This document shows positions 1-64,000 of a stretch of DNA of 64,000 bases, in pieces. How positions within the stretch are numbered: position 1 is the stretch's first letter; every line of letters starts with the position of its first letter. Both the position numbers and the translations under genes were made by a program. The DNA is from Rhodothermales bacterium (GTDB taxonomy: Bacteria > Bacteroidota > Rhodothermia > Rhodothermales > UBA10348), in NCBI GenBank assembly GCA_028284865.1, contig JANQQV010000007.1, forward strand, positions 1 through 64,000, written 5' to 3'. The notes below the pieces were generated by a model. That model ran no database searches. It saw only the letters and a program-made list of their open reading frames with translations, and was not told where the DNA came from.

Positions 1-879
1 CTGCTTGATACGTATCTCTTGAAGTTTGATCGTCCAGCCACGCGGCGTGCCTATCGATCTGATCTCGTGGATTTCTTTGGCTCTGAGGAGATCTCACTCG
101 ATATGGCTCTGGATGTCTCGTTCGTCCAGGTCAATCAGTACATCGCTTCGCTCGAAGCGGCTGGTTCGAAGGCTTCCACCATCAGACGACGAGTTGCTGC
201 CATTCGGGGGTTCTTCGATTGGTTGGAAGCCCTGGGTGCAATTGAAAAGAATCCCGCCCACCGTCAGCTCATCCGCAAGGTCAAATCAATCCGCAACAAG
301 GATCGGGTTCTCGTAGTGCTCACATCTGAGCAGGCCAATCAACTGCTCCATGCTGCTCGTGACATCAGCATACGCAACCACGCCATGATGGCGACCATGT
401 TGTATTGCGTCCTGAGGCGAAGCGAAGTGGCCGCCATGGATGTGGACCACATCCGATTGATCGGCAAATACTGGATTCTGGACTTGCCGACCACCAAGGG
501 CGGTGCCGATCAGTACGTCAAGATTCCTGAGCATGTCGTTGAACTCATCGAAGAGCACAAAGAACATTATGGAATTGCCTCTGGCCCGCTCTGGCGATCC
601 CATTCTCGAAGGAATCCGGGTGGTCGATTGACGCCGACGAGTATCTACCGCATCGTACGGGAAACAGCTCTCAAGGCCGGTCTTCCGGATATCGGCGCCC
701 ATACCCTCAGGCACACCGGATGCACCCTGGCCATCGACAATGGCGCAAGTCTGCAGCAAGTCCAGACACATGCGCGGCACAAACAAATCGAGACGACGAT
801 GGTCTATGTCCATCAACGGGATCGTCTTCGCGACAGCGCGGCCGACTTCATCCGCGTCGATGATGGTGACGATTCGTGA
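1..879 (+). CDS. Tyrosine recombinase (Xer/integrase family), 5' end outside window
   Basis: Site-specific DNA recombinase of the tyrosine (Xer/phage integrase) class. The frame is already open at base 1 (reading LLDTYLL before the first possible TTG at 19), so the true start lies upstream. Counting from that TTG, an N-terminal SAM-like core-binding domain spans about residues 1-90 and the catalytic domain about 95-280. The expected active-site set is present: R133, K160, H228-x-x-R231, H254 and nucleophile Y263, with the usual 23- and 9-residue spacings. Its stop overlaps the start of miaA by 4 bases (GTGA), so the two are probably co-translated. This arrangement suggests a chromosomal Xer-like enzyme rather than a phage integrase, but XerC versus XerD versus another resident recombinase cannot be decided here. 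Confidence 0.85.
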   Translation: MLDTYLLKFDRPATRRAYRSDLVDFFGSEEISLDMALDVSFVQVNQYIASLEAAGSKASTIRRRVAAIRGFFDWLEALGAIEKNPAHRQLIRKVKSIRNKDRVLVVLTSEQANQLLHAARDISIRNHAMMATMLYCVLRRSEVAAMDVDHIRLIGKYWILDLPTTKGGADQYVKIPEHVVELIEEHKEHYGIASGPLWRSHSRRNPGGRLTPTSIYRIVRETALKAGLPDIGAHTLRHTGCTLAIDNGASLQQVQTHARHKQIETTMVYVHQRDRLRDSAADFIRVDDGDDS

Positions 880-1802
880 AGCCCATCATTCCAGTAATTG
901 CTGGCCCCACGGCCGTTGGTAAAACAGCCGTTTCCGTCGAACTGGCTGGAAGAATGGACGCGGAGATCGTATCGGCGGATAGCCGTCAGATCTACGCGCC
1001 GTTCCGGATCGGAACGGCGCGCGCCACGCCAGAGGACATGCAGGGCGTCAGACATCACCTGGTTGGTGAATGGCCGCTGGACTCGCCATACTCAGCCGGT
1101 CGCTTTTCCGGTCAAGCCAAGGAGATCATTCCGTCCATACAGACGCGAAACAAGCAAGTCATCGTTGTCGGTGGATCCACGCTGTACGTCCATGCCCTGA
1201 TCCATGGCCTGTCTGAAATTCCTCCAGTAGATCCACAAATCCGGGAGAACCTGAACCAGGAGCTGATCACAAGGGGCGCTCAGGATCTTCACGCCGAACT
1301 TGTCGAAGCCGACCCGGCATTTGCGACAACCCTGGATCCGACCAAGTCACAGCGTATCGTTCGCGGATTGGAAGTATATCGCGGTACGGGCACGCCTCTC
1401 TCCCATTTCCATACTCCTCCTCCCCTTCCCGATCAGCGCTACCAACTCGTTGTGCTGCATGTGGATCGGGAATTGCTGTATGCGCGCATCGATCAACGCG
1501 TGGAGGAGATGCTGGCAGAGGGTCTCCTGGACGAAGTCAAGCAGGCCTTGGCAGATTTTCCTGACCGCTCGCTGAATGCGTGGCGAACCATCGGGTATCA
1601 GGAATTGATTCCATTCTTCGAAGGTGTATACGACTTGGAAGAGGCTGTGCGCCTGATCAAGAGAAACTCCAGGCGATACGCCAAGCGACAACTGACGTGG
1701 TACCAGCGCTACAAGGACGCACTATGGCTGGACATGCAAAAGGAGTCGTCTGTGTCAGCAGCCGAACGCATCCAGGATGAGGTTGCAAGACAGAACCACT
1801 GA
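876..1802 (+). CDS. miaA: tRNA dimethylallyltransferase
   Basis: Transfers a dimethylallyl group from DMAPP to N6 of A37 in tRNAs that read UNN codons. The 308-residue product has the P-loop GPTAVGKT at residues 10-17, followed by the family's SADSRQIY segment, which contacts substrate, and a central YRGTGTPLS region. Length is typical. The start is GTG at 876, overlapping the TGA of the recombinase as GTGA, which implies translational coupling. The stop falls inside a hairpin shared with the convergent gene on the other strand. Confidence 0.95.
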   Translation: MKPIIPVIAGPTAVGKTAVSVELAGRMDAEIVSADSRQIYAPFRIGTARATPEDMQGVRHHLVGEWPLDSPYSAGRFSGQAKEIIPSIQTRNKQVIVVGGSTLYVHALIHGLSEIPPVDPQIRENLNQELITRGAQDLHAELVEADPAFATTLDPTKSQRIVRGLEVYRGTGTPLSHFHTPPPLPDQRYQLVVLHVDRELLYARIDQRVEEMLAEGLLDEVKQALADFPDRSLNAWRTIGYQELIPFFEGVYDLEEAVRLIKRNSRRYAKRQLTWYQRYKDALWLDMQKESSVSAAERIQDEVARQNH

Positions 1803-1821
1803 GGGTGTAGACGCCCTCAGA
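1799..1821. terminator. Hairpin at convergent gene ends (miaA / anti-sigma factor)
   Basis: A CTGAGGG...CCCTCAG inverted repeat, extended inwards by GT/AC pairing, spans the stop codons of both convergent genes. It could end transcription from both sides. There is no clear U-run on either side, so intrinsic termination is uncertain. Confidence 0.4.
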
Positions 1822-2230
1822 TGTTCATGATGATTCCAATGCGACGCCCCTCGTTCTCATAGATGACCTCGTCGGCCATGCGCTCGATGAGAAATATTCC
1901 CCTTCCTCCGTCTTCCAGCAGGTTCTCTGAAGCCAGTGGATCAGCTATGGCCTCGCGGTCAAATCCTGCCCCTTCATCTTCCACCCAACACTCGCTTCTG
2001 CCGGACTTCTTCTTGAACTCGATCACCACCTTCTTTGACGGATCGTTGTCGTTTCCGTGCTCGATGGCATTGGTCACCACTTCGCTCGCCAGCAACACAC
2101 CGGTAAAAATGCGGTCATCCTCATCGAAGCAACTCTTGTAAAACGCCTCGGCGACATCAACAACCTGTTCGAGTTCCTCGAATCGGCTGGCGATCTCCAT
2201 CCGCTGGGTCGAGCTGCCAGGATCGGACAT
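1817..2230 (-). CDS. Anti-sigma regulatory factor, RsbW/SpoIIAB-like ATP-binding protein
   Basis: Small GHKL-fold (HATPase_c_2) protein of about 137 residues. The N-box reads EVVTNAIEHG, the G1 box DEGAGFD and the G2 box GGRGIFLI, all in order. Such proteins act as serine kinases or anti-sigma factors in partner-switching pathways with an STAS antagonist and a PP2C phosphatase. No sigma factor, STAS protein or phosphatase is next to it, so its partner is unknown. The ATG at 2230 was chosen over an upstream TTG at 2278 because family similarity begins just after it. It lies downstream of the glycosyltransferase on the same strand. Confidence 0.8.
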   Translation of the reverse strand: MSDPGSSTQRMEIASRFEELEQVVDVAEAFYKSCFDEDDRIFTGVLLASEVVTNAIEHGNDNDPSKKVVIEFKKKSGRSECWVEDEGAGFDREAIADPLASENLLEDGGRGIFLIERMADEVIYENEGRRIGIIMNI

Positions 2231-2307
2231 GGTGATTATCGGCGATTGTGACGTTGGATGGGGGCGAAGGGGCCTCAAGGTAACGCACAGCTACGCAAGA
2301 TTCCGGT

Positions 2308-3606
2308 TCATTCCGGGCTTCTGTCAGCAATCCCGGTAAGAAGACCAGAGAGCATATGAGCCTGCTTCTTCCGATCGAATTGGGAGACCCATTCTTCGTT
2401 TCCACGGGGCAGCTGACCTGCTTCCGCGCGTTTCAGGATGGACGCCAGTGAACTGGCAATTTCGCCGACATCATCGGGGTCGACAATCCATGAGGCGCCG
2501 TAGCCCTTGAGGGCTGATCGAACCTCCCCTTCCGGGGCAAGTGCCAGTATCGGACGCCTTGAGCCCATGTATTCGAACAGCTTTCCTGTTGCGATCATGT
2601 GTCCGCCTTTCTGGCGGCCAACAATCACCCAGAGGACGTGTGCCTCCTGTAGTTCTGCAACGGCTTCAGCATGAGAGCGATACCCGAGAAAGGTCACCAT
2701 CTTCTCCAGCCCAAGCTCGCTGACCAGCGCCTTCTTCTCATCGGGAAACAGTCCAACGAACCGCAGCTCCAATCTGTCAGAGAGCGCCTGATCGCGTTCT
2801 GCGAGAACCGCTAGAGCCCTCAACATCGAATCCGGCTGCTGCGCATCGTAGAACATGCCAGAATAGACGAGGCGAATGCGACCGGATTCTGGGACTCGTT
2901 CTCCAAAGTCAGCCGGGTCGTAGCCTTGTGGCAGCACACGGATGTCAGCCTCCGGCGCCCGCTGCTGAATCAGTTGCTTGATCGACTCATTGACTACCGT
3001 TATCAGATCAGCCTGCGTGAGCACCTTTTTCTCGGCACGAGCATGCCAGGCTCGATGCCAAGGACTGGGGTAGCGATGTCTAGGATTGTCCAGCCAATCG
3101 TCCCTGTAGTCTACCACATGCGGCACATCCAGAAACTTGGCAAGCTCTCCCCCAACCATTAATCCCGTGTACGGAGGCGCGCTGGAAAGAACGACATCGA
3201 CAGGTCCGGAAGCACGAATCTGCTCGAACACCGAGCGTGCATGTCGAGCCCACCCTCTCTTGTTGTCGGGAAGGAAAAACATCCCTGTCAACCAGGTGAA
3301 CAACCGGCGTTTTCGCTCTGAAGGCGTTCCGACAGCTCGCTTGCCACCACCTCGGGTTGGATCCAGCGAACGCGTTCTGATGATGCGTATACCAGGGCGC
3401 TCGATTTCCTCCAACAGCGAATCATCGAAGGCCAGATATCGACCTGGCTCGACCGTCAAGACGGTGACGTTCCATCCGTTGTCGGGCAGGTACTTGACCC
3501 ATTTGGCGACGCGCTGCACGCCCGATCCTCCCATCGGTGGGAAGTAGTAGGCAACCAGAACCACGTGGCGGTTCTTGCCAGGACCTTCCTGCGAACTGAT
3601 CGTCAT
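2308..3606 (-). CDS. Glycosyltransferase family 4-like protein
   Basis: 432-residue GT-B fold glycosyltransferase. The N-terminal domain opens with VVLVAYYFPPMGGSGVQR, the glycine-rich loop typical of GT4-type enzymes that build surface polysaccharide. The C-terminal domain contains the acceptor/donor-site stretch around GKLFEYMGSRRPILAL, with the donor-binding EYM segment, followed by the usual end helices. Donor and acceptor sugars cannot be read from sequence. It is cytoplasmic or peripheral, with no membrane span. It lies 13 bases after the deiodinase-like flavoprotein on the same strand, with no obvious functional link. Confidence 0.8.
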   Translation of the reverse strand: MTISSQEGPGKNRHVVLVAYYFPPMGGSGVQRVAKWVKYLPDNGWNVTVLTVEPGRYLAFDDSLLEEIERPGIRIIRTRSLDPTRGGGKRAVGTPSERKRRLFTWLTGMFFLPDNKRGWARHARSVFEQIRASGPVDVVLSSAPPYTGLMVGGELAKFLDVPHVVDYRDDWLDNPRHRYPSPWHRAWHARAEKKVLTQADLITVVNESIKQLIQQRAPEADIRVLPQGYDPADFGERVPESGRIRLVYSGMFYDAQQPDSMLRALAVLAERDQALSDRLELRFVGLFPDEKKALVSELGLEKMVTFLGYRSHAEAVAELQEAHVLWVIVGRQKGGHMIATGKLFEYMGSRRPILALAPEGEVRSALKGYGASWIVDPDDVGEIASSLASILKRAEAGQLPRGNEEWVSQFDRKKQAHMLSGLLTGIADRSPE

Positions 3607-3619
3607 GTTCGAGGCTCGC

Positions 3620-4291
3620 TTATCTGAAGGAGGCGATTTCTTTCAGCTCTTTGCGTTGGATATCCGGCACCTTTGCGTCATCTGCAGCATGACCAACAAC
3701 CAGAAGGATCACCGCACGCTCATGACTCGGTCGTTCGAGCACCTTATTCAGGAATCCCATTGGGCTAGGCGTGTGAGTCAATGTACTCAGGCCGGCCTGA
3801 TGCAAGGCTGCAATCAGCATCCCCGTGGCGATACCCACGGACTCCTGCACGTAGTAGTTCTTCGAGCGTCCGCCTTCAGGCAAAGGATCATAATTCCGCG
3901 CGAAAATCGCGATGAGCCAGGGCGCGGTTTCCAGAAAGGGCTTGTTCTCGTCCGTTCCGAAGGGCCGCAACGCGTCAATCCATTCGTCACTCGCCCTTCC
4001 ACCATAAAACGCCCTCTCTTCTTCTTCTGCGGCCTCTCTGATAGCCTTCTTTATTTCGGGATCAGAGATCGCAGCAAAATGCCACGGTTGCTTGTGAGCC
4101 CCGGATGGTGCGGTCCCGGCGGTCATGATACAGGATTCGATCACGGATCGCGGTACAGGGGTTGACGCATACTCCCTCACGGTCCGACGACCATCCATCA
4201 ACTCGTGGAATGACACGGCCCTATCTGACATTTCCTGATCTGAAACGTCCAATGGATGCGAGAATGGTTTGAAAGGGACAGAATCACTCAT
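3620..4291 (-). CDS. Nitroreductase-fold flavoprotein, iodotyrosine deiodinase-like
   Basis: 223-residue FMN protein of the nitroreductase superfamily. It has an RRTVRE phosphate-binding start at residues 35-40 and the TAGTAPSGAHKQPWHF block at 57-72, a hallmark of the iodotyrosine deiodinase (IYD) branch. The three residues that grip the zwitterion of halotyrosine in IYD are all present at the right spacing: E92, Y96 and K117 (human E157, Y161, K182). Bacterial IYDs with this triad are known to dehalogenate iodo- and bromotyrosine reductively. By inference this enzyme recycles halotyrosines, possibly from marine material. A generic nitroreductase or BluB-like role is less likely given the triad. 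No N-terminal membrane anchor is present, unlike the animal enzyme. Confidence 0.82.
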   Translation of the reverse strand: MSDSVPFKPFSHPLDVSDQEMSDRAVSFHELMDGRRTVREYASTPVPRSVIESCIMTAGTAPSGAHKQPWHFAAISDPEIKKAIREAAEEEERAFYGGRASDEWIDALRPFGTDENKPFLETAPWLIAIFARNYDPLPEGGRSKNYYVQESVGIATGMLIAALHQAGLSTLTHTPSPMGFLNKVLERPSHERAVILLVVGHAADDAKVPDIQRKELKEIASFR

Positions 4292-4375
4292 GTCAGTGTG
4301 GTCTGAAGTCTTGTCTCATGCAGCGAGAATACTAGTCGCTTGACAGCTCACCTGGCATAGCTGGGACCAGTTTGA

Positions 4376-5455
4376 TCACAGGCGGACCAGATCCGTACCC
4401 AGGCGATTGAGTGTGGAACAGCCGCCGGACTGCAATTGAACCATGTTTTCGATGCGTACTCCAAAGTGGCCCGGCAAGTAAACTCCCGGCTCGATTGTGA
4501 TTATACAGCCTTCCGGCAATGGAAGTACGTTCCTTCTAGAAACAGAAGGCGACTCGTGGATCTCCAACCCTACCCCATGTCCCAGGCTGTGAGAAAAGGC
4601 AGATCCATACCCGTGCTCTGTCAATACCTGACGCGCAACGCCATCCAACTGTTCGCCAGTCATACCGGCTGCCGCCCGTTCAGTCGCCTTCAATAACGCG
4701 CTCCGTACAGCTTCATAGGCCTCCAGGAAGTCCTTGTCAGAACGTCCGAATACGACGGTTCGCGTCATGTCGGAGTGGTAGCCGTCCACCACACCACCGA
4801 AGTCCATCAGAATGATGTCTCCCCTTCGAAGGCTCCGAGATCCAGGTCGCGCATGAGGAAGGGCCGCATTCTCGCTGAATGCCACGATCGTGTCGAATGC
4901 AGCACCTGAAGCTCCTTTCTGACGGTGGCGATAATCAATCTCTGCGGCGATATCCAGCTCAGTCAGACCCTCTTCGAACACATCAAGGATTTCCTCAAAC
5001 ACCTCCTCCGTCATTGCCAGTGCCTTCTTGATGGCACTGAGCTCGGACTCATCCTTCACAGAACGCAGATGAGCAAGGGGATCTGGACCATCCTCAACGA
5101 CTACGCGCTTCAGCTTTGTCTGTAGTCCAGATACTTCGGCCCACGATACATGCTGACCCTGGAGGCACATCTGCTCCAGGCCCCATTCGGTAGCAATCTG
5201 GACAATGCCATCCGTGAGCGAAGCCGATACGATGTGTACAGGCAGGTCGCCGCATTCCAGCCTGGCTTGCTCAGTGTACCGGCCATCCGTGATCAGCAGC
5301 GCCCGATCAGGCGATACCATTAAACAGGCATTTGACCCGGTGAATCCGCTTACCCATCGGATATCGGGCAGGTGCGTCACCAGGAAGCCTTGTCCCTGAT
5401 TAAGGGCCAACGACTGTCTGAGGTGATGAAGCCGATTAGAGCCCTCGATAGCCAT
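4376..5455 (-). CDS. Xaa-Pro peptidase (M24 family)
   Basis: 359-residue aminopeptidase P/prolidase-type metallopeptidase with a creatinase-like N-terminal domain (about 1-125) and a pita-bread catalytic domain. The dinuclear metal ligands are visible: D in MDFGGVVDGY, D in HSDMTRTV, H in SLGHGVGLE, E in ITIEPGVY and E in RIENMV. It removes N-terminal residues ahead of proline or cleaves Xaa-Pro dipeptides. It starts only 6 bases after the guaB stop and is probably co-transcribed with it. There is no signal peptide, so it is cytoplasmic. Confidence 0.9.
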   Translation of the reverse strand: MAIEGSNRLHHLRQSLALNQGQGFLVTHLPDIRWVSGFTGSNACLMVSPDRALLITDGRYTEQARLECGDLPVHIVSASLTDGIVQIATEWGLEQMCLQGQHVSWAEVSGLQTKLKRVVVEDGPDPLAHLRSVKDESELSAIKKALAMTEEVFEEILDVFEEGLTELDIAAEIDYRHRQKGASGAAFDTIVAFSENAALPHARPGSRSLRRGDIILMDFGGVVDGYHSDMTRTVVFGRSDKDFLEAYEAVRSALLKATERAAAGMTGEQLDGVARQVLTEHGYGSAFSHSLGHGVGLEIHESPSVSRRNVLPLPEGCIITIEPGVYLPGHFGVRIENMVQLQSGGCSTLNRLGTDLVRL

Positions 5456-5461
5456 CTTTAT

Positions 5462-7792
<2,331 letters not shown>

Positions 7793-7815
<23 letters not shown>

Positions 7816-8554
7816 CTCCAGACAGTTCGTTTCCTGATTCCCGCCCAACGGATTCGGCGGCATCTGGTTCGCTCTCAGCCAAATCTCCTTCCTCCCCGGG
7901 GGGCAACTCGTCTACTGGCTGCAGCGGTAGCTGGACGGCCGTGGTCATCAGCAGCTTGGCTTTCTCTTTCTGGAAGGCCGGATCATCCAGAATGGACTCC
8001 AGCTCACGAAGGTTGGGTAGCTCTTCCAGGGAGTGAAGACCAAACAATTCCAGGAATTTGTCGGTTGTTCCGTACAACAGCGGCCTTCCAACACGTTCCG
8101 AACGCCCAACGACGTCGATCAACCCGAACTCCAGCAGCTTCCGGATGGCATAGTCGCAGTCCACACCGCGAACAAATTCGAGTTCTGAGCGCGATACCGG
8201 CTGACGGTAAGCCAGAATGGCCAGCGACTCCATCAGCGTTCTCGACAAACGACGCTGGCGGTCGGTGACAAAGAGGGCTTTCAGAAAGGGCGCAAGGGCT
8301 TTTCGCGTCGCAAACCGGAATCCTCCTCCCCACCGCTCGATCCCGTAGGGACGTTCCGTCTCCGAAAGGCGTTCATTGATTCTGGCGACGGCATCGTCCA
8401 CATCGGCCTGTTTGGGCTCTTCCAGACCCGTTGCTTCGGCCCAAGAGCGTGCGATAGTCTTCGCATCAATCGGCTCCTCAGCTGCAAAGATCAGCGCTTC
8501 GACGGCAGCGTCGAAGTCCGGAGTGTGCTCGGGAAAAGTGTGTTCAGCTTCCAT
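7793..8554 (-). CDS. scpB: Segregation and condensation protein B
   Basis: Winged-helix kleisin-associated subunit of the SMC-ScpAB condensin-like complex that organises and segregates the chromosome. The 253-residue protein has the two winged-helix domains (about residues 1-180, with AILAYRQPVSRSELEFVRGVD) and an acidic C-terminal tail rich in Glu, Asp and Ser. Its ATG at 8554 shares its A with the TGA of scpA (TGATG), so translation is coupled. The preceding TTG at 8557 is an unlikely start. Confidence 0.93.
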
Positions 8555-9318
8555 CAAGTGGCCGATTCTTCGTTTGAGGGCGATGCTTCGCCTTCAATCT
8601 GTGCGGGTGCCTGCTTCAGGATGATCTCGAAATCACTGGCATCGCCAGCGAGAAAGATATCGATTTCGCCCAAACGAGCCATCTCCAGAACTGCCAGAAA
8701 CGTGGCAATAACGAATGGTTTGCTGCGTCCTTGAGCCATCTCGACGAACGAATGCCGTTCTCCACTACCGATGGCAGCGCGCAGATATACCTGCTGCTCC
8801 TCAACGGTGAAGGACTCAGCCTCGACAGCGTGGATGGGTTCGTCAGGTGCTTCGGTCAGAACCCGTCGCAACGCCGAAATCAAATCGAAAACGGTTGCTT
8901 CGACCAGCTCCTCGTCGGGCTCGACAAGCGTGTCTTCTACTGCGGATGCTGCCCCTCGTGTAAACTGCTTGGCCCGTTCTTCCCACTGACTTTCCAGCTT
9001 CTCAGAGGCCTCCTTGAACCTGACATACTCCAGCAGGCGCTCGACAAGTTCGGCTCGGGGGTCGATTGGCTCTCCCTCCTCATCAACCTCTGTAGAAGGC
9101 AGCAATAGACGCGCCTTGATGTTGATGAGCACCGCGGCCATGTAGAGGAAATCGCCAACGCCATCCAGATCGACCTCCTCCATGTACGAGACGTACTCGA
9201 GGAATTCGTCAGCGATTCGAGCAATCGGGATGTCATGGATGTCCAGCTCGTCTCTTCTGATGAAGAAGAGCAACAGGTCCAGCGGACCTTCAAATTGCTG
9301 AAGCCGGATCTTGTACAT
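8554..9318 (-). CDS. scpA: Segregation and condensation protein A
   Basis: Kleisin subunit of the SMC-ScpAB complex. The N-terminus YKIRLQQFEGPLDLLLFFI is the signature that binds SMC. The middle is helical and charged, and the C-terminal winged helix (VIATFLAVLEMARLGEIDI) contacts the other SMC head. At 254 residues the length is typical. The ATG at 9318 was chosen because the upstream 11 residues would run back into the epimerase stop and are not family-like. It is one base-coupled to scpB. The epimerase gene stops 2 bases upstream of this start. Confidence 0.93.
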   Translation of the reverse strand: MYKIRLQQFEGPLDLLLFFIRRDELDIHDIPIARIADEFLEYVSYMEEVDLDGVGDFLYMAAVLINIKARLLLPSTEVDEEGEPIDPRAELVERLLEYVRFKEASEKLESQWEERAKQFTRGAASAVEDTLVEPDEELVEATVFDLISALRRVLTEAPDEPIHAVEAESFTVEEQQVYLRAAIGSGERHSFVEMAQGRSKPFVIATFLAVLEMARLGEIDIFLAGDASDFEIILKQAPAQIEGEASPSNEESAT

Positions 9319-9320
9319 CC

Positions 9321-10250
9321 TTAACCGTTGCCGCGCCGGTCCCTGAACCAACGCGCCGTTTCTACGAGGCCTTCGCGAGCCTCAATCGTTGGCGACCATC
9401 CCAAGCCTTCTTGGGTGTGTGCATAAGATAGCACAGACCGACGCTGTTCCCCGGGCTTTCCAGGGCCATACTCGGTAGGCATTTCAGGGGCCAATTCGTC
9501 CCGAAGAGCCTCAAACAAGGTCACGACATCCGTTTCGACGCCCGTACCCACGTTGAATACCCCACAGCCATCGTAGTCGAGCGCAGCCATGTTGGCAGCT
9601 ACGACATCCTTGACGTGCACGTAGTCACGGGTTTGCTTGCCGTCGCCATTTACCACAGGCTGCTTTCCATCGAGCATGCGCTCACAGAAGATGGCGACCA
9701 CTCCAGCTTCACCATGTGGGTTCTGACGAGGTCCGTACACATTGCCGTAGCGAAGAGCGATGTATTCGACTCCATGTGTGTCCTCGTAGAAAAACAGATA
9801 CTTCTCCGAGCATAGCTTCGTGATCCCATATGGAGAAAGGGGCTGCAATGGGTGCTCTTCAGTCTGGGGAGCGACGACTGGCTCGCCATAGATGGCACCC
9901 CCGGTGGACGAGAAGATGACCTTCTTCAATCCGTTCTGCCGACCTGCTTCCATGAGGTTGAGCAGACCACCGACATTGATGTCTGCATCGAATCGAGGAT
10001 CGGCAACGGATCGACGGACATCCATCTGGGCCGCCAAATGGAACATGACTTCAAACCGATGCTCAGCCCAAAGTGCCGCTACGCCTTCGCTGCGGATATC
10101 CACTTCGTGAAGATGCGCGCCCTCGGGCACCTGCTCCCGGAATCCACCACTCAAGTCGTCCAGCACATGAACATCATGTCCAGCTGCCAGAAGCGCATCA
10201 CACACGTGGGAACCGATGAATCCGGCTCCGCCGGTAACGAGGATTTTCAT
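9321..10250 (-). CDS. NAD-dependent sugar-nucleotide epimerase/dehydratase
   Basis: 309-residue extended short-chain dehydrogenase. The dinucleotide motif GGAGFIGSH is at the N-terminus, and the catalytic elements SSTGG and SPYGITK (YxxxK) are in place. Overall similarity is closest to UDP-glucose 4-epimerase type proteins (GalE-like), with the substrate pocket segment [14 protein letters not shown]. It likely supplies a sugar nucleotide for surface glycans. The exact substrate cannot be determined, so no gene symbol is given. It sits between an M16 peptidase gene and scpA on the same strand. Confidence 0.87.
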
Positions 10251-10268
10251 TTCGACCGAAAAGGGTTG

Positions 10269-11504
10269 CTAGTTGGGCAAAAGGCGCACATCGGTGAACT
10301 GTGCATCGTCCAGGATGCGAGAAGCCACCCGTTGGATGTCCTCGGCCTCGATGCGCTCCACCATGTCCAGAATCTCATCGAGGGAATAATAGCGACCGTA
10401 ATACAATTCCTGACGGCCAATGCGCATCATCCTGGAAGACATGTTCTCCAGGCCCAACATGATGGCACCCTTCGACTGACTCTTCGCGCGCTGAAGTTCC
10501 GTCCGCGTTATCGGCCGCTCCCTCAAGCGATCAAACTCCCTGCGGATCAGCTTGAATGCACGATCCACTTTCGTCTTGTCCGTACCCATGTAAACACCGA
10601 TATCGCCAGTATCGGAGTGTAGATTGACGAAGGAGTAGATGTTGTAGCAGTAGCCGTACTTCTCGCGGATGTTCTGGTTAAGACGGGAAGACATACCCCC
10701 TCCCAGGACAGTGTTCAGAACCGAAAGCGCGACGCGATCATCGTCGTGAACGCTCATTCCCCGTCCGCCAAGCACGAGGTGCGCCTGCTGGATGGGACGG
10801 GTTGCGTGGACGGAGTCTGGACGTTGGACTGTCGGAATCACGCGTTCACCCGCTGATTCACGGGCGGGAGTCGTCTCTTCGAGGAGCTTCCCGACCAGCT
10901 TTACAACCCGATCGTGATTGACATTCCCAGCCACTGAGATCACGATTCGATCGGACGTGTAGTGGCGATTGAGGAATGAGACCAAATCATCCCTGCTGAA
11001 AGAGCGCACGCTTTCTTCCGTACCGATGACCGGACGCCCCATCGCGTGAGACGGATACAGCGCTCTGTCGAACAGGTCGAAGACATACTCATCCGGCGTG
11101 TCCTCGTACATCTTCATCTCCTCAACCACGACATCTTTCTCGCGCTCGAGCTCCTTTTCCGGAAAAACCGGATTCAGGATCAGGTCGAGCACCGTGTCCA
11201 GCGCTCTAGGAAGATGCTCATCCAGACAACGCGCATAGAAGCAGGTGTATTCCTTGGAGGTGAAGGCATTGAGGTAGCCACCCACATTCTCCATGCGCTG
11301 AGCGATGTGATGCATGCGGCGTTTGGTCGTGCCCTTGAACACCATGTGCTCGATGAAGTGGCACATACCACCCTCAGCGTCGGTCTCGTCGCGGCTACCA
11401 GCGGCCACCCATGCCCCTACCGATACGCTTCGTACCGACGGAATCTCCTCGGTAACAACGCGTACCCCTCCGGGCAATTCGGTTTTCTGAAAACGGAACG
11501 ACAT
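10269..11504 (-). CDS. M16 family zinc peptidase (processing-peptidase-like)
   Basis: 411-residue single-unit M16B peptidase. The inverted zinc motif HFIEH is at about residues 48-52, and the distal glutamate follows in the [16 protein letters not shown] region. The second, non-catalytic half ends in the usual R/Y helix with [15 protein letters not shown]. Family members are cytoplasmic or periplasmic; no signal peptide is seen. Their physiological substrates are mostly unknown, although YmxG/PqqL-type proteins are often located beside pnp in bacteria, as here. That neighbourhood (pnp, then M16) supports a YmxG-like assignment. Confidence 0.9.
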
Positions 11505-11549
11505 GTCAGATCGTCTCTCCTGTCAGCGATGATTGGAAGATGGCTGGGG

Positions 11550-11586
11550 TAAAAAAATAGCGACGGCCTTTCGGCCGCCGCTATTC
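11550..11586 (-). terminator. Rho-independent terminator after pnp
   Basis: On the minus strand a GC-rich stem (AATAGCGGCGGCC / GGCCGTCGCTATT, loop GAAA, one mismatch) is followed directly by a run of seven T. It lies just after the pnp stop and before the M16 peptidase gene, so it separates the two transcripts. This is a textbook intrinsic terminator with a stable GNRA loop. Confidence 0.93.
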
Positions 11587-11604
11587 ATTCTGAGCGAGTC
11601 AGGA

Positions 11605-13944
11605 TTAGTCGCGATCGCGGCCACGATCACCACCACGATCATCGTCGCGCCCACGACCACGATCATTGTCGCGGCCACGGCCACCATCTCGGCCACCGTC
11701 ACGACGACCACGACCACCGCCGCCATCGCGGCGACCACGGCCACCACCATCACGACGGCCACGACCACCACCGCCACCGCGGCGTTCACGTGGACGCTCC
11801 TCGTAGCCTTCCGGCTTCTCGAGGAAAGGCTTGCGGCTGAAGCGCAGCTTGCCGTCATCGCGTACTTCGATGAGCTGAACCTTGATCTTGTCACCGACCT
11901 GAACATAATCAGATACGTTGTCCACGAATCCGTAATCCAGTTCAGATACGTGCAGGAGACCTTCCTTACCAGGCAGGATCTCGACCACGGCACCCATGTT
12001 CTCGAGCACTTTGCGAACCGTTCCTTCGTAATCCGTTCCTTCTTCAGGTACGGTCACGATACCCTTGATGATCTCAAGAGCGGCCATGGCGTCGTCGCCA
12101 TTTGTAGCTGCGATCACAACGATACCCACACCGTCTTCCTCACGGATCTCGATGTTGGTGTTCGTTTCGCGCTGGATCCCCTGGATGACTTTACCACCAG
12201 GACCGATCACCGCGCCGATGAAGCTCTGATCGATGGTGATCTGCGTCAGGCGAGGTGCATATGGAGACAGGTCCATGCGTGCTTCAGAAATCGTTTCCTC
12301 CATCCGCTCGAGGATGTGGATACGAGCATCTTTGGCCTGGTGCAGTGCCTGTGACATGAGCTCGTGGCTCAGACCGGCAATTTTGATGTCCATCTGGCAG
12401 GCGGTGATACCATCACGCGTACCTGTCAGTTTGAAGTCCATGTCTCCCAGGTGATCTTCCGTACCGAGGATGTCGGTCAGGATGGCCGTGCGCTCGCCGT
12501 CGCTGACGAGACCCATGGCAATTCCGGAGACTGCTTTCTTGATCGGCACTCCCGCATCCATGAGCGCCATCGAGCCGGAGCAAACACTTCCCATCGAGGA
12601 TGAGCCATTCGACTCAAGCACATCGGCATTGATGCGGATGGTGTAAGGGAATTCGTCCTGGCTCGGAATCATGCCCTGCAGAGCACGCTCGGCCAGCATT
12701 CCGTGTCCGATCTCACGACGGCCAGGACCACGCAGGAAGCGGGCTTCGCCGACGCTGAACGGTGGGAAGCTGTAATGCAGGAAGAACGGCTTGTCTGCCG
12801 TGTCGAAGACCTGATCGACAGGCTGGACATCTTTACCCGTTCCCAGCGTAACGCTGGCCATGACCTGCGTCTCACCGCGGGTGAATACAGCAGAACCATG
12901 GACACGCGGCATGTAGCCGACTTCCGTCCAGATGTCACGGACATCCGTCAGGCCACGACCGTCGATACGACGACCATCACGCATGATCAACTCACGCATG
13001 ACGTCGGATTCAACCTGACCGACAGCAGCCTTGATGTCGCCTTTCGTCCAGCCCTGCTCCGTTTCGTCTTTGGCATCTTCTCCTTCGCCGAGGAAATGCT
13101 TGACGACATCCTTCTTGATGTCGGCAATGCCGCCATAGAAAGACTCTTTCGAGTATGGCTTGAGGATGTGCTCCTCGAGAGTACCAGCAGCATACTCACG
13201 AACGGCATCGACGACACCTTCCGGGAGACCGACTGTCTCGTACTCAAATGTTTTGGCTCCGCCAGCTGCTGCAACGAGGTCAGTCTGACCCTGAACCAGC
13301 TTTTTGATGGCATCGTGCCCGAAATCGAGGGCAGCCAGCATTTCTTCTTCAGACACTTCGTCCATTTCCCCTTCCACCATCACGATGGCGTCTGCCTTAC
13401 CGGCAACGATCAGGTTCATGTCGGACGTTTCAAGCTCTTCGATGCTGGGGTTGATGACGAAATCACCATCTACCCGGCCAACGCGTACCTGCGCGATAGG
13501 ACCATCAAAGGGCGCACCTGCCAGTGCCAGTGCAGCGGAGGCGCCAACACCTGCGACAACGTCGCCATCGTTCTCGCCGTCTGCAGAGATGACGCTGCAA
13601 ATGATCTGAACTTCATTGAAGAAGTTGTCGACGAAGAGAGGACGAAGCGAGCGGTCAATCAGACGTGAGGAGAGAGTCTCCTTGTCGGTCGAACGACCTT
13701 CACGTTTGATGAATCCACCCGGAATCTTGCCACCTGCGGAGAATTTCTCACGGTAGTCGACCGTGAGAGGGAAAAAGCTCTGTCCTTCACGTGCTTCCGT
13801 TGCAAGAACGGCTGTACACAGGACCATGGTGTCTCCCATTCGAGCGACAACGGCGCCATTGGCTTGCTTAGCCAGACGACCGGTCTCGAGGGAAACGACT
13901 TTTCCAGGACCAATCTCGATCTCCTGGATGATTGCTTTAGACAT
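11605..13944 (-). CDS. pnp: Polyribonucleotide nucleotidyltransferase (PNPase)
   Basis: Phosphorolytic 3'-to-5' exoribonuclease of RNA turnover. The 779-residue protein has two RNase PH domains with the helical linker between them, a KH domain (SFIGAVIGPGGKVIQGIQ) and an S1 domain (EGTVRKVLENMGAVVEI). It then continues into a roughly 65-residue tail of Gly, Arg and Asp repeats (GGRGRRDGGGR-like units), which is not part of the core enzyme. The ATG at 13944 is preferred to the TTG two codons upstream. It follows rpsO after a 168-base leader containing a strong hairpin, the usual rpsO-pnp order, and ends at an intrinsic terminator. Confidence 0.96.
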   Translation of the reverse strand: MSKAIIQEIEIGPGKVVSLETGRLAKQANGAVVARMGDTMVLCTAVLATEAREGQSFFPLTVDYREKFSAGGKIPGGFIKREGRSTDKETLSSRLIDRSLRPLFVDNFFNEVQIICSVISADGENDGDVVAGVGASAALALAGAPFDGPIAQVRVGRVDGDFVINPSIEELETSDMNLIVAGKADAIVMVEGEMDEVSEEEMLAALDFGHDAIKKLVQGQTDLVAAAGGAKTFEYETVGLPEGVVDAVREYAAGTLEEHILKPYSKESFYGGIADIKKDVVKHFLGEGEDAKDETEQGWTKGDIKAAVGQVESDVMRELIMRDGRRIDGRGLTDVRDIWTEVGYMPRVHGSAVFTRGETQVMASVTLGTGKDVQPVDQVFDTADKPFFLHYSFPPFSVGEARFLRGPGRREIGHGMLAERALQGMIPSQDEFPYTIRINADVLESNGSSSMGSVCSGSMALMDAGVPIKKAVSGIAMGLVSDGERTAILTDILGTEDHLGDMDFKLTGTRDGITACQMDIKIAGLSHELMSQALHQAKDARIHILERMEETISEARMDLSPYAPRLTQITIDQSFIGAVIGPGGKVIQGIQRETNTNIEIREEDGVGIVVIAATNGDDAMAALEIIKGIVTVPEEGTDYEGTVRKVLENMGAVVEILPGKEGLLHVSELDYGFVDNVSDYVQVGDKIKVQLIEVRDDGKLRFSRKPFLEKPEGYEERPRERRGGGGGRGRRDGGGRGRRDGGGGRGRRDGGRDGGRGRDNDRGRGRDDDRGGDRGRDRD

Positions 13945-14070
13945 TTTCAATACGATGTTTTTCTTCCTTTCCTACTCAATCAATGGGCGCAGATGAAGCA
14001 GCGTGCTTCCTGTCTACCCTGGCATTGCCCCGAACCAGAAAAGGATCGCTCGGAAATGCCTGAATGCACA

Positions 14071-14095
14071 ACGGAACGCCAAAAGGGCGTTCCGT
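14071..14095 (-). terminator. Strong hairpin between rpsO and pnp
   Basis: A perfect 10-bp inverted repeat (ACGGAACGCC / GGCGTTCCGT) with a 5-base loop lies 18 bases after the rpsO stop and 127 bases before the pnp start. There is no U-run after it on the minus strand, so it may be a processing or stability element in the rpsO-pnp message rather than a true terminator. In E. coli this same interval holds an RNase III site used for PNPase autocontrol. Confidence 0.55.
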
Positions 14096-14112
14096 CTAGC
14101 AAATTCGTTCGA

Positions 14113-14379
14113 TTATTTACGGATGCCTAGCTCCGCAATGATGGTGCGGTAACGCTCAATGTCATTGCTCATGAGGTAGTTCAACAAGCGACGGCGCTTA
14201 CCAACCAGTTTGAGAAGACCGCGACGCGTCGAGTGATCTTTTGGATGCGTCTTCAGGTGATCGGTCAACTCGTTGATGCGAGCAGAGAAGATGGCGATCT
14301 GGACTTCTGGAGTCCCAGTGTCCGAGCCAGTCTTTCCGTACTGCTCGATAAGTTCAGCTTTACGTTCTTTCGTAATCAC
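14113..14379 (-). CDS. rpsO: 30S ribosomal protein S15
   Basis: 88-residue primary-binding protein of the 30S platform that contacts helices 20-22 of 16S rRNA. The family pattern is complete: [12 protein letters not shown], then [19 protein letters not shown] and [12 protein letters not shown], with RNA-contacting His and Ser residues in HSTRRG. Length is standard. It lies downstream of ribF and upstream of pnp on the minus strand; the leader upstream of it contains two hairpins. Confidence 0.97.
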
Positions 14380-14468
14380 GTGAGAACCTCTTTAGATTGA
14401 TACCATGCTAAAGAAGAACCCGTATTCCGGAGGGCAAACCGTCGCGGATAACCAGTTCTAATGTAAAT

Positions 14469-14516
14469 GGGAGAACATCTCCCGAGGGCATTACACGCAC
14501 TGCGTGGCCAGTGCCC
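14469..14516 (-). other. Pair of hairpins between ribF and rpsO
   Basis: Two adjacent inverted repeats lie just after the ribF stop and about 90-137 bases before the S15 start. One is a perfect 6-bp stem with a 3-base loop (GGGAGA/TCTCCC, 14469-14483). The other is an interrupted stem (outer GGGCA/TGCCC, inner CACGC/GCGTG, 14486-14516). Neither has a U-run. They could be a weak terminator or a structured rpsO leader. No known S15 regulatory fold was recognised. Confidence 0.35.
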
Positions 14517-14522
14517 AAGTTG

Positions 14523-15464
14523 TCAAGTTATTTCTTGCAACAGCGCCGTGCAACGTTGCCTGTCCTCGTTTAGTTGCCGAATGAGGGCCTCGATTCCATC
14601 GAATTTGACCTCATTCCGGATGCGTTGGACGAATTCAACACGAACTTCATCGCCATAAAGGTCTCCCGTCCAATCGATGACGTTCACCTCCAGGTGTAAG
14701 CCCTCCCCTTCAAATGTCGGACGGTTTCCGATGTTCATCATCCCTGGAAGCCATTCCGATGATTGGGGAATCCAGACCTTGACGGCATAGACACCCTTTG
14801 CCGGGATGATCTTCGTCGCATCTGCAGGATCCAGGTTGGCAGTAGGAATCCCTATGGTGTGGCCTCTACCAGCGCCTTTGATCACCACACCTGAGAGCGA
14901 GTAAAGTCGTCCCAACAGATCGGCTGCCTCCTTGACTGAGCCGGCGAATAGTCCATTCCGAATGCGGCTTGAAGAGACCGGAGATGCAGATGCATTCAGT
15001 GCATCCAGCTGCACCACCTCAAATCCGTGAACTGGAGCCAGCTGACGCAAGAGCTCGACGTCCCCCGCTCGATCTTTACCGAAACGATGATCATGCCCCA
15101 CGACGATATGACTGGCGCCCAACTCATCAACCAATACATCTTCAACAAATGCATGAGGAGACATGGACGCCAGCGCTTGATCAAAGGCCAACGTCACGAA
15201 GTCGGTAACACCCGCAGCGCGTAGCAGCTCTGCTCGTTCCTCTATTGACGTGAGTCTCTGCTCTTGCTCGCCTCTGAGGACCGCTCTGGGATGTGGATCG
15301 AACGATGCAACAAGTACACCTAGCCCCTTCCCCGAGGCCAAGGATACCATCTTTTCGATGATGGAGCGATGTCCTCGGTGGACGCCATCAAAACTGCCCA
15401 CAGACACGACCCTCTTGAGAGTCGAATCGCTGTCCGAAGCCGATGTGTGAATCCAGTTGATCAT
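14523..15464 (-). CDS. ribF: Bifunctional riboflavin kinase / FAD synthetase
   Basis: Makes FMN and then FAD from riboflavin. The N-terminal adenylyltransferase domain shows GSFDGVHRGH, a nucleotidyltransferase HxGH-like motif. The C-terminal riboflavin kinase domain begins near GRGHTIGIPTANL, with the conserved PTAN that binds ATP and Mg, and contains EVNVIDWTGDLYG. At 313 residues it has the usual length. It starts 7 bases after the truB stop, placing it in the rimP-nusA-infB-rbfA-truB-ribF operon. Confidence 0.95.
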   Translation of the reverse strand: MINWIHTSASDSDSTLKRVVSVGSFDGVHRGHRSIIEKMVSLASGKGLGVLVASFDPHPRAVLRGEQEQRLTSIEERAELLRAAGVTDFVTLAFDQALASMSPHAFVEDVLVDELGASHIVVGHDHRFGKDRAGDVELLRQLAPVHGFEVVQLDALNASASPVSSSRIRNGLFAGSVKEAADLLGRLYSLSGVVIKGAGRGHTIGIPTANLDPADATKIIPAKGVYAVKVWIPQSSEWLPGMMNIGNRPTFEGEGLHLEVNVIDWTGDLYGDEVRVEFVQRIRNEVKFDGIEALIRQLNEDRQRCTALLQEIT

Positions 15465-15471
15465 TACAGCC

Positions 15472-16197
15472 TCAGGAAGCCATCGTTGACAAGCTTTCAG
15501 TCAATGGCAGCAGCTCCCAAGCATCATCCACATTCAATGATCCTATACGCGTTCGTCGCAGCTGAACCAGGTGCCCACCCACTCCGAGCGATTCACCCAG
15601 TTCGTGGGCCAGACTTCGAATGTACGTCCCACTCGAGCAAGCAATCCGTACATCAACATCGTCTCCCCGGCGTTCCGTGACTTCAAATCCGTGAACCGTG
15701 ACCTGCCGGTAGGGAAGCTTGATCCGCTCACCGCGCCGAGCCTTCTTGTACAGTCGTTCACCTTCCACCTTGACCGCTGAATAGGCTGGCGTTTGTTGGG
15801 TGATGTCGCCCACAAATGAGGGGATGTGTTCGTCGAGCATCGCATCAGTGACAACAGATGCATCCCTGATCAACGTGACTTCCGTCTCCGCGTCATACGA
15901 CGGAGTCGTCTGCCCCAATCGGATGGTAGCCGTGTACTCCTTGTCAAACCCAAGGAAGTGGTTCATGAGTCGGGTTGCCTTGCCAGATAACACAATCAAC
16001 AGCCCGGTGGCCATGGGATCGAGCGTGCCGGCGTGACCCATTTTCCGAATGGGCGAAAGGCCCCTCAGCTTTCGGATGACATCGAAAGATGTCCAATCTT
16101 TGGGCTTGTCCACCGGAAGAATCAACGGATCCCAATGTTCGGGCAGTGAGCCTGTCCGGCATACCGGTACGGATTCAGGGGCCGGTACGCGCGCCAT
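15472..16197 (-). CDS. truB: tRNA pseudouridine(55) synthase
   Basis: Makes pseudouridine 55 in the T-loop of tRNAs. The 241-residue protein carries VDKPKDWTSFDV and the catalytic motif GHAGTLDPMATGLL, whose Asp attacks the uracil, then YTATIRLGQTTPSYDAE and CSSGTYIRSLAHELG. It ends soon after the catalytic domain, so it lacks the longer C-terminal PUA domain found in some homologues. Its start codon overlaps the rbfA stop by one base (TGATG), giving translational coupling. Confidence 0.95.
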   Translation of the reverse strand: MARVPAPESVPVCRTGSLPEHWDPLILPVDKPKDWTSFDVIRKLRGLSPIRKMGHAGTLDPMATGLLIVLSGKATRLMNHFLGFDKEYTATIRLGQTTPSYDAETEVTLIRDASVVTDAMLDEHIPSFVGDITQQTPAYSAVKVEGERLYKKARRGERIKLPYRQVTVHGFEVTERRGDDVDVRIACSSGTYIRSLAHELGESLGVGGHLVQLRRTRIGSLNVDDAWELLPLTESLSTMAS

Positions 16198-16586
16198 CAG
16201 TCTTCCGTATCCGTTTCACTTGCGTCCCGACCGGACCGTTCTTGCCGAATCTGACCGAACAACTCATCCATGCGCGAGGCATGCTCGAGCGATTCGTCCA
16301 GGAAGAATCGGATTTCGGGGATGCTCTTCACCTGATGCCGGATCGCTCTTCCAAGTGATTTCCGGACTCGAGGGGTCAGGTCTTTCAACTTGGCTACAAC
16401 TGCCTTTTTCTGGCCAGCTGAATCGCCCATGACAGAGACGTACACGTAAGCGATGGACAGGTCGGCAGTGACCCGAACGCCCGTGACGGTAACCATGGGG
16501 TGCAACTGATCGGCGAACTCCGTTCCCAGGATTCCTGCGATTTCACGCTGGAACAGACTCGCGACGCGTTCGGTGCGAATACTCAT
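16197..16586 (-). CDS. rbfA: 30S ribosome-binding factor A
   Basis: 129-residue KH-fold protein that helps 16S rRNA 5'-end maturation and 30S assembly, particularly in the cold. Recognisable features are the N-terminal RTERVASLFQREIAGIL helix and the VTGVRVTADLSIAYVYVSV strand-helix unit, followed by RKSLGRAIRHQVKSIPEIRFF. An acidic tail ends the protein. It lies between infB and truB as in most bacteria. Confidence 0.95.
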   Translation of the reverse strand: MSIRTERVASLFQREIAGILGTEFADQLHPMVTVTGVRVTADLSIAYVYVSVMGDSAGQKKAVVAKLKDLTPRVRKSLGRAIRHQVKSIPEIRFFLDESLEHASRMDELFGQIRQERSGRDASETDTED

Positions 16587-16632
16587 TCAAGATCCCTCTT
16601 CAGGCAATTTCCCTCTTCTGGCGATTGACGCC

Positions 16633-19434
16633 TCAGTCTTCCAGTGTTCGCTTCGTCTCGACGATCTCGTAGGCCTCAATCTGGTCGCCAACCTTCAAGT
16701 CATTGAAGTTCTCGATGCCGATACCACATTCGTAGCCGTTCTGGACTTCGCGAACATCATCCTTGAATCGCTTCAGGGAGGCAAGTGTACCGTCGTAGAT
16801 CACGACTCCCTCGCGGATGAGGTGAACCTTGTCGTTGCGGTTGATGCGGCCTTCCTGCACCGAACACCCGGCAATCATACCAATCTTCGGCACCTTGAAG
16901 GTCTCCCGGACCTCGGCGACACCCACGATCTTCTCGCTGCGCTCCGGTGAGAGCAGGCCTTCGAGAGCGTCCTTGACCTCTTCGATGGCGTGGTAGATGA
17001 CCGAGTACAGACGGATATCGATCTCTTCCTGCTCCGCCAGCTTCCGGGCTCCCAATACAGGGCGAACCTGGAAACCGACGATAATGGCATCAGAGGCCGA
17101 TGCCAGAACAACGTCACTCTCGTTGATAGCGCCGATACCCTTGTGGATGATGTTGACCACCACCTCTTCGGTACCCAGCTTCATCAGCGAGTCGGAAAGG
17201 GCTTCGACCGAACCGGCCACGTCTCCCTTCACGATCAGATTAAGCTCCTGGAAATCACCCAGTGCAAGGCGACGACCGATTTCGTCGAGGGTGATGTGCT
17301 TGCGCTGGCGCAAGGACTGCTCACGCTGAATCTGATGACGACGCTGAGCCAAATCCTTGGCTTCTTTCTCGGAGTCGAGAACGATGAACTGATCACCTAC
17401 GTCAGGTGAGCCATCAAGACCAATCACGAGGGCGGGCTGTGTAGGACCGACTTCCTCGACGCGACGATCACGTTCATCGAACATGGCTCGAACACGACCG
17501 GAATACACGCCGACGAGGAAGGTATCTCCGACGCGGAGCGTGCCCTTTTCAACGAGAACCGTGGCCACATTACCACGACCTTTCTCGAGGCGGGATTCGA
17601 TGACTGACCCGACTGCATTGCGATCCGGGTTGGCCTTGAGATCCTTCATTTCGGCCTCAAGAAGCACTTTGTCGAGAAGCTCGGAGATCCCGTCGCCCGT
17701 CTTCGCGGACACTTTCTCACACTGGACTTCGCCACCCCACTGTTCTACGAGAACATTCTGATCGGCAAGCTGCTGCATGACACGATCGGGATTGGCTTCC
17801 GGTCGGTCCATCTTGTTGATGGCCACGACGATAGGTACGCCAGCCGCCTGAGCGTGGTTGATGGCCTCAACCGTCTGAGGCATCACGGCGTCATCCGCCG
17901 CGACGACCAGAACAACGACGTCCGTAACCTGTGCACCACGAGCACGCATGGCCGTGAAGGCCTCGTGACCCGGAGTATCCAGGAATGTGATGATCTTTCC
18001 GCTTTTCAGACTGACCTGGTAAGCACCGATGTGCTGCGTGATACCACCTGCCTCGCCGGCAACCACGTCTTCGCTTCGGATATAGTCCAGAAGCGATGTC
18101 TTACCGTGGTCAACGTGACCCATGACGGTAACGACCGGTGGCCTCGGCTGCAGATCTTCCTCGGCGTCATCCTCAATGACAACATCCGTGTCCGAGAAGT
18201 CCGAGATGAACTCGATCTCGTAGCCGAATTCGTCAGCTACAATCGTGATGGTGTCAGCATCCAGTCGCTGGTTGATGGATACCATCATGCCGGCCTGGAA
18301 CAGGGTCGAGATCACATCCGTGACCGCAACGTCCATCAGGTTGGCCAACTCTCCAGTCGAGATGAACTCGGTGACACGGAGCGTCGACGACTGCTCTTCA
18401 CGTTCCAGTTCTTCCAGCTCGCGCTCAGCAGCGCGGTCATCCCGTCGCTGACGACGACGCTTCTGTCGTACTCGGGAGGCACCAGCTTCCAGCTCACGAA
18501 GCGTTTCCTGAAGGGTGGCTTCAACGTCCTTCTCGTCGACTGCTGGTCCGCGTTTCTTTTTCTTCCCACGCTTCGCAGCCGTCTGGCCTTTGTCAGCGGC
18601 TGTGGTGCTACCAGCAATCCGCTTGCGCTTGCGCTTGCGACGCGTGGCACCGGGCTCTGCATCTTCGACGGTTCCCAGGTCAATCTTGCCGAGCACTTTC
18701 GTTCCTGACAATTGATAACGGTCCGCAGCGAGAACACTTTCGCCCTCCTCACCTTCAGCAGATTCGGGTGTCTCACCTTCTTCCGACCCAGCCGGGCCGT
18801 CTTCGCTTTCCGCTTTTTCGTCGGTAGCTGCAGGTTCTGGAGCAGCCTCTGCTGGAGTGTCTTCTTCCGCTTCAGCTACAGGCTCAGCTTCCTCGACCGT
18901 CTCATCTGCAACAGGCGCCGCTTCGGGTTCTTCCGCTTCCTCAGCAACCGGCTCTTCATCGGGCGTTTCGGCTACATCTTCTGAATCCTCCTCGGCGGCA
19001 GCTTCGGGGGCTTCCGCTTCTGGTTCTTCTTCAGTCGAGTCTTCGGCAACGGGTTCGGCCTTTGGCTCCTCTGCTTCGGTTTCTTCGGCCGCTTCCGCCG
19101 TTTCCTCGACTACAGCCTCTTCCGCAACCGGCTCCTCAGCCGCCGCGTCTTCCGATTCGGATGATTCCTCGGCTCCTTCGCCGCCTTCTGATTCCTGACG
19201 AGCAGCCGCACGCTTACGACTAACCCGCTCTGCCTGCTCTTTGTCGTCGGCAAAGTAGTCCATCAGGTCTTCATAGGCCTCCTCGGACGCTACGGCAGCA
19301 TTGATGCCGGAGCCGACCAGGGAATCCGCATATCCTGATTCTTCCAGGTGCTCGACCAGGGCGTCAACCGATACGTTGAACGACTTGGCCAGCCTGAACA
19401 ATCGGACTTTCTTGAATTTCTTCTCTGTGGACAT
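16633..19434 (-). CDS. infB: Translation initiation factor IF-2
   Basis: GTPase that places initiator tRNA on the 30S subunit and drives subunit joining. The 933-residue protein begins with an IF2-N domain (about 1-65). A long low-complexity stretch dominated by Ala, Glu, Pro and Ser (about 75-240) follows, and then a Lys/Arg-rich stretch. The G domain contains GHVDHGKTS (G1), DTPGHEAFT (G3) and NKMD (G4), and is followed by domains II, III and the C-terminal tRNA-binding domain. The acidic insert is larger than usual and compositionally similar to tails of NusA and S1 here. Confidence 0.96.
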
Positions 19435-19475
19435 GTATCAGGGTTTAATCACGTGATGCGTCTGAGTGGCAAACC

Positions 19476-21032
19476 TTATTTGCCGTCTGACGCAGCCTTT
19501 TCGTCTGCTTCCGCTTCTGCTTCGGCGTCGGATGCTTCGGCGGCATCTTCTTCTGAGGGTGCTTCTTCGGTCGCCTCGGCGGCCGGAGTTTCTTCCTCTT
19601 CCGCCTCTTCGTCGTTGGATTCCGCTGGTGCTTCCTCCGGTGTTTCTGCTGAAGCATCTTCTGCTGCAGGGGCTTCTGCTTCTGCCTCCGCTTCAGCGGC
19701 AGGAGCCTCCTCCGATGCTTCGGTTTTTTCAGCTGCAACCTCTCCAGAGGCCACGACTTTTTCGGCAGCCACTTTACCGGCGCCTTCATCATCGGCAAAT
19801 TCTGCCTTGATGACTTTCAAGATGTGCTCAGCGTAAGCCTCTTCCATGCCTGTGCGACGCATGAGCTCATCCCGAGAGAGCTCAAGTACTGCACGAGCGG
19901 TATCGCAACCAATGTTGCGAAGCATCTGGAGCAGCTCGTCTGGAATCTCATCTGCGAACTCCTGGATTTCGATATCCTCTTCTTCCTCGGAGATTTCGCG
20001 GTACACATCGATCTCATACCCCGTGAGGCGAGACGCCAGACGGATATTGATCCCACCACGACCAATGGCCTGTGAGACTTCGTCTACCTGAACGACGACT
20101 TTTGCTCGTGGAGGCGTCAGCTCGTCGTTAAGAACAACCTGGACCGGCTTGGCAGGCGACAGCGCACGCTTGATCATCTCAATCGGATCATCCGTCCACT
20201 GCACGACATCGATGTTCTCGTTGCCGAGCTCACGGACGACCGAGTGGATGCGAGATCCTTTCATCCCGACACAAGCTCCGACTGGATCGATACGGTCATC
20301 ATAGCTGATGACAGCTACTTTGGCACGATCACCAGGCTCGCGGACGATCTTCTTGATCTCGACCAGACCTTCGTCGATCTCGGGGACTTCCAGTTCGAAA
20401 AGGCGCTCCATGAAGAGCGGGTCTGCACGCGAAATCACGATGCGTGGGTCGCCATTGGACTCGCGCGTGACTTCCTTGATGACTGCGCGGATCATGTCCC
20501 CCTTGCGGAAGCGATCCCGGAAGATCTGCTCTTCCCGGGGCATCTTGAGCTCAGCCTTGTTGTGCATCACCAGGATTTCGCGGCGGCGAACCTGGTAGAG
20601 TTCACCGACGACAATCTCCCCAACGAGGTCCTGGTACCACTCAACCGTGTTGTCTTTCTCGATGTCCCGAATACGCTGGGAAAACGTCTGGCGTGCCGTC
20701 ATGACGGCGCGACGACCGAAGTCCTTGAATTCGATTTCCTCAGCAACTTCGTCGCCGACTTCGAAATCCTCGTCGATCTGCTGCGCTTCCGTCTCTTCAA
20801 TCTCGGTGACAGGATCCTCAACGGCCCAGTCCTCGACCACTTCACGGATGTGCAGGATCTGCATGTCACCGTGATCCGGGTTGAGGATGATCTCAAACGA
20901 ATCATCCGACCCGTAGCGTTTCCGGATCATAGCGCGAAATACGTCTTCAACAATCAGCTGAAGCGTATCGCGGTCGATATCCTTCTCGCGGGCTATCTCC
21001 GCAAATGAGGAAACAAGATCAGAATTCTGCAT
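19476..21032 (-). CDS. nusA: Transcription termination/antitermination protein NusA
   Basis: RNA polymerase-bound factor affecting pausing, termination and antitermination. Domains in order are the N-terminal polymerase-binding domain (1-130), S1 (about 135-200, VGELYQVRRREI), KH1/KH2 (CVGMKGSRIHSVV and AIGRGGINIRLASRL), and one helix-hairpin-helix-like region (LLQMLRNIGCDTARAVLELS). The last 90 or so residues are an Ala/Glu-rich low-complexity tail. It is followed by infB after 41 bases. The tail is not part of the canonical fold and has no recognised motif. Confidence 0.95.
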   Translation of the reverse strand: MQNSDLVSSFAEIAREKDIDRDTLQLIVEDVFRAMIRKRYGSDDSFEIILNPDHGDMQILHIREVVEDWAVEDPVTEIEETEAQQIDEDFEVGDEVAEEIEFKDFGRRAVMTARQTFSQRIRDIEKDNTVEWYQDLVGEIVVGELYQVRRREILVMHNKAELKMPREEQIFRDRFRKGDMIRAVIKEVTRESNGDPRIVISRADPLFMERLFELEVPEIDEGLVEIKKIVREPGDRAKVAVISYDDRIDPVGACVGMKGSRIHSVVRELGNENIDVVQWTDDPIEMIKRALSPAKPVQVVLNDELTPPRAKVVVQVDEVSQAIGRGGINIRLASRLTGYEIDVYREISEEEEDIEIQEFADEIPDELLQMLRNIGCDTARAVLELSRDELMRRTGMEEAYAEHILKVIKAEFADDEGAGKVAAEKVVASGEVAAEKTEASEEAPAAEAEAEAEAPAAEDASAETPEEAPAESNDEEAEEEETPAAEATEEAPSEEDAAEASDAEAEAEADEKAASDGK

Positions 21033-21064
21033 GATGCACAGGCTCTGTGCCTGGAGGTCTCAAC

Positions 21065-21565
21065 CTACCAGGGCAATTTTATTCGCGCCTTCGTGATATC
21101 GCTCAATGCGATCTCTTCCGGCCCTTTTTTTGACTGAAGCGTGAGAACGCCTTCCGAGACACCGAGGTTTTCGCCCTCGACCCAGATACCACGGTCTTCA
21201 CGATTAACAAGAACTTGCAGTGGTTTGCCGATGTGACGCCGATACTGGCGCTCAAATAGAAGCGCCCGATCATCTCCAGGAGAAGACACGTTCAAGTGAT
21301 ATTTCCCTTTGATCAAATCTTCGGTATCCAACAGGAAAGCCAACTCCCGGCTCAGTCGAGCCATGTCGTCGACACTAACACCCTCGTCGCCATCCAGATA
21401 AATTTCCACCACGCGCGAGCCTTTACGGCCACGTACGGAGAGATCCACGATGAACCAGTCATCTCTCTGAATAATTTCACCCGCCAATTGGCGAATGCGA
21501 TCTTCCAGGGAGTTGACCTCCGGCTCGGATTGGGTGCTATGTCCTGTTTGCGTTTCCATCAGCAT
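21065..21565 (-). CDS. rimP: Ribosome maturation factor RimP
   Basis: 166-residue factor for 30S assembly (early S12/S19 region). The N-terminal domain shows VDLSVRGRKGSRVVEIYLDGDEG, followed by the typical SRELAFLLDTED and LNVSSPGDDRALL segments. The second, SH3-like domain contains the IALSDITKARIKL end. It is the first gene of the nusA-infB-rbfA-truB-ribF operon; two tandem terminators lie just upstream, so transcription of the cluster probably starts in the short interval before it. An ATG two codons later (21559) is an equally good start. Confidence 0.93.
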   Translation of the reverse strand: MLMETQTGHSTQSEPEVNSLEDRIRQLAGEIIQRDDWFIVDLSVRGRKGSRVVEIYLDGDEGVSVDDMARLSRELAFLLDTEDLIKGKYHLNVSSPGDDRALLFERQYRRHIGKPLQVLVNREDRGIWVEGENLGVSEGVLTLQSKKGPEEIALSDITKARIKLPW

Positions 21566-21626
21566 GTTTACGGAGCGCGTCGGCTGGTTCAGACTTCAGA
21601 ACCCTCTTTCGAGAGTAGCTCCCTGT

Positions 21627-21658
21627 AAAAAACGCCCGGTCCGAAACTCGGACGGGCG
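21627..21658 (-). terminator. Intrinsic terminator 2 downstream of prfB
   Basis: On the minus strand, a stem CGCCCG+TCCGA / TCGGA+CGGGCG (one bulged C, 3-base loop) is followed by a run of six T. It is the second of two hairpins between prfB and rimP. Confidence 0.88.
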
Positions 21659-21687
21659 CCACAGGTCGTCAGACTTCCCCGCTTCAA

Positions 21688-21717
21688 CAAAAAAGGGCGG
21701 CTGGCGCCTCCCTTTTT
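21688..21717. terminator. Intrinsic terminator 1 downstream of prfB (possibly bidirectional)
   Basis: Palindrome with AAAAAGGG / CCCTTTTT outer arms and GGC/GCC inner arms around a 4-base loop. The T-run on the minus strand and the A-run on the other arm let it work in both directions. It lies about 117 bases after the prfB stop, 30 bases ahead of the second terminator. Confidence 0.85.
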
Positions 21718-21833
21718 CCGCAGCCGTAAATATACGTCATTATGGTTCCGAGAATCAACCACTTGATGGTGACTCTGGAACCACGTGAAATCCTTCTGTC
21801 TGACTGGTACTGCCGCTCTTCTATTCTCTTGGG

Positions 21834-22941
21834 TCAAGACACCTCAGACATCAGGAAGGCCTTGATGAAATCATCCAGATCGCCATCCATCACGGACTGC
21901 ACATCGGTCAGTTTGGTCTCCGTACGGTGATCGTTGACCATGGTATAAGGCTGGAAGACGTAGCTGCGAATCTGGGAGCCCCACTCGATCTTTTTCTTGG
22001 ACCCCTCGACGGCATTCTTGGCCGCTTCCTGGATGGCCAATTCAAGCTGATAGATGCGACTCTTGAGCATGGTCATCGCGCGATCCCGGTTCTGGAGCTG
22101 GCTCCGTTCTTCGGTACATTCGGCAACGACACGCTCTTGCGAACCATCTGACAGCTCGCCGTTCCAGATCAGACGGACGCCCGTTTCAACCTTGTTCACA
22201 TTCTGCCCGCCTTTACCACCGGACCGGAACGTTTGCATCTCCAACTGATCGGGGCGAATGTCCACATCGATCGTGTCGTCGATTTCAGGATAGACGAACA
22301 CACTTGAGAATGACGTATGGCGCCTTCCGGACGAGTCAAAAGGCGAAATACGCACCAGGCGATGAACACCTGATTCGGATTTCAGATAGCCGTAGGCATG
22401 ATCGCCGCGGATGGCCAGGGAAGCACTCTTGATACCGGCAACATCGCCGTCCTGGTATTCCAGGAGTTGGACCGTATACCCCCTGCGCTCTCCCCACCGC
22501 GAATACATGCGGACGAGCATGTCTGCCCAGTCCTGGCTCTCCGTTCCGCCTGCACCCGGATTGATCGTCAGAATGGCGTCTCGATGGTCATCCGGGCTGC
22601 TGAGAAGGCTCTTCAGTTCCAGATCATCAACCAGGGGTACCAGCGCCGCCAATTCGGCCTGAATCTCTTCCTGAAGATCTTCACCTTCCTCGGATTCCAT
22701 CAACATGAGCGTCTCAACGTTTTCAGCATGCGTATTCACCGCATCCCAGGCGTCGAGCCATCCTTTCTCTATCGAAATCTCCTTCTCGGTCGCCTGAGCG
22801 GCCTCGGGGTCATCCCAGTAGTTGGGATCGAGACGCTTCTGCTCCAGCTCCGCTTTCTTCTTTGCGCGACCCTCAGGGTCAAAGATAGCCTCCGAGCGTG
22901 GTGACACGCTCTAACAGGCTTTGGATGTGCTCCTTCTCCAT
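21834..22941 (-). CDS. prfB: Peptide chain release factor 2 (programmed +1 frameshift)
   Basis: Terminates translation at UGA and UAA. The gene is split: a short zero-frame leader from ATG at 22941 encodes MEKEHIQSLLERVTTLGGYL and hits an in-frame TGA at 22881-22879. The rest is in the +1 frame, entered at GAC (…YL-DPEGRAKKK…). The body carries the GGQ loop (SGGKGGQNVNKVETGV) for peptide release. A frame beginning at 22907 (GTG) is only an artefact of the +1 frame. The 37 or so bases between this start and the small membrane protein stop indicate one operon with the upstream genes. Confidence 0.95.
22876..22895 (-). promoter_or_regulatory. RF2 autoregulatory frameshift site
   Basis: The minus strand reads GGAGG-CTAT-CTT-TGA-C. 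The CTT slippery codon is 22884-22882 and the UGA is 22881-22879. The SD-like GGAGG lies 4 bases ahead, as in the well-known RF2 recoding site (E. coli AGGGGGTATCTTTGAC). Low RF2 slows termination at UGA and lets the ribosome slip +1, so RF2 controls its own synthesis. Confidence 0.95.
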
Positions 22942-22981
22942 ATCGTTCTCTTCTCTTTGAAGGTTGTCTGCTTGTCCTTGA

Positions 22982-23326
22982 TCAGGCAGATTTCTTTGGT
23001 CGCAAACTGGCGCCAAGCCAACCGGATAACACTCCCAGCAAGAATGCGATCAGCAACGTGGCCAGTGGAATCACGAAACCGGGCATACCACCCAAGAGCT
23101 GCCCCATGGTTTCCATCATGTTGAACATTTCGGCCGATGCGACGGCCATGTTCCAGGCGATGAGAATGGCCCAAGCAACCGTAATGGACACGCCACCAGC
23201 CAGCCACCCACGCTTGGAAACGAGGAGACCCGCGAGGAATCCGCCTGCCACGCTGCCCAGCCATCCCAAGAACAGATGACCTACCAAGGCAACGACCACG
23301 CCCAGTCCGATCCAGACAGCTCTCAT
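22982..23326 (-). CDS. Small membrane protein of unknown function
   Basis: 114 residues, about four hydrophobic segments (roughly residues 5-25, 26-45, 46-65 and 82-103), separated by short loops rich in Gly. The N-terminus is just RAVW, and the C-terminus ends in a basic RPKKSA, consistent with an inner-membrane protein with its C-terminus inside. No family was recognised. It lies 5 bases after the aminotransferase stop and upstream of prfB, so it is probably co-transcribed. A longer overlapping frame (22911-23492) is judged a shadow. Confidence 0.65.
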   Translation of the reverse strand: MRAVWIGLGVVVALVGHLFLGWLGSVAGGFLAGLLVSKRGWLAGGVSITVAWAILIAWNMAVASAEMFNMMETMGQLLGGMPGFVIPLATLLIAFLLGVLSGWLGASLRPKKSA

Positions 23327-23331
23327 CCGCG

Positions 23332-24540
23332 CTACCGTGCCTCCGCGCTGAGTTCACCGGCGCGACAGCGTTCAGCAAATCGGGTGATCCGGCGAACGGC
23401 TTCCTCGATGTTCTCCATCGAGTTGGCATAGGAACAGCGAACGAACCCCGCACCGCTCGGGCCAAAGGCATCACCTGGGACGACAGCAACATGCTCGGAG
23501 TGCAGTAATTCCTGCGCGAAATCCTCTGAATTCAGTCCCGTAGATGTGATGTCCGGGAAGCAATAGAACGCGCCCTCCGGTTCGAACGTCGGTAATCCGG
23601 CAGCTCGGAAACCATCGACTATTGTCCGTCTTCGGGCATCGTACGCCTGACGCATGCGCTCCACATCGTCCTGACATTCCTTGATCCCGGCCAACGCGCC
23701 CCACTGTCCCGCTGTCGGCGCGGACATGATGATGTACTGGTGGAGCTTGTACATCGCATCATAAATCGGCTTCGGCGCACACGCGTACCCGACGCGCCAG
23801 CCGGTCATGGCATAGGCCTTCGAGAACCCGCCGAGCAGTACAGTCCGCTCCCGCAGGGCATCGATTGAAGGCAGGCAGGTGTGTCCCCGCTCGAACGTAT
23901 CGCCGTAGACCAGCCGGTCGTAGATCTCATCGGAGAGGACGAGCAGGTCATGCTTGACAACCACTTCGGCGATCTCTTCGAGCACTTCCCGTCTCAGGAC
24001 TGCACCGGTCGGATTGGACGGATAGGACAGGAAAAGGACCTTCGTCCGATCGGTGATGCGGGCCTCGATATCGGCGGCCGTTACCTGAAAGTCATTCTCC
24101 ACCGAAGTCGGCACATACTTGACGACGCCACCTGCGAAGATGGACGTTGGCCCGTAGGAGACGAAGCAAGGCTCTGGGATGAGGATCTCGTCTCCAGGGT
24201 CAAGAAGAGCAAGCATGGCCAACTGAACCGCCTCGCTTACCCCCACTGTCACGAGAATCTCGGTGCCCGGGTCATACGACACACCGTAGAGCCGCTTCAG
24301 GTCTTCTGAAATGGCGTCGCGGAGAGGGGCGATACCTGCGTTGGACGTGTACCCGGTCTTGCCTTCTCTCATCGATCGCTCGGCTCCAGCCATGATGGCC
24401 TCAGGAGAGACAAAGTCAGGCTCTCCAATGCCCAGCGTGATGACCTCTTTCATAGTGGCAGCGATCTCGAAAAAACGACGGATGCCTGAAGGAGGTACGG
24501 AAGTGACCCGATTTGAGAGGCGGTTTTCCAGGTTCAGCAT
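23332..24540 (-). CDS. Class I aminotransferase (aspartate aminotransferase type)
   Basis: 402-residue fold-type I PLP enzyme. The N-terminal GIGEPDFVSPEAI and the substrate/PLP contacts YPSNPTGAVL (Asn that hydrogen-bonds PLP) and SDEIYDRLVYGD are clear. The Schiff-base lysine is in GGFSKAYAMTGWRVGY (about K241), and the C-terminal arginine lies in FVRCSYANSMENI. The fold-I gamma subgroup contains aspartate, aromatic and other aminotransferases, so the amino acid substrate is not certain. It opens the operon with the small membrane protein and prfB. Confidence 0.88.
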   Translation of the reverse strand: MLNLENRLSNRVTSVPPSGIRRFFEIAATMKEVITLGIGEPDFVSPEAIMAGAERSMREGKTGYTSNAGIAPLRDAISEDLKRLYGVSYDPGTEILVTVGVSEAVQLAMLALLDPGDEILIPEPCFVSYGPTSIFAGGVVKYVPTSVENDFQVTAADIEARITDRTKVLFLSYPSNPTGAVLRREVLEEIAEVVVKHDLLVLSDEIYDRLVYGDTFERGHTCLPSIDALRERTVLLGGFSKAYAMTGWRVGYACAPKPIYDAMYKLHQYIIMSAPTAGQWGALAGIKECQDDVERMRQAYDARRRTIVDGFRAAGLPTFEPEGAFYCFPDITSTGLNSEDFAQELLHSEHVAVVPGDAFGPSGAGFVRCSYANSMENIEEAVRRITRFAERCRAGELSAEAR

Positions 24541-24745
24541 AATTGAATCCTGTTAGAGTAACGTGCGAAGTGGGACGGGGAATATACATCGCTGGACGTG
24601 GCCTTTCCCGAGTGGATTCCACGCAGAATCTTTGCTTGTCCACGCACATCCATCCTGCTAGTTTGATGAGCTAGAACAATCTCTCATCTTCGTATTTCAT
24701 CACGGCGCGTCGATCAACCAGACGTTTGCCAAGACCAGGAATTTC

Positions 24746-26239
24746 ATGTCTGAAGTACTGAACAAGAACTATATCGACGGAATCTGGCAGGAAGCCTCTG
24801 CCGGAGCAGTCTTCAAGGATGTCAACCCCGCCATCAACTCGGATGTCATTGGCAACTTCCCCGAGTCAGGTGTTGAAGATGTGGATGATGCGGTCCGCGC
24901 TGCACGCAAGGCATTCCGGACCTGGAGCCGCATGCCTGCCCCTGCCCGTGGCGACATCCTTCGTCGCATCGGCGATCTCCTGACGGAGCGCAAGAGCGAA
25001 CTGGCCTTCCAGATGACCCGTGAAATGGGCAAGCCGTTTTTCGAAACGAAAGGCGATGTCCAGGAAGCCATTGACACGGCATACTACGCAGCCACTGAGA
25101 CCCGTCGTCTGTTTGGACATACGGTACCGTCCGAGATGCCCAACAAGTTCAACATGTCGCTGCGCCGTCCCATTGGCGTCTGCGGCATCATCACGGCTTG
25201 GAACTTCCCGGTAGCTGTACCGACCTGGAAGATGTTTCCCGCTATTGCGGCAGGTAACACAGTCGTTTTCAAGCCGAGTGAAGACGCCCCTCACAGTGGC
25301 GCGCTTCTCGTCAAGGTTTTCGAAGACGCAGGTGTACCTCCGGGGGTCGTCAATCTCGTTCAGGGAAGCGCCACGGCAGGTCGCGCGCTGGTCGAGCACC
25401 CCGATGTGAACGCCGTCTCGTTTACGGGTTCAACAGAAACGGGCAGCAAGATCGGTGAAGCCTGTGGGCGCCTCCACAAGCGATTCTCGCTCGAAATGGG
25501 CGGCAAGAACCCCATGATCGTGCTGGCTGACGCAGATCTGGATCTTGTTATCGACGGCCTCCTCTGGGGCGCGTTCGGTACCACGGGACAGCGCTGTACG
25601 GCTACCTCGCGTCTGATCGTGCACGAAGACGTTCACGACGCGCTTGTGGATAAGCTCAAGGAAGCGGCTTCCAAGCTCAAGCTCGGTTACGGCAACGAAG
25701 ACGATACCGAGATGGGTCCGGTGATCAACCAGAAGGCGCTCGACAAGATTGAGAAGTACATCGGCATCGGTAAAGATGAAGGCGCTACCGTGGCTCTTGG
25801 CGGCAAGCGCGCTGAAGGTCCTGGCACCGAAGATGGTTTCTTCTTCGAGCCCACCATCTTTACCAACGTCACGCCGAACATGCGCGTTGCGAAGGAAGAG
25901 ATTTTTGGCCCGGTTCTCTCCGTGCTGAAAATCAGCTCGTACGAAGAGGCCGTCAAAGTGGCCAACAACATCGAGTACGGTCTTTCTTCGGCCATCTACA
26001 CGCAGGACGTTGCCACGGCATTCAAAGCGATGCATGACATCGAAGCTGGTATCACCTATGTGAACGGTCCGACGATCGGCGCTGAAGCTCACATGCCCTT
26101 CGGTGGTGTCAAAGGCACGGGTAACGGTCACCGCGAAGGCGGCTGGGAAGTCTTCGAGTTCTACACGGAAACGAAGACGGTCTATGTCGACTACTCTGGC
26201 AAACTCCAGAAAGCCCAGATCGACAACGTGGACGACTAG
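24746..26239 (+). CDS. Aldehyde dehydrogenase (NAD(P)-dependent)
   Basis: 497-residue aldehyde dehydrogenase superfamily member. It has the Asn in AWNFPVAVP, the Rossmann [11 protein letters not shown] loop, catalytic Glu in LEMGGKNP and catalytic Cys in [12 protein letters not shown] (C284). The C-terminal [15 protein letters not shown] loop is like that of semialdehyde dehydrogenases acting on 2,5-dioxopentanoate or similar, but that assignment is not secure. It is a single gene divergent from the aminotransferase gene and ends at a perfect hairpin. A physiological substrate cannot be named. Confidence 0.9.
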
Positions 26240-26267
26240 AATCCATGGACATTCGTACTGACGTTTT

Positions 26268-26304
26268 CAGCGCGGCCTCCCCCCGGGAGGCCGCGCTGTC
26301 CATT
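26268..26304. terminator. Terminator after the aldehyde dehydrogenase gene
   Basis: Perfect 14-bp inverted repeat (CAGCGCGGCCTCCC / GGGAGGCCGCGCTG) with a 3-base loop, followed by TCCATTTT. It lies between convergent genes (aldehyde dehydrogenase and Na/Pi cotransporter); the 5' arm is preceded by TTTT on the plus strand (AAAA on the minus strand), so it is more clearly a terminator for the plus strand. Confidence 0.8.
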
Positions 26305-26322
26305 TTGCAGCCTCGGGACTTT

Positions 26323-28041
26323 TTAGACAGATCTCTCGGACCGTTTTGGTTCGTCCTGGCTTGTGGGCTCAGCGTCTTCGGCCCGGGTTGTATCCAGTAC
26401 AAGCTTGGCCAGCAATCGAATCTGATCATTGAGCCGTTTTGCAGCCTCAACGGCGTCTGATTCCAGCCCCAAGGTGCGAGCTCGTTCGCCTGAGGAGGCG
26501 CCAAGTTGATCCAGCAGATGGGTTCGGATGGATTCGATCTCTACCTTCAAATGGGGTTTCGTTCGCCGGACTTTCTTGGCCTTTTTGCGATCGGCATGCT
26601 CAAGGGCATCCAAGACCATCTCCAGATGGCCACCCACCTGCCTCAATAAAGCCGAAAGTCGTTTGGCCGTTTCCTGCGAAAAGTCAGATCTGAGCCGCAG
26701 TCGATCCTCACTCTCTTGCCCGAACCTCGTTTCAAGCTCGTCACCCATGTTTTCAAGCAGCGTGGCTGCACCGACGTAGCACCGAACCCGTTGCACATCG
26801 CTCGTACTGAGACGCCTGGCAGATATCCGGCCGAGGTACTCATTGATGGCCAAATAAAGCGTGTCCAATTCGTTGTCGAGGGATCGTAGACCCTCATGCT
26901 TTTCGTCCCTCGCTTCCACAACCCCTGCAGCAAGCTGGATCATTTCGTGAACACGCTCTCCCATCCGTGCCAGCTCCAAACCAACCCGGTCAAGTGCTAG
27001 AACAGGCGTATCGATCAAGGTATCGTCCAAATATTTGGGCCTGACGAATCCTGGCTCTGTCTCCTTTCGGTCTGGAATGATCTTGCGGACCACCTTGACC
27101 ATGGGTCCTGCAAAACCAATCAGGACAAGGGTGTTGACAACGTTGAACACCGTATGTGCATTCGCAATTTCTCTAGGTACCCGCACAGAAGCTTCCCGTA
27201 TCCCACCCACTCCACTGTCACTGGTCATCCAATCAACAATCATGACCAACTGGTCAATCAATCCGACCCAGATCAACACGCCAGCCACATTGAAAATGAC
27301 ATGGACAAGGGCTGCCCGCTTTGCGTCCACGGATTTGCCAGTCGCCGCCAACCAGGCTGTCACACACGTTCCGACATTCGCTCCTAGCGCCAGCGCAATA
27401 CCACCTTCCAAGCTCAGCAATCCTTGAGATGCCAAGACGATAACAATTGCAGTAGTGGCTGATGAACTTTGCACGAGTGCCGTGAATGCAGCGCCCAACA
27501 AAATGCCCGTGATGGGAGAAGAAACGGACTTCATTGCCTCAAGAAAGGGAGGATAATCCCGCAACGGTGCGGTTGCGTCCGACATCAGCGTCATGCCATA
27601 AAACACCAGGCCGAGGGCAAGAAGAACAAGAAAGCCGGTCCGATACTGCTCCTTATCCAGAAACACGTATCCCAATCCTCCAGCTGCTATGAATGCGAGA
27701 GCGGCCTTAGTGACCTTGAAGGAGATGATTTGCGCAGTGATCGTTGTGCCGATGTTGGCACCCATGATCACCCCAACAGCCTGCGTGAGATCCAGCAAAC
27801 CGGCAGAAATAAACCCTACAACCAGTACCGTGGTAACCGAAGAGGACTGAATAACCGATGTTACAAACGCCCCGGCCAGGACTCCTTTGAAGCGATTGGA
27901 CGTCATGCGCTCCAGAACCTTCTTCATGGCGGATCCCGCCATTCTTTTCAAGCCATCTGTCAGCAACAGCAGACCGAAAAGAAAGAGGGATAACCCTGCC
28001 AACAAGGTTATGAGTGGCGTAATCCAGTTGAATGAGTCCAT
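26323..28041 (-). CDS. Na+/phosphate cotransporter with C-terminal PhoU-like domain
   Basis: 572-residue NptA/PNaS-family inner-membrane symporter (PF02690 type). Two inverted repeats carry the QSSS motifs: VIQSSSVTTVLV in the first and LVQSSSATTAIVIV in the second. About eight transmembrane segments end near residue 300. The C-terminal 230 residues are a helical PhoU-like domain in the cytoplasm, implying Pi-sensing. The ATG at 28041 is chosen because a GGGGGA lies 5-10 bases ahead; an ATG at 28062 also exists. It is divergent to the Pst operon, sharing a Pho-box-like region. Confidence 0.92.
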   Translation of the reverse strand: MDSFNWITPLITLLAGLSLFLFGLLLLTDGLKRMAGSAMKKVLERMTSNRFKGVLAGAFVTSVIQSSSVTTVLVVGFISAGLLDLTQAVGVIMGANIGTTITAQIISFKVTKAALAFIAAGGLGYVFLDKEQYRTGFLVLLALGLVFYGMTLMSDATAPLRDYPPFLEAMKSVSSPITGILLGAAFTALVQSSSATTAIVIVLASQGLLSLEGGIALALGANVGTCVTAWLAATGKSVDAKRAALVHVIFNVAGVLIWVGLIDQLVMIVDWMTSDSGVGGIREASVRVPREIANAHTVFNVVNTLVLIGFAGPMVKVVRKIIPDRKETEPGFVRPKYLDDTLIDTPVLALDRVGLELARMGERVHEMIQLAAGVVEARDEKHEGLRSLDNELDTLYLAINEYLGRISARRLSTSDVQRVRCYVGAATLLENMGDELETRFGQESEDRLRLRSDFSQETAKRLSALLRQVGGHLEMVLDALEHADRKKAKKVRRTKPHLKVEIESIRTHLLDQLGASSGERARTLGLESDAVEAAKRLNDQIRLLAKLVLDTTRAEDAEPTSQDEPKRSERSV

Positions 28042-28132
28042 GTGAAGGATTTCCCCCCGCATTCAAGACAGAGATAACATTGGGGTAATCCTCAGTTTAC
28101 CTCTTCTTGCAATGTTGACCAGTTTGGGTTCA

Positions 28133-28165
28133 CTGTTAACAGTAAGGTAACACTGCCTTAATACG
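28133..28165. promoter_or_regulatory. Candidate Pho box (three 11-bp phased repeats)
   Basis: Hexamers TTAACA (28136), GTAACA (28147) and TTAATA (28158) repeat exactly every 11 bases. This matches the layout of PhoB/PhoP binding sites: 11-bp direct repeats resembling TT(A/T)A(C/T)A or CTGTCAT. The first unit (CTGTTAACAGT) is also a near-palindrome. The site is about 58-85 bases ahead of the porin start and 95-125 bases from the Na/Pi cotransporter start. It could serve both divergent units. No PhoBR genes are in view. Confidence 0.55.
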
Positions 28166-28220
28166 ATTGCGGTGTCTGGCCATTTGACCAGGCAGTCATC
28201 CCAAACACCCGCTCTTTGCA

Positions 28221-29210
28221 ATGTCACGTCTTCTATCAGCCTTCGGCCTCTTGGCCGTTGCAGGCTTGCTATGGCCTGCCGTGTCTCACGCCCAGGATAA
28301 TGTCTCTTTCAAGGGCGTCATCTTTTCCGATTACAACTACCTCGTTTCGTCACCTGACGAAGCGCTTGAAGGAGAAAACAACTTCGGTTTCCGCCGATAT
28401 CGCCTGACAACCGACTTTGATCTCTCCGATAAATTTGATGGCCGACTCCGATTTGAAGGAGACGACGGTCAAACGACCGATCAGGGCAAGCCTGCACCGT
28501 TCGTCAAGGATCTCTACTTACGCTGGAATGATGCTCTCGGCGAAGGGCACCGCATTCAGTTCGGTCTCTTCCGTCCTGCTCTCTGGGGAGCCTCCGAAGA
28601 TCAGTGGGGATATCGCGCCCTCGAAAAGACCATTCGTGACCGAGTCGGTATAGCTTCTTCCCGCGATATCGGAATCGGCGTCGACGGTCCAATCAACAAC
28701 GATGGTACGCTCACCTACCACCTTACCGTGGGAAACAACTCGGGTGGCAAGAAGGAGACCAACAAGTACAAGCGCGTCTACGGCACCCTTACCTACGAGG
28801 TCAATGACCAATTCGAGGTCTCTGGCGGCTCTGACTACTACTCGTTCGACGGTGGCTCCACACTCAACTGGAGCGCATTCGCCGGATATACGATGGACAA
28901 AACGCGGATCGGCGTTGAGGGCTATCTAAGCACGCGTTCAATGGACGGCGAAGACGACGACGATACGCGCATTGGCGTCTCAGCATACGCCAATACAGAC
29001 ATCTCAGAAGACTACCGTCTCATTGTCCGCTACGACCGCACGGATCGTGACAACATGGGAGCTGATAGCTACTCCGACTGGTTTGTGGTCGGGTTTGCCT
29101 ACCTGGCGGACAAGAACGTCCAGATCATACCCAACATCGTCTACGAGAAGCACGACGCCGACGATAACGCTGAGTTAATGGCACGACTGACACTGTGGGC
29201 TAAATTCTAG
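28221..29210 (+). CDS. Outer-membrane porin (phosphate-selective porin type)
   Basis: 329 residues with an N-terminal signal peptide (hydrophobic core LLSAFGLLAVAGLLW, cleavage near SHA-QD). The mature part is alternating amphipathic strands typical of a 16-strand barrel, with loops rich in Asp and Gly (for example a DGEDDDD stretch) and a C-terminal Phe (TLWAKF), the classical outer-membrane sorting signal. It is first in the pst operon, 55 bases ahead of pstS. By position it most likely admits phosphate, like OprO/OprP, although basic phosphate-binding residues cannot be verified from sequence alone. Confidence 0.8.
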   Translation: MSRLLSAFGLLAVAGLLWPAVSHAQDNVSFKGVIFSDYNYLVSSPDEALEGENNFGFRRYRLTTDFDLSDKFDGRLRFEGDDGQTTDQGKPAPFVKDLYLRWNDALGEGHRIQFGLFRPALWGASEDQWGYRALEKTIRDRVGIASSRDIGIGVDGPINNDGTLTYHLTVGNNSGGKKETNKYKRVYGTLTYEVNDQFEVSGGSDYYSFDGGSTLNWSAFAGYTMDKTRIGVEGYLSTRSMDGEDDDDTRIGVSAYANTDISEDYRLIVRYDRTDRDNMGADSYSDWFVVGFAYLADKNVQIIPNIVYEKHDADDNAELMARLTLWAKF

Positions 29211-29265
29211 GCTCACCGACAGTTTCACACTTTACACGTTTCCAACACCCTACTAGCGTACTACA

Positions 29266-30153
29266 ATGACACGCAATCTTTTCACCCTCCTTGTTGCCAT
29301 CGTATTCCTGGCCGGCTGTGGCCGTCCTGATGGCGAATCCTCCCGTTCTGTCATTCAGAACAAGGGCTCCGACACACTCGTGAACGTTGCCCAGGCTTGG
29401 GCCGAGGAGTACCAGACCGTCAAACCTGACGTTGCTGTCGCCGTAACCGGTGGTGGTAGCGGTACGGGCATCGCATCCTTGATGAACGGCACCGTCGACA
29501 TCGCCAACGCCTCCCGGAGCATCAAGGACTCCGAGCGTGAGAACCTCGTAGCCAATGGCCACAACCCCGTTGAATTCGTAGTCGGTTTCGACGCGCTGGC
29601 CATCTTCCTGCACAACGACAACCCCATCCAGGAGATTTCGGTTGAGCAGCTCAAGGCCATCTATGCTGATGGCGGCGAACTGGAGCGCTGGTCCCAGCTT
29701 GGCGTCACCGTTCCTGGCTGCTCTTCGGATGAAATCATCCGCATCAGCCGTCAGAACAACTCCGGAACGTACGCCTACTTCCGCGAAGCTGTACTGGATG
29801 ACGAGGACTTCAAACTTGGCTCGCGTGACATGCATGGATCCAAAGACGTTGTAGATCTCGTAGCCAACACGGCTTGCGCCATCGGCTACAGCGGTCTCGC
29901 TTACGCTTCAGACGAAGTTCACATGCCAGCGGTATCTTCGGACGGCGGACAGACGTTCGTCGTACCTTCAGTTGACACAGCCATCGATGGTACCTACCCG
30001 ATCGCCCGTCCGCTGCTCATGTACACGGCAGATCAGCCTGAAGGCGCTATCGCTGAGTACCTTGAATGGATCATGAGCAACGAAGCTCAGTGCATCATCA
30101 AGGAAAAAGGGTATGCACCTGCCGGCCCGGTCGAGTGCACCGCAAGCATGTAA
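29266..30153 (+). CDS. pstS: Phosphate-binding lipoprotein PstS
   Basis: Periplasmic phosphate receptor of the ABC transporter. The lipoprotein signal has a lipobox LAGC (Cys near residue 18), so the mature protein is anchored to a membrane. Phosphate-binding features include GSDTLVN at the N-terminal lobe, TGGGSGTG in the loop and SGTYAYFRE in the hinge lobe. 295 residues is a typical length. It is followed after 31 bases by the phoU-like gene, whereas pstC, pstA and pstB come later. Confidence 0.94.
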   Translation: MTRNLFTLLVAIVFLAGCGRPDGESSRSVIQNKGSDTLVNVAQAWAEEYQTVKPDVAVAVTGGGSGTGIASLMNGTVDIANASRSIKDSERENLVANGHNPVEFVVGFDALAIFLHNDNPIQEISVEQLKAIYADGGELERWSQLGVTVPGCSSDEIIRISRQNNSGTYAYFREAVLDDEDFKLGSRDMHGSKDVVDLVANTACAIGYSGLAYASDEVHMPAVSSDGGQTFVVPSVDTAIDGTYPIARPLLMYTADQPEGAIAEYLEWIMSNEAQCIIKEKGYAPAGPVECTASM

Positions 30154-30184
30154 TCCCGGTCCTCATCCCAACTACCGGACTCGA

Positions 30185-31243
30185 ATGTCTCTTCTTGAAC
30201 AGCGCCTGGCCAACGATCTGCAGGATATCCAGTCGGGTATCCTGCGGCTCGGCCGCGGCGTTCACAAAGCGCTCTCCAATGCCGTCCAGGGACTGCTGAC
30301 AGGCAACAAGACCTTGTCGTACCAGACGGTTCTCGGAGATCATCCCGTCAACCGCGAGGTAGACGCACTGAACTTGAAGTGTCATCGCTTCATTGCCAAG
30401 CATCTGCCTTCGGCGGGGCATCTGCGCTTCATTTCCTCTTCCCTGCGCATCATCATCCTGATCGAGCGTCTGGGAGACTACGCGGTGACCATATCACGGG
30501 AAGCTGCTCAGCTTGACTCGCCGCTTCAGGGCTCGTTCAAGACGGACCTGGAGAAGATGGGTGCTGACGCTCTGGAGATGCTGGATCAGGCATTGACTGC
30601 GTACGAAAACCAGGACGCTTCCCTTGCCGAAGAAACGGCTGGAATGGCCAGAAAGGTAGACCGGGACTATGTCCTGGCATATTCCGATCTGCTCGTCCCG
30701 GACGGCGCCAGCCTGTCCCGTAGCGATCAATTCGGTCGCCTTGTCATCATTCGTCAAATCGAGCGCGTCAGCGACCAGGCGAAGAATCTCTGTGAAGAAG
30801 TCATCTTTGCAGAAACAGGCGAAACGAAACAGCGACGCAGGTACCGCCTCGTGTTTTTGGACAGCAAGGATGACGGTGCCACACAGATGGCCGTCGCCAT
30901 CTGCCGCAAGTATCATGCTGATCGCATCCAGGCGGATTCCATGGGATCCGAACCAGCAGATGCCATTCGCTCTGATGTACGGGAACTGTGCGAGGAAAGA
31001 GGATTCGATCTGAGCGGACTGGATCCGAGCAGCACCTATCAGGACGAGGCCAACTGGACCGGTCATGATGTCGTGATCACGATCGATTCGGATATCTCCG
31101 AATATGTCGATCGTCTTCCCTACGGCCTGGTACCGATCCGATGGGACCTACCCTTAGATGCCCCGCTTGAGTCCACCTTCCAGGTCATTTCCGGCCAGGT
31201 TGACGATCTCGTCCACCTGGTTCGTGGACCGGCCACTTCCTGA
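30185..31243 (+). CDS. PhoU-type regulator fused to a degenerate LMW-phosphatase/ArsC-like domain
   Basis: 352 residues; ATG at 30185 was chosen because the upstream codons overlap pstS. Residues 1-210 form a PhoU protein of two three-helix repeats (EQRLANDLQDIQSGIL..., second repeat around LGDYAVTISREAAQ). Residues 217-340 resemble low-molecular-weight phosphatase/arsenate reductase: beta-strand RLVFLDSKDDGATQMAVAI in the place of the FVCxGNxCRS loop, then a DSMGSEP-type turn, a long helix and a WDLPLDAP end like the ArsC WGLPDP. The phosphate loop has lost both Cys and Arg, so catalysis is not expected; a ligand-sensing role is inferred. It lies in the pst operon between pstS and pstC. Confidence 0.85.
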   Translation: MSLLEQRLANDLQDIQSGILRLGRGVHKALSNAVQGLLTGNKTLSYQTVLGDHPVNREVDALNLKCHRFIAKHLPSAGHLRFISSSLRIIILIERLGDYAVTISREAAQLDSPLQGSFKTDLEKMGADALEMLDQALTAYENQDASLAEETAGMARKVDRDYVLAYSDLLVPDGASLSRSDQFGRLVIIRQIERVSDQAKNLCEEVIFAETGETKQRRRYRLVFLDSKDDGATQMAVAICRKYHADRIQADSMGSEPADAIRSDVRELCEERGFDLSGLDPSSTYQDEANWTGHDVVITIDSDISEYVDRLPYGLVPIRWDLPLDAPLESTFQVISGQVDDLVHLVRGPATS

Positions 31244-31257
31244 TCGCACCCCGATCC

Positions 31258-32175
31258 ATGTCAGAAAACACCCTAGCCCCGAGCCAGCTTGACCAGCGGG
31301 ACGCCTCTTGGTATGTCGACAAGCTGGTCCAAATACTGATGTTCGTTGGTGGCATTTCGGCCATCATCTTCATCATCGGCATCTTCGTGTTCATCACCAA
31401 GGAAGGTCTTGGCTTCCTGTTTGAAGGTTTCTCGTTCAAAGAGTTCTTCGGGTCCATCAATTGGCGACCCACATCGGCCAATCCAACCTATGGCGCCCTC
31501 GCGCTCATTGTAGGAACGGCCAGTGTGACGGGTGTTGCCATGTTGGTGGCCATCCCGTTCTCTCTGGGCGCTGCTGTGTATATCAGCGAATTCGCCACCG
31601 GAAGAACAAAAGAGACCTTGAAGGTGCTCGTGGAGCTCCTGGCCGCCATTCCATCGGTGGTCTGGGGATTCATCGGGATGAGCATCATGAATGAGTTCAT
31701 CATCGAGGTCTTCGATGTCCCGATTGGACTCAACGTGCTGAATGCCGGCATCATCCTCGGATTGATGGCTGCCCCCATCATGACAACCATTGCGGAAGAC
31801 GCGCTCAAGGCCGTGCCCGATCGCTATCGGGAAGCAGCAGAAGCCATGGGTGCCACGCGTTGGCAGATCATCCGTCAGGTCATCATGCCTGCAGCAAAGA
31901 ACGGGCTCGTATCTGCTGTCTTGCTTGGTGTCGGTCGCGGATTCGGAGAAACGATGGCCGTCCTCATGGCCAGTGGCCACGCCATCAATATTCCGACCAG
32001 CCCCTTCGATTCTGTTCGAGCCCTCACGGCCACGATTGCTGCCGAGTTGGGTGAGACCGCTCAAGGCTCTGAACATTACGGAGCCCTGTTCGCCCTGGGC
32101 ATCTTCCTGTTCATCATCACTTTCATCATCAACCTAGCGGCTGACCTCGTGGTCCGCGGGATTCGGAAGAAATGA
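31258..32175 (+). CDS. pstC: Phosphate ABC transporter permease PstC
   Basis: 305-residue inner-membrane permease with about six membrane segments and a short cytoplasmic N-terminus. The conserved EAA loop that docks on PstB is EAAEAMGATRWQIIRQVIMPAAKNG. The conserved GRGFGETMAVLMASGH and PSVVWGFIG motifs mark PstC. Its stop overlaps pstA by 4 bases (ATGA), so it is translationally coupled. Confidence 0.95.
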   Translation: MSENTLAPSQLDQRDASWYVDKLVQILMFVGGISAIIFIIGIFVFITKEGLGFLFEGFSFKEFFGSINWRPTSANPTYGALALIVGTASVTGVAMLVAIPFSLGAAVYISEFATGRTKETLKVLVELLAAIPSVVWGFIGMSIMNEFIIEVFDVPIGLNVLNAGIILGLMAAPIMTTIAEDALKAVPDRYREAAEAMGATRWQIIRQVIMPAAKNGLVSAVLLGVGRGFGETMAVLMASGHAINIPTSPFDSVRALTATIAAELGETAQGSEHYGALFALGIFLFIITFIINLAADLVVRGIRKK

Positions 32176-33050
32176 CGGCACGTTTTGCTGCAACAGAGCT
32201 CAATCTGAGCAATTACCGGACGGAGCGCCGTTATCGTCTCATGCTATTCAGCATGACCGCGATGCTCGTACTGCCGGTCTTGATCATCCTGGGCATTCTC
32301 GTCCTGAAGGGGGCTCCGATGATCTCCTGGGAGTTCCTGTTTGAGTTCCCGAGACGCGGAATGACCGAGGGCGGTATCTACCCTGCCCTCCTGGGGACCA
32401 TCTTCATCGTGGTGGTGGACTTGATCTTCGCCATGCCGATTGGTGTCGCCGCTGCGATCTATCTGTCTGAATATGCTCCGGACAACTGGTTGACCCGGGC
32501 CATCAACCTGGCCATCATCAACCTGGCCGGTGTGCCGTCCATCGTGCACGCCCTGTTCGGTGTCGGAGCCTTTGTGATTTTCTTCGGATTCGGTACGAGT
32601 ATTCTCGCCGCTGCCCTCACGGTAGCCATCATGACTCTGCCGCTCGTGATTGTTGCGACTCGCGAATCCCTGCAGGCGGTGCCCCAAGCTTTCCGCGAGG
32701 CATGCTGGAGCATGGGAGCCTCAAGATGGCAGACCATTTTCACGGTGGTCCTTCCAAACGCCATCAGCGGGATCCTGACCGGTCTGATTCTGGAGGTCTC
32801 CCGAACTGCCGGAGAGACCGCCCCGATCATGTTCACCGGTGCTGCGTTCTTCCTTCCATTCCTGCCGGAATCGGTATTCGAACAGACGATGGCGCTTTCC
32901 CTTCATTTGTATGTCGTTTCGACGCAGGTGCCGGAAGTCCCGGAAGCGTTGCCCTACGGGGTGGCGCTCGTGCTGATTGGTATCGTCCTGATCATGAATG
33001 CTATCTCCATCGCGTTCCGGTCCTACCTGCGAGGTAAGAAGAAGTGGTAG
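32172..33050 (+). CDS. pstA: Phosphate ABC transporter permease PstA
   Basis: 292-residue inner-membrane permease of the Pst transporter with about six spans. The EAA loop reads REACWSMGASRWQTIFTVVLPNAISG, and the GETAPIMFTGAAFF segment is diagnostic of PstA. ATG overlaps the pstC stop, and its own stop (TAG at 33048) overlaps the GTG of the first pstB, giving a contiguous chain of couplings. Confidence 0.95.
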   Translation: MTARFAATELNLSNYRTERRYRLMLFSMTAMLVLPVLIILGILVLKGAPMISWEFLFEFPRRGMTEGGIYPALLGTIFIVVVDLIFAMPIGVAAAIYLSEYAPDNWLTRAINLAIINLAGVPSIVHALFGVGAFVIFFGFGTSILAAALTVAIMTLPLVIVATRESLQAVPQAFREACWSMGASRWQTIFTVVLPNAISGILTGLILEVSRTAGETAPIMFTGAAFFLPFLPESVFEQTMALSLHLYVVSTQVPEVPEALPYGVALVLIGIVLIMNAISIAFRSYLRGKKKW

Positions 33051-33817
33051 CAACGGAAACACGCACCAAGGTCCTCGAAGTCAACGACTTGTCGATTTCG
33101 TACGGTCCAAAGACTGCCATGTCCGGTTTGAACCTGGACGTGTATGAGAACGAGATCTTCGGCATCATCGGACCGGCAAATTCCGGAAAGACGTCCTTCT
33201 TGCGCGCCATCAACCGCATGGATGCGTTTGACACGCAGATGAAGGTCAGTGGATCACTTCGATTCATGGGTACCGAAGTATCTGCATGGCGCAACGCCTA
33301 CGCCCTTCGTCGTCAGATTGGCGTGGTCTTCCCGCTTCCAGTAGGACTCCCGATGTCCATCTATGACAACGTGGCATTCGGGGCTAAGCTTCGAGGTGTC
33401 AAGGGTAAGACTGCTTTGGATGAGGTTGTTGAGCGCTGCCTGACGCGTGCGGCCCTGTGGGACGAAGTGAAGGATCGCCTGGATTCGCTGGGAAGTCAGC
33501 TCTCTGGTGGACAGCAACAGCGCCTAACGATAGCTCGTGCGCTTTCCCAGGAGCCGACCCTGCTGATGCTGGACGAGTTCTCCATCGCCGTCGATCCCGT
33601 TACCACGATGCGGATCGAGGACGTGTTGAAAGAACTCAAGAAGGAAATGACCATCCTGCTTGTGACGAACCTCGTGCAGCAGGCTGAGCGCCTTGCCGAT
33701 CGGACGGCGCTGTTCTTGAACGGCTCCCTGATTGAGATCGGTGAGACGGATGCCCTCTTTGGGGGACAGACGCAGGATCAGAGAACGAAAGACTACCTGG
33801 AGGGACGTTTTGGCTGA
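33044..33817 (+). CDS. pstB1: Phosphate ABC transporter ATPase, divergent PstB1
   Basis: 257-residue ABC ATPase of the PstB family (SIYDNVAFG, LWDEVKDRL). Walker A is GPANSGKT (43-50), the signature LSGGQ (153-157) is intact and Walker B ends LDE (E178). However, the Q-loop glutamine is proline (VFPLPVG, P97, where PstB normally has VFQRPNP) and the H-loop histidine is asparagine (VTNL, N209). Start is GTG at 33044 overlapping pstA. These are the switch and coupling residues for the site formed by this subunit's own Walker motifs. The second PstB has the mirror defect, so an asymmetric heterodimer is likely. Confidence 0.92.
   Translation: MVATETRTKVLEVNDLSISYGPKTAMSGLNLDVYENEIFGIIGPANSGKTSFLRAINRMDAFDTQMKVSGSLRFMGTEVSAWRNAYALRRQIGVVFPLPVGLPMSIYDNVAFGAKLRGVKGKTALDEVVERCLTRAALWDEVKDRLDSLGSQLSGGQQQRLTIARALSQEPTLLMLDEFSIAVDPVTTMRIEDVLKELKKEMTILLVTNLVQQAERLADRTALFLNGSLIEIGETDALFGGQTQDQRTKDYLEGRFG
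33799..33812 (+). promoter_or_regulatory. Shine-Dalgarno and TTG start of pstB2
   Basis: GGAGGG at 33799-33804 stands 5 bases ahead of the TTG at 33810, inside the 3' end of pstB1. This fixes the start of the second ATPase gene and overlaps the first one by 8 bases, so the two subunits are made in a coupled manner. Confidence 0.75.
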
Positions 33818-34634
33818 GTTTGAAACACCCCAATCCGAAACGGGCCTGGACGAAATGCGAACCGATGGCGACTCGCGTATCGCCGTTCGCACGGACAAGC
33901 TGAATTTCTGGTATGGTGATTTCCAGGCACTGTTTGATGTCGATTTCGACGTCAAAGCTGGAATCGTTACTTCCCTGATTGGGCCTTCTGGATGTGGTAA
34001 GTCAACGCTCCTGCGATGCGTAAACCGTATCAACGAGCGTATCGGGAATGTCCGCACGGAAGGCAAAGTTGAAGTCCTTGGCCACGACATCTACGCACCA
34101 GAAGTCGACTTGACGCAAGTCCGAAGCCAGGTCGGCATGGTTTTCCAGCGTCCCAATCCCCTTCCGATTTCCATCCGCAAAAACATCCTTTTTGCCCATG
34201 GGCTGCACACCCAAGGGAAGACCTCCAAGTCGGATGAGGAAGCCATTGTAGAGTCAGCACTCAAGGAAGTGCTGCTATGGGACGACGTGAAGGACCGTCT
34301 GGATCGGGTAGCTACGGATTTGTCACTGGAACAGCAGCAGAAACTGTGTATTGCTCGCCTCCTTCCCGTGAAACCAGCCGTCCTTTTGATGGACGAACCC
34401 TGCTCGGCGCTTGATCCCAAGGCCACGACGGCGGTGGAAGAGCTAATCTGGAAACTCCGCGGTGACTACACCATCCTGATCGTGACACACAACATGGCAC
34501 AGGCACGTCGCGCCTCAGATGAGTGCGCATTCATGCTGCTGGGCAAGATGGTTGAACATCGCCGGACCGAAGACCTCTTCCTAACGCCCGGTAGCAAGCA
34601 GACAGCCGATTACATCGAAGGGCGTTACGGCTGA
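33810..34634 (+). CDS. pstB2: Phosphate ABC transporter ATPase, PstB2
   Basis: 274-residue second PstB. Walker A GPSGCGKST (58-66), Q-loop VFQRPNPLP (Q113), Walker B LLMDE (D195/E196), D-loop SALDP and H-loop VTHNM (H227) are canonical. The ABC signature, however, is LSLEQ (171-175) instead of LSGGQ, with both glycines that contact the gamma-phosphate in the partner lost. It also has a 26-residue N-terminal extension. TTG start at 33810 with a good Shine-Dalgarno. Last gene of the porin-pst operon. Paired with PstB1 it would build one complete and one degenerate ATP site. Confidence 0.92.
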   Translation: MAEFETPQSETGLDEMRTDGDSRIAVRTDKLNFWYGDFQALFDVDFDVKAGIVTSLIGPSGCGKSTLLRCVNRINERIGNVRTEGKVEVLGHDIYAPEVDLTQVRSQVGMVFQRPNPLPISIRKNILFAHGLHTQGKTSKSDEEAIVESALKEVLLWDDVKDRLDRVATDLSLEQQQKLCIARLLPVKPAVLLMDEPCSALDPKATTAVEELIWKLRGDYTILIVTHNMAQARRASDECAFMLLGKMVEHRRTEDLFLTPGSKQTADYIEGRYG

Positions 34635-34646
34635 TTCAGCCGCAAC
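34624..34646. terminator. Hairpin between convergent pstB2 and ATP-cone kinase genes
   Basis: Inverted repeat CGGCTG / CAGCCG with a 3-base loop, extended by GTT/AAC with one mismatch, overlapping the pstB2 stop. There is no U-run, so a terminator role is only suggested by its position. Confidence 0.35.
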
Positions 34647-34660
34647 CCAGAAGAGCGACG

Positions 34661-35854
34661 TTATCCTTCAAGCTCTGCGTCCTCGGTGCGGTATCTCCGA
34701 CGCAATTCGTTCGATACCGTCTGTAGAATGGACCGCACCGTGCTTTCCTCATCATTGTTTGGGATGATGGAGACGTCATGATCGTCTGCCTCGTCCAACA
34801 GGAAAGACTGTAGGTCCCAGATGCGATCGATATTCTGAATATATCGCTCCGATCGCCTGGACTGAATCATATGGCCGCGCCCCTGTAGGCGCTTCTTTAG
34901 CCGCTTTTCCTTCAGTACTGCCAGCACTACGGGCACAACGACGAAGTCAAAGCGCTGCGCGATCTGGGCCATCAGCTGCGGGTGCAAATGCACGCCTTCA
35001 ATAATGAGCGAGACGTTCTCATTTGCCGTCCTGTTAAGGACCCCTTCGATTCCGACAGCAACCTGCGATGACTGGGTGAGATAGCCCTGGATCATCTCTT
35101 CCGAGCTTGCCGTGTCCCCACCCATGGGGAGCTTCGAAGAGGCTTCAAACGAAGAAGTATGCAACGTCGGAATAAGCCGTTCCGGAACGAGCAGACGCAT
35201 GATTTCGCGAAGCATGTCCGTAGACTGGGTCCGGACAATATCCAACCGGTGGGCGATCTCTGCACTGACCGAACTCTTCCCGCTTCCGGTGGTCCCCCCG
35301 ATCAGAATGACCATAGGCTTTCCGCTGTGTGAGAAGCGCACCCACCGTTCATAGTCCTCCGCAGCACTGCCGTGAGGTAGTGTCTTCAGGGCAGTCATGA
35401 CGCGCGTGGTGAGTTCCTCTGTCGCCACCTCAGAAATGCCCTCATCGATCAGGTCTTGTTCGATACGTGCTGCAATGTCATGCAACTCCTCCCTGGGCAG
35501 GGCACAAATTTCCAGGCTGTCCGCCAGCTGACTTTTCGAAAAAGGTCCCTCGGATCCATCAGATGTAATGACCCGAATAGCGGAGACTTCTTGCCGTGAT
35601 GTCAGGTAGGACTCGACCATTTGTTCAAGCCCTTCTTCCTGAAGTACTTCAGCCGTCAAATGACGCAGATCAGCCCGGTCAATACGGTCTTGTTTGGCCA
35701 GACGATCACGAACGATGGATGCAATCGCATACGACTCCTCAAAGTTCAATCCACTCTTCTGGAGTGAACGGGTCAAAATACCTCTGAGAAACGGTGCCGA
35801 AGTGCCGTCAGAGCTACTGACAACGTATAATCTGGATGGCTTCGAGGTTGCCAC
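34661..35854 (-). CDS. 2-phosphoglycerate-kinase-like P-loop kinase with two ATP-cone domains
   Basis: 397 residues. Two consecutive ATP-cone modules (about residues 7-85 and 92-155; FLRGILTRSL and FSKSQLADSL mark the cores) precede a P-loop kinase domain with GGTTGSGKSS and the TQSTDMLREIMR segment. The kinase resembles archaeal 2-phosphoglycerate kinase, which makes 2,3-bisphosphoglycerate, a precursor of cyclic diphosphoglycerate. The archaeal protein has an ATP-cone too, so regulation by nucleotide is likely. No cyclic DPG synthetase is near, so the bacterial product is uncertain. It is convergent to the pst operon. The activity is inferred, not established for this protein. Confidence 0.75.
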   Translation of the reverse strand: MATSKPSRLYVVSSSDGTSAPFLRGILTRSLQKSGLNFEESYAIASIVRDRLAKQDRIDRADLRHLTAEVLQEEGLEQMVESYLTSRQEVSAIRVITSDGSEGPFSKSQLADSLEICALPREELHDIAARIEQDLIDEGISEVATEELTTRVMTALKTLPHGSAAEDYERWVRFSHSGKPMVILIGGTTGSGKSSVSAEIAHRLDIVRTQSTDMLREIMRLLVPERLIPTLHTSSFEASSKLPMGGDTASSEEMIQGYLTQSSQVAVGIEGVLNRTANENVSLIIEGVHLHPQLMAQIAQRFDFVVVPVVLAVLKEKRLKKRLQGRGHMIQSRRSERYIQNIDRIWDLQSFLLDEADDHDVSIIPNNDEESTVRSILQTVSNELRRRYRTEDAELEG

Positions 35855-35905
35855 GAGCCTTTGGCTTTACGATGGTTCTGGTAGTAAGGGTTGTCTTAAA
35901 CTACA

Positions 35906-36895
35906 ATGGTCCGCGCCCGCATCAAATCTCCTGTCGTCATGCCTGCATTCATCGGCCACGATCTCGTACGTGATCTCCTCGATCCCTTGAGCTTGATCAA
36001 GGCACTGGAGAACGCATTCAGTCACGGTGTAGATGCCCCGGAAAGAACCCACGTATCCATGGAATCGGGTGATGCAGCCCCAGATACGCTGCTGATGATG
36101 CCAGCCTGGAATTCCGCCTATCTGGGGATAAAGCTGGCTACCATCCATCCCGGAAACAGTGAACGACAGCTTCCTTCTGTTCACGCGTCGTATGTACTTA
36201 AGAACCGGATTACAGGCCGGGACCTTGCCCTGATCGACGGAGAATCCCTGACGCAGCTTCGTACTGCGGCTACATCTGCACTGGCTTCATCCATACTTTC
36301 ACGCCAGGATGCATCCACCCTTCTGATGGTGGGTGCAGGTTCGCTTTCCCTTCCACTCATCGAAGCACACTGTGCGGTTCGACCTATTGATCGAATCATG
36401 ATCTGGAATCGATCACACGACCGGGCAGATTCAGTTGCAACCAGATCGCGTTTGCCCATTGAGATCGTGGACGATCTGATTAAGGCGACATCCGAAGCGG
36501 ATATCATATCCTGTGCAACGCTCTCCACCCATCCGCTCATCGAGGGACATGTTGTTCGCCCTGGTACTCACGTGGATCTCGTGGGGGCCTATCGTCCCGA
36601 CATGCGAGAGTCTGATGCCACCTTGATTCAACAGTCAATGGTGTTCGTCGACACTTACGAAGGCGCTCGCTCTGAAGCTGGTGACCTCCTGTTGGCTGCC
36701 GAGGATTCTGACTGGACATTCAATGCCATTCAAGCTGACTTGGCAGCGCTGTGTCGCAATGAGCACGCCGGACGAAATTCCGAAGAGGAGATAACTCTCT
36801 TCAAGTCTGTCGGGGCATCTCTGGAGGACCTGGCAGCAGCCATCCTGATCTGGGAACGACATCTCGCGCGCCTTGATCCGAAGATTCCTACTTGA
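35906..36895 (+). CDS. Ornithine cyclodeaminase / mu-crystallin family protein
   Basis: 329 residues with a Rossmann NAD(P) domain carrying LLMVGAGSLSLPLI, and the family's ALIDGESLTQLRTAATSALAS, GIKLATIHPGN and PGTHVDLVGAYRPDMRE motifs. These match enzymes of the delta-1-pyrroline-2-carboxylate reductase/ornithine cyclodeaminase group, acting on cyclic or imino acids with NAD(P). The exact substrate is not defined. The gene converges with the HD gene and overlaps its end by 8 bases. An ATG at 35939 would be an alternative start. Confidence 0.82.
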   Translation: MVRARIKSPVVMPAFIGHDLVRDLLDPLSLIKALENAFSHGVDAPERTHVSMESGDAAPDTLLMMPAWNSAYLGIKLATIHPGNSERQLPSVHASYVLKNRITGRDLALIDGESLTQLRTAATSALASSILSRQDASTLLMVGAGSLSLPLIEAHCAVRPIDRIMIWNRSHDRADSVATRSRLPIEIVDDLIKATSEADIISCATLSTHPLIEGHVVRPGTHVDLVGAYRPDMRESDATLIQQSMVFVDTYEGARSEAGDLLLAAEDSDWTFNAIQADLAALCRNEHAGRNSEEEITLFKSVGASLEDLAAAILIWERHLARLDPKIPT

Positions 36896-37721
36896 GATAC
36901 ATCCGTGGCTCTTCGCCTTCGATGATGGCCTCGATCTCCAGGTGCTTCATGATCGGTGAAGCCTTGACTTTCGTCATCATCACTTCTTCGATCTGAAAAA
37001 GCCCCGTAGGATTCTCCATGTTGATGGAAATGCGCACGGGCTTGTTGCCTCCGGGACGAATTTCCACTCGGGTGATAGTGTTGGCCGAGAAGCGGTGCAT
37101 ATCGCCGACTTCCGGCTCGAACTGCATGTTGAATGGAATGACCGAGCGACCCTTGGTCATGTCGGTCCCATCCGCGACCAGGACCGTACCGGCTTCAACG
37201 GAGTGAATGCGCACCTTCGCCATGTGGCCGACAATGACTTCATGCACCATGGATCGTAACACGACCTGCTTGTCCAGCTCATCGGGATAGAGCCACTTGA
37301 GGAGATCGACGATCATGGGGTCGATCAGATTCAGGGCATGCCACTCATGATCCTGACGTGTCACCCCCATGCCGATGTCATGCAAGAAGCAACCGAGAGC
37401 AACGGCCACCTGGGAGTCCTCATACGTCCCGACATGCTCTCGCTCGAGGCTCGTTGGAATCCCTCCCTCGTGAAGCAGTCGAAGAATCTTCAGCGCGTTG
37501 TACGTCGTGATCCGCGCGTGAACCGGGCCGTGATCATTGTATCCCAGCCTGCGAACCGATACGACATTGGCGTAACTGTGGTACAGATTGATCTCCCGAT
37601 CCGAGAGCAGCCTTTCAAGTAGCGTGTGAACACGCCCCTTGAAGCGGTTGAGGATCACCTTGTTGAGTTGCTCCTCTTTCGGTGTGGACGCTTTCCAATC
37701 GGGGATGTCCTGTCTGCTCAT
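36888..37721 (-). CDS. HD-domain metal-dependent phosphohydrolase
   Basis: 277-residue HD-superfamily protein. The metal-binding residues are H in DHGPVHARITTYNALKIL, HD in CFLHDIGMGV, H in RQDHEWHAL and a later D in VLVADGTDMTKGRS. A C-terminal beta-rich domain (from about residue 185) follows the HD core, ending in ...EEPRMYLK. Related proteins occur in archaea and bacteria without defined function. The ATG at 37721 (MSRQDIP) is preferred over the longer frame to 37805, which would run into the rpsA terminator hairpin. Confidence 0.8.
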   Translation of the reverse strand: MSRQDIPDWKASTPKEEQLNKVILNRFKGRVHTLLERLLSDREINLYHSYANVVSVRRLGYNDHGPVHARITTYNALKILRLLHEGGIPTSLEREHVGTYEDSQVAVALGCFLHDIGMGVTRQDHEWHALNLIDPMIVDLLKWLYPDELDKQVVLRSMVHEVIVGHMAKVRIHSVEAGTVLVADGTDMTKGRSVIPFNMQFEPEVGDMHRFSANTITRVEIRPGGNKPVRISINMENPTGLFQIEEVMMTKVKASPIMKHLEIEAIIEGEEPRMYLK

Positions 37722-37790
37722 GAGGTCTCTGATGCTGATGTGTTTGATTCGCGGATGACGAGCTGGTAGGCGTTTCGCCGGTATATACGA

Positions 37791-37819
37791 AGAGGGGCGG
37801 CACACAGTGCCGCCCCTCT
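37791..37819 (-). terminator. Hairpin after rpsA
   Basis: Perfect 13-bp stem (AGAGGGGCGGCAC / GTGCCGCCCCTCT) with a 3-base loop lies 35 bases after the rpsA stop and upstream of the HD gene. Only a short T-tract follows on the minus strand, so it is probably a terminator or a stabilising 3' end. Confidence 0.65.
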
Positions 37820-37853
37820 TCCCGGAAACTCCGGCTGAGACTTCAGAGAAGGA

Positions 37854-40283
37854 CTACTTCTCTTCTTCCTCAGCAGCTTCGTCGTCAGATGCAGCTTCTG
37901 CTTCTTCAGCAGGAGCTTCTTCTGTAGCCCTTTCAGCCTTCTTGGCTTTCGCCTTGCTGGCTTTCTTGGGCTTGGCTTCTTCTTCAGGAGCCGCTTCTTC
38001 CGCTTCAGCAGGTGCTGCTTCGGCCTCGGTCTGCTCCATCTGCGCCTTGAGTTCGGCCAGACCACTCAGTTCACCCAGCGTGGCAGGGCCTGTTGCAGCC
38101 TCTCGCTCAATGTACTGCTTGACTGACTGCTGCTCTTCGCGGCGCTCTGAGTCACGCTGACGCTTTTCAGCTGCGCGCTCGGCGCGCTCCTGATTGCGTG
38201 CTTCCTGCGTAGCACTGAGGATGATCTCCTTCTGATTCGCGTCGAAGCGAATGACGTAGAGGCTCTCGATCTCATCACCCGGGCGATAGTCCGCCATGGA
38301 CTTGCCCTGCTCGATCTCACCTTCCGGCAGGAAGGCTTCGACTTCGAGAGGAAGCTCGACAACAAGGCCTTTTTCCTCTGCACGAACAACTTTCGCGCTG
38401 GAGGTTGAGCCTTCGGCGTACACCTGCTGGAACTGGTTCCAGGGGTTGGTATCCACCTGCTTGTGACCGAGGGAGATGCGACGCTCGTCCGTGTCGATGT
38501 TGAGTACGACTACGTCAAGCTCCTGACCCTTCTTGACCATGTCAGACGGGTGCTTGATACGCTTCGTCCAGGACAGGTCCGAAATGTGGACCAGACCGTC
38601 TATGCCCGGCTCGATCTCGACAAATACACCGAAGTTGGTGATGTTGCGGACCTTGCCACGCATGACCGTTCCGGGGGGATAGCGCTCGGCAATGTTCTCC
38701 CACGGATCTGGCTCGAGCTGTTTCATGCCAAGGGAGATCTTCTTCCCTTCGGAATCGACGTTGAGGATCTTGACCTCGACGACCTGTCCGAGCGACACCA
38801 TCTGGGAAGGATGGCGAATGTGCTCGGTCCAGCTCATTTCAGAGATGTGGACCAGACCTTCGATTCCCTTCTCAAGCTCAACGAATGCACCGTAGTCCGT
38901 GATGGATACCACTTTGCCTTCGACCGTCTGACCTTTCGCCAGCTTCTCTTCGATGTCATCCCATGGATGCTTCTGGAGCTGCTTGAGGCCAAGCGAGATA
39001 CGCTGACGCTCTTTGTCGTAGTCGAGAACCACCACGTTGAGCTTCTCGTCGAGGTTGACGAGCTCGGACGGATGGGAGACACGACCCCAGGAGAGGTCCG
39101 TGATGTGCAGAAGACCGTCGACACCACCGAGATCAATGAAGACACCGAAGTCCGTGATGTTCTTGACGATACCTTCGAGAATCTGACCCGGCTCCATCGT
39201 GGAGAGGATCTGCTCGCGCTGCGCCATGAGGTCCTTCTCGATGAGGGCCTTGTGCGAAACAACGATGTTCTCGTTGGCAGGGTTGAGCTTGACGATCTTG
39301 AACTCCATGCGCTTCTCGAGATACGCGTCGAAGTCGCGCACAGGGCGGACGTCGATCTGCGAACCCGGAAGGAAGGCTTCCATGCCGTCCAGCAATTCAA
39401 CGATCATACCGCCTTTGATGCGGCGAACAATCGTTCCTTCAAGGACCGTTTCGTTTTCGAAAGCGTCCTCGATCCGACGCCAGCGGCGCACGGTGTCAGC
39501 TTTCGTTTTGGACAGCACGAGCTGGCCATGGTAGTCCTCGATACGCTCGAGATAGACTTCAACTTCTTCGCCAGCGGCCAGCTCATCGCCGAATTCGCTG
39601 CGAGAGACGATACCGTCTGATTTGAAGCCGATGTCGATGACGACGTCTTTCTCGCTGATGCTGATCACCTTACCAGCAACGATCTCATTTTCAGAGACGT
39701 TGGTGAGGGTGTTTTCAACAAGCTTGCGGAGATCATCCAGTCCGACGTTGGTGTCGAATGGATCTTCGCGGTCGTCGAGGTCCTCGAGCTTGAATACTTC
39801 TCCGGAGATCTCTCCGGTATATCCGATCATGCCCTCAGCATGAACGAGCGCGTCTTCGGTCGAGATGAAAGGCTCGCTGGAAGCTTCAGACTCTGCAGCT
39901 GGTGCTTCGGGAGCTGATTCCTCCTCGGCAACAGCTTCTGCGGCCGCTTCTTCGGCTTCAGGGGCTTCTTCGGTCTCGGCTTCAACTTTAGGAGCTGCTT
40001 CCGCTTCCGGAGCTGCTTCCGCTTCCGGAGCTTCCTCTTCAGTTGCTGCTTCTTCGGATACTTCTTCTGCGACTTCTTCGGTAGCCTCTTCTGCAACTTC
40101 TGCAGATGCTTCTTCGGTCGCGACTTCCTCGGATGATTCTTCGGCTGCTTCCGGGGCGGATTCTTCCGCTACCGCTGCAGTCTCATCACCCGCATCTTCG
40201 GACGTTGCCTCAGGTGCTTGGGTCTCCTCCGTGACGGGGGCCTCTTCTTGCTCCTGGACGTCCTTCTGCTGATCATCAGCCAT
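37854..40283 (-). CDS. rpsA: 30S ribosomal protein S1
   Basis: 809-residue mRNA-binding protein with six S1 repeats (clearest: VSITDYGAFVELEKGIEGLVHIS, each about 85 residues). Compared with the E. coli protein (557 residues) it is longer because of two low-complexity regions. The N-terminal 130 residues are almost only Ala, Glu, Pro and Thr, and the last 70 residues mix Ala/Glu with basic Lys runs. The ATG at 40283 (MADDQQKD) is chosen; the longer open frame upstream is not family-like. It follows cmk, the standard cmk-rpsA order. Confidence 0.92.
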   Translation of the reverse strand: MADDQQKDVQEQEEAPVTEETQAPEATSEDAGDETAAVAEESAPEAAEESSEEVATEEASAEVAEEATEEVAEEVSEEAATEEEAPEAEAAPEAEAAPKVEAETEEAPEAEEAAAEAVAEEESAPEAPAAESEASSEPFISTEDALVHAEGMIGYTGEISGEVFKLEDLDDREDPFDTNVGLDDLRKLVENTLTNVSENEIVAGKVISISEKDVVIDIGFKSDGIVSRSEFGDELAAGEEVEVYLERIEDYHGQLVLSKTKADTVRRWRRIEDAFENETVLEGTIVRRIKGGMIVELLDGMEAFLPGSQIDVRPVRDFDAYLEKRMEFKIVKLNPANENIVVSHKALIEKDLMAQREQILSTMEPGQILEGIVKNITDFGVFIDLGGVDGLLHITDLSWGRVSHPSELVNLDEKLNVVVLDYDKERQRISLGLKQLQKHPWDDIEEKLAKGQTVEGKVVSITDYGAFVELEKGIEGLVHISEMSWTEHIRHPSQMVSLGQVVEVKILNVDSEGKKISLGMKQLEPDPWENIAERYPPGTVMRGKVRNITNFGVFVEIEPGIDGLVHISDLSWTKRIKHPSDMVKKGQELDVVVLNIDTDERRISLGHKQVDTNPWNQFQQVYAEGSTSSAKVVRAEEKGLVVELPLEVEAFLPEGEIEQGKSMADYRPGDEIESLYVIRFDANQKEIILSATQEARNQERAERAAEKRQRDSERREEQQSVKQYIEREAATGPATLGELSGLAELKAQMEQTEAEAAPAEAEEAAPEEEAKPKKASKAKAKKAERATEEAPAEEAEAASDDEAAEEEEK
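39991..40032 (-). repeat. 18-bp tandem repeat in the rpsA acidic leader
   Basis: The 18-base unit GGAGCTGCTTCCGCTTCC occurs twice in perfect tandem (39991-40008, 40009-40026) plus a partial third copy. It encodes EAEAAP on the minus strand. It suggests that the acidic tail grew by slippage. Confidence 0.85.
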
Positions 40284-40421
40284 GGGGGTCCACGTGGTTG
40301 AGCGTCCTCCGGCTATCAGGCACTTGGGAGCCGGTTGCTCTGGTCTGGTGAACACATTTCCGGACAGGTCCCACCCTGCATCGGACTGGCCCACTTTGGG
40401 TCAGACGGCGTGCTACCTCAC

Positions 40422-41099
40422 CTATCGGGATTCGTTCCCGCGAATCAGGGCCAGAATATTCTCCACCTGTTCTTCAAACGACAGCCCAGACGTATCCACC
40501 AGAACTGCGTCCACCGCCTGCATCAACGGGGCGACATCCCTCGAGGAGTCGCGCTGGTCCCGTTCCCGGATGTCGTCAAGCAACGCGTCCTCATCCACCT
40601 CAACGCCCTTCTCTCTCAGCTGCAAGGCTCGGCGATGCGCTCGGATTTCTGGAGAGGCCGTGATGAAGAACTTGAAGTCCGCATCGGGAAACACCACGGT
40701 TCCAATGTCCCTTCCTTCCATGACCACCCAGCCACCGGACGTCACATGGGTAGAGGCCACCTCCCGCTGAAGCTCCACCATTCTGGCGCGCACGTCAGGT
40801 CGCTTACTGACGCGCGAAGACATGCTGCTCACGTCTTCCGATCGGATAAGGCCCGACACGTCCTCGCCATCGAGCAGTACAACGGTCTCATCATCGACGG
40901 ATTGCAATGCGACACTTGATGACTGCAATACACGCTCGAATGCACTCTCTTCGGGATTGATGCCCGTCCGGATGGATTTCAGCGCGAGCGCCCGATACAT
41001 GGCGCCTGTGTCAATAAAAAGCGCATTCAGGCGTTCAGCCACTGCACGAGCTGTCGAGCTCTTGCCTGAGCCTGCAGGTCCATCAATTGCGACGATCAA
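40422..41099 (-). CDS. cmk: Cytidylate kinase
   Basis: Phosphorylates CMP and dCMP using ATP. The 225-residue core has P-loop AIDGPAGSGKSST at the N-terminus, FIDTGAMYRALAL, the substrate-binding EGRDIGTVVFPDAD, and DIRERDQRDSSRDVAPL near the C-terminus. The start is uncertain: there is no ATG near the conserved N-terminus, so TTG at 41099 is used. The frame stays open to 41291, but the added 64 residues look non-coding (no conservation visible). It lies directly upstream of rpsA. Confidence 0.9.
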   Translation of the reverse strand: MIVAIDGPAGSGKSSTARAVAERLNALFIDTGAMYRALALKSIRTGINPEESAFERVLQSSSVALQSVDDETVVLLDGEDVSGLIRSEDVSSMSSRVSKRPDVRARMVELQREVASTHVTSGGWVVMEGRDIGTVVFPDADFKFFITASPEIRAHRRALQLREKGVEVDEDALLDDIRERDQRDSSRDVAPLMQAVDAVLVDTSGLSFEEQVENILALIRGNESR

Positions 41100-41415
41100 T
41101 GTGGTAAGACGGATTAAGGTTGGTCCCCTCTGGATGCAGGAGTCACGGCGCACGCTAATTGCCCATGTTGCCTGATTTCTCGTGCAAGCCGGTTTCCCGA
41201 GTGCGGCGAAGTAGCTTGCAGGCCGATTTCGCGGGTTAGCCGATTTCACCTTGCTTTGCTCCAAATTATCTGAGCGTTGCCGACCTTTCAACGCTCGTCG
41301 AGACCGATTTCCGTGAATTGGAACGGCGAACTGCGGATTCGTGCATTGAAAATAGCCGAGTTGCTACCCGGCAAGCCGGCGAAGCAGCGCCTCAATCCAT
41401 CAACAATCAGTAGTC
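41100..41415. other. Divergent intergenic region (cmk / TrmH-family gene)
   Basis: About 316 bases without a supported gene, apart from the doubtful upstream extension of the cmk frame to 41291. It must contain the promoters of both divergent units. No clear repeat, hairpin with a U-run, or tRNA-like structure was seen. Confidence 0.5.
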
Positions 41416-41994
41416 GTGCACCAACTCCCCCACCTGGATATTCCACGGGTCCCACCTGCTGAGCTTTCGGCCATCGAACGCCACCCAGTGGCCTTATTTC
41501 TCGATCGAATTCGGTCCGCGCACAACGTGGGGACCATGATCCGGACCGCAGACGGTCTCCTCATGCGGGAAGTCATCCTTTCTGGATTCACGCCAGATAT
41601 CGAGCACAAAGGTGTCCACAAGGCGTCTTTGGGTGCTCAGGACTTCGTGCCATCTCGACGCGTCGACGCTGCCGTGGATGATTTGAAACGACTCAAGTCT
41701 GAAGGGTGGACGATTGCGGCGATGGAAATCACATCCTCCCCATCTTCAATGACCGATCTCACACTGGATGACTTCCCTCTCATCCTCGTTGCCGGAAACG
41801 AGATCGACGGCGTTTCTGAAGAAGTCTTGTCCGTTTGCGACCTGTCCCTGGAGCTACCTCAATTCGGAGCCAAGCAATCCCTGAATGTGGCTGTCGCGTC
41901 CGGGATTCTGTCTTATGATGTGATTCGCCACTATCGTGCGCTGTCAGGCCGACCGGCGTATCCAGAACACGATCCTCGAGCGATATCATCATGA
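41416..41994 (+). CDS. SpoU/TrmH-family RNA 2'-O-methyltransferase
   Basis: 192-residue SPOUT methyltransferase. Motif 1 is [13 protein letters not shown] (catalytic Arg and Asn), motif 2 [15 protein letters not shown] and motif 3 [19 protein letters not shown], which together form the trefoil knot that binds SAM. It lacks an extra N-terminal substrate-binding domain, like TrmL/TrmH-type proteins. The RNA target (tRNA or rRNA) cannot be told. It starts with GTG at 41416 and overlaps the mutase start by 4 bases (ATGA). Confidence 0.85.
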
Positions 41995-44966
41995 GTGACT
42001 GGAAAGAACGAGCACTTGCAGAGTCCCGCGGCAAACTGACCATGGCGGATCTGTTCTGGCTACCCGATCCAACCGCGCACGTTGAGGCTCAAGCATTTCC
42101 GGGGCGCCTACTCCCTTCTTTTGCCCCGGTCGATACGACGTTCGTTGCATTCGACTCGGTGGAGCAGGGTCGTGATTCCCTGACTGCGCTCTGGAGGAAG
42201 ATCGATGACCGAGTAGCGTCGATCACATCCATAGAAGGGCATCACGTGACGCTGGACCTGACGCCGTCAATTCGTTGCGGCGCTGGTTGGTCTACCACAC
42301 TGGCGATCTTGGGACGGAGTATTCTCGAAAGGACGTCGTCCGATTCCGACCTGACTATTCTGTTGCCCGTATCCACTCGTGTCCTGGGGGACATTGCCGG
42401 TATCCGTGCCGCTCGAGCAATGATCAACCACGTCCTGAGTCACACAATCGACTCCACTGACGCGGGATACAAGGCGTCCATATGGGCGCTCGGCACGGAT
42501 CTCGATTACGCTTCGGGTTTCCCGACCAACAATCTCATTCGAACTACGCTGCAAGGACTGGGAGCGATCATGAGCAGCGCTGATCGTTGGAGTATTCGGC
42601 CCCATGACGAGGCACCAGACCAGCAGAATGAGGCTGCACGCCTTGCTGCAAACGTGGCCCGGATGCTCGAACATGAGGCTGGTTTTGATGCTGTTGACGA
42701 TGCTGCACGGGGTGCTTGGGCGATTGAGGAAGCCAGCGCCCAACTGGTCGTGCAGGCTCTTGCGAAGATGGGCGAATTGGAAGATGTTCGTCTGGAAGAC
42801 TGGCCATCAGCAGAACCATTTCAGAAGTGGCTGACTGCGGATCGATCCTCGTCTGCCCGTTGGGACCGGATTGATGAACCATGCAGGACGGATGATGCGG
42901 CAGTCATTCCGATGGATCTACAGGCAGGACCATCTGTGGGGGAGGTGATATCGTTCAAAGAAGATGATCGGACCCCTCCCTCCCCGGCCGGTATCGCACC
43001 GTTCCTTCGCGGTCCGTACTCCAGCATGTATCTCGGACGACCGTGGACAATCCGTCAATACGCAGGATTTTCGACAGCGGATGAGTCCAATGCATTCTAC
43101 CGTCGCAATCTGGCAGCGGGTCAGAAGGGTCTTTCCGTGGCTTTCGACCTGGCCACCCATCGCGGGTACGATTCTGACCACCCACGCGTCACGGGTGATG
43201 TTGGAATGGCCGGCGTGGCCATCGATACCGTCGAGGATATGAAGATCCTCTTTGACGGTATTCCGCTCGACCGGATGAGCGTGTCGATGACCATGAACGG
43301 CGCCGTCCTCCCTGTGATGGCCTTCTACATAGTGGCCGCTGAAGAATCCAGTGTCTCGCCAAATCAGCTTTCCGGCACCATCCAGAATGACATATTGAAG
43401 GAGTTCATGGTTCGGAACACCTTCATTTACCCTCCTGAACCCAGCATGCGGATTGTTCGGGACATCATCCGCTACGCTTCCACTAACATGCCGAGGTTCA
43501 ACCCGATTTCCGTTTCGGGCTACCACATGCTGGAAGCCGGTGCTTCGGCAGATCTGGAATTGGCCTACACGTTGGCAGATGGCCTCGAGTACGTCGAACA
43601 AGCCATTGAGGCTGGCCTGGACGTCGATGCCTTCGCGCCCAGGATTTCGTTCTTCTTCGGGATCGGCATGAACCCGCTCCTCGAGATGGCCAAGTTGCGC
43701 GCAGCAAGGGTTCTGTGGTCCGAAATCATGGGCGCGTTCAACCCGACGAACCCCAAGTCGCAGATGTTGAGGACCCACTGTCAGACTTCAGGCTGGTCGC
43801 TTGCGGCCCAGGACCCGTTCAACAATGTGGCTCGCACCTGCATTGAGGCCTTTGCCGCCGTCTCTGGACACACGCAATCGCTCCATACCAATGCGCTGGA
43901 TGAAGCCCTCGCGCTGCCAACGGACTTTTCCGCACGCGTTGCCAGGGACACTCAACGCATCCTGCAGACCGAAACGGATCTGACACAGGTGATTGACCCA
44001 TTTGGTGGGTCCTTCGAAGTTGAACGCCTGACCGATGAACTCCTGGAGCAGGCCCGCGCCCACCTTTCGGAGATCCGGAATGCAGGCGGCATGGCAACTG
44101 CCATTCAACAGGGCATTCCCAAGCGGCGGATTGAACAATCCGCCGCTCGTCGCCAGGCACGTATCGATTCCCGGGAGGAAATCATCGTTGGGGTCAATCA
44201 ATACGTAAGTCAGGAGGCGAGCGACGTCGAAGTCCGGGCGATCGACAACGATGCTGTGCGTCTGGCACAGGTTGATCGACTCGAAAGGATCAAAGCAGAA
44301 CGTGATTCTTCTGCCTCTGAACGCGCCCTGCATACCCTGAAAGAGGCGGCTTCGGATCCCTCGAAGCCGCTCATGGAGGCATGTATCGAGGCCGCGAGAG
44401 CTCGCTGTACGTTGGGCGAGATGTCAGACGCCATGGAGTCTGTATTCGGTCGCCACCAGCCGGAGACCGACCTCTTCACCGGTGTCTATGCGTCTGAGTT
44501 CGCAGATCGCAGTACATTGGATCCTGTGATTCGCAAATCGGACATATTCCTTGAACAACAAGGGCGACGGCCGCGCATTCTGATCGCCAAACTTGGCCAG
44601 GATGGACACGATCGTGGTGCGCGCGTCATTGCAACTGCTTTTGCTGATCTAGGCTTCGATGTGGATGTCGGACCCCTCTTCCAGACGCCAGAGGAAACCG
44701 TTCGACAGGCCATCGAAAATGATGTCCACATCATTGGAGCCTCTTCACTGGCCGGGGCTCACAAGACGCTCGTTCCGGAATTGGTTCGACTGCTCTCCGA
44801 TTCGGGCCGCTCTGACATCCTGGTGGTTGCCGGAGGAGTCATACCGGATCAAGATATCCCTGCATTGTTGCAATCCGGTGTTGCTGCGGTATTCGGTCCA
44901 GGAACGGTCATTCCTGCCGCTGCAGATGATCTGATTGATCGTCTGCTCCTTCTCCATTCATCCTGA
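41991..44966 (+). CDS. Methylmalonyl-CoA mutase, MutA-like and MutB regions on one chain
   Basis: 991 residues. About residues 60-330 resemble only the C-terminal half of the small subunit (MutA), with [19 protein letters not shown] matching the usual NLLRAT... and an [16 protein letters not shown]...AWAIEE block. From about residue 335 a complete large subunit follows: [49 protein letters not shown] and [11 protein letters not shown]. The B12 domain (about 860-991) has [10 protein letters not shown] (DxHxxG, His ligand to cobalt), SSLAGAHK and AGGVIP. It isomerises L-methylmalonyl-CoA to succinyl-CoA. The MutA-like half is truncated at its N-terminus, so it is presumably structural. meaB follows. 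Confidence 0.92.
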
Positions 44967-44986
44967 TTGGTTCAACTCTCTTGCCC

Positions 44987-45979
44987 ATGCACGTTGACGT
45001 ACAGGAGCTGATAGAAGGTTTGAAGTCGGGAAATCGAGGTGCATTGGCGCGCTCCATCACCCTCCTGGAAAGCCGAAAGGAGTCAGATTCAGCATCACGA
45101 CGTCGCCTACTCGAGGCTTGCGAGGAATTGACGCAACGACAGGCTGAGCCGACGCGCCGAGTCGCATTCACAGGCGCACCTGGGGTGGGTAAAAGCTCCC
45201 TGATCAACCGGGTTGGCGTTCAGCTCATTGCCTCCGGACATCAGGTTGCCGTTCTGGCTATCGACCCTTCGAGCGGCAAGACAGGGGGCAGCATCCTGGG
45301 AGACAAAACGCGCATGGTGGATCTGGCACGCGATGAACGCGCTTTCATTCGCCCGTCGCCGACAGCAGGCCACCTCGGCGGCATTGCGGAGGCCACCAGA
45401 GAGGCCATTCTGGTGTGCGAAGCCGCCGGCTACGACCGCATCATCGTCGAAACGGTTGGTGTCGGGCAATCCGAACACCAGGTCAGCAGCCTTGTCGACT
45501 TGGTCGTATTCCTGACCATCGCAGGAGCTGGTGATGGACTGCAAGGCATCAAACGCGGCATTCTTGAATCCGCCGACCTGGTCGCTGTAAACAAGGCTGA
45601 CGGCGAAGCACGTCAATCATCAGAGGACCATGCCCGCGAGCTTTCTGGCGCACTAAAACTGCTTCGTGGTCATGAGAGCGCACCTGAAGTGCTGCTCACC
45701 TCAGCCACGACAGGCCATGGCGTCGACTCACTTTCAGACGCGCTGAATACGTGTATTGCAGAGCTGGAAGGCAACGGCACATTTGATGCCCGCAGACGCC
45801 AGCAACGGTTGCAGTGGTTCGACGATGCCACGATGAGCATCCTGCTCCGACAATTGCAATCACGCGAGGACTGGAGCGAGATGAAGAACACCTTGCTTCA
45901 GGAGGTCAAATCTGGGCAGCGCACACCCTATGCGGCGGCGGCTGAATGGGTTCATCGCGTGCTCGAAAGCGAGGCGTAA
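44987..45979 (+). CDS. meaB: Methylmalonyl-CoA mutase-associated GTPase (MeaB/ArgK)
   Basis: 331-residue G3E-family GTPase that loads and protects the adenosylcobalamin cofactor of the mutase. It has GAPGVGKSSLINR (Walker A), AIDPSSGKTGGSILGDKTRM (switch region), ETVGVGQSE (Walker B) and NKADG (base recognition). It sits 20 bases after the mutase stop, supporting its role as its chaperone. The ATG at 44987 is taken; a TTG at 44981 gives the same reading frame. Confidence 0.93.
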   Translation: MHVDVQELIEGLKSGNRGALARSITLLESRKESDSASRRRLLEACEELTQRQAEPTRRVAFTGAPGVGKSSLINRVGVQLIASGHQVAVLAIDPSSGKTGGSILGDKTRMVDLARDERAFIRPSPTAGHLGGIAEATREAILVCEAAGYDRIIVETVGVGQSEHQVSSLVDLVVFLTIAGAGDGLQGIKRGILESADLVAVNKADGEARQSSEDHARELSGALKLLRGHESAPEVLLTSATTGHGVDSLSDALNTCIAELEGNGTFDARRRQQRLQWFDDATMSILLRQLQSREDWSEMKNTLLQEVKSGQRTPYAAAAEWVHRVLESEA

Positions 45980-45995
45980 TCGGAGACGAACCCGG

Positions 45996-47462
45996 TTAGC
46001 CGAGCCGGTCCAGCGCCGTCTCGATCCGAGAGAGCGTTTCTTCCTTACCAATCAGTTGCATCAGGGAGTACAAGCTGGGGCCTCCACCTACGCCCGAAAG
46101 TGACATGCGAAGGGGAAACATGATGGCACCCATGCCGATGCCCTCATCTTCGATAAACCCGTTCAGGGCCGCTTCCAAGGCCTCTTCGGTCCAGTCCTCC
46201 AATTGATCCAGACGTCCGGCAAATCCCTTCAGGGCACCAGAAGACGACTCTTTCCACCGCTTGGCCACCGCCTTTTCGTCATATGTCTCAGGAGCCTGGA
46301 AAAGGTAGTCAGCTTCGAAGAGATCCTCGGCGAAGGACATGCGCTCCTTCATCATGGAGATAGCCTGAGCCAGGTAGGACAGTTCCACATCTCCGAAACG
46401 CTCCGACGCCGCTTCGTGTAACTGCCCGGCGATATCCTCGTTTGTCCTTTCGCGCAGCCACTGCTCGTTGAACCAGCGCAGTTTGTTGAGATCGAATTGC
46501 ACACCCGACTGACCAACACGCTCAAGAGAAAAAGCCCCTGAAAGTGCTTCAAGCGAAAACATCTCTCGTTCATCTCCCGGATTCCAACCCAGCAAGGCAA
46601 GAAAATTGACGAGCGCCGCTGGCTCATAACCTTGCTCCACGTACTGGTGAACCGAGACCGGAATCCCCTGCTTCTCCGCATTGCGTTTCGAGAGTTTGCC
46701 ACCGGTCGGACTCAGAATGAGCGGGAGGTGCGCCATCGCCGGCGCCGTCCATCCCATGGCCTCGTACAGTAAAATGTGCTTCGGCGTTGAAGGCAGCCAC
46801 TCCTCGCCCCTGATCACATGCGTGATTCCCATGTCGTGGTCGTCAACGATGTTGGCCAGGTGATAGGTGGGCAAACCGTCCGACTTGATCAAGACCTGAT
46901 CATCAATCGTACCGCTTTCGAAGGTCACGTTGCCTCGGATCGCATCGGTGAAGGAAACTGCGTTACCAGGCACGACCTTCAATCGGACCACATGTGGTTC
47001 GCCAGCGTCCAGTCGCGCGGCAACCTCATCAGCAGACAGTGTGAGACTGTTGGCCATTTCGCCGCGAGTCGTGTGATCGTAGCGAGGGTTCGGGTTTTCT
47101 GCTGAGCGATGACGCTCGCGCAATGCCTCAAGTGCCGCATCGTCATCGAATGCGATGTATGCGTTTCCGGAAGCGATCAATTGCTGAGCCACTTCGGCAT
47201 ACCGTGCACTCCGTTCTGACTGACGGTACGGACCAACGTCTCCTTCCCGTCCTGGACCTTCGTCATACTCGATGCCGGCCCAGGTCATCATGTCCAGAAT
47301 GTCCTGCTCTGCATCGGCGACGAATCGACTGCGATCCGTGTCTTCAATGCGAAGGACAAAGGTGCCGCCATGCTTTTTGGCAAGCAGGTAGTTGTAGAGA
47401 GCAGTGCGCAGACCGCCAATGTGAAGAAAGCCTGTCGGGCTTGGGGCAAAACGAACGCGCAT
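45996..47462 (-). CDS. gltX: Glutamyl-tRNA synthetase
   Basis: Charges tRNA-Glu with glutamate. The 488-residue class I synthetase has the first signature FAPSPTGFLHIGGLRTALYN (HIGH as HIGG) and the second as KLSKRN (KMSKS). The C-terminal anticodon-binding domain is helical and includes the ALNGFIEDEGIGMGAIMFPLRMSL stretch. The ATG at 47462 (MRVRFAPSP) is taken; upstream codons are not conserved. It converges with meaB across 16 bases. Confidence 0.95.
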   Translation of the reverse strand: MRVRFAPSPTGFLHIGGLRTALYNYLLAKKHGGTFVLRIEDTDRSRFVADAEQDILDMMTWAGIEYDEGPGREGDVGPYRQSERSARYAEVAQQLIASGNAYIAFDDDAALEALRERHRSAENPNPRYDHTTRGEMANSLTLSADEVAARLDAGEPHVVRLKVVPGNAVSFTDAIRGNVTFESGTIDDQVLIKSDGLPTYHLANIVDDHDMGITHVIRGEEWLPSTPKHILLYEAMGWTAPAMAHLPLILSPTGGKLSKRNAEKQGIPVSVHQYVEQGYEPAALVNFLALLGWNPGDEREMFSLEALSGAFSLERVGQSGVQFDLNKLRWFNEQWLRERTNEDIAGQLHEAASERFGDVELSYLAQAISMMKERMSFAEDLFEADYLFQAPETYDEKAVAKRWKESSSGALKGFAGRLDQLEDWTEEALEAALNGFIEDEGIGMGAIMFPLRMSLSGVGGGPSLYSLMQLIGKEETLSRIETALDRLG

Positions 47463-47626
47463 GAAGACGGGGAGACAGAGAAATGAGTTGGCCAATCAAT
47501 TAGAGCGCCTAACTCCTTTCTCATCCGCGAGGATTCCTGAGAAGGTCCACTTCGTTTGGATCGCACGTGAATTGCGGACCAATAGGCGTCCCTTCATCCA
47601 CCTCACCCCACCGACGATACCAGGGG

Positions 47627-48148
47627 TCAGTCGCTGGCGTCTGCTTCGATGGTCAACCCAGGCTCGAACACGTAGATATAGGACTGCATGACACGCGCCT
47701 GAGGCGTCTCGAATGCGACCCGTTCTTCTTCCTGGGCCAGGAATGCCGTTTCGCCACTGTCTTCAAGCAGGGGCAAGAACCAACCAATCATGAACACGGC
47801 CACGACAGCCGCCACGGCAGTCCGCACCGACACGGATTTCCGTGTTCGCCACATCGGTTCACGTTCTTCAAACCGGTCAACCCGCGTGCCAGAGGCCTTC
47901 AGGGCATCAAGGCGCCTGAAAAACGCTTCATCAACTGCCGGTGGGACTTCCAGATATTCCTGTCGACTCATGCGACGGAAAAGCATGACGTGATCCATGA
48001 ACGAGCGGGCTTCCGGATCACGTGACAGATGTGAATACAGTTCACCCTGCTGCTCCAGCGGCAATTCCCCGTCGAGGAAGAGATTGAGTGCCTCCTCTTC
48101 GCGGTTGAAATCTGCTGATTCGCTTTGTGGACCTGTTGTCGGGTTCAT
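47627..48148 (-). CDS. Anti-sigma factor, single-pass membrane protein
   Basis: 173 residues: a cytoplasmic N-terminal domain (about 1-100), one transmembrane segment (about 108-128, VRTAVAAVVAVFMIGWFLPLL) and a short outer part. The N-terminal LFLDGELPLEQQGELYSHL segment resembles anti-sigma zinc-binding domains, but the HxxxCxxC zinc motif is missing, so this is a zinc-free anti-sigma fold. It lies 47 bases after the ECF sigma gene, the usual arrangement. The inducing signal is unknown. It shows no sign of truncation. Confidence 0.75.
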   Translation of the reverse strand: MNPTTGPQSESADFNREEEALNLFLDGELPLEQQGELYSHLSRDPEARSFMDHVMLFRRMSRQEYLEVPPAVDEAFFRRLDALKASGTRVDRFEEREPMWRTRKSVSVRTAVAAVVAVFMIGWFLPLLEDSGETAFLAQEEERVAFETPQARVMQSYIYVFEPGLTIEADASD

Positions 48149-48195
48149 GGCATGGTGCCGGGCCGCACATCCCTGAAGGAGCGCTGCACGTCATG

Positions 48196-48813
48196 TCAAT
48201 TTGCTGATAGCTGGGAAGATTGAGTCAACGATTCTCTGGTTGCATTGCTTAGCGCCACGTCGACATTCGTTTGCGCGGCTTTCATGGAGGCTTCCATGAG
48301 GTCCGCCAGTTTGCGACGTGCTTTGAAGAGACGCGACTTGACGGCGCTCAAAGAGCTTCTGGTCACGGCGGCGATCTCCTCGTAGGTCAGATTCTGATAC
48401 TCACGCAAGATGAGCACTTCGCGGTACTCCGGACGGAGCGACTCCAGAAACTGGGTCACAAACCGGATCTGCTCGGACTTCTCCATCTTGGAGAACGGCG
48501 TATCCGGAGCAGGCGGCAATTCGTGGGCATCTTCTGAAAGCGCCACATGTCGGCCACTCTTTCGAAGCCAATTGAGACACTGGTTACGTGCGATGGTGAA
48601 CAACCAGGACTTGAACGCTCCCGACTTCATGAGACGGTCCCGGTTCTCATACACTCGAAGAAACGTCTCCTGCATCACATCCTGAGCGGCCTCAGAATCC
48701 AGCAGCATCTTGTAACAGAATGCATAGACCGGTCCTTTGTACCGGTTATACAGGCCGACGAACGCAAATTCGTCTCCTGATCGGAAGGATTCGATAAGTG
48801 TCAATTCACTCAT
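48196..48813 (-). CDS. ECF-type RNA polymerase sigma factor
   Basis: 205-residue sigma-70 family factor. Region 2 is seen at ...DSEAAQDVMQETFLRVYENRDRL...FKSWLFTIARNQCLNWLRK and region 4 at LRPEYREVLILREYQNLTYEEIAAVTRSSLSAVKSRLFKARRKL, with no sigma-1.1 or region 3, as in ECF factors. It is paired with the anti-sigma gene downstream. About 33 residues of C-terminal tail lack a known motif. Its regulon and inducer cannot be inferred from sequence. Confidence 0.9.
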   Translation of the reverse strand: MSELTLIESFRSGDEFAFVGLYNRYKGPVYAFCYKMLLDSEAAQDVMQETFLRVYENRDRLMKSGAFKSWLFTIARNQCLNWLRKSGRHVALSEDAHELPPAPDTPFSKMEKSEQIRFVTQFLESLRPEYREVLILREYQNLTYEEIAAVTRSSLSAVKSRLFKARRKLADLMEASMKAAQTNVDVALSNATRESLTQSSQLSAN

Positions 48814-49049
48814 GCGATCGGCAACAGATGCATGTGGGGGGCGCCTCTCAAACGAAACTGAGGAGCGTTCTTGGAAATTGGACCATGAAGGATCGGTAAA
48901 GTTGCTCCGCTTTGTGCAGATTCATTTCCGTGCCTCGCGATGACGGCGGAACCATTGCTCCCGCTGTGGCGTGGACGCGGCGTTCGCGGGGCCCGTTCCA
49001 GCATGAACGACCCGAAAACGCACATTTTCCGAACCAATTCTGCATTCGA

Positions 49050-51074
49050 ATGCTGAACGTGACCGCACTTTCCCGTCTCACTCTCTTCGCTGGCGTTTTT
49101 GCCCTGGTACTTGGCGGGTGTTCCTCTTCCGCTCCTCAAGCTGTTGAAGAACCAGCATCCGTCGACCCCGAGGTCGTTGCCGTCATCGACGGACAGTCCG
49201 TCACGCTTGACGAGTTCTCTGCCAACTTCGAGCGGAACGGACGGGTCTCTCCTTCGGACTCGGTCTCTTTGGAAGCCTATCAAGATTTTCTGACCCGTTT
49301 CGTGGACTTCCGCCTGAAGGTCCTTGAGGCTCAGCGAATCGGTCTTCAGGACGACCCATCCCTGCAGACAGAGATTGTACAGTATCGCATGCAACTGGCT
49401 CGCCCGTACATCATGGAGCGCCGTGTATTCGAGCCACTTGTAAAGGAGATGTATGAGCGCCGCTCCGAAATGGTTGAAGCCAGCCACATCCTCCTCACAC
49501 TCCAGCCAAACGACTCTCCAGCAGATACGCTGGAAACCTACAATCGCCTGAGTGCTATTCGGGACTCGGTGGTAGCTGGCGCATCATTTGGAAGACTTGC
49601 TGCTCAGTACTCAGAGGATCCATCAGCCAAGGGAGCTCCCGGCTCGCCCGGCTACCAGGGTCAGTTGGGTTACTTCGGAGGTGGCCGCATGGTCGAGGAA
49701 TTTGAAGATGTGGCCTTCAACACAGCCGTGGGTGAAGTCAGCGAGGTATTCCGGTCGCAATTCGGCTACCACATCCTTCACGTCACGGACAGGAAGCCCC
49801 TCCCTGCTGACCGCCAGATCTCTCACATCATGGTGCGCTTACAGGGCGCCAGTCCTGCTGATCAAGCTGCCACGGAATCCAAACTGGATTCCATTCGGAC
49901 TCGCTTGGAAGCCGGTGAGCCTTTTGCTGAAGTAGCGCAGGCTACTTCAGAGGACCAGAACTCCTCCATGCGCGGTGGTGACATCGGACGCCTCGCCTTC
50001 GATGCCGGTTTGCCTTTCGAATTCCGTGATGCAGCCTTCGGGCTCGAATCGCCCGGAGAATGGACGGGGCCGGTCCGCTCACAGTTCGGTTTCCACTTCA
50101 TCCAGTTCAACGAAGCGTTCCCGTTGGGCACCTTCGATGAAGAATACGAGTCCATGAAGACGCGCATCTCCCAGATGCCCCGCACGCAGGCTGCACAGGA
50201 TGCGTTTGCAGCGCGGATCGTTTCTGAGGTTGGCGCTTGGGTTGATTCCTCCCGGGTGATGGCCTGGGTGAATGAAATGAGCCAGGATTCGCTGATCCGC
50301 TGGCTTTCCCTTCATGACTTCTCTTCCGAGATGGAAGATCCTACGTTCATAGAGTTCGCTGACACCTCCCTGACACTGTCCGGTTATGCGGACTATTTCC
50401 GTAGAGCAGTCCCGAAAAACGTTCGAACCGTAGAACAGCGGATTTATGGCGTTGCTGATCAGTGGTTGGCAGAACGGGCGATCGACTATGAAATCGATCA
50501 GCTGGAAAACCGGGACCAGGAGTTTGCCACAACCATGCAGGATTTCCGGGACGGTCTCCTTCTGTTCAGATTCATGGAACAGGAAGTCTGGAACAAGGCA
50601 ACCGCAGATTCCTCTGCCCAGGAAGCGTACTTCGCCGAGAACGGATCAAACTACCGGTATCCGGATCGTACGCGTGTCATCAGCTTTGCTTCTCCTCACG
50701 AAGAGAAGCTCAATGCAATGATTGCCGAAGTCCGCGCCTCCAATCTGGAGGAAGCCTGGTCAGCGGCCACCAGTGATTCCACCTTCTTCCTTCGAGCTGA
50801 CACGACATTCATCAGCGACCCGACAGGATCGATGTTTGACGAAGTGCTGACATTGGAGCCGGGAAGCATCACCGATGCCCAAGCCTACAATCAGGGTTGG
50901 ATTGCGCTCTATCATGACGGAATCGATCCCGCCCGGCAAATGACGTTTGACGAAGCTCGTTCCGAGGTGATCAGCGAAGTCCAGAGCAGCCTGGAATCCC
51001 AGCTCATGAGCGACCTTCGAGAGCGATACGGTGTCATGGTGTACCCTGACGCGCTGCAGGCTCTCATTCAATGA
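49050..51074 (+). CDS. Periplasmic lipoprotein with two parvulin domains (SurA/PpiD-like)
   Basis: 674 residues with a lipobox LGGC after a hydrophobic signal sequence. Following a SurA-type N-terminal helical region, two rotamase (parvulin) domains are visible: the first with SHILLTL...GQLGYFGGG...FGYHILHV (about residues 145-250) and the second with SHIMVRL...GGDIGRLAF...FGFHFIQF. The remaining 300 residues fold into a helical chaperone-like region, without a clear family. The role is outer-membrane protein folding. First of three consecutive similar genes; it overlaps the next by 4 bases. Confidence 0.85.
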   Translation: MLNVTALSRLTLFAGVFALVLGGCSSSAPQAVEEPASVDPEVVAVIDGQSVTLDEFSANFERNGRVSPSDSVSLEAYQDFLTRFVDFRLKVLEAQRIGLQDDPSLQTEIVQYRMQLARPYIMERRVFEPLVKEMYERRSEMVEASHILLTLQPNDSPADTLETYNRLSAIRDSVVAGASFGRLAAQYSEDPSAKGAPGSPGYQGQLGYFGGGRMVEEFEDVAFNTAVGEVSEVFRSQFGYHILHVTDRKPLPADRQISHIMVRLQGASPADQAATESKLDSIRTRLEAGEPFAEVAQATSEDQNSSMRGGDIGRLAFDAGLPFEFRDAAFGLESPGEWTGPVRSQFGFHFIQFNEAFPLGTFDEEYESMKTRISQMPRTQAAQDAFAARIVSEVGAWVDSSRVMAWVNEMSQDSLIRWLSLHDFSSEMEDPTFIEFADTSLTLSGYADYFRRAVPKNVRTVEQRIYGVADQWLAERAIDYEIDQLENRDQEFATTMQDFRDGLLLFRFMEQEVWNKATADSSAQEAYFAENGSNYRYPDRTRVISFASPHEEKLNAMIAEVRASNLEEAWSAATSDSTFFLRADTTFISDPTGSMFDEVLTLEPGSITDAQAYNQGWIALYHDGIDPARQMTFDEARSEVISEVQSSLESQLMSDLRERYGVMVYPDALQALIQ

Positions 51075-51967
51075 ACAGGGCGCTCCCAACAATAGACGAC
51101 GACACGGTCGCTGCAAGGCCTCGGGTATGTCGGCAGATTCGTCTGACGATGTTGGTCGCGTTGTTGGTTTCGATGTCTGTGGCCGTATCCGCGTGTACAC
51201 CTGACCCAGAGCCCTCGACGTATGTCGCCCGCGTTGGAGATGCGCTGCTTACGCAAGCCGACATCAACAGTCTCCTCCAGGATCGATCAGCGATGCTCGA
51301 TTCGGCTGATGCGGTCTCCCAGATCGTGGAGCAATGGGTGACCAACGAATTGCTGTACCAGGAGGCGGTAGATCGTGGACTCCGTGGTGATCCGGAAGTA
51401 CAGCGCCTGTTGGCAGACAATGAACGATCGGTACTGATTGATGCCCTGGTAACACGCTTTCTCGACGATGAGTTGGGCGATGGCCCCGATGAAGCGGCCA
51501 TCCAGACGTATTACGAGCAGCACCGCGACAAACTCGCCCTCCGAGAGCCATTCGTTCGTATCAGGCACTTGGTGTACGGGAACGCCGATTCTGCAAGAGC
51601 AGGATTGGCTGCATTGGAGGCCTCTCTGTTGACGCCCGTGATCCCATCCGGTGGGCGACTTGCGAGTCCGGTTCGGGACGATGTGTTTTATCCCCAGGGG
51701 CAATTGTTTGCCGCTACACCGGGACTCAGTCAGGTGGTCGACCGACTGGATGTAGGAGATGTGAACCCTGTATTCGCCGTGGATTCGACCTTTCATGTCG
51801 TCCAGTTGCTGGATCGGCTGGACACCGGATCCGTACCGACGCTGGATATGATCAAGGACGAAATTCGTGGGCGAGTGGCCATTGAGACGCGGAAACAGTT
51901 GTATGCACGGCAGGTTCAACGCCTCCGCACACGAGCCTTGGCGCGAGAAGAGCTGGTGGTGAACTGA
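51071..51967 (+). CDS. SurA-like periplasmic lipoprotein, no full parvulin domain
   Basis: 298 residues with a hydrophobic stretch (LTMLVALLVSMSVAVSAC, about residues 25-42) and a lipobox-like Ser-Ala-Cys, so probably a lipoprotein. It has the SurA N-terminal chaperone helix region (VARVGDALLTQADINSLLQD, EQWVTNELLYQEAVDRG) and the last third resembles a parvulin remnant (FVRIRHLVYG ... VVQLLDRL), too divergent to show the catalytic residues. The ATG shares 4 bases with the preceding stop. It is probably a chaperone partner of its neighbours. Confidence 0.75.
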   Translation: MNRALPTIDDDTVAARPRVCRQIRLTMLVALLVSMSVAVSACTPDPEPSTYVARVGDALLTQADINSLLQDRSAMLDSADAVSQIVEQWVTNELLYQEAVDRGLRGDPEVQRLLADNERSVLIDALVTRFLDDELGDGPDEAAIQTYYEQHRDKLALREPFVRIRHLVYGNADSARAGLAALEASLLTPVIPSGGRLASPVRDDVFYPQGQLFAATPGLSQVVDRLDVGDVNPVFAVDSTFHVVQLLDRLDTGSVPTLDMIKDEIRGRVAIETRKQLYARQVQRLRTRALAREELVVN

Positions 51968-52180
51968 TTATTGCGAAACCTTCGCCGCCAAAGCTTCAAC
52001 GGAGTTGCAACCAAGAGTGGCTCCCTCGCAACGATCCATACGATTCAATCTTCTTCTGCGTTATCCCGGTGTACGTGCCATCCCGTCATGCCAATGTGCC
52101 CATTGTTCTGGCTGAGCGGTGACTGACCGAACTTGATATTGCGTGACGATCGCCTGAACCCTTCCCGACTGATTCTTTTC

Positions 52181-53530
52181 ATGACACTACGTCGCATAGC
52201 GCTCCTGTTCCTGCTGGCTACTGCTCTACCTGTACATGCCTTGAAGGCACAGGATGGAGAAGTCCTCGACGAGATTGTTGCCGTTGTTGGCGACTACATC
52301 ATTCTGCAGTCCGATGTGGACGGAATGGTTCTCGGCGTCATGCAGCAAAACCAGATGGCGTGGTCTGAGGAACTGTGGAGTGAAGCCCTGACCCAGCTGG
52401 TTAACGAGAAGGTCATGGTGATCCACGCCAAGAGGGATACCAACCTTGTCGTGACCGACCAGCAAGTCGATCAGATGCTGGACGCGCAGATTGGTCAGAT
52501 TCAGCAGCAGGTCGGTGGCCAGGCCCGATTGGAGGAGCTCTACGGCAAATCGCTGCTTGAGGTGAAAGCCGATCTTCGCGAAGAGTACCGGGACCGCTTG
52601 CTGGCTGACGAATTGCGCCGCCAGAAGCTGAGCAGCATCAAGGCGACACCAACGGATGTTCGTGAATGGTTTGACCTGATCCCGGCTGATTCCCTTCCGG
52701 TCATCCCCGATCTGGTGCGGGTATCCCACATCGTGAAGCTTCCAGAGGTGACCCAGGAGGCCCGCGATGAGGCCAGGGAGATCATCAGTACCATTCGCGA
52801 TTCCGTGATCGCCGGGGTATCCCAATTCGAGGATATGGCGCAGGCATTCTCAGACGATCCGGGCTCAGCTGCGAATGGAGGCTTGTATGAAGACATGGGA
52901 CTGGACGAGGTCGTTCCGGAGTTTGCAGCTGTAGCGTCGCGCTCGCCGATCGGAACGATTTCCCGGATTTTCGAGACACAGTTTGGATTGCACTTCTTGC
53001 GGGTGAATGCACGTCGAGGCGACCGCATCGATTACAACCACATCCTGATCACATTTGATGATCGAAAGGTGGATGACGCCCCAGCTGTTGCCAAGTTGGC
53101 CACGTTGCGCGACTCCATCATGACCAAGGGCGCATCTTTCGAGGCGCTCGCCCGTGAAGAGTCCGAAGAGGACCTGAGCAAAGCGCAGGGAGGACGCGTC
53201 AGCGATCCAGCCAGCGGTGAGCGCAACCTCTACGTGGAAGCACTCGGCGGAATGTGGCAACGAACATTGTCCGCGCTCGAGATCGGAGATATCTCGGAGC
53301 CTGCTGAGGTCCTGCTTCTGGATGGCCGACGTGCCTGGCACATTGTTCGTCTGGACGACCGGATTGCCTCCCATCGCGTCGACATTGAAACCGACTATGA
53401 ACTGATCGAGCAACGTGCTTTGCAGGACAAGCAAACACGCATCATGGAAACATGGATTCAGGAATTGCGCACATCGGTCTATATTGATTTCCGCGGCAAC
53501 GCAAAAGAAATGGGCCTGGCCAACAATTGA
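52181..53530 (+). CDS. SurA-type peptidyl-prolyl isomerase chaperone
   Basis: 449 residues, ATG at 52181 with a signal peptide (LRRIALLFLLATALPVHALKA, cleavage near residues 20-21). The N-terminal SurA domain opens with LDEIVAVVGDYIILQSDVDG, followed by two parvulin modules: VSHIVKLPE...FGLHFLRVN and NHILITFDD...HIVRLDD. This is the SurA architecture for escorting outer-membrane proteins to the BAM complex. It is separated by 213 bases from the preceding gene, a gap with no gene. It is followed after 65 bases by the MoxR gene. Confidence 0.9.
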   Translation: MTLRRIALLFLLATALPVHALKAQDGEVLDEIVAVVGDYIILQSDVDGMVLGVMQQNQMAWSEELWSEALTQLVNEKVMVIHAKRDTNLVVTDQQVDQMLDAQIGQIQQQVGGQARLEELYGKSLLEVKADLREEYRDRLLADELRRQKLSSIKATPTDVREWFDLIPADSLPVIPDLVRVSHIVKLPEVTQEARDEAREIISTIRDSVIAGVSQFEDMAQAFSDDPGSAANGGLYEDMGLDEVVPEFAAVASRSPIGTISRIFETQFGLHFLRVNARRGDRIDYNHILITFDDRKVDDAPAVAKLATLRDSIMTKGASFEALAREESEEDLSKAQGGRVSDPASGERNLYVEALGGMWQRTLSALEIGDISEPAEVLLLDGRRAWHIVRLDDRIASHRVDIETDYELIEQRALQDKQTRIMETWIQELRTSVYIDFRGNAKEMGLANN

Positions 53531-53595
53531 TTTGATCCAGCCTGCAGCCCTCGACGTTTCAGTCACCCAACTCATTGCCAGACTTCTCGTTATTC

Positions 53596-54585
53596 ATGTC
53601 AGAGACTACATCGCCTGAAACCGTCGAAGAGCTACATGCGGGGTATGACACCCTTCGGAAAGAGATCGCCAAGGTCATTGTCGGACAGGATGAAATCATC
53701 CGGCAAATCTTCCTGAGCATGATATGCCGCGGGCACGTCCTCCTCGTCGGCGTTCCGGGTCTTGCGAAGACGCTCCTGATTCACACGATCTCTGACGCAA
53801 TCGACCTCTCCTTCTCCCGCATTCAGTTCACGCCGGACCTGATGCCGAGTGACATCACCGGTACGGAGATCATCGAGGAGGACGCAACGACGGGACGGCG
53901 CCAGTTCAAATTTGTGAAGGGTCCTGTTTTTGCCAGCGTAGTATTGGCTGACGAGATCAACCGAACGCCTCCCAAAACCCAGGCCGCCCTGCTGGAAGCC
54001 ATGCAGGAGCATCGCGTGACCGCTGCCGGTCACACGTTCTCGCTTCCTGAACCGTTTTTCGTCCTGGCAACGCAGAACCCGATTGAACAGGAAGGCACCT
54101 ATCCCCTGCCTGAAGCGCAGTTGGACCGCTTCATGTTCAACCTTTGGCTGGACTATCCAACGTTTGACCAAGAGGTCGACATTGTCCGCCAGACCACCAG
54201 TGCGGCGAAGCCCGACAAAAAGCATGTCATGTCGGGAGCAGACATTCAGCGATTCCAGACACTGGTTCGTCAGATTCCAGTGGCTGACAACGTGATCGAG
54301 TACGCCGTTCGCTTGGTGAACAAGACGCGTCCCGCTGGGGATATGGCTCCGCAGTTTGTGAAGGACTACTTGAGCTACGGCGCTGGTCCTCGTGCTTCCC
54401 AGTACCTCATTCTCGGCGCAAAAGCCTCCGCGGCACTTGAAGGACGGTTGACGCCCTCCATCGAAGACGTCAATCGGATCGCGGTATCCGTTCTGCGCCA
54501 TCGCATTGTGACCAATTTCAATGCGGAGGCCGACAGCGTATCGGGCGTCGACGTAATCAACCGGATGCTGGAAACATCGGTCTGA
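53596..54585 (+). CDS. MoxR-family AAA+ ATPase
   Basis: 330-residue AAA+ protein of the MoxR branch. Walker A is VGVPGLAKT, Walker B VVLADEIN, and sensor 1 (LATQNPIEQEG) and the arginine-finger region (PEAQLDRFMF) are in order, ending with the sensor 2/lid helices. These proteins act as chaperones for vWA partners. Usually DUF58 and vWA genes follow, but here the neighbour is HutF, so the partner is not in view. ATG at 53596; the longer TTG start at 53575 is less likely. Confidence 0.92.
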   Translation: MSETTSPETVEELHAGYDTLRKEIAKVIVGQDEIIRQIFLSMICRGHVLLVGVPGLAKTLLIHTISDAIDLSFSRIQFTPDLMPSDITGTEIIEEDATTGRRQFKFVKGPVFASVVLADEINRTPPKTQAALLEAMQEHRVTAAGHTFSLPEPFFVLATQNPIEQEGTYPLPEAQLDRFMFNLWLDYPTFDQEVDIVRQTTSAAKPDKKHVMSGADIQRFQTLVRQIPVADNVIEYAVRLVNKTRPAGDMAPQFVKDYLSYGAGPRASQYLILGAKASAALEGRLTPSIEDVNRIAVSVLRHRIVTNFNAEADSVSGVDVINRMLETSV

Positions 54586-54615
54586 TTCGGAAGCTGCTGA
54601 TGGCTAGATTCTCGT

Positions 54616-55998
54616 ATGGATCCCATCAGCACGGACACGGCAAACACCTCTCATGAAGCATTACGTTCTGACGCAGGAAGTAATGCTGGCCAGGTCCTTC
54701 ATGCCCGATGGATGTTGACTGCCGAAGGGTGGCAGCAGCACATGGCGCTTCATGTGGACGCCTCGGGACTCATTACCGAGGCCTCACCAGCCGCATCCGC
54801 ATCCGATCGCGCCATTTCCCTGGACGTCGTGGTTCCGGGAATGATCAACGCCCATTCCCACGCCTTTCAACATGGCCTTTTGGGTCGAACGCAACGTTTC
54901 CTTCGACCGGAAGATGATTTCTGGTCCTGGCGAAGTGTGATGTATGAGGCAGCCGGAAACCTTACCCCGGCCAGTCAGGAGGCCATCGCTTTCCAGGCGT
55001 TTTCCGAGATGGTGGCATCCGGCTATACAACGGTTTGCGAATTCCACTATACACACGGAGCCACCCGTCGCGATCACGGTGAGCTCCCGGTCCTGATGTC
55101 AGAAGCGGTGCTACGCGCTGCCGAACGGGCGGGGATTCGCATTCGTCTGCTGCCGGTGTGCTACCAACGTGCCGGGTTCGGAAGAAGCTCACTGCTCCCC
55201 GAACAGCGTTCCTTCGGATTGGACACGGACGTGTATCTGGGCGTGATCGAACACTTGCGTACGGAGTCTCACCTTTCTCCCCTGCAGACCATTGGATACG
55301 CTCCGCATTCACTGCGTGCTGTCGATCTGGATACCTTGCAGGCGATCTCCGATCACCGGAATGACACCGCACCTGAGGCCCCGATCCACATACACGTTGC
55401 GGAGCAGGCTCGGGAGGTCAATGAATGCATGCTCTCGACCGGCAAACGACCCGTGGAGTGGCTGCTGGACGCCATGAACCCGGATTCCTCCTGGTGCTTG
55501 ATTCACGCTACGCACATGACCGACGGCGAGCGTCGCTCCATCGCGCGGTCCAAGGCCACGGTCTGCCTTTGCCCGACCACGGAGGGAGATCTTGGCGACG
55601 GGTTCTTTCCGTTGGCCGACTTTGTCAGCGAGAGCGGTGCATGGGCCATTGGATCCGATTCGAACGTGTGCGTGCACCCGGCCGAAGAGTTGAGGATGCT
55701 GGATTGGCAGCAACGCTTGCATCAACGCAAACGGAATGCCTTCCGCTTTGACGGCTCCCTGGCGGCAAGCACCCGGCTCTATCAAATGGCTCTCAATGGT
55801 GGTCGCGCAGCCAGCATGTTGCCGGTCGGACGACTGGAAGCAGGGTGCGCAGCCGATCTGGTCGAACTGGATAGCGCATCCATGACACAAGAAGGCCTAT
55901 CACCGGATGAGATCCTGTCGGCCTGGGTGTATTCCGGTAGCCAATCCTTGCTCAAGCGCGTCATGACGGCGGGCAAAACGCGATTCGAACGCGCTTGA
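54616..55998 (+). CDS. hutF: Formimidoylglutamate deiminase
   Basis: 460-residue amidohydrolase of the HutF type, which hydrolyses N-formimidoyl-L-glutamate to formylglutamate and ammonia in histidine degradation. Metal residues: NAHSHAFQHG (HxH), HIHVAEQAREV (His), HATHMTD (His) and GSDSNVCVHP (Asp). CPTTEGDLGDGFFP and ELRMLDWQQRL are specific to the family. No other hut genes are in the window. An aminohydrolase acting on guanine or a related substrate is less likely because of the family-specific motifs. Confidence 0.85.
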   Translation: MDPISTDTANTSHEALRSDAGSNAGQVLHARWMLTAEGWQQHMALHVDASGLITEASPAASASDRAISLDVVVPGMINAHSHAFQHGLLGRTQRFLRPEDDFWSWRSVMYEAAGNLTPASQEAIAFQAFSEMVASGYTTVCEFHYTHGATRRDHGELPVLMSEAVLRAAERAGIRIRLLPVCYQRAGFGRSSLLPEQRSFGLDTDVYLGVIEHLRTESHLSPLQTIGYAPHSLRAVDLDTLQAISDHRNDTAPEAPIHIHVAEQAREVNECMLSTGKRPVEWLLDAMNPDSSWCLIHATHMTDGERRSIARSKATVCLCPTTEGDLGDGFFPLADFVSESGAWAIGSDSNVCVHPAEELRMLDWQQRLHQRKRNAFRFDGSLAASTRLYQMALNGGRAASMLPVGRLEAGCAADLVELDSASMTQEGLSPDEILSAWVYSGSQSLLKRVMTAGKTRFERA

Positions 55999-56009
55999 AA
56001 GTCCCGTGC

Positions 56010-57071
56010 TTAGCCGTCCAGGCGTGATGGGCCCGACATCAGCTTTCCTATTGGCTTCATCGGCTCGAGGTTTTCGAACACGATCTTGATGGTGGCCATC
56101 ATCGGAACGGCGAGCACCATTCCCCAGATGCCCCACAGCCATCCCCAGAAAATGAGGGAAACCAGGATCAGGAGCGGTGAGAGGTTGAGGCTGTACCCCA
56201 TGATCCGGGGCTCAACGACGTTGCCCATGATCATCTGGGTACCACCCAGCCCGAAGAGGACGCCCATCGGAACGGCCAGAGTTTCAAACTGAAGCAGCGT
56301 CAGGAAGAATGGGAAGATGACCGCCAGCGAACTGCCAATATTCGGGATGTAGTTGAGGATGAACGCGATGAACCCGAAAACCAGGGCGAAGTCCACATCA
56401 AGTAAGAACAGGACGAGCCAGGTCAACGCCCCTGTCCCGAGGCTTACAAGCGTCTTCGTCACCAGGTACTGACGCACATGGGAGTCGACCGTCTTGAGGA
56501 CTGACGCCATCCAGTCTGCATACTGTTCCGGAAAGGCAAGTCTGACCTTGGTACCTAGTTCACCGCTCGACGCCAAGATGAACAACATGAACAGGACGAT
56601 GAGAAACGTCGTGGTCAGGAATGAAATGAACGACCCGACTCCCGTAGTGACTGCTGCCGTGATTGAGGTCAACTCGATGGCATCGCTCCATTGAACATCT
56701 CCGATCGGTACATCAAACCGATCTGCCCATCCGATCAATGCCAATTCGATGTCGTCAACAATAACGGACATCTTGGCCTCGTACTTGGGGAGTTCCTCGA
56801 TGAAACTGGCCGTACTCGCGTACAAAACCCATCCCAGCAGGAACAGGACAAGGGAAAACAGGATTAGTACGCCAAACAACGCGACGATCATCGGAACCCG
56901 TTTCCCGCGCAATCCGAGGATGACAGGCTTGAAGATGATCGATAGCAGGATGGCCACGACGAAGGGCAGAAGCACAACCTTCATCTGTGCCAGCATGACC
57001 CCAAGCCCAAAAACGGCTATTATGCCAAGGAAGGCCGTGGATAGATTGCTATTTTTTGCGTCCTGAACCAT
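56010..57071 (-). CDS. AI-2E family transporter-like membrane protein
   Basis: 353 residues with about eight transmembrane segments, arranged in the two blocks seen in the AI-2E/PerM family, including FILNYIPNIGSSLAVIFPF and the conserved GWLWGIWGMVLAVPMMATIKIV close to the end. Family members export or import diverse small molecules; only a few (TqsA) are linked to autoinducer-2. The substrate is unknown. ATG 57071 is preferred over TTG 57101, which would extend into the divergent peptidase gene. Confidence 0.85.
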   Translation of the reverse strand: MVQDAKNSNLSTAFLGIIAVFGLGVMLAQMKVVLLPFVVAILLSIIFKPVILGLRGKRVPMIVALFGVLILFSLVLFLLGWVLYASTASFIEELPKYEAKMSVIVDDIELALIGWADRFDVPIGDVQWSDAIELTSITAAVTTGVGSFISFLTTTFLIVLFMLFILASSGELGTKVRLAFPEQYADWMASVLKTVDSHVRQYLVTKTLVSLGTGALTWLVLFLLDVDFALVFGFIAFILNYIPNIGSSLAVIFPFFLTLLQFETLAVPMGVLFGLGGTQMIMGNVVEPRIMGYSLNLSPLLILVSLIFWGWLWGIWGMVLAVPMMATIKIVFENLEPMKPIGKLMSGPSRLDG

Positions 57072-57101
57072 TATCGGAAGGCTACTCTCCGGGAGACTCA
57101 A

Positions 57102-58889
57102 GTGAGGTCACAGGTGAGAACACAGGTGAAGCCCACGTGGAAGACGGTTGTCATCTCCGTCTTCGCCCTCTTTCTATTTGGTAGTGCGAATCCGGATCCA
57201 TACCCGGACGATTATTTCGAGTCTCCGCTCGGAATCCCCCTGCTTCTGTCCGGAAGTTTTGCAGAGATGCGCTCCAATCACTTCCACGGCGGTATTGACA
57301 TCAAAACGCAAGGTCATGCCGGCTTTCCCGTGTACGCAGCCGCTGACGGTTGGATATCGCGAATCGTTGTGTCGCCCAGTGGATATGGCAACGCGCTGTA
57401 CATCAGCCACCCGAACGGCTTCATGACCGTGTATGCCCACCTGGACCGCTTTGCCGAGCCGGTGGCGTCGTACATCAAAGATCTCCAGTACGAACAGGAA
57501 TCATTCGCCGTACAGAGCTTTCCGGATCGGGATCAGTTCAAAGTGAGTCAGCGTGAACAGATTGCATGGTCCGGAAACTCGGGAAGCTCAGCCGGTCCTC
57601 ACCTCCACTTCGAGATTCGGGACGAGCGCACGGCTCAGCCCGTCAATCCTGCTTTATGGGGATTCGATATTCCCGATACGACCCCTCCACGAGTCTATCG
57701 ATTTAAGGTGTATGCCAAGGGGCCGACTTCAATGATCCGTTTACGTGACAAGGTCAGCGGCGGCTGGAGAACCGTGGGTCCTGGAGAAGACGCATTCGTC
57801 GAACTGATTCGACAGAATGGAGGAATCGTCATGCAGCGCGTGGATCGAATCCAAGCGGCCGGTCCGATCGCGTTTGGCGTCCAGACCCATGACTTCCACG
57901 AGGGGTCAAACAACTTGCTCGGGCAGTACAAGATTGACCTCACTGTTGATGGTTCAACCTTGTTTCGTTCGGTTCTGGAGCGGTTTTCCTTCGATGAAAC
58001 GCGTTATCTGAATGCGCATGTTGATTATGCCGAACGGAGAGCTTCAGGACGATGGGTGCAGCGTGGACACGTACTCCCCGGCAATCCGCTTCCGATGTAC
58101 GAATCGACCAACAACGGCATTCTGGATGTTCAAGCTGGTCGCACCTATGAGTTGGATTACTGGGTGGAAGACGTATTTGGAAACCGTGCAGGATTCTCAT
58201 TCGACGTTGAAGGAATTCCTGGCAACATACCCGAGCCTGATCCACCTCCAGCTGCCTACGTCATGCACCATGACCAGCCCTTCACTTGGCGCGGTAGCGA
58301 GTACACCTTCCGGGCCCCTGCAGGGACGTTGTACGATGACATCGTGTTTGATTTCGGAACGTTTGCCCCACCGGCTGGCTCTCGGCCGGCGTACTCGCAG
58401 CGCATTCGTATCCACTCCCCGGAAGTCCCCGTCCACAATCGCTATCAGCTTTCGATTCATGCCCCTTCCCTGCCACCGGAGCTGAGAGACAAGGCGACAT
58501 TGGGTCTTGTCAGTTCTCGGGGTACCGTTTCCTGGGCTGGGGGTACGTGGGAAGGTGGGTCTGTGACCTCTTCACTGCGCACTTTCGGCGATTTCATCGT
58601 GACCACAGACACCGAGGGCCCTTCCATCCGTCCATTGAATATCAGTCCAGGCAAAGACATGTCTCGGACTGGTGAGATTCGCTTTCGCATCCGGGATAAT
58701 TTCAGCGGGATTGCGAGCTACAGAGGCACCATCAACGGTGAATGGGTACTGTTTGAGCACGATGCGAAGTACTCCTTGATCCGCCACCGATTCGATGGAT
58801 CATTGGCGAGGGGCTCTCACGAACTCAGAATGGAGGTCACCGACAACAAGGGAAACACCTCGGTCAGGACCATCCCGTTTGTCAGATAG
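57102..58889 (+). CDS. M23 family metallopeptidase
   Basis: 595 residues, GTG start, N-terminal hydrophobic stretch (TVVISVFALFLFGSANP) as signal or anchor. The LytM-type peptidase domain (about 45-190) holds the metal ligands in NHFHGGIDIKT (H, D) and HLHFEIRD (H, with the second conserved His). Beyond it are about 400 residues of predicted beta-sheet domains of unknown type. It probably cuts peptidoglycan in the envelope or is an adaptor. The end overlaps the convergent thrC stop by 8 bases. Confidence 0.85.
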   Translation: MRSQVRTQVKPTWKTVVISVFALFLFGSANPDPYPDDYFESPLGIPLLLSGSFAEMRSNHFHGGIDIKTQGHAGFPVYAAADGWISRIVVSPSGYGNALYISHPNGFMTVYAHLDRFAEPVASYIKDLQYEQESFAVQSFPDRDQFKVSQREQIAWSGNSGSSAGPHLHFEIRDERTAQPVNPALWGFDIPDTTPPRVYRFKVYAKGPTSMIRLRDKVSGGWRTVGPGEDAFVELIRQNGGIVMQRVDRIQAAGPIAFGVQTHDFHEGSNNLLGQYKIDLTVDGSTLFRSVLERFSFDETRYLNAHVDYAERRASGRWVQRGHVLPGNPLPMYESTNNGILDVQAGRTYELDYWVEDVFGNRAGFSFDVEGIPGNIPEPDPPPAAYVMHHDQPFTWRGSEYTFRAPAGTLYDDIVFDFGTFAPPAGSRPAYSQRIRIHSPEVPVHNRYQLSIHAPSLPPELRDKATLGLVSSRGTVSWAGGTWEGGSVTSSLRTFGDFIVTTDTEGPSIRPLNISPGKDMSRTGEIRFRIRDNFSGIASYRGTINGEWVLFEHDAKYSLIRHRFDGSLARGSHELRMEVTDNKGNTSVRTIPFVR

Positions 58890-60204
58890 CCCCGCTAATT
58901 CGTTCCCGGACGTGAGAGGCCAGCAGGTCGATATCTGGCTCAATATCCGTCCACTCTGTAGGCGCGTTCACCAGGTCAGCCAATCTCGAGGGTTCGTCAG
59001 GCTGGATGCCAGTCGCCTGCTGGCACACGTCAGGAAATTTGGCAGGATGAGCCGTCGACATGACAACGCAGGGCCCTTCGAGATGACGTGCTTTCCGAGC
59101 CTCCATGACGGAATGAATCCCTACCGCGGTGTGAGGGTCGGCCAGATACCCGGTCGACGTGAACACCGATCGCATGGTCTCCAACGTCTCATCATCCGAT
59201 GTCGTATCTGACTGGATAAGCGCCTTCAATCGTTCGCCTGGCAGCAAGGTTTTGAGACGTTCGAAATTCGACGGTGCACCCACGTCCATGGCATTGGAAA
59301 GCGTTTTGACCGTCGCTGCAAAGGCAGCATCCTTGCCGGCTACATAGTTGGGAAAGAAGTCGTTCGCATTGTGAGCGGCTCTGAAACCAGCGACTGGCAT
59401 ACCGCTCATGTGGGCGAAAACACCTGCGGTTAGGTTACCAAGATTTCCGCTCGGGACGCAGATGGAAGGAGCCGCCAAACCCGCACCGCGCGTGATATTC
59501 AGCACGCTCCACCAGTAATACAGCATCTGCGGCAACAGCCGCGCGATATTGATGGAGTTTGCCGTCGACAGCGGGATGCCTTGCCAGGCTGGATGATCAA
59601 ACGCGGCTTTGACCAGCTTCTGACAGTCATCAAAGGCTCCCTTGACCCTGAATGGATGGACACCTGGTCGTTTTGCGATGAGCTGACGTTCCTGGACTTC
59701 GCTGACTCCCCCTCCCGGATAAAGCAACACAACCTGGATACCCGGAATACCGGCAAACCCGTCAGCCACCGCGCTTCCGGTGTCGCCGGACGTCGCTACC
59801 AGGATGACGCGACTCTCTCCCGTTCGACCCAAGCGATCGCCCAACAAGCGCGCCATGGTCCGTGCCCCGAAGTCTTTGAACGAGAGCGTCGGGCCATGAA
59901 AGAGTTCGCAAACGAACAGGTCTTCGTCCACTGGAACGATGGGTACCGGAAACGCGAGGGCATCATCGACAATGCCTCTCCACGTATCCCTGAATTCCGT
60001 CCCGGAGAGCCAATGGGACATGACATCCAGAGACATATCCACGAACGAGTCCGTTGAAATGGCATCCATTTCAATTCGTGGCATGGTCCTCGGCAGGAAT
60101 AAGCCACCGTCCTGGGCCAAACCTGCCTCAATGGCTTCTCCGAGCTCGCGACCGACGTCGGATCCCCGGGTACTGTCATACAGCGTGTGGAAGGGCGAAC
60201 TCAT
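58882..60204 (-). CDS. thrC: Threonine synthase
   Basis: Makes threonine from phosphohomoserine with PLP. The 440-residue fold-type II enzyme carries the Schiff-base lysine in FHGPTLSFKDFGAR, the phosphate-binding loop ATSGDTGSAVADG and the family's MSTAHPAKFPDV near the C-terminus. Length fits the long (plant-like/yeast) class. It follows thrB after 19 bases; the pair makes threonine from homoserine. Its stop overlaps the convergent M23 gene. Confidence 0.95.
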   Translation of the reverse strand: MSSPFHTLYDSTRGSDVGRELGEAIEAGLAQDGGLFLPRTMPRIEMDAISTDSFVDMSLDVMSHWLSGTEFRDTWRGIVDDALAFPVPIVPVDEDLFVCELFHGPTLSFKDFGARTMARLLGDRLGRTGESRVILVATSGDTGSAVADGFAGIPGIQVVLLYPGGGVSEVQERQLIAKRPGVHPFRVKGAFDDCQKLVKAAFDHPAWQGIPLSTANSINIARLLPQMLYYWWSVLNITRGAGLAAPSICVPSGNLGNLTAGVFAHMSGMPVAGFRAAHNANDFFPNYVAGKDAAFAATVKTLSNAMDVGAPSNFERLKTLLPGERLKALIQSDTTSDDETLETMRSVFTSTGYLADPHTAVGIHSVMEARKARHLEGPCVVMSTAHPAKFPDVCQQATGIQPDEPSRLADLVNAPTEWTDIEPDIDLLASHVRERISGAI

Positions 60205-60223
60205 TCGGTGCAGGGCTTCTTCT

Positions 60224-61231
60224 TCAATTCGGAAGGATAGGCATCTCGACCTGGGTGCCGGTTCGCCAGGATGTGGCTGACCCGTTTTCGATCAGCCGTG
60301 CACCATCGTTGTCAATGCGATGATGTGAAAGCTTCCCACCGCAGGAGCTGGAGCCCGAAGCCTCTCTCATCGCTGCAGATATGCGATCAACAGGTCCGGT
60401 AGCTCGGCAGCATGCCAGGATGGCGGGACCTGACCCCGTCACCGTGCACCCCTCAGCACCTGCCTCCATGGCGGCCCGGGACACCGGCTCAAGGCAAGGC
60501 CACAAGTGTCGGCGGGCCGGGACCACGATATCATCACTCATCATCCACTTCCCTATGGCAGCTACGTCCCTGCGATGCATGGCATCCACTAACAAACCCA
60601 GTCTCGCTGCATGGTCGACAGCAGTCTGCAGAGCAACCTCGGTTGGAAGGGCAGCCCGGGCTTCTTTGGTCATTACTTCCATATCGGGCAGCGCCACGAT
60701 GAAGAGGAGATCATCCCATCCCTCCAATCGGATGTGATCCATGGGCTCTCGCGAACGCATGAGCACAAAACCACCCAGCAAACCTGGCAAGACGTTGTCA
60801 GCGTGCCCATGCCCGGAGGTGGCAGATTCTCCCGCTATCACGGCGTCAATCATGCCCGAAACAGGAATCGGAGACTCAAAGAGGCGGTCCGTAGCAACGG
60901 CGGCCGCAACCGAACTCGCTGCCGAACTTCCGAGTCCTGTCCCCGCCGGCAGGCCTTTCAGCAACGTAATGTCGAGGCCTCCGTCGTAGCCATGTTGTCT
61001 CGCAACATGCTTCGCTGCAACAGCGGCCGTGTTGGACGCTGGTTCATTCGGGCCAACCCAGACACTCCTTGAATCATACGCGATGCGAAGACCAGGCTGT
61101 TCCGATGTCCGGACGGTCACCTGATCGCCTAATCCGTCGATGGCGGCGCCTAGTGCATCGAATCCGGGGCCCAAATTGGAAACGGATGCCGGTGCCCAGG
61201 CTGTTGCCTCATTCCTGATCATCACATTCAT
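60224..61231 (-). CDS. thrB: Homoserine kinase
   Basis: 335-residue GHMP kinase. The ATP loop is GLPAGTGLGSSAASS, the N-terminal PASVSNLGPGFDALG and the C-terminal CTVTGSGPAILAC motifs are all there. It phosphorylates homoserine to O-phosphohomoserine. Two ATGs nine bases apart (61231 and 61222) are possible starts. It is 11 bases after fbp and precedes thrC; a bifunctional aspartokinase/homoserine dehydrogenase is not in the window. Confidence 0.95.
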   Translation of the reverse strand: MNVMIRNEATAWAPASVSNLGPGFDALGAAIDGLGDQVTVRTSEQPGLRIAYDSRSVWVGPNEPASNTAAVAAKHVARQHGYDGGLDITLLKGLPAGTGLGSSAASSVAAAVATDRLFESPIPVSGMIDAVIAGESATSGHGHADNVLPGLLGGFVLMRSREPMDHIRLEGWDDLLFIVALPDMEVMTKEARAALPTEVALQTAVDHAARLGLLVDAMHRRDVAAIGKWMMSDDIVVPARRHLWPCLEPVSRAAMEAGAEGCTVTGSGPAILACCRATGPVDRISAAMREASGSSSCGGKLSHHRIDNDGARLIENGSATSWRTGTQVEMPILPN

Positions 61232-61242
61232 CCAGGAAAGCC

Positions 61243-62283
61243 CTACGAATCCAGATCCATGTCTCCGCGCAGGAAGGCCTCGGCCGTTTCGACCATTTTC
61301 TTGCTGCCGATGTAAAGCGGAATGCGTTGATGGAGTTTGGAAGGCTGGACTTCCATGATGCGTTCCGAACCCGTCGAGGCCTTGCCGCCGGCCTGTTCCA
61401 CGATGAATGCGAGTGGATTCGCCTCATACATCAGGCGCAGCTTTCCTTCCGGGTTCTTGTGGGTGGCTGGATACATGTATAGCCCGCCCTTCATCAGATT
61501 CCGATGGAAATCCGCAACGAAAGACCCGATATAACGGGTGCTCAACGGACGGCCCGAGTCTGGACGCTCCTGCTGCATCCACTTCATGTGCTTCTTGAGG
61601 CCAATCTCGAAACTCTCGTAGTTGCCCTCATTGATCGAATACATGCTCCCGTCTTCAGGCGTGCGAATGTCGGGATGAGTCAACAGGAATTCGCCGATGG
61701 ACGGATCCAGTGTGAATCCATTGACTCCTTCACCAGTCGTGTAGACCAGCATGGTCGAGCTTCCATACAGCACGTACCCGGCTCCTACCTGATTGACACC
61801 CGGTTGCAGCGCTGACTCTAGGGTCGCCTCTGCGTGATCGTCCGGAAGATGGTAGATGCTGAAGATGGTGCCCACCGAGACATTCACCTCAATGTTGGAT
61901 GAACCATCCAGCGGGTCCATAAGAACGATATACTTCCCTTCGCTGTCGTCAGCCTTCATCGGAATGGCTTCGGAATGCTCTTCGGACCCAATCAGGCAGC
62001 ACTCTCCTCCTCTTCGCAACGCCCGAACGAATTCCTTGTGGGCCAGGGCATCCATCACCGCCTGGACCTCCCCCTGCACATTGATTTCCCCGGTGGATCC
62101 AAAGACATCAATGATGCCCGCACGACGCATGTGCCAATTGACCAGCTTGGCCGCTACGGAGATGTCCCGCAAAAGCCGGGAAAATGCGCCTGTAGAAGAG
62201 TCTACTGAGAATTGACGCTCGATAATGAACTGTTCAAGCGTCTTGAACGCTCCGATTTCTTGCAGACCGTTTTCGGGTTGCAT
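61243..62283 (-). CDS. fbp: Fructose-1,6-bisphosphatase class I
   Basis: 346-residue gluconeogenic enzyme. The metal-binding motif VLMDPLDGSSNIEVNVSVGTIFSI is intact, as are GSTGEINVQGE, TRYIGSFVADFHRNL and GGLYMYPA with the substrate-binding Arg/Lys/Tyr set. ATG at 62283 (MQPENG) is used; the upstream frame to 62406 does not look family-like. It precedes thrB by 11 bases and follows the cysteine desulfurase after 186 bases. AMP-sensitive regulation is possible as in other class I enzymes. Confidence 0.94.
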   Translation of the reverse strand: MQPENGLQEIGAFKTLEQFIIERQFSVDSSTGAFSRLLRDISVAAKLVNWHMRRAGIIDVFGSTGEINVQGEVQAVMDALAHKEFVRALRRGGECCLIGSEEHSEAIPMKADDSEGKYIVLMDPLDGSSNIEVNVSVGTIFSIYHLPDDHAEATLESALQPGVNQVGAGYVLYGSSTMLVYTTGEGVNGFTLDPSIGEFLLTHPDIRTPEDGSMYSINEGNYESFEIGLKKHMKWMQQERPDSGRPLSTRYIGSFVADFHRNLMKGGLYMYPATHKNPEGKLRLMYEANPLAFIVEQAGGKASTGSERIMEVQPSKLHQRIPLYIGSKKMVETAEAFLRGDMDLDS

Positions 62284-62469
62284 GGGCGACGGGTTGGCGG
62301 AGGAGACAGGTGTGTATGACGGTAAGATATCCCGCTTCGGCGCGCCCTCCAACCAATGCGATCGACTTTCCCTGTCTGATCGAACCTGATTCAAGAAGAG
62401 CACCAATCGGGCATCCCACTATACGTTTGTTCGCTGTGGATGCCTTTCTTCCGAACAACATTCGGAGAG

Positions 62470-63609
62470 TCAGCTCATCCGGTCCATGACACGGCCAAGT
62501 GCAGAAACCGCATCATCAACTTCGTCCGCAGTGGTTTGCGGACCGAACGAGATGCGCAATGCGCCCAGGGCTTGATCACCCGAAATCCCGATCGACTCCA
62601 GCACGTGACTCACTTTCATGGTCCCGGAGCTGCAGGCTGAACCAGCTGAAACCGCTATGCCTTCGATATCGAGACCGAGAATCAACATCTCCCCATCAAC
62701 GCCGGTCTCCTCCTCTTTGAGAACGAGCAGATTCACGATGTGCGGAGAGCAATCTGATTCCGGTGAAACCAACCGAAAAGGCGTTGGGAGTCTTTCCGTC
62801 AGTCCCAAAAGCAAGCGGTGCCGAAGGGACTTGGCGTGTGATACGAATGTCTCCCGCTGTGCATCTGCAAGCTCAAGCGCCTTGGTGATACCGACTGCGA
62901 AGGCGATGTTTTCCGTTCCGGATCGACGGCCCTGTTCCTGACCGCCACCCAAAATGAGCGGAGCGTGGGGCACCCCTGCCCTGACGAACAGTAACCCGAT
63001 TCCTTTTGGAGCACCGAATTTGTGGCCAGTCAGTGACAGATAGTCTACCGACTCGACAATAGGCTTCAGATCAAGCGTCCTTGCTCCTTGTGCGGCATCG
63101 GTGTGCACAAGCATGTCCCGTGCTCGGCACCATGCGGAAATGTCCCGTATCGGATTGATCGTCCCCAATTCGTTGTTCACCAGCATGAATGATGCGAGGC
63201 CCAAGCCGGTGGGATCGACAACATCCAATTCCTTTGTCGTGATTCGGCCATCCTGGTTAGTGGCCAGGACATGGTGTTTATCCAGAAGGCGGATTGGTTC
63301 CAGCACAGCCTCGTGTTCTACCGATGAAGTCAACACTCCCAGCTGGCCGGCGGCTTGCGAGGAAAGCACCGTGTTGTTCGATTCGCTCCCTCCCGAAGTG
63401 AACACGATTTCTGCCGGTCCTACGCCCAGGATTCCGGCCACCTTCCCCCTGCACGACTCCAAGGCATGGCGCGCCTTCCGTCCTCGACCATACACCGACG
63501 ACGGATTCCCGAATTCGGTCGTGAACCACGGCATCATGGCATCCAGTACCTCGGGTAGCACAGGGGAGGTCGCTGCGTGGTCAAGATAAATGGAGGTGGG
63601 TGCTGACAT
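62470..63609 (-). CDS. Cysteine desulfurase (NifS/IscS family)
   Basis: 379-residue PLP enzyme that takes sulfur from cysteine for iron-sulfur clusters or tRNA thiolation. The PLP lysine lies in SLTGHKFGAPKGIG, the PLP/aldimine residues in TDAAQG and VFTSGGSESNN, and the active cysteine in SAGSACSSGTMKVS (group I, with an extended loop). IscU/IscA are not nearby, so it may be an IscS or a NifS type. It begins at 63609 and is divergent to murA. Confidence 0.92.
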   Translation of the reverse strand: MSAPTSIYLDHAATSPVLPEVLDAMMPWFTTEFGNPSSVYGRGRKARHALESCRGKVAGILGVGPAEIVFTSGGSESNNTVLSSQAAGQLGVLTSSVEHEAVLEPIRLLDKHHVLATNQDGRITTKELDVVDPTGLGLASFMLVNNELGTINPIRDISAWCRARDMLVHTDAAQGARTLDLKPIVESVDYLSLTGHKFGAPKGIGLLFVRAGVPHAPLILGGGQEQGRRSGTENIAFAVGITKALELADAQRETFVSHAKSLRHRLLLGLTERLPTPFRLVSPESDCSPHIVNLLVLKEEETGVDGEMLILGLDIEGIAVSAGSACSSGTMKVSHVLESIGISGDQALGALRISFGPQTTADEVDDAVSALGRVMDRMS

Positions 63610-63738
63610 GATTGATGGTCAAAGGTCAACCAATGAGACGAGTGACACCGGGCGCAAAGTGGAAGGCGTGCTCGAGGGAAACGTTCCATCGGCTGATTCA
63701 TAGGAGGCGAATTGATCGACCCCAAGCATGGATGATTC

Positions 63739-64000
63739 ATGGACAAGCTCGTAGTTCGCGGTGGCAAGCCACTCACCGGTTCGCTCACCGTCAGCGGCTC
63801 GAAAAACACGGCTCTTCCCCTCATGTCGGCTGCCTTGCTGACCGATGGTCCGGTCGCGCTGAGCAACATCCCGGATCTGAAAGACATCCATACCTTCCGA
63901 CGCGTGATCGAGGTTACAGGGACCACCGTCGATCATTCTCCCGCAACGCATTCCATGACACTGGATGCGAGTACGCTGGAGCGAGCTGAAGCGCCTTACG
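63739..64000 (+). CDS. murA: UDP-N-acetylglucosamine 1-carboxyvinyltransferase, 3' end outside window
   Basis: Only the first 87 codons are in the window. They encode VRGGKPLTGSLTVSGSKNTA, the family start with the catalytic Lys-Asn pair, followed by LMSAALLTDGPVALSNIPD and LKDIHTF..., which match MurA. It transfers enolpyruvate to UDP-GlcNAc, the first peptidoglycan step. The gene runs on beyond base 64000. Confidence 0.9.
   Translation, partial: MDKLVVRGGKPLTGSLTVSGSKNTALPLMSAALLTDGPVALSNIPDLKDIHTFRRVIEVTGTTVDHSPATHSMTLDASTLERAEAPY

Follow-up and report, generated by a model that had tools for sequence, protein, structure and literature searches.

A phosphate-transport (pst) operon in the genome of a Rhodothermales bacterium raises the question of why its PhoU protein, encoded between pstS and pstC, carries an additional domain with the appearance of an LMW phosphatase or arsenate reductase, and what such a domain could contribute to phosphate uptake. 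The window (the whole stretch of DNA that was analysed, 64,000 nucleotides) had been described in a first-pass annotation as encoding a complete PhoU fused to a catalytically inactive LMW-PTP/ArsC-like domain, for which a role in oxyanion or phosphate sensing was suggested.

Architecture of the fusion protein and fold of its tail

The gene and the parts of its product are as follows.

30185..31243, + strand: phoU-pseudo-arsC fusion gene (phoU*), starting at ATG 30185 and coding for 352 aa, stop included (open reading frame and translation)
30185..30817, + strand: PhoU part, residues 1-211, two PhoU repeats (Pfam PF01895, AlphaFold2 model, 69 relatives)
30824..31240, + strand: LMW-PTP/ArsC-fold domain, residues 214-352 with a core at about 218-347, predicted to be catalytically dead (profile, AlphaFold2, Foldseek)
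30860..30886, + strand: degenerate P-loop DSKDDGATQ, residues 226-234, with Cys replaced by Asp226 and Arg by Ala232 (family alignment, loop charge)

Residues 1-211 match PF01895 with an E-value of 2.8e-25 and two stretches over the cut-off, are modelled by AlphaFold2 as an all-helical domain and include the motifs E94xxxD98 and R194..D197, whose columns are invariant among the 69 relatives; the full-length fusion is predicted with a pLDDT of 92.6. The protein narrowly misses the NCBIfam equivalog TIGR02135 (125.2 bits, against a cut-off of 130.25) and is therefore classed as a PhoU-domain fusion protein rather than as a standard PhoU equivalog. The open reading frame, the PF01895 match and the homology of the tail bear out the description of a complete PhoU and an LMW-PTP/ArsC-like domain within one frame, and the residues originally quoted for the latter (DSKDDGATQ at 226-234, GSEP at 254-257 and WDLPLDAP at 320-327) are all present.

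Scanned by itself, the tail reaches 22.6 bits (E 1.4e-4) against the LMWPc family (PF01451), just under the cut-off of 23.2, so that proteins of this kind probably carry a plain PhoU annotation; when the whole fusion protein is scanned, Pfam reports no LMWPc match for the tail and NCBIfam gives a weak hint of ArsC. A PDB search with the single sequence retrieves Corynebacterium glutamicum ArsC at 6e-5. At the level of the family, 42 of 71 tails match LMWPc at E<=1e-3 (best 1.3e-9), and a profile of the same 71 tails finds ArsC structures in the PDB at E 7.6e-17 and, more weakly, LMW-PTP structures at about 1e-8 to 1e-3. Using the family alignment, AlphaFold2 predicts the tail with a pLDDT of 88.5 as a Rossmann-like fold with the strand/helix order of LMW-PTP, in agreement with the structural matches of the model: the top Foldseek hit is C. 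glutamicum ArsC1' (PDB 3t38, E 4.9e-10), to which it aligns with a Z-score of 19.0 over 131 residues at 3.0 Å, and its alignment to pI258 ArsC has a Z-score of 18.1 at 1.8-1.9 Å. Chance similarity and a helical bundle are both ruled out by the ArsC profile match, the AlphaFold2 fold and the Foldseek result. Judged from profiles and predicted models, the tail domain is homologous to ArsC/LMW-PTP and shares their fold, and the assignment made in the first-pass annotation withstood both the search for LMWPc homology and the structural comparison.

Distribution of the fusion and its degenerate active site

Relatives of the fusion protein, nearly all aligned over their full length, were found at 78 loci in a scan of a species-genome collection. 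Their hosts belong to Rhodothermales, Thermoanaerobaculia, Myxococcota, Krumholzibacteriota, Verrucomicrobiota and many Gammaproteobacteria, the latter including Thiodiazotropha, Chromatiales and symbionts of tubeworms and clams; the same fusion, which the first reading had suggested looking for in other PhoU proteins, is thus found at loci across six phyla. In 148 genomes sampled across the phylum around that of the window, the fused form occurs, among the matches listed, in 2, both from the same family as the genome of the window, and the remaining PhoU matches stop close to residue 213-245. In a tree of the PhoU part, all fused proteins group separately from the sampled ordinary PhoUs, in one supported clade that spans Rhodothermota, Pseudomonadota, Verrucomicrobiota, Acidobacteriota, Myxococcota and Krumholzibacteriota; of two rows in this clade that carry the label canonical, one is truncated close to a contig end and the other is degraded, and both align into the tail. 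The simplest reading of this topology would be a single fusion event followed by wide, patchy spread. No fused copy was detected on plasmids, as 0 of 37 matches in plasmid records cover 80% of the query.

The loss of the catalytic Cys and Arg, first noticed in the window protein, extends to the family, with a single exception for Arg. In an alignment of 69 members, the nucleophile position is occupied by Asp in 64 and otherwise by Gly, Glu or Asn, with Cys in none, and the P-loop Arg is lost in 68 and kept in one; the C-x5-R P-loop of the enzymes is accordingly absent from both the window tail domain and its family, as expected for a domain predicted to be catalytically dead. The DP general-acid motif lies within 8 residues of Trp320 in 9 of the 69 members only, the window protein having WDLPLDAP at this place. 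Moreover, the net charge of the P-loop is -3 in half of the members and mostly between -3 and -1 (-2 in the window), compared with +1 to +3 for the loops of three genuine ArsC proteins read from alignments. Ancestral catalysis or simple oxyanion binding by the tail domain appears unlikely on these grounds.

These features bear directly on the possibility that the dead ArsC domain is a sensor of phosphate, arsenate, a nucleotide or a phospho-metabolite that signals its state to PhoU. That the ArsC/LMW-PTP fold natively binds oxyanions, that the domain is attached to a phosphate regulator inside a phosphate operon and that Asn/Asp and Ser/Thr are still common in the P-loop all speak for such a function; however, a loop with the substitutions and charge described above should repel oxyanions, and a cation or the basic side chain of a partner would be a chemically better ligand for it. 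Because the P-loop is acidic and Arg-less, oxyanion sensing is disfavoured, though possible; the role originally suggested is not supported, and a ligand sensor in the wider sense is in our view unlikely.

Could the domain instead be a passive appendage that persisted after a single fusion event and serves folding or stability only? Most of it shows lower conservation than the PhoU part, its sole invariant residue being Trp320, and distant relatives are 19-31% identical to the window protein in their tails, against 25-44% over whole proteins. The dN/dS of the tail domain relative to four relatives is nevertheless 0.07-0.14, a range similar to that of the PhoU part and indicative of purifying selection; Trp320, Pro312, Lys215 and Asp226 are near-invariant; and the domain is retained in full-length members across six phyla, which together make a passive role quite improbable. 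By conservation, Asp226 ranks among the top ten positions in the tail domain, and for this reason looks selected rather than merely decayed. As far as alignments and substitution rates can tell, the domain is being maintained and is not decaying.

Least probable of all is an unusual catalysis with an Asp nucleophile, of HAD-like or receiver-like type: the nucleophile position is clearly non-random and the first strand plus loop, ILF(V/I)DEDN, recalls the acidic beta-1 end of receiver domains, but the P-loop Arg is gone, the general acid is rarely kept, profile homology points to ArsC and no second conserved Asp is found at the end of the third strand. The receiver-like reading of this acidic end is given little weight because a conserved phospho-acceptor Asp is lacking.

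The pst operon and its asymmetric ATPases

The remaining genes of the operon, in the order pstS-phoU*-pstC-pstA-pstB1-pstB2, are listed below.

29266..30153, + strand: pstS, phosphate-binding lipoprotein (TIGR02136, 231.7 bits, cut-off 206.6)
31258..32175, + strand: pstC, permease (TIGR02138, 275.2, cut-off 196.45)
32172..33050, + strand: pstA, permease (TIGR00974, 263.6, cut-off 193.45)
33044..33817, + strand: pstB1, ATPase with Q-loop Gln replaced by Pro, H-loop His replaced by Asn and LSGGQ intact (TIGR00972, 280.6, cut-off 343.2)
33855..34634, + strand: pstB2, ATPase with Walker, Q-loop and H-loop motifs intact and the signature LSLEQ (TIGR00972, 320.9, cut-off 343.2); ATG 33855 is taken as the likely start, a longer frame from TTG 33732 overlapping pstB1

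The fusion gene is flanked by pstS and pstC, as had been reported, and PstS, PstC and PstA of the window each exceed their curated cut-offs as components of a Pst importer. This arrangement is conserved: pstS lies directly 5' of phoU* at 67 of 67 testable non-verrucomicrobial loci, and pstC-pstA-pstB1-pstB2 follow 3' at 55 of the 56 loci for which the sequence suffices; 53 of these satisfy the rule applied, and L037 and L080 fail it solely through the start coordinate of pstC. Locus L015 has no pstB, a gap that is possibly an assembly effect, with a PstB1 motif elsewhere on the scaffold; at verrucomicrobial loci phoU* comes first and is followed by pstS-C-A-B1-B2. A promoter scan within the operon remained at background level.

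Several other genes of the genome are of note. Divergent to it, a Na/Pi cotransporter with C-terminal PhoU repeats of its own is encoded at 26323-28062 on the - strand; this is the sole other PhoU-domain protein found in the genome of the window, where a search for a separate ordinary PhoU gave none. A PhoR-like kinase of the same genome scores 264.5 bits, below a cut-off of 334.2 that is a proteobacterial one. Directly 5' of pstS, an outer-membrane porin-like gene (28221-29210, + strand), conserved in Rhodothermales loci, possibly codes for a phosphate porin. Beyond the operon, the gene at 34661-35854 (- strand) encodes an ATP-cone and P-loop kinase that resembles 2-phosphoglycerate kinase (PRK04220, 289.8 bits, cut-off 343); in other phyla, too, such 2-phosphoglycerate kinase-like genes are repeatedly found close to pst operons with a fused PhoU, and at two loci (L061 and L013) the nearby kinase homologue carries a fused phosphoglycerate-mutase domain.

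Both PstB proteins of the window fall below the TIGR00972 equivalog cut-off, and their motifs deviate in a manner that is constant throughout the family. In 56 of 56 cases, PstB1 keeps LSGGQ and has Pro for the Q-loop Gln (VVFPLP or MVAPLP), Asn for the H-loop His (VTNL) and DEF for DEP, whereas PstB2, also in 56 of 56, has intact Walker A, Q-loop, Walker B and H-loop motifs and LSLE[E/Q], LQLEQ or LALEE in place of LSGGQ; ordinary PstBs in the same survey retain LSGGQ, the H-loop His and DEP wherever these are readable. The losses are complementary and, with the other motifs intact, all fall into one composite ATP site, which is thereby degenerate while its counterpart is consensus. From these motifs, PstB1 and PstB2 are predicted to pair as a heterodimer whose two ATP sites differ in this way, and since PstB1 retains the Walker B Glu, the degenerate site could still hydrolyse slowly.

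How closely this asymmetry follows the fusion was assessed with DNA patterns. One for the PstB1 motif LDEFSIA[VI]D matches exactly once in each of 8 genomes selected for carrying the fusion, and not at all in the reversed control; in a sample of 369 gammaproteobacterial genomes it matches in 7, all 7 of which have a fused PhoU, the sample being centred on a known carrier (G197) that is counted among them. Conversely, a pattern for the PstB2 signature picked out two Bacteroidota genomes, G131 and G070 (L173, L188), with a more distant asymmetric pair that has the Q-loop Gln replaced by Ala, an H-loop Asn and LSLEQ, and in which an ordinary, unfused PhoU follows pstB2. These two genomes rule out a strict two-way linkage: ATPase asymmetry alone does not require the fusion. 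On the genomes compared, it appears as the broader of the two traits, and it is possibly also the older.

A model for PhoU* and its relation to known systems

The asymmetric PstB1/PstB2 pair of the same operon, not remarked on in the first reading, is the better clue to function. We propose that PhoU*, a PhoU joined to a pseudo-enzyme derived from ArsC/LMW-PTP, is a dedicated part of a distinct Pst variant in which it gates a PstB1/PstB2 heterodimer, a reading to which we assign a probability slightly better than even (about 0.55). In such a heterodimer, the Walker A and B motifs, Q-loop and H-loop of PstB2 would form the hydrolysing site together with the LSGGQ of PstB1; at the opposite site, the Walker motifs of PstB1, accompanied by Pro for Gln and Asn for His, would face the LSLE[E/Q] of PstB2, binding ATP and hydrolysing it poorly. 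PhoU* would cap or gate this pair, the role generally attributed to PhoU towards PstB, and the dead ArsC domain would most likely provide an extra surface for docking or allosteric control, by which PhoU is positioned on the asymmetric ATPase or a further partner is bound; the P-loop of the domain presents a conserved Asp where the enzyme would have the nucleophile and bound oxyanion. For the tail domain, docking within Pst is a likelier role than oxyanion sensing. A bolder version, in which these operons define a distinct class of phosphate importer whose PstB1/PstB2 heterodimer has one hydrolysing and one non-hydrolysing site and is controlled by a purpose-built PhoU that binds or reads the asymmetric ATPase through its dead ArsC domain, is tentative and would have odds somewhat below even.

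The means by which PhoU senses and controls Pst have long been an open question, and a PhoU-pseudo-enzyme fusion tied by its operon to a complementarily degenerate ATPase pair lends itself, as a natural system, to dissecting the contact between PhoU and ATPase and the direction of regulation. If the model is correct, a phosphate importer would join the ABC transporters with one degenerate site, treated for exporters in PMC7756269.

Literature searches, with coverage that leaves out most subscription journals, returned no paper on the fusion or on an asymmetric PstB pair; those combining PhoU with arsenate reductase or ArsC gave, among the titles listed, only genome surveys and unrelated work, and those with LMWPc, pseudophosphatase or LMW phosphotyrosine phosphatases nothing relevant. 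The component families are known, and their combination is apparently an undescribed variant of the standard Pst system.

Like E. coli-type PhoU (TIGR02135/PF01895), which is held to act via PstB and PhoR (PMC12096839), PhoU* has two PhoU repeats, an ExxxD-type motif and a place in the pst operon; unlike it, it adds a pseudo-ArsC domain of ~140 residues, and its gene lies between pstS and pstC, not behind pstB. The tail has fold and profile homology in common with the thioredoxin-, glutaredoxin- or mycothiol-dependent ArsC enzymes and LMW-PTP (PF01451; for example 3t38 and the arsenate reductase 2l17), from which it differs by its Cys being mostly Asp, by the loss of Arg and, mostly, of DP, and by its fusion behind PhoU. 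Adjacent pstB genes in a pst-phoU locus are also found in the tandem PstB1/PstB2 of Enterococcus faecalis (PMC12096839), whereas the pair described here is complementarily degenerate. The ABC exporters TM287/288, TAP and Pdr5 (PMC7756269) likewise combine a consensus with a degenerate composite ATP site, Pdr5 having an altered H-loop in one of its halves and the signature LNVEQ in the other; in contrast to these exporters, the present system is a phosphate importer with separate ATPase chains and a retained Walker B Glu.
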